From an uncultured delta proteobacterium (lineage in GTDB: Bacteria > RBG-13-61-14 > DRUE01), in NCBI GenBank assembly GCA_903930515.1, contig CAIYYW010000066.1, positions 1-26,733 on the forward strand: DNA of 26,733 nt. The letters are read 5' to 3'. This document shows, one piece after another, positions 1 to 26,733 of this stretch (its first letter is position 1; each line of letters opens with the position of its first letter). A program made the translations under genes and the position numbers. The notes under the pieces were generated by a model. It was not told the origin of the DNA, made no database searches, and saw only the letters and a list, made by a program, of their open reading frames with translations.

Positions 1-212
1 ATTTTTACCTGGCGCAGTTCTTTGCAGACCTCCAGGCCGTCCTTGCGGGGAAGGATTAAATCCAAAACGATCAGGTCGTAATCCTCGGACTCCGCGGCGT
101 AAATGCCTTCCTCGCCGTCCTTGGCGATGTCCACCGAGTAACCCGCTTCCTCCAGGCCGCGCTTAATAAAACTCGCGACCTTCTTCTCGTCCTCTATTAC
201 CAGGATTCTCAT
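1..212 (-). CDS. Response regulator, receiver domain (partial, 3' end outside window)
   Basis: The first 70 codons of a two-component response regulator are present. The protein begins MRILVIEDEKKVASFIKRGL, with the acidic pair (ED) near residues 7-8. The phospho-acceptor Asp lies in the stretch IVLDLILPRKDGLEV, as in OmpR/PhoB-type regulators. Such proteins take a phosphoryl group from a sensor kinase and usually bind DNA through a C-terminal winged helix, which would lie off the window. The ATG at 212 is preceded by AAAGG. A strong promoter sits just upstream, so it is probably transcribed on its own rather than only from the aminopeptidase gene 76 bp upstream. The output domain cannot be seen, so the subfamily is inferred. 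Confidence 0.9.
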   Translation of the reverse strand, partial: MRILVIEDEKKVASFIKRGLEEAGYSVDIAKDGEEGIYAAESEDYDLIVLDLILPRKDGLEVCKELRQVK

Positions 213-225
213 TTTCCAGCCTTTT

Positions 226-254
226 ATTTAATCGGTTGCTAAAACAAATGTCAA
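226..254 (-). promoter_or_regulatory. Sigma70-type promoter for the response regulator
   Basis: Read on the minus strand there is TTGACA (249-254), a 17-nt spacer and TTAAAT (226-231). The -35 is a perfect consensus and the -10 matches 4 of 6. The -10 ends only 13 nt before the ATG at 212, so the untranslated leader would be very short. Confidence 0.55.
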
Positions 255-288
255 GTTAGATGGATTCCCCCCCCAGCCCGAAAACAAC

Positions 289-1764
289 TTAGCGCGTTTT
301 CTCAACTTGTTCAAGGTATCTGACCAACAAACGCAATCCCTTTCCGGTCGGGCCCCGGCCCAAGTAGGGATGAGCCTCGTCCGCCCAGGCCGTGCCCGCG
401 ATGTCCAGGTGCGCCCAGGGGACCTCGCCCACGAAATGTTTCAGGAAAATGCCGGCCACGATGGTTCCGGCCTCTCTTCCCCAGTTGCCGTTCTTAAGCT
501 CGGCCGCATCGCTCTTGAGCAACTCCAGATAGTCGTCCCAGAGCGGCAGGATCCAGCAGCGCTCCCCGGAAAGAGCGCCCGATTGGCTGATCCTGGAAAG
601 GAGTTCCTCGCTGTTCCCCATCAGGCCGATCGCGAACCTGCCCAGCGCCATCCGGCAGGCCCCGGTCAGGGTGGCGATGTCAATCATCTGCTTCGGCTTG
701 AGCCTCCGGCAATGATACAACCCGTCCGCAAGGATCAGTCTCCCCTCCGCGTCCGTGCTGATCACCTCCACCGTGGTCCCGTCCGCCATCCGGATAATAT
801 CCCCCGGACGCTGCGCCGCCCCGCCCGGCATATTTTCCACCAGCGGGATCACTCCCGCCAGGTTCAGCTTCAAATCCAACCTCGCCGCGGCGCGCATAAC
901 CCCCAGCACCACGGCCGCGCCCGTCATATCGTCCTTCATCGTCTCCATTCCCTGCGGAGGCTTCAGCGAGATGCCCCCGGTGTCAAAGGTCACCCCCTTG
1001 CCCACCAGCCCGATCGTTCCCTCGCGGACGGATGCGCCCCGGTAGCTTAGCTCCACCAGTCTCGCCGGACGACGGCTTCCCTGGCCGACCCGGACAATTC
1101 CGTTGTAGCCCATCCTGGACAAGGCCTTCTCGTCATAGACCTTGACCTTGAAGCCAAACCTCCGACCCGACCGCCGGGCTTCTTCCGCGAACTTCTCCGG
1201 CCAGAGTTCCGACCCGGGCTTATTAACCAACTCTCGCGCAAAACAATGCTCTTCCCCAACCACTTGCGCCAAAAAAAGCGCATCCCTCGCTTTTTTATCC
1301 GCGCCTAAAATCCAGACTTCCTTGGGAAAAACGCGGTCCGGCTTCTTGAACTCCGAATACCGGTAACTCGCGAACCAGAACGCCTCTCCCGCGGCCCGAG
1401 CCTCTTCCTCCAAACTCAGCCCGCTTTCCCCCGGATCAAGCAGTTCCACCTCAACCCGGCTGACCTTATATCCGGAAATCCGTTTCAGGCCCGATGCCAC
1501 CGCCTCGCGGAAGACTTCCCCGTTCAAGCCCTTCCGTTCTCCCACCCCCAGCAATACCGCAAGCCGCCACCGGCCGGAAGGCAGAACCAGCAGTTCCGAT
1601 TCCTTGCGCTTGCCCTTGAAGCCCAGCTCCAAGATCCGGCTGAGACCGCCCTGGCTGAGCCGGTCAACCTGTTTCGACGCCTGGCTCAGAGGTTTTTCCT
1701 TCTGGCATAAAAAAATGAAAACCGCCTCCGGCTTTCCCGGGCATCTTCCCGCAAATAAATTCAT
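289..1764 (-). CDS. pepA: Leucyl aminopeptidase (peptidase family M17)
   Basis: This is a cytosolic M17 aminopeptidase that removes N-terminal residues from peptides using two metal ions. The metal and catalytic motifs are all visible: GKGVTFDTGG gives K256 and D261, MKDDMTG gives D279, and STDAEGRL gives D338, E340 and R342. Most family members read NTDAEGRL, so Asn to Ser is a small change. From the ATG at 1764 the protein is 491 aa, close to the roughly 500 aa norm. That start has GGAGG five nt upstream. A longer reading frame runs back to 1872, but the added codons come only from palindromic repeats, so I reject that extension. The gene lies 110 bp downstream of the ferredoxin-ASKHA gene, in the same direction. 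Confidence 0.95.
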   Translation of the reverse strand: MNLFAGRCPGKPEAVFIFLCQKEKPLSQASKQVDRLSQGGLSRILELGFKGKRKESELLVLPSGRWRLAVLLGVGERKGLNGEVFREAVASGLKRISGYKVSRVEVELLDPGESGLSLEEEARAAGEAFWFASYRYSEFKKPDRVFPKEVWILGADKKARDALFLAQVVGEEHCFARELVNKPGSELWPEKFAEEARRSGRRFGFKVKVYDEKALSRMGYNGIVRVGQGSRRPARLVELSYRGASVREGTIGLVGKGVTFDTGGISLKPPQGMETMKDDMTGAAVVLGVMRAAARLDLKLNLAGVIPLVENMPGGAAQRPGDIIRMADGTTVEVISTDAEGRLILADGLYHCRRLKPKQMIDIATLTGACRMALGRFAIGLMGNSEELLSRISQSGALSGERCWILPLWDDYLELLKSDAAELKNGNWGREAGTIVAGIFLKHFVGEVPWAHLDIAGTAWADEAHPYLGRGPTGKGLRLLVRYLEQVEKTR

Positions 1765-1782
1765 CCATTCCTCCTTCCTGAA

Positions 1783-1838
1783 TGTGCGAGCGCCTTCAGG
1801 CGCGATACCTTCTTGTGCGAGCGCCTTCAGGCGCGATA
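1783..1838. repeat. Palindromic repeat family A, two tandem copies
   Basis: Two identical 25-bp copies (1783-1807 and 1814-1838) are separated by 6 bp. Each contains the palindrome GCGCC-TTCA-GGCGC. A third copy, identical over 23 bp, is at 17254-17276. This is a dispersed REP-like or MITE-like element placed between genes. Two copies with a 6-bp gap do not make a CRISPR array. Confidence 0.85.
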
Positions 1839-1845
1839 AATTCAT

Positions 1846-1868
1846 GGCGCAGACACTCCTGTCTGCGC
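1846..1868. repeat. Palindromic repeat family B, intergenic copy
   Basis: This is a perfect 9-bp stem (GCGCAGACA / TGTCTGCGC) with a CTCC loop at 1847-1868. It matches the copy at 2386-2407 at 20 of 22 positions. It lies just after the end of the ferredoxin-ASKHA gene and next to the family A repeats, so this gap has collected at least three small elements. It could form an RNA hairpin in the transcript that reaches pepA. Confidence 0.8.
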
Positions 1869-1874
1869 ACAATT

Positions 1875-3392
1875 TTAAAATCTCATATTCTCAATAAATC
1901 TGTCGATAAAGTCCGGGTCCGCGTAAAGCTCAACATGCTCGGCCTTTCTTGCCAGGTCGCGCGCGAACTCAAACGACTCCCGCTTCAGCATCATCCCGCA
2001 TCCCATTCCCGCGGCATTGGCAAAGACCTTGATCCGGTCCCGGCTCAAGGCCGGCGTCAGCCCCAACTCCAGCGCGTCCCCAACCTCTATCCTCGCGCCG
2101 AACGATCCGGTCAAGACCAATTCGTCCAAATCATCCGCCTTCAAATTCAGCCGCCTGAGTAAAACCTCCATCGCCGCCCGGATCGCACCCTTGGCCTTCT
2201 GGACCTCCCGCACATCCGACTGGGAAAGATAGACCTGCCGGTTCAAAAAAATTTTACCCCCCCTCATCCTCCCGGTCGCGTCTATTTTACCTTCTTTTCG
2301 GAAAAGGTTAACCAGGCTCAATAACCCCGACCCGGCAATGCCTTTTGCCTTTCCGCCTCCAATCACCTCAAGCTCTATCTTTAGGGGCGCAGACTCTCTT
2401 GTCTGCGATTTCTCATTCCTCCGCGCTGAAGTTATTGCTCCCCGGCCCGCTCTCATCCCGCAGTCAATGTTCACCCCTTCAAACGCCGGACCCGCGGCCG
2501 TGCTTGCCACCAGGATCTCCTTCCCGTCCGTTACCATCACTTCCCCGTTGGTCCCCAGGTCCACCGCGGCAAACGGCTTCTTGCGGGTCGCGAATCCGAG
2601 ATAGATCAGGCAGGAGAGCGCGTCCGAGCCGACAAACCCTCCGATCAAAGGCGGAACCCAGACCTCAATCCCGGTTCCGAAAACAAGCGTGTTTATTTTT
2701 CTATCTTTCCGATCAATCGGTTGAAAAGGCAGTTTCATCAGGCTTTCAACCGGAAGCCCCAATAGTAGATGATGCATCGCGCTGTTCCCGACCACTACCG
2801 CCCGCTTGATCTCCTTGAGCTGTCCCCTGTTCAGGCCCAATCCCGAAATCGCCTTTTCAATGCTCTCCCGGCCCAGCCTTTTCAAATCTTTGGACCTGCC
2901 CTGGCAGGCCGCTTCCATACGGCTGATCACTTCCGCGCCGAAACCGGTCTGCTGGTTCAAGACCGCGTTGCCTTTATGGATGATCCCGTCGCGGAGCGTG
3001 ACCAGGAACGCGGCCACCGTGGTGGTTCCCAGATCAACCGCGATCCCGAACGGCCCTTTCAAACTCTCCACCGGATACGCCCCGGAAAATATCTTGTCCG
3101 TGACCACTGCCCCGGTCGGGAGCGAAATCTCCGCCTCGCCCATCACCCGGGCCTGGCAGGCCAGCCGAAGGCCGGCCTTAAAATTTTTCTTGGAAATAAA
3201 TTTTAATTCCGCCGGACCCGGCTTGCTCAATGCTCCCCTGGCGATCACCCGGCATTTCCCGCAACTGCCCCTGCCCGCGCACGGCCTTTCCATAAAAAAT
3301 CCCGACCCCAAAACCAGGTCCGCGATCAACTCCCCCTTCTTCCCGCAGACCTCAACCGTTTCCTTCTCCACCCTAATTTTTATCTTTGCCAT
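1875..3392 (-). CDS. 2Fe-2S ferredoxin / ASKHA-domain protein (RACo-like, DUF4445)
   Basis: The N-terminus is a plant-type [2Fe-2S] domain with C38, C44, C47 and C79 (PCAGRGSCGKCRV then LACQ). A long ASKHA-fold ATPase domain follows, with AVDLGTTTVAAFLV, AVDLGTNGEVM, GIAGSGLLSL and LTGSFGARIE. This is the architecture of reductive activators of corrinoid proteins (RACo/RamA-like), which use ATP to reduce Co(II) to Co(I). No corrinoid protein or methyltransferase lies in the window, so the partner is unknown. The start at 3392 gives 505 aa and has GAGG upstream. A frame reaching 3521 exists but would add non-conserved residues. An in-frame palindromic repeat adds a short segment near residues 329-336. 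Confidence 0.88.
   Translation of the reverse strand: MAKIKIRVEKETVEVCGKKGELIADLVLGSGFFMERPCAGRGSCGKCRVIARGALSKPGPAELKFISKKNFKAGLRLACQARVMGEAEISLPTGAVVTDKIFSGAYPVESLKGPFGIAVDLGTTTVAAFLVTLRDGIIHKGNAVLNQQTGFGAEVISRMEAACQGRSKDLKRLGRESIEKAISGLGLNRGQLKEIKRAVVVGNSAMHHLLLGLPVESLMKLPFQPIDRKDRKINTLVFGTGIEVWVPPLIGGFVGSDALSCLIYLGFATRKKPFAAVDLGTNGEVMVTDGKEILVASTAAGPAFEGVNIDCGMRAGRGAITSARRNEKSQTRESAPLKIELEVIGGGKAKGIAGSGLLSLVNLFRKEGKIDATGRMRGGKIFLNRQVYLSQSDVREVQKAKGAIRAAMEVLLRRLNLKADDLDELVLTGSFGARIEVGDALELGLTPALSRDRIKVFANAAGMGCGMMLKRESFEFARDLARKAEHVELYADPDFIDRFIENMRF
2386..2407. repeat. Palindromic repeat family B, copy inside a coding sequence
   Basis: The stem CGCAGAC / GTCTGCG with a 6-nt loop (2388-2407) is 20 of 22 identical to the intergenic copy at 1846-1867. 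It lies in frame within the ASKHA domain gene and encodes the residues SQTRESAP. These fall between the conserved GMRAGRGAI motif and the GIAGSG motif. Confidence 0.75.
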
Positions 3393-3418
3393 TTGTTCCA
3401 ATCCTCTAAAACCCAATA

Positions 3419-3447
3419 AATTTACCCTAAACCCATAGAGAACGCAA
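3419..3447 (-). promoter_or_regulatory. Candidate promoter for the ferredoxin-ASKHA / pepA genes
   Basis: On the minus strand there is TTGCGT (3442-3447), a 17-nt spacer and TAAATT (3419-3424). The -10 ends 26 nt before the ATG at 3392, leaving room for the GAGG ribosome site. The -35 is weak beyond its TTG. Confidence 0.4.
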
Positions 3448-3514
3448 AAAAGAAATCGGGTCAAGGGAAACGGTTTCCGGGTTTCCGGGGTTTTGCCGCC
3501 TTTCTGAATAAACA

Positions 3515-3543
3515 TTGACAATCCGGCCGGTTGCCGTTAAATT
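3515..3543 (+). promoter_or_regulatory. Promoter for the TPR-kinase operon
   Basis: A perfect TTGACA (3515-3520), a 17-nt spacer and TAAATT (3538-3543) are seen. The -10 ends 9 nt before the ATG at 3553. Transcription would start about 3 nt before the ATG, so the GAGGGGG that looks like a ribosome site may not be in the mRNA. Confidence 0.55.
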
Positions 3544-3552
3544 GAGGGGGAA

Positions 3553-5991
3553 ATGGATCAGGTGATAGAGCTTTTGAGGGACTATCTGGGCCCGGTCTGG
3601 GAGGCGGTGATCTCGGTGGTGGAAAATGTTCTGCTCTACTGGGACATCTACCTGGGCTGGTTGCCATACAGCCGGTATATCCTGCTGGGCCTGATCGCGC
3701 TGATCCTGCTGGCTCCGATAATTTTGTATCTGTGGTTAAAGCGGAAGCCTAAACCGCCGGGCAGGCTCCGGACCGGGAAAGACCTCAAGCGGGAGGCTAG
3801 TTGGTGCGAGAAGAACAAGGAATATGTCCGGGCCGGGGAGCTTTACGAGCAGATTGAAAAATATCAGAAAGCGATTGAGATGTATCAATTGGGGAGGAGT
3901 CCGGAGCGGGCGTCCCGGATTTATCTGGAGCATTTCAAGGATTTTGAAAAGGCGCTCTCGGTGTTATTGACGGAGGGGTTTTACGAGCAAGCCGGGATCT
4001 TGTGCGGACAACATGGGAAGTTTAATCAGGCCGGGGAATACCTGGAAAAGGCTAGGAAGCCCAGAAGCGCGGCGGAGATGTATGAGAAGGCGAAGGATTA
4101 CGGCAAGGCCGCGATTTTATACGAGCAAGGGGGTTTTACCGAGGAAGCCGCGGACAGTTACGGGTTAGCCGAAGATTATCAGAAAGGGGCGGCCCTGTAT
4201 GAGAAGGTCTGGAAGGAAAACCTGCGTCATCTGGGAACGGATGGTTCGCAAAAGTTCCGGGAGAAGTTCGACCAGATCGCCAAGAAGGCTGCGTTTTTTT
4301 ACAAGAAGTCCGGGGATTTGAAGAAGTCGGCGGAAATCCTGGACCAGAGCGGGATGTGCAGGTACGCGGCCGAGATGTATGTATTGGCGGGAGATTCTGC
4401 CAAGGCGGGCGAGGCATATTTGAAGATGCAGGAGGAGTTGAAGGCCGCGGAGATGTTTGAGCGGGTCGGGGATGCGCGCCGGGCCGCGGAGATCAAGGCC
4501 CATTACTACCAGAAGCAGGGACAGGCCAGCGAGGCGGTGAAATATTTTGAGCAGGCGGAGGATTATTTAACCGCGGCGGATATTTACGCCTCTTTGGGGG
4601 ACAAAAAGAAGGCCGCGGAGTTGTATCTCAAGGGTGGGGACAGCCGGATTGCCGCGGAGACTTTTTATGTCAGCGGGGAAAAGGGCAAGGCCGCGGAATC
4701 GTATGAGGTTAGCGGGAACCTGGAGATGGCGATCCAGGTTTACCAGGAGCTGGGGGATCAGGAGCAATTGAGCCGGCTGTACGAAAAGGCCGGCCGTTAT
4801 TACGAGGCCGCGGTATCGTATCAAAGCCGGGGCCAGATGGACCGGGCGCTGGGGCATCTCGCCAGGATCATTGAATCCGATCCGCATTACCAGGAAGGCT
4901 TGAAGCTGGCCGGGGATATTTTATTTGACCTGGCCAAATACGATCAGGCCTTTAATTATTACCGGACCTTGGCGTCCAAGAAGCCGTTTGATCCCGGCAA
5001 CCTCGACCTCTATTACCGGATGGCGCGGATCTACGAGCAGATGGGGCAGGTGAATTACGCCCAGGGTTTGTATCAGCGGATTTACGCGGTGGACCCGCAT
5101 TTTCAGGAGGTCACGCTCCGGCTCCAGGAAGTCAGCCGGAAGATGACCGGAGGGGCCGGGCCGGCCACTACCATCGCCGGGACCCCTCCCCCCGGGGCGC
5201 AGCAGGGATTCCGCTACCAGGTGGAGAAAGAGATCGGAAGGGGCGGGATGGGCGTGGTGTATCTGGCCAAGGACATCAATCTGGGACGGATGGTTGCGTA
5301 CAAGGTTTTGCCCCAGGAGATGAAAAATCATCCGGAAATTGTGGCCAACTTCTTCCGCGAAGCCAAAAGCCTGGCCCAGCTCAACCACCCCTACATCGTG
5401 TCCATTTATGACAGCGGAGAATATATGGGGAACTACTTCATCGTGATGGAGTTCGTGGAGGGAGAAGACCTCAAGTTGCTCGGGAAGCAGTCCCGCCGGG
5501 TTCCGCTCCGGATCGGGATGGAGATTTTCAAGCAACTGGCCCAGGCCCTTGATTACGCTCATTCCAAGAAGATCATCCACCGCGACATCAAGCCCTCCAA
5601 CATTATGTGGACGCAGAACCAGATCATCAAGATTATGGATTTCGGGCTGGCGAAGTTATTGGAGGAAGTAAAAACCGGGAGGACTTTGGTTAGCGGGACG
5701 CCCCTGTATATGTCCCCGGAGCAGACCTTGGGGAAGCCGCTGGATCATCGGACCGATATTTACAGCGCCGGCGCCACCATGTATGAGTTGTTCTGCGGCC
5801 AGCCGCCTTTCCTGGATGGCGACATCGGGTATCATCAGATCCATACCCCGCCCCGTCCGCCCAAGGAGCTTAACGCGGAAATACCGGACGAGCTGAGCGG
5901 GATCATTTTGAAATGCCTGGCCAAGGACCCGGATCAGCGCTACCAGGGCGCGCGCGAGTTGTATCTGGATTTAAAGGGGTTGGAGAGGTGA
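3553..5991 (+). CDS. Membrane-anchored 13-residue-repeat/TPR scaffold fused to a Ser/Thr protein kinase
   Basis: This is an 812-aa protein. Residues about 42-62 form one transmembrane helix followed by a basic stretch (LKRKPKP). Residues 94-224 and 246-431 hold 24 near-perfect tandem units of 13 residues with consensus A-A/G-x-x-Y-x-x-x-G-D-x-x-K. Residues about 432-532 look like ordinary TPRs. After a Gly/Pro linker, residues 555-812 are a complete Hanks-type kinase with a GRGGMGVVY loop, K584 in VAYK, HRDIKPSN (H676), DFG (D696) and SPEQ. The kinase should therefore be active and cytoplasmic, tethered by the N-terminus, the reverse of PknB. The repeats probably form an alpha-solenoid that binds proteins. 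It starts an operon, and the next gene begins 3 bp after its stop. The kinase substrate is unknown. Confidence 0.9.
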   Translation: MDQVIELLRDYLGPVWEAVISVVENVLLYWDIYLGWLPYSRYILLGLIALILLAPIILYLWLKRKPKPPGRLRTGKDLKREASWCEKNKEYVRAGELYEQIEKYQKAIEMYQLGRSPERASRIYLEHFKDFEKALSVLLTEGFYEQAGILCGQHGKFNQAGEYLEKARKPRSAAEMYEKAKDYGKAAILYEQGGFTEEAADSYGLAEDYQKGAALYEKVWKENLRHLGTDGSQKFREKFDQIAKKAAFFYKKSGDLKKSAEILDQSGMCRYAAEMYVLAGDSAKAGEAYLKMQEELKAAEMFERVGDARRAAEIKAHYYQKQGQASEAVKYFEQAEDYLTAADIYASLGDKKKAAELYLKGGDSRIAAETFYVSGEKGKAAESYEVSGNLEMAIQVYQELGDQEQLSRLYEKAGRYYEAAVSYQSRGQMDRALGHLARIIESDPHYQEGLKLAGDILFDLAKYDQAFNYYRTLASKKPFDPGNLDLYYRMARIYEQMGQVNYAQGLYQRIYAVDPHFQEVTLRLQEVSRKMTGGAGPATTIAGTPPPGAQQGFRYQVEKEIGRGGMGVVYLAKDINLGRMVAYKVLPQEMKNHPEIVANFFREAKSLAQLNHPYIVSIYDSGEYMGNYFIVMEFVEGEDLKLLGKQSRRVPLRIGMEIFKQLAQALDYAHSKKIIHRDIKPSNIMWTQNQIIKIMDFGLAKLLEEVKTGRTLVSGTPLYMSPEQTLGKPLDHRTDIYSAGATMYELFCGQPPFLDGDIGYHQIHTPPRPPKELNAEIPDELSGIILKCLAKDPDQRYQGARELYLDLKGLER

Positions 5992-5994
5992 GGG

Positions 5995-6642
5995 ATGATT
6001 TTCAAATATTTTGAGACCGGGCCGCTGATGGTGAACTGCTATATCGTGGGAGACGAGCAAAGCAAGGAAGCGGTGGTGATAGATCCGGGCGGGGATGTGG
6101 AGACGATCCTGGCGGAGCTGAAAGAGGACCACCTGAAATGCAAGATGATCATTGACACCCATTGTCATTTTGATCATATCGGCGGGAACAAGGGTTTGAA
6201 GGAAAAAACCGGCGCGCCCATATATATTCATCCGCTGGAAAAAGACCTGCTCGGTTCAATGAGCGAGATGGCGATGTATTTCGGGGCGGAAGCTGAAAAG
6301 TCTCCGCCCGCGGACGGGTTCCTGAACGAGGGAGACATCGTCAAGGTGGGCAAGGACCTGGAACTGCAGGTCCTGCATACGCCCGGACATTCGCCCGGAA
6401 GCATCACCCTCTGTCTCAAGGACCGCAACCTCGCGATCGTGGGAGATGTGCTGTTCCAGTTCAGCATCGGCCGGACCGACTTCCCGGGCGGGAGCCACCC
6501 GGAGTTGATCAAGAGCATCAAGACCAAGCTCTACCCGCTGGGGGACAACTGCGGGATATATCCCGGGCACGGACCTCCCACCACGATCAAGCAGGAAAAG
6601 AAACACAATCCCTTCTTGCAGGAAGGCGCGGAATTGGAGTAA
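5995..6642 (+). CDS. MBL-fold metallohydrolase, glyoxalase II-like
   Basis: This 215-aa single-domain enzyme has the binuclear metal site of the glyoxalase II group. The ligands are in THCHFDHIGG (HxHxDH), HTPGHSPGS, VGDVLF and YPGHGPPT. Family members hydrolyse thioesters such as S-lactoylglutathione or bacillithiol/CoA-linked analogues, and the short length without the C-terminal glyoxalase II domain fits the widespread YcbL-like group. The ATG lies 3 bp after the kinase stop, and its ribosome site (GAGGTGAGGG) overlaps the kinase gene, so the two are translationally coupled. The exact substrate cannot be told. Confidence 0.9.
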   Translation: MIFKYFETGPLMVNCYIVGDEQSKEAVVIDPGGDVETILAELKEDHLKCKMIIDTHCHFDHIGGNKGLKEKTGAPIYIHPLEKDLLGSMSEMAMYFGAEAEKSPPADGFLNEGDIVKVGKDLELQVLHTPGHSPGSITLCLKDRNLAIVGDVLFQFSIGRTDFPGGSHPELIKSIKTKLYPLGDNCGIYPGHGPPTTIKQEKKHNPFLQEGAELE

Positions 6643-6653
6643 GATAGAAGCAG

Positions 6654-7844
6654 ATGCTGAAGAACCGACAGGTATTATTGGGAGTGTCCGGCGGGATCGC
6701 CGCGTATAAGATTTGCGAGTTGGTGCGGTTGCTGATCCGGGCCGGGGCCAAGGTCCAGGTGGTGATGACCGAGAACGCCGCCCGGTTTGTGAACCCGCTG
6801 ACCTTTGAGACCCTCTCCCAGAAGCCGGTCCATATCCGGATGTTTGATTCGGGTACCGGCCCGCTCAAGCATATTGAGCTTGCGGACAAGGCCGAGTTGT
6901 TGGCGATCGCTCCCGCGACCGCGGACATCATCGGCAAGATCGCGAACGGGGTCGCCGACGACCTGCTTTCAACGCTCTATCTCGCGACCAAAGCCAAGGT
7001 CCTGGTCTGCCCGGCGATGAATGTGAATATGTATGAGCATCCCGCGGTTCAGGACAATTTGATCAATCTAAAAAGCCGGGGCGTGATGGTCCTGGAGCCG
7101 GATTCCGGAGAACTGGCCTGCGGTTGGGAAGGCAAGGGGAGACTGCCCGAGCCGGAAGTGATCCTGGAAGCCTGCGAATATGCGGTGGTGGAAAAGGATT
7201 TCAGCGGCAAAATGTTTATGATCACCGCCGGGCCGACCCGCGAGGCGATTGACCCGGTCCGATTCATTTCCAACCGCAGTTCCGGCAAAATGGGATACGC
7301 CCTCTCCCGCGCGGCCAAGGCCAGGGGAGCCGAAGTGATCCTGATCTCCGGACCCACCAACCTCCGGGCGCCCCTGGGGGTGAAGCTGGTCCGGGTGGAA
7401 AACGCGGAGCAGATGATGAAGGCTTGCGCCAAATATTCCCAGGACGCGGATGTGATCATCAAAGCCGCGGCCGTGGCCGATTTCACCCCCCGGATCAAGG
7501 CCGGGGCCAAGATCAAAAAGGAGAAAGGCGCGCCGGTGCTGGAGTTCACCAGAACCCCGGACATCCTGGGCGAGCTGGGGAGCAGGAAGCGCAAGGATCA
7601 GTTCCTGGTCGGGTTTGCCGCGGAGACCGAGGACCTGGTCAAGAACGCCCAGAAAAAATTGAAAGAGAAAAACCTGGATTTGATCGTGGCCAACGATGTC
7701 AGCAAAAAAGGGGCCGGGTTTGATGTGGACACCAATATCGCCACCATCCTGCCCCGAGCCGGCCGGACCGAATACCTGCCCAAACTCACCAAGCTGGAAC
7801 TGAGCTATAAAATCCTGGACAAAATTATAAAACTTTTTCCATAA
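6654..7844 (+). CDS. coaBC: Bifunctional phosphopantothenoylcysteine decarboxylase / phosphopantothenate-cysteine ligase
   Basis: This enzyme performs two steps of coenzyme A synthesis: ligation of cysteine to 4'-phosphopantothenate, then FMN-dependent decarboxylation. The N-terminal CoaC half shows GVSGGIAAYK, the active-site His in KHIELADKAELL, the PAMN motif (CPAMNVNMYEHP) and the Cys flap ACGWEGKGRL. The C-terminal CoaB half shows ITAGPTREAIDPVRFISNRS and KAAAVADFTP with its catalytic Lys. The length of 396 aa is normal. It is third in the kinase operon, 11 bp after the MBL gene. The ribosome site is weak (GGAG about 15 nt upstream), so translation probably depends on coupling. coaD lies in another operon at 25317-25805. 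Confidence 0.96.
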   Translation: MLKNRQVLLGVSGGIAAYKICELVRLLIRAGAKVQVVMTENAARFVNPLTFETLSQKPVHIRMFDSGTGPLKHIELADKAELLAIAPATADIIGKIANGVADDLLSTLYLATKAKVLVCPAMNVNMYEHPAVQDNLINLKSRGVMVLEPDSGELACGWEGKGRLPEPEVILEACEYAVVEKDFSGKMFMITAGPTREAIDPVRFISNRSSGKMGYALSRAAKARGAEVILISGPTNLRAPLGVKLVRVENAEQMMKACAKYSQDADVIIKAAAVADFTPRIKAGAKIKKEKGAPVLEFTRTPDILGELGSRKRKDQFLVGFAAETEDLVKNAQKKLKEKNLDLIVANDVSKKGAGFDVDTNIATILPRAGRTEYLPKLTKLELSYKILDKIIKLFP

Positions 7845-7908
7845 AACAAACCAGGGCCAAAAAATAATTCCGGAAGAATAAAATGGGGGAAAAGGGATCC
7901 GCCTTAAC

Positions 7909-7937
7909 TTGATTCCATCCCCGCAATCAGATAAATT
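7909..7937 (+). promoter_or_regulatory. Candidate promoter for the GlpX-like phosphatase
   Basis: TTGATT (7909-7914), a 17-nt spacer and TAAATT (7932-7937) are seen. The predicted start site, near 7944, falls exactly at the first base of the first GC hairpin. The spacing and -10 match the promoters at 3515 and 3419. Confidence 0.4.
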
Positions 7938-7944
7938 CAAAAAG

Positions 7945-7990
7945 CGGCCGGGGGGCCGGCCGGGAAAAAATTCCGCGCCGGGCGCGGCGC
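7945..7990 (+). promoter_or_regulatory. Double GC-hairpin 5' leader of the GlpX-like gene
   Basis: Two perfect hairpins stand in tandem. The first is CGGCCGG-GGGG-CCGGCCG (7945-7962) and the second is GCGCCG-GGCG-CGGCGC (7975-7990), joined by an A-rich 12-nt linker. The second ends one base before the AAGGAG ribosome site at 7992-7997. Neither is followed by a T-run on this strand, so they are not plain terminators. On the minus strand the first is followed by CTTTTT and could stop antisense transcripts. Confidence 0.55.
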
Positions 7991-8004
7991 AAAGGAGAGC
8001 GAAG

Positions 8005-9681
8005 ATGAGCGACGAGTTGCGGCGGAACATTGCGGATTACCGGATCGGGTATCAGGGCCGGAGCGATGACCTTTCAATCAGCAGGAACCGGGTGTCCACC
8101 TTCAACCTCCGGCACCAGGAGGTGTTGGGATTTTATGGGCTGGAGCTGGTCAAGGGCACGGTCTTTATCATTGACGACCGCGTCAACGGGCGGTCCAACC
8201 TGGGGGTGTTCCGAGGCAAGCAGCTCCGCCAGGCCGTGATCCTGGCCTCGGCGCTTCCCGCGGCCGCGGTGGCTCTTCACGGCCGGGGCTCGCTCAACGC
8301 CGTCCCCAAGGAAAAACAAACCGCAGACCTGATCAAGGAATTGAAGCGGATGAACGACCGGATCGGCAGCCAGATTATGTCCGAGGTGATCCAGATCACC
8401 ACCGATACCTTTGATGTGGGCGAAGAGGTGGTGATTGAAAGCTCGATCACCGAGGGGGTCCGGGTCAAGCCGGGGGTGGAGCCGGGCGCCAACCCGACCA
8501 TCCCGGTGGGCGCGCTCTTCGGCAAGGACAAGGACCGCAATGTTTACGGACATTCGCTCGGGACCGAAGTGACCCGGCTCTCAATGGGATCGGATGTCAT
8601 TGACGGAACCACCAAGTCGGTCAAGGGGCTGCACTCGTCCCTGACTGCGCTCTTCATCAGCGAGTCCGGCGCCAAGCGGCATCTTCCGGACATTTATGTG
8701 GAACGCTGGACCGCGGGGGCGCCCTTCCCGGAATTCAATCCGCGCGACACCACCTTTCAGGAAGAAGCCGAGATCATCTCCAAGGCTTACGGGTTCAAAA
8801 GCCCGAAACAACTTTCCGCCTTTTTCCTGGATCGGCCCCGGCATCAGCCGGCAATGGCCGCGCTCAATTCCATCGGAGTGGCAACCCCCTTTGACCAGGA
8901 CGGAGACCTCTTCCCGGCCCTGGTGATGGGATTGCCGGGATTGGGATTCCCGGATGGGCGCGGCCTGAATTCCATGATCGGAGAGATCGGCGGAAGCGCG
9001 GAATGGGCCGTGGGAGCGCTGCCCCTGTTCTGGAGAGGCGGCCAGGCTTTGGGGATGCTCACCAGCCAGAGCTCGCTTACGCGCAAGGATTTGAAACCGG
9101 AGGAACTCTGGAAGGAGCGGTTCCACTACACCGAGGAAGAGTTGATGCTGATCCACGACGCTCGCTTTGAGCAGAAACCGTTCTTCACCATTGACGACAT
9201 CCTTGAGCGGCCCTATGCCGGGGGAGTCAGCGCATATACCGCGATCACGGACAATTATTTTTTGCCCCAACTGGAGGGCGTAACCATTGACCGGTCCCGG
9301 GGGACCTTTACCACCAACACCCTGATGATCAATTCCCTCGGAGTGATTGAGCATTGGCGCCTGACCTTTAAATGCCCGGAAGGGCTTGAGCGATGCGCCG
9401 ACCGGATGCATACCCCCAAGGCGCGCCTGGAGGGCCTGGACAAAAATCAAATTGAAAACCAGGTCAAAAAAATGGCCGATGACGACACCTCCCGCTTCCG
9501 GCTCAAATTCTTCTTCGTCAACGAGTATTACCCGGCCATCATCCATTCCGGAGGAAAAATGGTGGTCCTGGAAAAAACCCTGAAATCCTTGATTGACAAC
9601 GGAACCTTCCAGGAAAACGACCTTTATATCTCCCGAGCCATTATCAACGCCATCCCGCAATGGTTTACCGCCGCCGTGTAA
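8005..9681 (+). CDS. Enlarged, divergent GlpX-family (class II fructose-1,6-bisphosphatase-like) protein
   Basis: From the ATG at 8005, which has AAGGAG 7 nt upstream, the protein is 558 aa, against about 330 aa for GlpX. Several blocks follow the GlpX order. QTADLIKELKRMND (D108) resembles NTADGAAVNAMR. SDVIDGTTKSVKG (D197, D200, T202) resembles DPIEGT. LPDIYVERWTAG resembles APDMYMEK. LDRPRHQPAM resembles AKPRHDAV. GEIGGSAEW (E333) resembles GIGGAPEG. FTTNTLMIN resembles the TETLLI block. The GEGE metal loop is replaced by IESSIT, and there are about 90 extra N-terminal residues, extra loops and a longer C-terminus. Homology is fairly sure; activity on fructose 1,6-bisphosphate is not. The gene appears to stand alone. 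A phosphofructokinase gene lies about 6.4 kb away. Confidence 0.7.
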   Translation: MSDELRRNIADYRIGYQGRSDDLSISRNRVSTFNLRHQEVLGFYGLELVKGTVFIIDDRVNGRSNLGVFRGKQLRQAVILASALPAAAVALHGRGSLNAVPKEKQTADLIKELKRMNDRIGSQIMSEVIQITTDTFDVGEEVVIESSITEGVRVKPGVEPGANPTIPVGALFGKDKDRNVYGHSLGTEVTRLSMGSDVIDGTTKSVKGLHSSLTALFISESGAKRHLPDIYVERWTAGAPFPEFNPRDTTFQEEAEIISKAYGFKSPKQLSAFFLDRPRHQPAMAALNSIGVATPFDQDGDLFPALVMGLPGLGFPDGRGLNSMIGEIGGSAEWAVGALPLFWRGGQALGMLTSQSSLTRKDLKPEELWKERFHYTEEELMLIHDARFEQKPFFTIDDILERPYAGGVSAYTAITDNYFLPQLEGVTIDRSRGTFTTNTLMINSLGVIEHWRLTFKCPEGLERCADRMHTPKARLEGLDKNQIENQVKKMADDDTSRFRLKFFFVNEYYPAIIHSGGKMVVLEKTLKSLIDNGTFQENDLYISRAIINAIPQWFTAAV

Positions 9682-9774
9682 TTTTTCCCCCCGAGCTTCC
9701 CGATCAGGGTCGTCCAAGCGGAAATCAGGGGTCGGGCGCAGCTGAATTAAAAGTGCGGCTGTGATTGCAAATGC

Positions 9775-11325
9775 TCAGAATTTATACATTCCGGTGATGG
9801 ATCCCGCCACGGCGATTACCGCGGTTACGATAATGATGATGGCGATGCTCATCACGATCCCGCTTTTGGCGAAATCCCGGACCGTGAAGTATCCGGTGCT
9901 GTAGGGGATGACATTGGTGGGGGTCTGGGTGATCAGGATCATGCCCAGGCTGGCGGAGAGCGCGGCCGGGGCGGCGAGCATCCAGGGGTCAATCTTCAAG
10001 TCTTTGGCAAGGGTGATCAGGAGGGGGATGATGATCACGCCGGTGATGGTATTTGAAGCCAGGAAAACCTTTACCACCACGAGCGAGGTTATCACCAGGG
10101 CGATCCTCGAAATCGGATTCATATCGCCCACCTTGCCCAGCAGCTCCCAGGCCATCCACCTGGCGGCCCCGGTCTCGTACATCATCAGCCCCAGCCCGAT
10201 GCTGGCCATCACCAGCAGGATGGAATTCCAGGAAACCGATTTTTCCGCCTCGGATATGGTCATCACTTCAATGCCCGGGACCAGCAGCAACAGCCCGCAG
10301 ACAATCGCGATCCATTCCTCGGGCAGGTCCACCACGGCTCCGGTGAGCCTGCTGATCAGGCCGGAGAAGAGCCAGAGGAAGATGGCAAGCCCGAAAATAA
10401 TGATGGTCCACCATTCCTTGCGCGTGAGCGGCCCCATCTGGTCAAGCTCTTTCTTGAAATCCTCCGAGCTCAAGTCTAGTTTTTTGATTTCCATGGGAAA
10501 AACCGCGATCAGGATCAGGTAGGCGGGGGGGAGCAGGGCGAGGGAGGCGGGCAGCCCGATCAACATCCATCCGGTGAAGCTCAGGTGGTACCCGGCCAGC
10601 TCTTTCAGGAAATTCATGGCGATGAAATTGACCCCGCACCCGGCCGGGGTGGCGATCCCTCCGATCAGGGCGCCCCAGGCGCAGGAAATCATCAGGGCGC
10701 GCGCGAAGTTGCTCTGGAGCGGCTTGATTTCAAAACGGCGCAGGATCTGGAGCGAGATGGAAACCATGATCGCGGCTGCGGCCATATCGGTGATCCACAT
10801 AGAGATCAAGGCCCCGCTCAGGAGAATCCCGAACACCACCCTGCGGGTGTATCCGTCGGAGAGACGCAGGATCTGGAGGCCGAGCCTTTTTCCCAGCCCG
10901 GATTTTTCAAAGGCGGCGGAAAGCAGGAACACTCCCAGGAAAAACAGGATGATCTGGTTTCCGAAGCTGAGTTGCACCAGTTGGTTGAACCCCTGCCGGA
11001 AACCCTCAACGGTGACCAGCTTGCCGCCCTTGACCGTTTTCAAGCCGTCGGTGATTTTGAAAAAGGGCATGATCACCAGGAGCAGGATGGAGGTGACGGC
11101 GAAGGGCATGGCCTCGGTGACCCAAAGGATCAGGGCGACGATCAGGATTCCCAAGCAGCTCTTGGCGGTGTGCGAGAGCGCGACCGGTCCGGCCATGGTC
11201 TGAATCGGGGCCGGCTCGGGCAGGAAAAATATCACCAGGAACAGGGCCACGCACCCGAGCACGATGAGCAGGTTCTTGCGGGCGGACCGGGCGTTGATCT
11301 GATTTGCGGAACTGCAGTCAGTCAT
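9775..11325 (-). CDS. DASS/SLC13-family sodium-coupled anion symporter
   Basis: This 516-aa inner-membrane transporter has about a dozen hydrophobic segments. Family marks include ILWVTEAMPFAVTS near the N-terminus, the SNT motif in FLASNTITGV, and the second Na/substrate motif in TQTPTNVIPYSTGY. DASS carriers bring in di- or tricarboxylates (succinate, malate, citrate) or sulfate with sodium. A charged N-terminus precedes the first helix at about residue 18. GGAG stands 7 nt before the ATG. The gene follows the VOC gene by 15 bp and is last in the ThDP/aminotransferase operon, so it probably imports or exports that pathway's substrate or product. Confidence 0.9.
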   Translation of the reverse strand: MTDCSSANQINARSARKNLLIVLGCVALFLVIFFLPEPAPIQTMAGPVALSHTAKSCLGILIVALILWVTEAMPFAVTSILLLVIMPFFKITDGLKTVKGGKLVTVEGFRQGFNQLVQLSFGNQIILFFLGVFLLSAAFEKSGLGKRLGLQILRLSDGYTRRVVFGILLSGALISMWITDMAAAAIMVSISLQILRRFEIKPLQSNFARALMISCAWGALIGGIATPAGCGVNFIAMNFLKELAGYHLSFTGWMLIGLPASLALLPPAYLILIAVFPMEIKKLDLSSEDFKKELDQMGPLTRKEWWTIIIFGLAIFLWLFSGLISRLTGAVVDLPEEWIAIVCGLLLLVPGIEVMTISEAEKSVSWNSILLVMASIGLGLMMYETGAARWMAWELLGKVGDMNPISRIALVITSLVVVKVFLASNTITGVIIIPLLITLAKDLKIDPWMLAAPAALSASLGMILITQTPTNVIPYSTGYFTVRDFAKSGIVMSIAIIIIVTAVIAVAGSITGMYKF

Positions 11326-11340
11326 TACATACTCCGAAAA

Positions 11341-11721
11341 TTATTTGAGCATCTGGATGAACTGGATCCGGCATCCATCCGGGTCTTCAATAAAGGCGAT
11401 CTTGCGGTCGGAGCGGAACTGCGCCGGACCCAGCACGAACTTGACCCCCAAGCCCTTGAGCCGGGCCGCTTCCGCCTCAAGGTCATCCACCAAAAACGCC
11501 ATATGCATGATCCCGATCCCGAGGTTGTTATCGGGAGGATGCGAGCCGGGAAGGGCCGGCTCAATCTCTATCCGGACCCGGTCATCTCCCACGAAAATAA
11601 AATCCCTTCCTCCCACCACCACGGTCTCCAGATGCCGGAAACCCAGCACCCGGATGTAGAAATCCATTGACCGCGCCACCTCCGCGGCCTTGATTCCGTA
11701 ATGGTCAAACTTGAGCGTCAA
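11341..11721 (-). CDS. VOC-superfamily protein (glyoxalase I / epimerase-like)
   Basis: This 126-aa protein has the paired beta-alpha-beta-beta-beta fold of the vicinal oxygen chelate family. Visible marks are H7 in FDHYGI, RIEIEP, H in GIMHMAFLVDDL, and FIEDPDGCRIQF near the end. The last metal-ligand position, usually Glu in such proteins, is Gln, which occurs in some VOC enzymes. Possible reactions include isomerisation, epimerisation or C-C bond cleavage. The start is a TTG at 11721, with GGAGG 7 nt upstream, and it lies 3 bp after the aminotransferase stop, so translation is coupled. Context ties it to the pathway of the ThDP enzyme and aminotransferase. Confidence 0.85.
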   Translation of the reverse strand: MTLKFDHYGIKAAEVARSMDFYIRVLGFRHLETVVVGGRDFIFVGDDRVRIEIEPALPGSHPPDNNLGIGIMHMAFLVDDLEAEAARLKGLGVKFVLGPAQFRSDRKIAFIEDPDGCRIQFIQMLK

Positions 11722-11724
11722 GGC

Positions 11725-12963
11725 CTAACCTCCGAATTTTTCCTTTAACCGCTTGAAGCACTGGTCGGTTACTTCCAAAGTTTTCCGGATGTCGGATTCC
11801 TCGTGCGCCGCGCTCACGAACCAGTTATGGAGCGGGTGCAAAATTATTCCGCGACCGGCCGCCTCCCCTCCGAAGAACCTGGCCTTTTCAAAAGTGGCGT
11901 CGTCCTCAAAGGTCAGGAAGGGCATGGCCGGATGACTGGTGTAATGGATCTTGACCCCGTGGCTTTGGGCCTGGCTCTCAATCCCGTCCTTGAGCATCAT
12001 CCCGTGCCGGTAAACTTTTTCAATCGCCCCGCTCTGCTTGATCTCTTCCATGCAAGCGATGGCGGCCGCGAGCGGGACCGCGCTGAAAAAGTGGGTGGCG
12101 GTGAACATAGCCTTCTTGGCCGCGTCCATCAATGTTTTCTTCCCCGCCAGCACCGAGAGCGGATACCCGTTGGAGATCGCCTTCCCGAAGCAAACCAGGT
12201 CGGGGTCTGCTTTAAAATATTCGTGGCTGCCTTCAAACTTCAGCCGGAACCCGCAGCGGACATCGTCCATCAGGAAAAGCATGCCCTCCCGGTCGCAGAT
12301 TTTGCGCACGCCTTCAAAATATCCGGGCGCGGGCAATTCCTGGTCCTTGGCAAAGTCGTGCTTGAGCGGGGTGAGCATGATCCCGGCCAGATCGCCGGAA
12401 TGCTTGCTAACCATCTCCTCCAGATCTTCCAGGTCATTGTATGCAACATAATAAATATGGCTCTGGTATTCGGGGGGGATGCCCAGACCTCCCTCGGCGC
12501 ACCAGTAATGGAACCCGTGGTAGGCGCCGCGCGCCAGGATGATGCCCTTCTTGCCGGTCGCGATCCGGGCGATCCGGGTGGCCTGGGTGGTGACATCCGA
12601 GCCGTTCTTGCCGTACAACACCCATTGCGCAATCGGGATGTTCCGGTTCAGGTATTCCGCGAGCAGGAGATACTGCTCCTGCGGGATGCTGAAGCAATTG
12701 CCCAATTCCGACTGTTTCCTCGCCGCCTCTTCCACCTTGGGGTGGTTGATCCCCAGCACCAGCGCGCCGAACCCGCACATATAATCTATGTATTCATTCC
12801 CATCCACATCCCAGGTATGAGACCCCAGTCCTCTTTTCATGAAAACCGGGTAGGAACCATACTTGAAAAAAATCGGGTTGCGCGGCCCCTGGATCCCGCC
12901 CGGGATCACGGCATTGACCCGGGCCAGGAGTTCAAAGGACTTTTTGAATTCGTAATCTTTCAT
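11725..12963 (-). CDS. Class III aminotransferase (glutamate-1-semialdehyde aminomutase-like)
   Basis: This is a 412-aa PLP enzyme of fold type I, class III. The PLP lysine is K261 in CFGKAISNGYPLSVLAG, and the pyridine-nitrogen Asp is D234 in LMDDVRCGFR. GKNGSDVTTQATRIAR is the phosphate-binding region. It resembles HemL more than omega-amino acid transaminases, but the neighbours are not haem genes, so a HemL role is unlikely. The ATG at 12963 has AAGGAGG just upstream, which rules out the longer frame to 13062. It starts 10 bp after the stop of the ThDP-enzyme gene. A likely job is transamination or amino-group shift on a keto or aldehyde compound handled by that enzyme. Confidence 0.88.
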   Translation of the reverse strand: MKDYEFKKSFELLARVNAVIPGGIQGPRNPIFFKYGSYPVFMKRGLGSHTWDVDGNEYIDYMCGFGALVLGINHPKVEEAARKQSELGNCFSIPQEQYLLLAEYLNRNIPIAQWVLYGKNGSDVTTQATRIARIATGKKGIILARGAYHGFHYWCAEGGLGIPPEYQSHIYYVAYNDLEDLEEMVSKHSGDLAGIMLTPLKHDFAKDQELPAPGYFEGVRKICDREGMLFLMDDVRCGFRLKFEGSHEYFKADPDLVCFGKAISNGYPLSVLAGKKTLMDAAKKAMFTATHFFSAVPLAAAIACMEEIKQSGAIEKVYRHGMMLKDGIESQAQSHGVKIHYTSHPAMPFLTFEDDATFEKARFFGGEAAGRGIILHPLHNWFVSAAHEESDIRKTLEVTDQCFKRLKEKFGG

Positions 12964-12973
12964 AACCCCCTCC

Positions 12974-14671
12974 TTAATAAACCCCGGCCAGCCCGTCTTT
13001 TTTGCCGATCGCGGCCAGGGCATGGCTTCCCGGGCTGATGATGTCGCGCTCGGTAAGGACATTCACCAGCGCCGTTTTCTTGGACGCGAACGCGCGCTCA
13101 AGCGCGGGGCGGATCTGGTCCGGTTTGGTTACTTCCTCCCCGTATCCGCCGAGCGCCTCCACCATTTTATGATACGGCACATAGCCGAGGTCAACCCCGA
13201 TGGTCCGGTGATTGCCGTAGCGGAGCATCTGGCTGTGTCTGACCATTCCCCAGGCCTGGTCATTGTTTACCACCACCACCACCGGCAGGCCGAGCCGGAT
13301 CATGGTATGGAACTCCATAAAGTTGAATCCGACCGCGCCGTCTCCCACCATCACCGCGACCCGGCTTCCGGGATGGGCGAGTTGGAGGGCGCTCCCGTAA
13401 GGGAGCCCGACTCCCAGGCATCCGAACAAACCGCTCTCCAGGGTGTGCCCGGGTTTGTGATAGGTCCTGACCATATTTATCCAGACCGAGGTGTCCCCGC
13501 CGTCAACCGCGAGATAGTCATCCTCGGTCAGGAATTTGTCCAACTCGGAGCAAAGCCGGACCGGATGGATCGGCACCTGGTCCGATTCCAACTGGGGCTT
13601 GAAATTAGCCAGTCCCGCCTCTTCCAATTTCTTGAGCGCGGAAACCCATCCCTGATATTTCTCCGGACGGAGCTTCCCTTGGGAGGCTTCCAGCAACTGG
13701 CCGAGAACGATCTTCGCGTCACCCACGATCCCGATCGCGGTCTCGCGGTTCCTGCCCATCTCGTCCGGGTCAATGTTGGCCATAATGATTTTGGCCGCGG
13801 GGTTGAAAATATTTCCATGCGCGAAAAACAGGCTGATCCGGGTCGCAATCAGCAGGACCACATCCGCCTGCACCAGGGCGGGCAGGGCCGCTCCCGGCCT
13901 GACCGCGAAGCCGGGTCCGAAACAGAGCGGATGATGATCGGAAATGACCCCCTTGCCCATGCCGGTGGTAAAGGCCGGGATCCCGCTCTGCTCAACGAAT
14001 TTTACCAAATTGTCGGTGGCTCGGGCGAACCAGGACCCGCTTCCCGCGATCAGGATCGGCTTGGATGCCTGGGCGAGCAAGTCCACCGCGGCCTTGATTG
14101 AGTCTAAGTCCCCTCCGCCTTTGAGGATCGGCCGATTGCCGCAGTCCTTGATCGCTCCCTCGTCAACCATCGTGCCAAGGATGTCCGCGGGTATTTCCAG
14201 GTAAACCGGGCCCGGGTTTCCGGACCGGGCGTGATGAAACGCCTCGTGAATCGCGTCCATGATCGCAGCGGGGTTGACCACCCGGCGCGACCATTTGACC
14301 AGCGGAGCGATCACTTCAATCTGGGGAATTTCCTGGAGGTCCAACCGGCCCACCATATCCGTGGGGACCGCTCCGCCGATGATCACCACCGGCACATTGG
14401 CCATCCGGGCGTTGGCCACGCCGGTGATCGCGTTGGTAAACCCGGGACCGGCCGTGACCAGGGCCACCCCGGGCTGGCCGGACAGTCTTCCCCACGCGTC
14501 CGCCATCATCACCGCGGCCTGCTCATGCCGGGTGTGTTCCAGGTTCAAGTCCGAGTCTATGATTGCGTCATAGATCGGCGCCAGATGACCGCCGCTGATG
14601 CTGAAAATATGGCTCGCGCCCTCTTTCTGCAAGGCCTTGACCACCATTTGTCCGCCGTGAATTTTACCCAT
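12974..14671 (-). CDS. ThDP-dependent enzyme of the acetolactate synthase-like family
   Basis: This 565-aa protein has all three domains of the acetolactate synthase/2-hydroxyacyl-CoA lyase group. The catalytic glutamate is E50 in HTRHEQAAVMMADAWGRLSG. A central Rossmann domain follows. The ThDP/Mg motif runs from GDG at 443-445 to NN at 469-470. No ilvN regulatory subunit or other branched-chain gene is nearby, so a biosynthetic acetolactate synthase is unlikely. Candidate reactions are decarboxylation, carboligation, or cleavage of a 2-keto or 2-hydroxyacyl substrate. It leads an operon with an aminotransferase, a VOC protein and a DASS transporter. AAGGGAG stands close to the ATG and a promoter lies just upstream. 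Confidence 0.88.
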   Translation of the reverse strand: MGKIHGGQMVVKALQKEGASHIFSISGGHLAPIYDAIIDSDLNLEHTRHEQAAVMMADAWGRLSGQPGVALVTAGPGFTNAITGVANARMANVPVVIIGGAVPTDMVGRLDLQEIPQIEVIAPLVKWSRRVVNPAAIMDAIHEAFHHARSGNPGPVYLEIPADILGTMVDEGAIKDCGNRPILKGGGDLDSIKAAVDLLAQASKPILIAGSGSWFARATDNLVKFVEQSGIPAFTTGMGKGVISDHHPLCFGPGFAVRPGAALPALVQADVVLLIATRISLFFAHGNIFNPAAKIIMANIDPDEMGRNRETAIGIVGDAKIVLGQLLEASQGKLRPEKYQGWVSALKKLEEAGLANFKPQLESDQVPIHPVRLCSELDKFLTEDDYLAVDGGDTSVWINMVRTYHKPGHTLESGLFGCLGVGLPYGSALQLAHPGSRVAVMVGDGAVGFNFMEFHTMIRLGLPVVVVVNNDQAWGMVRHSQMLRYGNHRTIGVDLGYVPYHKMVEALGGYGEEVTKPDQIRPALERAFASKKTALVNVLTERDIISPGSHALAAIGKKDGLAGVY

Positions 14672-14687
14672 TTTTCTCCCTTAAAAA

Positions 14688-14716
14688 ATTTTACTCGTCT
14701 CGGTTCCGATGACCAA
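14688..14716 (-). promoter_or_regulatory. Promoter for the ThDP/aminotransferase operon
   Basis: On the minus strand there is TTGGTC (14711-14716), a 17-nt spacer and TAAAAT (14688-14693), the -10 matching 5 of 6. It lies 16 nt before the ATG at 14671. The divergent region 14672-14938 also serves trmO on the other strand. I see no clear operator there. Confidence 0.5.
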
Positions 14717-14938
14717 TTCAGGCAGGATGCCCTTGCCGTTTCCTTATATTAGCAATCTTTCGCAGGATGACAAGAATCTCTTGAGAGGTCTGGATGCCGG
14801 GCGGGTCCCGCTTATGCTTTTTCATCCATCAGTTCCACCCTTGCCGCGGCCGCCAGGTCTAGTATTAGCCGGTCAGGATTCATACCCCCTTGCTTTTTTC
14901 CGGCAAAGGCCTACCTTGGGCGGCCAGGAGGGTTAAAA

Positions 14939-15406
14939 ATGACCGACCCGGCCGGAACCGTAAAACTATCCGTTCTCGGAGAGATTCGCACCCCCTTTGA
15001 TCAAAACCATTGCCCGCGCTTCGCGGATGAAAGCTTGTCTGAGGAATGCCGGATTATTCTTTTGCCGGAATTTCAGCCCGGGCTTCGGGACCTGGAAAAA
15101 TTCAACTATATTTATGTCTTGTTTTTCCTTGACCGGCCTCACCGGGAAACTTCCCTGACCGCCCATCCGCCCCGCGGCCAGGGCCTGGAAGTAGGCGTGT
15201 TCGCCTCCTGCTCTCCCACCCGGCCCAACCGGATCGGACTCAGCATCGTCCGTCTCAAACGGATTGAAAACGATACCCTGATCACCAGCGCCCTGGACGC
15301 CTATGACCATACCCCGCTTCTGGACTTGAAGCCTTATTTCAAGGACGGGGACTGCAAGACCGAGGCAAATAACGGCTGGATATCCGACCGACCATTGCCG
15401 GGCTAG
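14939..15406 (+). CDS. trmO: TrmO-family tRNA (N6-threonylcarbamoyladenosine37-N6)-methyltransferase
   Basis: This 155-aa protein is made of the single beta-barrel YaeB/TsaA domain. Family marks are GEIRTPFDQ at the start, LEKFNYIYVLFFLDR, GVFASCSPTRPNRIGLSIVRL, and TPLLDLKPYF near the end. TrmO uses S-adenosylmethionine to methylate t6A at position 37 of some tRNAs. It lacks the second domain found in E. coli TrmO (about 235 aa) and so is a short form. AGGAGGG stands before the ATG. Its stop codon overlaps that of the converging Nudix gene (shared CTAG at 15403-15406). Substrate identity is inferred from family only. Confidence 0.85.
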   Translation: MTDPAGTVKLSVLGEIRTPFDQNHCPRFADESLSEECRIILLPEFQPGLRDLEKFNYIYVLFFLDRPHRETSLTAHPPRGQGLEVGVFASCSPTRPNRIGLSIVRLKRIENDTLITSALDAYDHTPLLDLKPYFKDGDCKTEANNGWISDRPLPG

Positions 15407-16122
15407 GCCCGGCCGGAGAAAACTTTTCCCGCCAATTCCTGAAACCCGGAAATACCGCTCAGCCGGTCCAGACTCGCCAAAGTCGGCGGGATCATCTTCA
15501 TCTCTCCCTTTTTCCATTTCTCAAGCGCTTCTTCCGGCTTGATCCAGAGTTCCTCCTCAACCTCCTCGCCAAAGGCTTTGGGATTCTGCCCGGCGGGGAT
15601 TTGCGCCACGAAAAACTGCGTGTCAAATCTTTTCGGGCTGGTCTTGGGAGTGACCCAATGGCTGAACCAGAACAGGCGATCCAGATCGTAATAAAGGTCA
15701 AATCTTTTCAAAATTTCCAAAAAACTCCCCTCCCGCCGATGCAACTTGCCGCGCAAAAGCTCCAGTTCCGAATTCAACCCATCGTTCATCAAAACCGCCC
15801 TGCCCTCTTTTCCGCAAACCATCAATATTCCCGCTTCCTCAAACACCTCCCGGATCGCCGCAGAATAATATCCCAGCTTTTCCTCAGCCGCCTCCCCGCT
15901 CTCCACCCGGTCCGCCTTCTCCTTCAAATCCTGCGCATGCATCCGCAGAAGCGCTTCTTTTGAAAAATCCTCCCCGTCCCTTCTCCCGCCCGGGAACACA
16001 TAAAATCCGCCCAGAAATTTCAGGCGCGAATTGCGCCGGGTCAGATACACTTCCAAGCCGGGATTCTCACGCGCCACGATCAAAGTGGACGCCGGATGCG
16101 CGACCGCGATCTGCTCAGGCAT
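15403..16122 (-). CDS. Nudix hydrolase with an interrupted Nudix box (NUDT19/RP2-like)
   Basis: This 239-aa protein begins with the strand ASTLIVARENPGLEVYLTRR. The Nudix box is split: GGRRDGE comes first, an insertion of about 35 residues follows, then REVFEEAGIL, which carries the metal-binding glutamates. An inserted Nudix box is typical of the NUDT19/RP2 group, whose members hydrolyse CoA and acyl-CoA diphosphates. The start overlaps the end of the phosphofructokinase gene by 8 bp (16115-16122), so translation is coupled. Nudix enzymes remove modified or excess nucleotide derivatives; the actual substrate is not known. Confidence 0.85.
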   Translation of the reverse strand: MPEQIAVAHPASTLIVARENPGLEVYLTRRNSRLKFLGGFYVFPGGRRDGEDFSKEALLRMHAQDLKEKADRVESGEAAEEKLGYYSAAIREVFEEAGILMVCGKEGRAVLMNDGLNSELELLRGKLHRREGSFLEILKRFDLYYDLDRLFWFSHWVTPKTSPKRFDTQFFVAQIPAGQNPKAFGEEVEEELWIKPEEALEKWKKGEMKMIPPTLASLDRLSGISGFQELAGKVFSGRA

Positions 16123-17224
16123 CGGGCGCCGAGCAAAAGTCTATCCCGATCGCGCGAGCCGCCATCACCATCTCGCCCTTGGGATCAACCAGCTTCTGCC
16201 TCCCAACCGCTTCCTCCAAAGTCACCGACTCAATCCCCCTGCCGCGCAAGCAAACCATCCTGCCGAACCCGCCCTCGCCGGCCAAATTAACCGCAGCCAC
16301 CCCGAAGCGCGTGCCCAGGTTCCGATCAAACGGGCTGGGAGTGCCCCCGCGCTGGATATGACCGAGCACCGTGACCCGGCACTCCTTTTTCGTCAGCCGA
16401 GAAATCTGGTCCGCCACCCGCTGCGCCGCTCCCCCTAGTCGCGGCAGTTGCCAGGGCTGATCCGGATGGTCAATCACACTCTCTTTTCCGCCAACCGGCT
16501 TCGCCCCCTCCGCCACCACCACGATGCTGAACTTGCTCCCGTATTTTTCCCGCCGCTCAATCTTCTTCCCCAGCTTCTCAATATCATACGGGATCTCCGG
16601 GATCAGAATCGCGTCCGCTCCCCCGGCCATCCCGCAGTGCAGCGCGATCCAGCCGGCATCCCTTCCCATCACCTCCACCAACATCACCCGATGATGGCTT
16701 TCCGCGGTGGAATGAAGCTTGTCCACCGCCTCGGTCGCGGTGTTCACCGCGGTTTCAAATCCAAAGGTGACCTCCGTGGCCGACAAATCGTTGTCAATAG
16801 TCTTGGGAACCCCCACCACCTTCACCCCGTATTTGTCCTTCAGCTCCTTCGCAATCTTCAAAGTGCCGTCCCCGCCCACAATAATCAGGGCCTCAATCCC
16901 CAGCTCCTTCATCCGCTTAACCGCCTCCGCGGACCGGTCCTCGCTGACCGTCTTCCCCTGCCGCTCAATCTGCATCGCGAACGGGTTCGCCCGGTTGCTG
17001 CTCCCCAAAATCGTGCCGCCCTTGGGCAGGATCCCCCTCACCTCTTCATACCCGAGCATCATCGTCTTGCCCGGAAAAACCAGGCCCTCGTATCCGTCCA
17101 GCACCCCGACCACTTCCATTTGAAAATTCTTGATCGCGCTTTTCACCACCGCCCGGATCACCGCGTTCAGACCCGGACAATCCCCGCCCCCGGTCAGCAA
17201 CCCGATCTTCTTCACCTTGCTCAT
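16115..17224 (-). CDS. pfkA: 6-phosphofructokinase (group III, mixed-substrate type)
   Basis: This 369-aa enzyme phosphorylates fructose 6-phosphate in glycolysis. Motifs in order are GLLTGGGDCPGLNAVIR, GGDGTLKIAKEL (D119, G120), PKTIDNDLSATEVTFGF (K141), MGRDAGWIAL, and GHIQRGGTPSPFDRNLG. Gly after the GGD usually means ATP as phosphoryl donor, whereas the Lys in PKTIDND is typical of PPi-linked and group III enzymes. The pair Gly plus Lys marks the group III ATP-using branch. GGAG lies 10 nt before the ATG. It sits between rlmE (42 bp upstream) and the Nudix gene (8-bp overlap) in one operon. Together with the GlpX relative it covers both directions of this metabolic step, if that protein is a true bisphosphatase. 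Confidence 0.93.
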   Translation of the reverse strand: MSKVKKIGLLTGGGDCPGLNAVIRAVVKSAIKNFQMEVVGVLDGYEGLVFPGKTMMLGYEEVRGILPKGGTILGSSNRANPFAMQIERQGKTVSEDRSAEAVKRMKELGIEALIIVGGDGTLKIAKELKDKYGVKVVGVPKTIDNDLSATEVTFGFETAVNTATEAVDKLHSTAESHHRVMLVEVMGRDAGWIALHCGMAGGADAILIPEIPYDIEKLGKKIERREKYGSKFSIVVVAEGAKPVGGKESVIDHPDQPWQLPRLGGAAQRVADQISRLTKKECRVTVLGHIQRGGTPSPFDRNLGTRFGVAAVNLAGEGGFGRMVCLRGRGIESVTLEEAVGRQKLVDPKGEMVMAARAIGIDFCSAPDA

Positions 17225-17253
17225 TGCTTCTTTTCTCCTTTTTCCGCTGGTAA

Positions 17254-17276
17254 TGTGCGAGCGCCTTCAGGCGCGA
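17254..17276. repeat. Palindromic repeat family A, copy at the 3' end of rlmE
   Basis: These 23 bp are identical to both copies at 1783-1838, including the GCGCC-TTCA-GGCGC palindrome. The copy overlaps the end of rlmE and supplies its last codons and the TGA stop (17267-17269). It lies 15.4 kb from the other copies. Confidence 0.85.
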
Positions 17277-17863
17277 AATCTTTTGCAGAAAATATAAATC
17301 TCCTTGCTGTTCGGCCTTGAGCTTTTCGGCTTGAAAGATTTCACGCTCCGGAATTTCAAACGCAAGCCCTGATTAAACCCCTCAAAACCCGGCCCCTGAA
17401 AAACCTTGACCAGAAAATCGCCGCCCGGCTTGAGCAAAAATTCCGCAAGCCCCTCCGCCCGCTCCGCCAATGCCACCGACCTCATTGCGTCCGTCCCCTT
17501 CTGACCACTCGTGTCCGGAGCCAGGTCGCTCAAAACCAAGTCAAAAATCCCGAACCGCTTTTTCAGCTCCGCCCCGTCAACCGAAAAAACATCCGCCTGA
17601 ATGAAAACCTCGTTCCCGCGAACATTCCGGCTCGGCAAATCCCGGTCAATCCCGATCACCCGTCCTGACTCGCCCACCTTCTCCGAAGCATATTGCATCC
17701 AACTCCCCGGCGCCGATCCCAGTTCCAATACCCGCATCCCCTTCTTTAGAATCTTGAATTTCCGGTCCATCTCCTCCAGCTTGAAAACCGACCGGGCCAC
17801 ATAGCCTTTTTCCTTGGCCTGCCGCGAGTAAAAGTCCGGCTTTGAATAATCAGGCTTTTTCAT
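17267..17863 (-). CDS. rlmE: 23S rRNA (uridine-2'-O)-methyltransferase RlmE (FtsJ/RrmJ)
   Basis: This 198-aa SAM-dependent enzyme methylates the 2'-OH of U2552 in the ribosomal A-loop. The Rossmann motif is VLELGSAPGSWMQYA. The K-D-K-E catalytic set is visible: Lys in ARSVFKLEEMD, Asp in LSDLAPDTSG, Lys in FLVKVFQG and Glu in SKEIYIF. Length is near the E. coli protein (209 aa). No ribosome site precedes the ATG, while a TATGAT hexamer lies 8 nt upstream, so the mRNA may be leaderless. The C-terminus reads KRFRA and stops inside palindromic repeat A, so the native end may have been altered by the repeat. It leads the rlmE-pfkA-nudix operon. Confidence 0.94.
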   Translation of the reverse strand: MKKPDYSKPDFYSRQAKEKGYVARSVFKLEEMDRKFKILKKGMRVLELGSAPGSWMQYASEKVGESGRVIGIDRDLPSRNVRGNEVFIQADVFSVDGAELKKRFGIFDLVLSDLAPDTSGQKGTDAMRSVALAERAEGLAEFLLKPGGDFLVKVFQGPGFEGFNQGLRLKFRSVKSFKPKSSRPNSKEIYIFCKRFRA

Positions 17864-17871
17864 TGGTGAAT

Positions 17872-17901
17872 ATCATATCATCTTTGACCGCGAACACGCA
17901 A
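17872..17901 (-). promoter_or_regulatory. Candidate promoter for rlmE-pfkA-nudix
   Basis: On the minus strand there is TTGCGT (17896-17901), an 18-nt spacer and TATGAT (17872-17877), the -10 matching 5 of 6. The -10 ends 8 nt before the ATG at 17863, which predicts a leaderless or near-leaderless transcript. Confidence 0.45.
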
Positions 17902-17965
17902 AAGGTTTTGATCCATGGTTAATGATTTGCGGGCAGAGTTCCAACCTCCAAATCCCAGGGTTAAT

Positions 17966-19069
17966 TCACTGCCATCTGAAAATCTTGAGGGCCACGGAGA
18001 AGCTGATGGTTCCCCAGGCGATCATTACCAGGAGTTCCAGCCAGTTATGGAACAGGGGGGTTCCCTGGTTGATAATGGCGCGCATGGTATCGGTGAGGGC
18101 GGTGAGCGGGAGGGCGCGGATGAAGGGTTGTAAGAAGGTTGGGAATCGGGAATAGGGGAAAAAGGATCCGCTCAGGAGATACATCGGGAGCATAATAAAA
18201 TTCATCCAGCCGGAAACGGTTTCAATGGTGGTTGCGCGGGCGGCGACTAAAAGTCCCAACCCGGCAAAGGTCATTGATCCCATTACGGAGAGGATGGCGA
18301 GTTCAATTAAGGACCCGTGAACCTTGACCCCGAACACCAGCCAGGCGAACCCGATCAGGCCGGCAACCTCTCCGACCAAAAAGATCAGGCGCGAGAGCAT
18401 ATAGGCGAGCAGATAGTGGGACCTGCGCATCGGAGACGCGGCCAATCGCTTGAGCAATTTCCGGGTGCGGGCGAACACGATTCCGAAGCCGACCCCCCAC
18501 ATCCCGGACCCCATCAGGTTCATTGCGATCAGGCCGGGGATCAGGAAATCTATGTAGCGGGATCCCGGCTCCTTGACCAATCGGTCCTGAAGCGCGATCA
18601 CATCCATCCGGCCGTTTCCGGACTGGAGCGCGTCGTTCACCGCGAGCCTTGCGAGCTGACTCTCGGAGCGGGCGGCGTCGTAGATCAGGAAGAATTCGGG
18701 ACCGGTTCCGCCGGGAAAATTTTCCGCCTTGCCGGACTTGAGCGGGACGGCCTCCGGGCTTCGGCTGATCACCAGCGCGACCTTGCCGACGCGCAAGTAT
18801 TGGTTCAGGTCCGCGGGGCCTACGATCAGGGCCTTGAGCTGAGCGGACTTGGAGATCATCTTTGCGACCCGGTCCGCGTCTTTCATCCGGCGGTCAACCG
18901 CGATCGGGATTTTGTCCGGAGGCCGCTCGCGGAAGGCGATCCCGAGGGCGAGCGCGAGCAGGACCGGGAACACGAACACCCAGAACATTGCCTCGGGTTC
19001 GCGGATGGTTTCCTTGACCCGGGAGATGGTCAGCTCAATCAGGGGATGATGGATCCGGGACTCACTCAT
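17966..19069 (-). CDS. ABC-2 type transporter permease
   Basis: This 367-aa integral membrane protein has one N-terminal transmembrane helix (AMFWVFVFPVLLALALGIAF). An extracytoplasmic domain of roughly 130-150 residues follows, then about five more helices from LIPGLIAMNLMGSGMWGVGF onward. This layout is that of the ABC-2 (DrrB/YhhJ/CcmB-like) export permeases. Its start overlaps the end of the ATPase gene by 8 bp (19062-19069), so the two make one transporter. Such pairs export drugs, lipids or polysaccharide parts; the cargo cannot be told. The stop is followed by a 102-bp gap before rlmE, which has its own promoter. Confidence 0.9.
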   Translation of the reverse strand: MSESRIHHPLIELTISRVKETIREPEAMFWVFVFPVLLALALGIAFRERPPDKIPIAVDRRMKDADRVAKMISKSAQLKALIVGPADLNQYLRVGKVALVISRSPEAVPLKSGKAENFPGGTGPEFFLIYDAARSESQLARLAVNDALQSGNGRMDVIALQDRLVKEPGSRYIDFLIPGLIAMNLMGSGMWGVGFGIVFARTRKLLKRLAASPMRRSHYLLAYMLSRLIFLVGEVAGLIGFAWLVFGVKVHGSLIELAILSVMGSMTFAGLGLLVAARATTIETVSGWMNFIMLPMYLLSGSFFPYSRFPTFLQPFIRALPLTALTDTMRAIINQGTPLFHNWLELLVMIAWGTISFSVALKIFRWQ

Positions 19070-20027
19070 TTTTCAGCTTGCCTCCGGTCAAAGTCATAAA
19101 CACATCCTCCAAAGTGGCCGGCCGGCTGGTCAGACGGGTAAGCTTGATCCGCTTTTTTTCCATCTCCGCGATCAAAGCCGGAAGCGCCTGGTCCGCCCGA
19201 TATGCCTTGAGAATAAATAACCCGTTCCTCTGCTCCGCGTCCTTGACCCCGGGCAATTTTTTCAAAGATTCCCCGTCAACCGCCTCTTCCGCGCTGAACT
19301 CAATAACCTCTTTCCCCACCCATTTTTCCACCAGAGACGCGGGCCGGTCCAGGGCCAATATTTTACCGCGATCCATAATCGCCACCCGGTCGCACAGTCT
19401 CGCGGCTTCCTCCATATAGTGCGTGGTCAACAGGATGGTGCCCTGGCGCGATTTGAATTCCTCCACGATCTCCCAGATGTGGTTGCGCGCCTGCGGGTCC
19501 AGGCCGGTGGTCGGCTCGTCCAAAAACAAAAGCTCCGGGTCGCTCACCAAGGCGCAGGCCAGGGCCAATTTCTGCTTGGTGCCTCCGGAAAGTTTCATCA
19601 CCCGCTCGGTCCGCTTCTCCCCCAGACCGGTCTTCGCGATCACCTCGTCCACCGAATGACCCCGGTGATAAAAACTGCGGAACAACCTGATCGTCTCCGC
19701 CACGGTAAGCTTATCCGCGAGCTGGGTCTCCTGAAGCTGGACCGAGATCCGCTCGCGGAACGCCCGGTCATCGCCCGATCCCCATTGATACCCGAGCACT
19801 TCCACCCGGCCGCGGTCCGGCTTGGTCAATCCCTCCAGCATCTCCACCAGGGTGGTCTTGCCCGCGCCGTTCGGGCCCAAAAGCCCGAAACATTCCCCCT
19901 TTAAAACCTCCAGGTCAACCCCGTCCACCGCCTTGACCGCGCCGTAATACTTCTTCACGGCAAGGCATTTGAGCACGGGTTGAAAATTTGTCCCGCCGGC
20001 TGAAATCTTTTGAGCGGAATCGGTCAT
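19062..20027 (-). CDS. ABC transporter ATP-binding protein (ABC-2 exporter)
   Basis: This 321-aa nucleotide-binding subunit shows Walker A GPNGAGKT (residues 51-58), the Q-loop VQLQETQL, the signature LSGGTKQKLALA, Walker B LLFLDEPTTGLD and the H-loop TTHYMEEA. The signature has Thr where Gln is common. A C-terminal domain of about 80 residues follows, as in DrrA-like export ATPases. It powers the permease encoded by the overlapping downstream gene. No ribosome site precedes the ATG at 20027. A TATCCT hexamer (20035-20040, minus strand) lies 7 nt upstream, with only a poor -35, again hinting at a leaderless mRNA. Confidence 0.93.
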   Translation of the reverse strand: MTDSAQKISAGGTNFQPVLKCLAVKKYYGAVKAVDGVDLEVLKGECFGLLGPNGAGKTTLVEMLEGLTKPDRGRVEVLGYQWGSGDDRAFRERISVQLQETQLADKLTVAETIRLFRSFYHRGHSVDEVIAKTGLGEKRTERVMKLSGGTKQKLALACALVSDPELLFLDEPTTGLDPQARNHIWEIVEEFKSRQGTILLTTHYMEEAARLCDRVAIMDRGKILALDRPASLVEKWVGKEVIEFSAEEAVDGESLKKLPGVKDAEQRNGLFILKAYRADQALPALIAEMEKKRIKLTRLTSRPATLEDVFMTLTGGKLKNE

Positions 20028-20172
20028 TGCTATAAGGATAGCGAATTTTCTCGGAGATTAAACCGTTGCCCCAGGTCAATGACCGATCCCGGCCGGGTGA
20101 ATTTTTGCGCGCCCATTCCTGCGCCTCAAGGTTTTTCCAAAAAACCGAGGCCGGCGGCCCGCCGTCTTAAAA

Positions 20173-20201
20173 TTGATTTTGGGGACAGGTTCTGATACCC
20201 T
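20173..20201 (+). promoter_or_regulatory. Candidate promoter for the DUF4388/J-domain gene
   Basis: TTGATT (20173-20178), a 17-nt spacer and TACCCT (20196-20201) are seen. The -10 is weak but is placed 8 nt before an ATG that has no ribosome site, which is the same geometry as at rlmE. Confidence 0.3.
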
Positions 20202-20209
20202 TAAAAATT

Positions 20210-21853
20210 ATGACCGAACCCAACCAAGCGCAAGGCCTCCAGGGCGGAAGCCTGCAGGAGATTCCATTCGGGAAAGTTTTTTTCCGGCTCGCGCGCGAGA
20301 AAAAAACCGGGTACCTGGACATCCTGAGCCAGGCGCCCCCGGCGGGGAAGGTTTTGAAGCGGATTATGATCGCGTCGGGCGGTAGCTTTTATGTCCAGGG
20401 AGGCAACCTGGAGGAGACCATGGCTCGGATTTTGGTCACGCGCGGCAAATTGACCGAGCAGAAATATGAGGAGCTGAAAACGACGGTGGGCGGGGATTAC
20501 CAGAAGCTGGAGCAGGCGGCGCAGGCGGCGGCGAATTTGGCCGGGCAGGATTTGAGCGAGTTGTATCAGCATCAGACCGAGCTCAAGATCATCAACTGCT
20601 TCGCCCTGATCCGGGGGTATTACCAGTTCCGGGAAGTGGATTTGAACGAGCTTAACCAGCATCCGCTGATCTCTCTCGGCGCGGAGAAGCTGCTATTATC
20701 CGGGGTCAAGGCCCACTATCCCAAAGCGCGGATTGATAATGAGTTCGCGGGGATCGAGGGGAAGCATTTCCAGGTCAACCCGAAGCTGATTGACCAGGCC
20801 GTCCAGTTCGGGTTCGGGCCCAAGGAAGTGAGATGGATGCATCAATTGGGAAAGGAGTTTGCCTTTGCCGCCGGTTTAAGGCTCTCGCCCCTCAAGCCCG
20901 AGCCGGCGATACAGGTCTTGCTCGCGCTTTACCTTGCCGGATATTTCGAGCTGCCGGAGGCGGAGGAAAATTTTCCCCTGGGAAGTGTTTACGGGGAAAG
21001 CGATACGGTGAAAAAAATCCGGCAGGCCGGGGAAAAGAAAATAGAGGACAAAAAATCCGCGCAAGAAAAGAAGGCGGCGCCTCCGCCGGAGGATCCGAAA
21101 CTTCCGATTGAGAAAATGCTGGATCAGGAGATGGACGATCGGCAGTTGGTGAAGAAGATTGAAGAGATGCTGGACCTGGTGAGCAAAAAGGAAACCACCT
21201 TTTTGGAAATTATGGGAGTGGATGAGCGGGCTTCCCCGGCGCAGATCAAGAAGATTTATTTCAAGATGGCGAAAATATTTCACCCGGACGCCAAGCCGGA
21301 CCTGTATCAGGGGGATCTTCGGGACAAGGTGGAAGACCTGTTCACCAGGATCAGCGAGGCCTATAGCACCCTGACCGAGCCGGAGTTGCGAAAGGCCTAC
21401 CTGGAACGGATCAAGAGCACGGTTACGGACGAGGAGATGGAGAAGGCGAACCGGGCGCTCCAGGCGGAGATGGAATTCCAGAAGGCGATGATTTCAATCC
21501 GGAGGGGCGCGTTCCGCGAGGCCCAGGCGTCTCTGGAGACCGCGGCGGATTTGGTTCCGGACGAGCCGGAATATAAATTGCACCTGGGCTATTGCCTGTT
21601 CAAGAGCGAAGGAGCCGGCGCGGCGAACAAGGCGATCAAGATGATTGAAGAGGGCTTGAAGCAGAGGCCCCAGGTGTCGGAGGGATGGTTTTATCTGGGC
21701 GTGATCAACCGGGTGCAGGGGAACCTGGGCGAGGCCCGATCCGCTTTCCAGAAAACCCTGGAGCTGGACAAGCATAGCCAGGAGGCGCAACGGGAGCTGC
21801 GCGTGATTGAAATGAAAATCGCCGAAGGCGGCAAGGGCGGCAGGAAAAGATAA
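20210..21853 (+). CDS. DUF4388 / J-domain / TPR multidomain protein
   Basis: This is a 547-aa cytoplasmic protein with no signal or membrane helix. Residues about 10-90 resemble the DUF4388 (PATAN-like) domain, with FGKVFFRLAREKKTGYLDI and SFYVQGGNLEETMARIL. Residues about 265-310 are a Lys/Glu/Pro-rich linker. Residues 331-400 are a J domain with the HPD motif at 358-360, so it should stimulate an Hsp70 partner. The C-terminal part (about 420-535) contains TPR-like helices. DUF4388 proteins are often linked to two-component or motility signalling. It may bring DnaK to a signalling complex, but this is inference. The next gene starts directly after its stop codon. Confidence 0.85.
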   Translation: MTEPNQAQGLQGGSLQEIPFGKVFFRLAREKKTGYLDILSQAPPAGKVLKRIMIASGGSFYVQGGNLEETMARILVTRGKLTEQKYEELKTTVGGDYQKLEQAAQAAANLAGQDLSELYQHQTELKIINCFALIRGYYQFREVDLNELNQHPLISLGAEKLLLSGVKAHYPKARIDNEFAGIEGKHFQVNPKLIDQAVQFGFGPKEVRWMHQLGKEFAFAAGLRLSPLKPEPAIQVLLALYLAGYFELPEAEENFPLGSVYGESDTVKKIRQAGEKKIEDKKSAQEKKAAPPPEDPKLPIEKMLDQEMDDRQLVKKIEEMLDLVSKKETTFLEIMGVDERASPAQIKKIYFKMAKIFHPDAKPDLYQGDLRDKVEDLFTRISEAYSTLTEPELRKAYLERIKSTVTDEEMEKANRALQAEMEFQKAMISIRRGAFREAQASLETAADLVPDEPEYKLHLGYCLFKSEGAGAANKAIKMIEEGLKQRPQVSEGWFYLGVINRVQGNLGEARSAFQKTLELDKHSQEAQRELRVIEMKIAEGGKGGRKR

Positions 21854-22699
21854 ATGCCGGAACAGATCACCATCCTTTCGGAAAACCGCTGCGCCCTGAG
21901 CCGGGGATTGATCGCGGAGCACGGCTTTTCCGCCTTGATCGAGCTGGATGGGTTCAAGCTCCTGTTCGACTCCGGCCAGGGGATGGCGCTCCGCCAGAAC
22001 CAGATCCTCGGATACGATCTCTCAAAAATAGACGGGCTGGTCTTGAGCCACGGCCATTTTGACCATACCGGCGGGATGGGATACGCGCTGGAGAAAAATC
22101 CCAGGCTGAAAATATACCTGCATCCGGCCGCGCTCTTGAAGCGGAAGGCGAGGAAGGAAATCGCGGGCAGGGAGATTGAGGTTGAGATCGGGATGCCGAT
22201 GGCGAGGGCGGAAATGGAAAGCCGGGGAGCGGAGCTGAATTTTATTGAGCGGCACCTGGAACTGGCCGGGGGGAGGATCCTGGTCAGCGGCCCGATTCCG
22301 TTGCGGGTTGATTTTGAAAAACCGGAAGCGGGATTCTTTGTGGAGAGAGAGGGCAAGCTGGTCCCGGACGATTTCGCGGATGACCTCGCGCTCGCCATCA
22401 AGGGAAAGAACGGGGTGAGCGTGATCTTCGGATGCGCGCATCGCGGAGCGATCAATACCCTGAAAAGAATTGAAGAGCTTTGGGGCGTTTCCAAATTTGA
22501 CCTGGTCATGGGCGGAATGCATTTGTTGATGAGCGGCCCGGAGCAGGTTAACCAAACCTTGGACGCGCTCGCCTCCTATAATCCCAGCCGCCTCGCGGTC
22601 GGCCATTGCACCGGCGACTTTGTCCAGCTCCAGATCGCTCAGCGCTTCCCCGGCCGGTTCTCGTTTCCATCCAGCGGAATGAAAATTGCCCTTGATTAA
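21854..22699 (+). CDS. MBL-fold metallohydrolase (COG1237, dihydropterin synthase-like group)
   Basis: This 281-aa enzyme has the MBL metal motif SHGHFDHTGG near residue 62, with later ligands in FGCAHRGAINTL and MGGMHLL. GHCTGDFVQLQIAQRF near the end is typical of COG1237 proteins, a group that includes archaeal enzymes of methanopterin synthesis. Bacterial members are mostly uncharacterised. The ATG at 21854 follows the preceding TAA with no gap, so it is co-translated with the J-domain protein. This is the second case in the window of an MBL hydrolase coupled to a TPR-type protein. No specific substrate can be given. Confidence 0.88.
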   Translation: MPEQITILSENRCALSRGLIAEHGFSALIELDGFKLLFDSGQGMALRQNQILGYDLSKIDGLVLSHGHFDHTGGMGYALEKNPRLKIYLHPAALLKRKARKEIAGREIEVEIGMPMARAEMESRGAELNFIERHLELAGGRILVSGPIPLRVDFEKPEAGFFVEREGKLVPDDFADDLALAIKGKNGVSVIFGCAHRGAINTLKRIEELWGVSKFDLVMGGMHLLMSGPEQVNQTLDALASYNPSRLAVGHCTGDFVQLQIAQRFPGRFSFPSSGMKIALD

Positions 22700-22736
22700 T
22701 CCCGCTCGGCATAAGTAAAATGTGAAGCCCTGACCC

Positions 22737-24089
22737 CTATGGGAATTCGCGCGGGCTTTTGAACCCGCGATCCTTTTCCACCTGTCCGATGATTTTATCA
22801 CGGAGCAGGGTATCAAAGATTTGGGGATTTTTTGCCGCGGGGTAATCCTTGACTTTGAGCAAATAGTCAATGCTGGCGACGCGGTAAATTTTTCCCGGGC
22901 TGATCTTGGGCCCGGCCGAGAAATAGAACCAGCGCATGGATTTTATCCGGAGCAGTTCCGCGCCGTCAATTTCAAAAGCGCAGACGCGGTCGTTGAAGGG
23001 CATAATCTCGTAGATGTCCAGAGCGGTGACGGGTCCGGCCGGGATTTCGCTCCGGACCCCCGCGCTGTTGATGATGCCGAGGTCGGCTTTGGCCTCGGCC
23101 TTGAGCAATTCCGCGATCCAGTTTCCGAGAAAATCCTGGCTCAGCCTGCGCCGGCTTTGCCCGATCACCCTTGAAAGTCCGGCCGGGAGACCGGCCAGTT
23201 CCCGCTCAATCGCGGTTTTGGTTTCCGCATCTTCGGGGATTCTGTCCGTGACCGGGATCAACTGATATTGGAAATTTTCCGCGCTCTTGGTTTCAGGGTT
23301 CCAGGAGAAATCAATCCTTCCCAGCCACCATCCAAAATGCCCGGCCTGCGCGATATAAGTGTCATTGGCCCGGACCATCCGGCTCAGCTTGATCTCGGAA
23401 TGGCCGCCGATGATCAGGGGGATGCCGGCGAGATGATATGCCAGGGAAAGGTCCTGCTTCAGGCCCTGGTGGGAAAGCACCACCAAGGTGTCGGCCCGTC
23501 CGGAAAGCTCGCTCTGAATGCGTCTTATTTCACTTTCGGACGATAAAAAATTCAGCCCGGGGATGCCCGCGGGATCCACCAGGGTCTCGGTCTTGGGGTT
23601 GGCGATTCCGGTGATGCCGAGCCGAAGGTTGCGCATCTTGAAAATTTTATATTCCAAGCTGAAGGGTTTGGAATCCCGGTCACGGATATTGCAGGACAGG
23701 ATCGGAAAGGCCGCGATCTCCTGGTAGCGCCGGGCCTGGTCGGCGCCGAGATCAAATTCGTGATTGCCGTAAATAGAGCCGTCATATCCCGCCGCGTTCA
23801 TCACCCGAAAAACCGCCTCTCCCCCGGTCTCGGTCCCGAAGGCGGTCCCGACCGAGCCGTCCCCCGCGTCCACCAGGATCGTGTCCGGATTTTCCGCCTT
23901 GGCCTTCTTCACCAGATACGCGATCCGCGCCAGCCCTCCCCGGCCGTCCCGGTCCGGCAGCAGATGGGCCTGGAGATCGTTGGTGAAGAAGATGGTGTAT
24001 CTCGGGCCGGTCTGCTTCCGGGGGCAGTTGAGAAAAGCCAGCGCGACCAGGGCAAGCGCGGTTGCCCGGAGCAGATGGTTCAGGCGCAT
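22737..24089 (-). CDS. 5'-nucleotidase-like metallophosphoesterase, exported
   Basis: This 450-aa protein starts with a hydrophobic export signal (residues about 6-21) ending at C22 (ALAFLNC). The Asn before the Cys makes a poor lipobox, so it is either an atypical lipoprotein or a secreted protein. The phosphoesterase domain shows FFTNDLQAHL, VDAGDGSVGT, IYGNHEFDLG, LSHQG and GGHSE. The C-terminal 5'-nucleotidase domain shows NSAGVRSEIPAG and MPFNDRVCAFEIDGAEL. In UshA-type enzymes the first motif is TNDHHGH; here the second metal-binding His is Gln (Q40). The start lies 3 bp after the aminotransferase stop with no ribosome site, so translation is coupled. It ends 37 bp from the converging MBL gene. 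Confidence 0.88.
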   Translation of the reverse strand: MRLNHLLRATALALVALAFLNCPRKQTGPRYTIFFTNDLQAHLLPDRDGRGGLARIAYLVKKAKAENPDTILVDAGDGSVGTAFGTETGGEAVFRVMNAAGYDGSIYGNHEFDLGADQARRYQEIAAFPILSCNIRDRDSKPFSLEYKIFKMRNLRLGITGIANPKTETLVDPAGIPGLNFLSSESEIRRIQSELSGRADTLVVLSHQGLKQDLSLAYHLAGIPLIIGGHSEIKLSRMVRANDTYIAQAGHFGWWLGRIDFSWNPETKSAENFQYQLIPVTDRIPEDAETKTAIERELAGLPAGLSRVIGQSRRRLSQDFLGNWIAELLKAEAKADLGIINSAGVRSEIPAGPVTALDIYEIMPFNDRVCAFEIDGAELLRIKSMRWFYFSAGPKISPGKIYRVASIDYLLKVKDYPAAKNPQIFDTLLRDKIIGQVEKDRGFKSPREFP

Positions 24090-24092
24090 TTT

Positions 24093-25286
24093 CTATTCAA
24101 GTTTTTTCAGCGCGTCCGCGATCCGCTTCACACCTTCCTGTATATTTTTCATTGAAGTGGCGTAGCTTAAGCGGATGAAGCCCTCGGCCCCGAAGGCGCT
24201 CCCCATCACCACCGCGACCTTGGCCTGGTCAAGCAGGTAGTCGGAAAGCTCGGTGGAATTGTTGATTTTTTTGCCCTGGAAGCTTTTGCCCAGATAGACG
24301 GAAATGTCCGGGAAGACATAAAAGGCCCCCTCGGGGTTAGAGCAACGCACTCCGGGGATTTCCTCCAATGCCTTCACGATCCAGTCGCGGCGCGCGCCGA
24401 ATTCCTTCACCATCTTCCTGAGGTCATCCTCTCCGCCGTTGAGGGCGGCGACCGCTCCTTTTTGCGCGAACGAGGTCGGGTTACTGGTGCTCTGATCCTG
24501 GATGTTGCTCATCGCCTTGACCACATCCTTATCTCCGGCGGCGTAGCCGATCCTCCACCCGGTCATGGAATAGCTTTTGCTCAGGCCGTTGACCACGATG
24601 GTTTTTTGGAAAAGCTTTTCTCCGAGCGAGGCTATGGAGATATGCTGGAAACCGTCATAGACGATTTTCTCGTAGATCTCGTCGGACACGATCCAGAAAT
24701 CCCCCGGCTCCAAAACCGAGGCGATCTCCTTGAGCTGCTCTCCGGGGATGCCTGCTCCGGCGGGGTTGCTCGGGCTGTTGAGCACCACCAGCTTGGTCTT
24801 GGGGGAGAGCGCCTTTTCCAAATCTTTGGGATCGGGCCGGAAGCCTTTCTTGGCGGAGGTCTGGACCAAGACCGGCTTGGCGCCTGCGAGCAGGGCCATA
24901 TCCGGATAGCTCACCCAATAGGGCGCGATGATCACCACCTCGTCTCCGGGGTCAAGGATGGCCTGGAACAAATTGTAAAGGGAATGCTTGGCGCCGCAGG
25001 AAACGATCACCTGTCCTGGCTCGTATTTCAGGCCGTTGTCCCTTTGGAATTTTTCCACGATCGCCTGCTTCAAGTCGTCGGCGCCGCTCCCCGGCGTGTA
25101 TTTGGTAAAGCCCTCGTCCAGCGCCTTCTTGGCCGCGTCCTTGATATGGACCGGCGTGTCAAAGTCCGGCTCGCCCGCGCCGAACCCGATCACATCCACT
25201 CCCCTGGCCTTGAGCGCCTTGGCCTTGGCGGTCACCGCCAAGGTCGGACTGGGCTTGATCATGCCTACCCGTTGAGACAGCTTCAT
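24093..25286 (-). CDS. aspC: Aspartate aminotransferase, class I (Igamma type)
   Basis: This 397-aa PLP enzyme moves the amino group between aspartate and 2-oxoglutarate. Marks include GAGEPDFDTP, YTPGSGADDLKQAI, NSPSNPAGAGIP, SDEIYEKIVYDG and the PLP lysine in VNGLSKSYSMTGWRIGYAAG. A closing Arg lies in GFIRLSYA. Igamma enzymes normally have SPSNPTGA; here Thr is Ala. Some members also act on prephenate, so the exact substrate is not certain. AGGAGGG stands 7 nt before the ATG. It lies 30 bp after coaD in the rsmD-coaD-aspC-nucleotidase operon. Confidence 0.93.
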   Translation of the reverse strand: MKLSQRVGMIKPSPTLAVTAKAKALKARGVDVIGFGAGEPDFDTPVHIKDAAKKALDEGFTKYTPGSGADDLKQAIVEKFQRDNGLKYEPGQVIVSCGAKHSLYNLFQAILDPGDEVVIIAPYWVSYPDMALLAGAKPVLVQTSAKKGFRPDPKDLEKALSPKTKLVVLNSPSNPAGAGIPGEQLKEIASVLEPGDFWIVSDEIYEKIVYDGFQHISIASLGEKLFQKTIVVNGLSKSYSMTGWRIGYAAGDKDVVKAMSNIQDQSTSNPTSFAQKGAVAALNGGEDDLRKMVKEFGARRDWIVKALEEIPGVRCSNPEGAFYVFPDISVYLGKSFQGKKINNSTELSDYLLDQAKVAVVMGSAFGAEGFIRLSYATSMKNIQEGVKRIADALKKLE

Positions 25287-25316
25287 CGTTTTTCCCTCCT
25301 GGTCTGGATTTAAAAT

Positions 25317-25805
25317 TTATTTCGCGCGCAGTTTCCTCTTAAGTTCTTTTTCCACCTCCGGCGGAACCATCCCGGTGACCTTGCCGCCCATCATCACGAT
25401 CTCCTTGATCAGGCTCGCGGCCAGGTGGGAATAAGTCCCCTCGGTCATAATGAACACCGTCTCCAGCCGGGGCTTGAGCGCCTTGTTGGTGATCGCCATC
25501 TGGATCTCGTATTCAAAGTCGGTGACATTCCTCAGGCCGCGCAGGATGATCTTGGTCCCCTTGCTCTCTACATAATTCACCAGCAGCCCGGAAAAAGATT
25601 CCACCCGCGCCCGCGGAATCCGCTTCAAAAGCTTTCGCCAAAGCTCCACCCGTTCCTCCGTGCTGAACAGGTATTTCTTGCTCGTGCTCTGAGAAACCGC
25701 CACGATCACCTGGTCAAAAATCTCCGTCCCACGCTTCACGATGTTGAGATGGCCCGCCGTGGGCGGATCAAACGAGCCGGGATACACCGCAATTCTTTTA
25801 TTCAA
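25317..25805 (-). CDS. coaD: Phosphopantetheine adenylyltransferase
   Basis: This enzyme transfers AMP from ATP to 4'-phosphopantetheine, the fourth step of CoA synthesis. The nucleotidyltransferase motif is GSFDPPTAGHLNI (T/HxGH type), followed by KKYLFSTEERVEL, GLRNVTDFEYEIQMA and TYSHLAASLIKEI. The best start is the TTG at 25805. It gives 162 aa, close to the E. coli length of 159, and overlaps the rsmD stop by 8 bp, the same kind of overlap as pfkA-nudix and the ABC pair. An ATG at 25859 would add 18 residues with no counterpart in the family. Confidence 0.95.
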   Translation of the reverse strand: MNKRIAVYPGSFDPPTAGHLNIVKRGTEIFDQVIVAVSQSTSKKYLFSTEERVELWRKLLKRIPRARVESFSGLLVNYVESKGTKIILRGLRNVTDFEYEIQMAITNKALKPRLETVFIMTEGTYSHLAASLIKEIVMMGGKVTGMVPPEVEKELKRKLRAK

Positions 25806-26409
25806 TGCCTTCCCCCCCTGTTCCTTCGCGCTCAGGTTCATTTTTATCCGCACCTTCACACCTCCAAAAATAAAAACCCACCAGACTGTCTCCGTATTTC
25901 CTCAAATCCCTCCGCACCAGGCCCCCATACCGTTCCCCGGTGACCTCGCGCTTGCTGGTCCGGGCAACCACGACCGCCCCCTCCGCCATAATCCCGGCCC
26001 GGCTCAGTTGCGCCAGGGTTTTTCCGCATAGCTCTTGATCAAAGGGCGGATCAATAAACACCAAATCAAACTTCGCGCCCTCCAAAGAAAGCTGATTGAT
26101 CGCCACCGCGGCCCGCTTCCCCATCACCAGCGCCTGCTCAAAACAGCCCAGCTTCTTCAGGTTGGCCCGGATCAGGTCAACCGCCTTCCGGCTCTGGTCC
26201 ACGAACACCGCGAATCCCGCGCCCCGGCTCAGGGCCTCAATCCCAAAAGTGCCGGCCCCCGCGAACAGGTCCAGCGCCAACTGCTTTGAGAGGTCCATCG
26301 GGAGGATGTCAAAAACCGCGCCCTTCACCCGACCGGTCGCCGGCCGGATGCCAAGGCCCGAATCCATCTTCAGCTTGCTCCCGCCGAATTTTCCCCCTCT
26401 AACCTTCAT
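25798..26409 (-). CDS. rsmD: 16S rRNA (guanine966-N2)-methyltransferase
   Basis: This 203-aa SAM-dependent enzyme methylates G966 of 16S rRNA. Motifs are IRPATGRVKGAVFDIL, LDLFAGAGTFGIEALSRGA (SAM site) and the catalytic FIDPPFD. The C-terminus (residues about 185-203) is acidic and Gly-rich and runs into the coaD start. The pair rsmD-coaD is a common bacterial arrangement, which supports both calls. A TATAAA hexamer lies 8 nt before the ATG on the minus strand without a clear -35. Confidence 0.95.
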   Translation of the reverse strand: MKVRGGKFGGSKLKMDSGLGIRPATGRVKGAVFDILPMDLSKQLALDLFAGAGTFGIEALSRGAGFAVFVDQSRKAVDLIRANLKKLGCFEQALVMGKRAAVAINQLSLEGAKFDLVFIDPPFDQELCGKTLAQLSRAGIMAEGAVVVARTSKREVTGERYGGLVRRDLRKYGDSLVGFYFWRCEGADKNEPEREGTGGEGIE

Positions 26410-26676
26410 CTCTTTTCTTTATACCTTCTACTCAAGGCCCCGAATCCAAAAAACCACAGTTCCCCTTAAATGTAAAGCCCGCAAATGCCCTCCCCATTGC
26501 GGTCAGGTCTTATGTTTTAAGTTAATCCCCGATGTCTGATCTGAATATTATTTTACAAATAATATCCCCTTAAGCTGCAAAAGTTAAAAGTTAAGGGTCT
26601 GTTGCCCAAATCCTTCTGACCGGATAGAATAATATCGTAATCAGGATTTTGAATCAAAGAAGGAGCGGAAGAAGCC
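26410..26676. other. Intergenic region with AT-rich hairpin
   Basis: These 267 bp separate rsmD from the gene at the right edge and are clearly richer in A+T than the rest of the window. They hold a perfect 8-bp hairpin ATATTATT-TTACA-AATAATAT (26545-26565), a short direct repeat of AAGTTAA near 26580-26594 and a promoter at 26602. The left end of an insertion sequence may lie here, but its terminal repeat cannot be fixed without the right end. Confidence 0.5.
26602..26630 (+). promoter_or_regulatory. Promoter for the right-edge gene
   Basis: TTGCCC (26602-26607), a 17-nt spacer and TAGAAT (26625-26630) are seen; the -10 matches 5 of 6. The ATG is 46 nt downstream, with AAGGAG at 26659-26664 as ribosome site. 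Confidence 0.45.
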
Positions 26677-26733
26677 ATGATGGGGAAGCAGAAGAAGCAG
26701 GACCAGTTGTTCAGTTATTCGGTCAACCTGGAA
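26677..26733 (+). CDS. Probable insertion-sequence transposase, N-terminus (partial)
   Basis: Only 19 codons are in the window: MMGKQKKQDQLFSYSVNLE. This N-terminal pattern (MMG, then basic and Gln residues, then LFxYxVNLE) recalls DDE transposases in which a conserved RVxxDHPLR follows, but that part is off the window. AAGGAG upstream and a promoter at 26602 support a real start. The AT-rich flank fits a mobile element. The call is from a short stretch and needs the rest of the gene. Confidence 0.5.
   Translation, partial: MMGKQKKQDQLFSYSVNLE

Follow-up and report, generated by a model that had tools for sequence, protein, structure and literature searches.

Layout of the locus

The window, a stretch of 26 733 nucleotides, contains at 3553..5991 (+) a gene for a protein of 812 aa, recognised from the ORF list and from homologues with the same layout. 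A transmembrane helix (residues 40-63; 3670..3741, +) is indicated by a hydropathy of up to 2.75 and by a helix over the same residues in the AlphaFold2 model; it is directly followed by a basic stretch, with five K/R and no D/E in residues 64-75 by charge count. The next part of the protein is a repeat array, which as a whole occupies residues about 75-436. After a preceding helix (residues 75-87), a first block of ten 13-residue units (residues 91-224; 3823..4224, +) is separated by a break with one long helix in the model (residues 233-253; 4225..4311, +) from a second block of fourteen units with one step of 17 (residues 256-436; 4318..4860, +). Both blocks were delimited by autocorrelation and by the AlphaFold2 helices.

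Ordinary TPR-length helices follow (residues 446-531; 4888..5145, +), as judged from Pfam TPR_14/TPR_2 matches, helix lengths of 12-16 residues and a fold match to designed TPRs (VIA-align; Z about 14, rmsd 2.4-2.8). A low-confidence linker (residues 533-552; 5149..5208, +; pLDDT under 50) connects these TPRs to a Ser/Thr protein kinase domain (residues 555-808; 5215..5976, +), assigned by PF00069, by its motifs and by fold matches. The earlier note had described an array that is continued by normal TPRs and a complete kinase, and Pfam, the AlphaFold2 helices and the kinase motifs bear this out.

Periodicity and predicted structure of the array

Autocorrelation was calculated for residues 94-431, which correspond exactly to window positions 3832-4845. 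Identity at lag 13 was 0.228, with further peaks at lags 26 (0.205), 39 (0.191) and 52; 1000 shuffles of the same residues gave a mean lag-13 value of 0.079, a top lag-13 value of 0.129 and a top value at any lag of 0.152. The TPR period is absent from these residues, lag 34 (0.066) lying below the shuffled lag-13 mean. The family consensus of the unit, [YF]-x-K-A-A-E-L-Y-E-K-A-G-D, is that of the earlier note, offset by three. Odd and even units were equally similar to one another in the window protein (0.235 vs 0.235; p 0.45-0.47), and the same test on family profiles gave p 0.20. Since the sequence does not alternate, the repeat unit is a single helix and not a TPR hairpin; a 26-residue hairpin as the sequence repeat was therefore unsupported, even though one family member (L044) is about two units shorter. 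Tandem repeats at the DNA level were sought in 3500-6000 and none was found, so that the array is an old repeat at the protein level.

Two AlphaFold2 runs, one of the full protein (9 sequences) and one of residues 70-536 (18 sequences), gave models that agree; both alignments are shallow. One 10-residue helix and a 3-residue turn are predicted for each unit with high model confidence, the pLDDT of the array being about 84-97 and the block means mostly over 90 (lowest near the break, at about 84 in the full protein and 89 for residues 70-536). The model has helices at residues 91, 104, 117, 131, 144, 157, 170, 183, 196 and 209 in block 1, and at 256, 269, 282, 295, 308, 325, 338, 351, 364, 377, 390, 403, 416 and 429 in block 2. 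The count of 24 units made by eye in the earlier note, ten with one of 14 residues, a break and then fourteen with one of 17, is thereby reproduced, as is its distinction of 13-residue units from 34-residue TPRs.

A reading of the array as an ordinary, degenerate TPR region with accidental 13-residue spacing was weighed against these data. The Pfam TPR_7 and TPR_2 models do match the protein, TPR_7 with 36.4 bits against a cut-off of 27.9, a score to which the real TPRs at 446-531 may add; its best stretch lies within the array (residues 94-113) and spans only profile positions 5-24 of 36. Each 34-residue repeat of consensus TPR also contains one good 13-residue stretch, YDEAIEYYQKALE, which scores 19.4 on the unit matrix. 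Against this reading stand the background value at lag 34, the 10-residue helices at 13-residue steps in the model, where ordinary TPR pairs are not what is predicted, and the lag-34 TPR proteins in the loci examined, which yield no long 13-residue chains. Accidental spacing is accordingly considered very improbable.

In structure searches, the whole model returned kinases from the PDB. The best Foldseek match of the array model was the IFT-A complex (E 8.6e-10, but TMq 0.29). VIA-align gave no close full-length superposition of the candidate solved structures on the array: rows covering most of it have a large rmsd, and the C-terminal TPRs occupy much of the list.

Kinase domain and membrane topology

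PF00069 matches residues 555-798 (E 3.5e-57), the catalytic motifs GRGGMG (562), K584, HRD (676), DFG (696) and SPE (721) are present, and the fold matches PknB/PknA in the structure search; judged by motifs and fold, the Ser/Thr kinase is apparently intact. The PASTA-kinase model NF033483 scored 313 bits, where its cut-off is 450, in a match confined to the kinase domain. Assignment to a defence system was rejected, as the PADLOC hits (PD-T4-6, mad6) reach only the kinase domain.

A kinase needs ATP, and positively charged residues flanking a membrane helix tend to lie inside the cell. On this basis, the single membrane helix and the charge pattern place array and kinase together on the cytoplasmic side in the prediction, because nothing between the transmembrane helix and the kinase crosses the membrane. 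An extracellular sensor was ruled out, there being no membrane segment between array and kinase.

The array-kinase family

Relatives were collected by a homologue search and by scanning genome contigs. The same kinase layout was found in the order to which the window belongs, in Nitrospirota including Candidatus Manganitrophus, and in records titled Acidobacteria, Candidatus Aminicenantes and Deltaproteobacteria. An array-only profile matched 35 of 290 genomes at E 1e-10 or better, and homologues beside kinases, which the earlier note had named as a check, were found in many genomes and in several phyla. The array aligns colinearly over 18 sequences (25-69% identity), and its length differs by few residues in most of them. 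In all 31 distinct array kinases it precedes the kinase, and HRD and DFG are present; some kinase-fused members are without a membrane helix.

By chaining of 13-residue units, 24 of the 31 distinct kinase-fused proteins have 25-29 units and kinase-free arrays about 9-51. The unit matrix was derived from the array-kinase family, so the chain scores of its members are partly circular, which the autocorrelation is not; chaining may in addition place units inside the break, giving 27 units for the window array where 24 are counted by eye. The variation in unit number that the earlier note had named as a sign of a distinct repeat class is seen among kinase-free proteins, whereas beside kinases the number is nearly fixed.

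In a tree of kinase domains (n=53), the array label changes 3 times, as against 13.3 in shuffles, and 0 of 500 shuffles were as low; the array kinases thus form clusters in the tree. A single origin of all array kinases was neither established nor rejected (AU p 0.178, or 0.248 when two outliers are left out). No earlier description of this kinase type was found in the open-licence literature, which is a limited sample. A second array kinase of the genome is split over two frames near its N-terminal part (G000:C11:2152-4543, minus strand; L134); the copy in a genus-mate is open (G001:C706, 818 aa), and the split may reflect genuine damage to the gene or a fault in the assembly.

Gene neighbourhood

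A gene for a metallo-beta-lactamase-fold (MBL) hydrolase (5995..6642, +; Pfam) begins 3 bases after the kinase stop, and the third gene in the row (6654..7844, +), which we take from its sequence, and not from a family search, to be coaBC-like, keeps its similarity in loci L038 and L039. The order kinase-MBL-coaBC is confined to the closest lineage (L038, L039). As no neighbour is constant across phyla, a fixed partner deduced from gene order was ruled out. In both Manganitrophus loci an FHA gene lies directly upstream of the array kinase (L041:2455-3720, L045:1966-3321), its FHA sequence following a separate N-terminal region; FHA proteins are also encoded in the genome of the window.

One subclade of array kinases sits in a row after ruv genes (L040:1564-6256, L134:4547-8635). 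At L040 the kinase ORF starts at the end of ruvB, and at L134 the kinase is preceded by ruvA-, ruvB- and queH-like genes; these names were assigned by reading the sequences and are presumptive. Elsewhere in the window, 7909-9681 (+) encodes 590 aa with a GlpX-type fructose-bisphosphatase match (residues 214-476), far longer than the family model and hence an unusual variant, and 20210-21853 (+) encodes a DUF4388-DnaJ-TPR protein with ordinary TPRs.

Proposed role

The protein is best read as a membrane-anchored, PknB-like kinase with a cytoplasmic single-helix solenoid that acts as a protein-binding scaffold, a reading to which we give a probability of about 60 %, with binding, partners and regulation all putative. 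A Hanks-type (PknB-like) Ser/Thr kinase would be anchored in the membrane by a helix joined to it through a long alpha-solenoid of about 24-27 shortened, TPR-like, single-helix 13-residue units, ending in ordinary TPRs beside the kinase. Anchored on the cytoplasmic face of the membrane, the solenoid might recruit substrate or partner proteins, with FHA-domain proteins as candidates, and could set the reach of the kinase. Of the two roles suggested in the earlier note, scaffold and sensor, the scaffold is the likelier and the sensor the less likely, because there is a single transmembrane helix and both array and kinase are predicted on its cytoplasmic side; a scaffold that recruits substrates at the membrane is preferred because the array, within the cytoplasm, links the membrane to the kinase. 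The FHA genes upstream of the Manganitrophus kinases, the FHA proteins of the window's genome and the protein binding by TPR-like solenoids of IFT-A (PMC10066299) count for the scaffold. The varying gene neighbourhood across phyla and the members without a membrane helix count against it, as do the shallow alignments behind the model, the lack of a close superposition of any candidate solved structure along the array, and the surface of the array, on which the 18-row alignment showed only moderate conservation and no clear binding patch.

The array might instead regulate its own kinase, keeping it masked until mechanical strain or a ligand in the cytoplasm sets it free. In every kinase-fused member found, array and TPRs immediately precede the kinase, which would fit, as would the modulation of PknS (PMC13147305) and of PknG (as described in PMC11032199) by accessory TPR regions. 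The linker at 533-552 is, however, of low confidence, and the full model (pTM 0.42) predicts no docked pose of the array on the kinase, which leaves intramolecular regulation an unlikely alternative to the scaffold.

Comparison with known repeats and kinases

When the array-only profile was compared with solved structures, IFT172 (E 1e-18), IFT144 (E 6.4e-17), WDR19, IFT140 and IFT122 came first, followed by designed TPRs and alpha-SNAP; the IFT144/WDR19, IFT172 and IFT140 solenoids (PDB 8bda, 8bd7, 8bbf) are its best profile matches. IFT144 has the same 13-residue unit and consensus, for example LTEAAEMYERAGQ-FERAASIYIQTKN, for which the unit matrix gives 24.6 and 18.0; the Tetrahymena values are 25.1 and 18.7, and those of human WDR19 17.6 and 19.2. 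The strong units of IFT144 occur in pairs in the matched stretches, whereas those of the window array form runs of 10 and 14. IFT proteins are moreover eukaryotic, serve ciliary transport and are without a kinase, and no close superposition over the length of the superhelix was found; proteins of the IFT/coatomer type have one or more beta-propellers before the solenoid, where the window protein has, by Pfam, no propeller but a transmembrane helix. The likeness is one of repeat units, and it may have arisen by convergence. The stretches concerned are named TPR-like domains in the IFT-A paper, in which the TPR-like solenoids of IFT-A bind proteins (PMC10066299).

Because the closest solved sequence relatives, the IFT172, IFT144 and IFT140 solenoids, form trains, the solenoid could be an assembly device: arrays would pack together as in coats or IFT trains, and the kinases, gathered in this way at the membrane, would be activated in trans. 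A near-constant length across phyla fits such a structural part; with the resemblance confined to the repeat unit and possibly convergent, assembly is judged improbable, and the membrane-held scaffold remains the preferred reading.

The array shares the A/Y/G-D motif with canonical TPRs (Pfam TPR clan), whose unit is 34 residues in two helices, in contrast to the 13-residue one-helix unit without a lag-34 signal described here. It is not a canonical TPR, because the 34-residue period and the two distinct helices per unit are both lacking. Pfam TPR_7, SNAP, IFT and clathrin models all match it, and Clathrin heavy-chain repeat and alpha-SNAP matches (Pfam Clathrin, SNAP) occur in 18 of 18 family members; the latter cover pieces of the array only, and nothing points to a coat or SNARE function. 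The array is a short-helix variant of TPR-like solenoids, neither an isolated oddity nor a wholly new fold; with a good 13-residue stretch in each canonical TPR, its unit resembles a TPR helix that has been cut short. Of the distinct repeat class proposed in the earlier note, the difference from canonical TPRs stands, and its isolation from known families does not.

Kinase-free proteins also contain the 13-residue unit: about 51 units are combined with DnaJ and TPRs in L095, and the unit is found with UvrD helicase in L050 and L099 and with a cyclic-nucleotide-binding domain in L054. A single bacterial frame (L098:1189-3423) encodes about 21 units and then a beta-propeller, the opposite of the order in which these parts stand in an IFT/coatomer subunit. 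Archaeal proteins of ~350 aa, mostly from Thermococcus and relatives (L052-L069), contain 9-15 units with an additional 38-residue period; no partner domain was seen in them. Tentatively, and with more doubt than confidence, the unit could form a distinct, widespread prokaryotic repeat class (~9-51 units; kinase, helicase, chaperone and propeller fusions), equivalent to the short-helix stretches of IFT/coatomer solenoids and perhaps their origin.

The alpha-solenoid repeats TPR, HEAT, ARM and PPR have units of two or more helices. A solenoid that repeats one 10-residue helix and builds both of its layers from one sequence has a very simple form and is a natural design template. That the array stays nearly constant in length in a kinase family found in several phyla implies a particular structural task. 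Since IFT solenoids resemble the array, the question of where these eukaryotic parts came from can be tested in prokaryotes.

Among kinases, the window protein has the fold of the Hanks-type Ser/Thr kinases, with their G-loop, Lys (584), HRD (676) and DFG (696). It ends after the kinase, where PASTA kinases (PknB/Stk1) continue into extracellular PASTA domains. PknS, PknG and the Planctomycetota TPR kinases share with it a PknB-like kinase domain combined with helical repeats; PknS and most Planctomycetota kinases, however, carry periplasmic TPRs C-terminal to the kinase (PMC13147305, PMC11032199), whereas the array of the window protein precedes the kinase and is predicted to be cytoplasmic.
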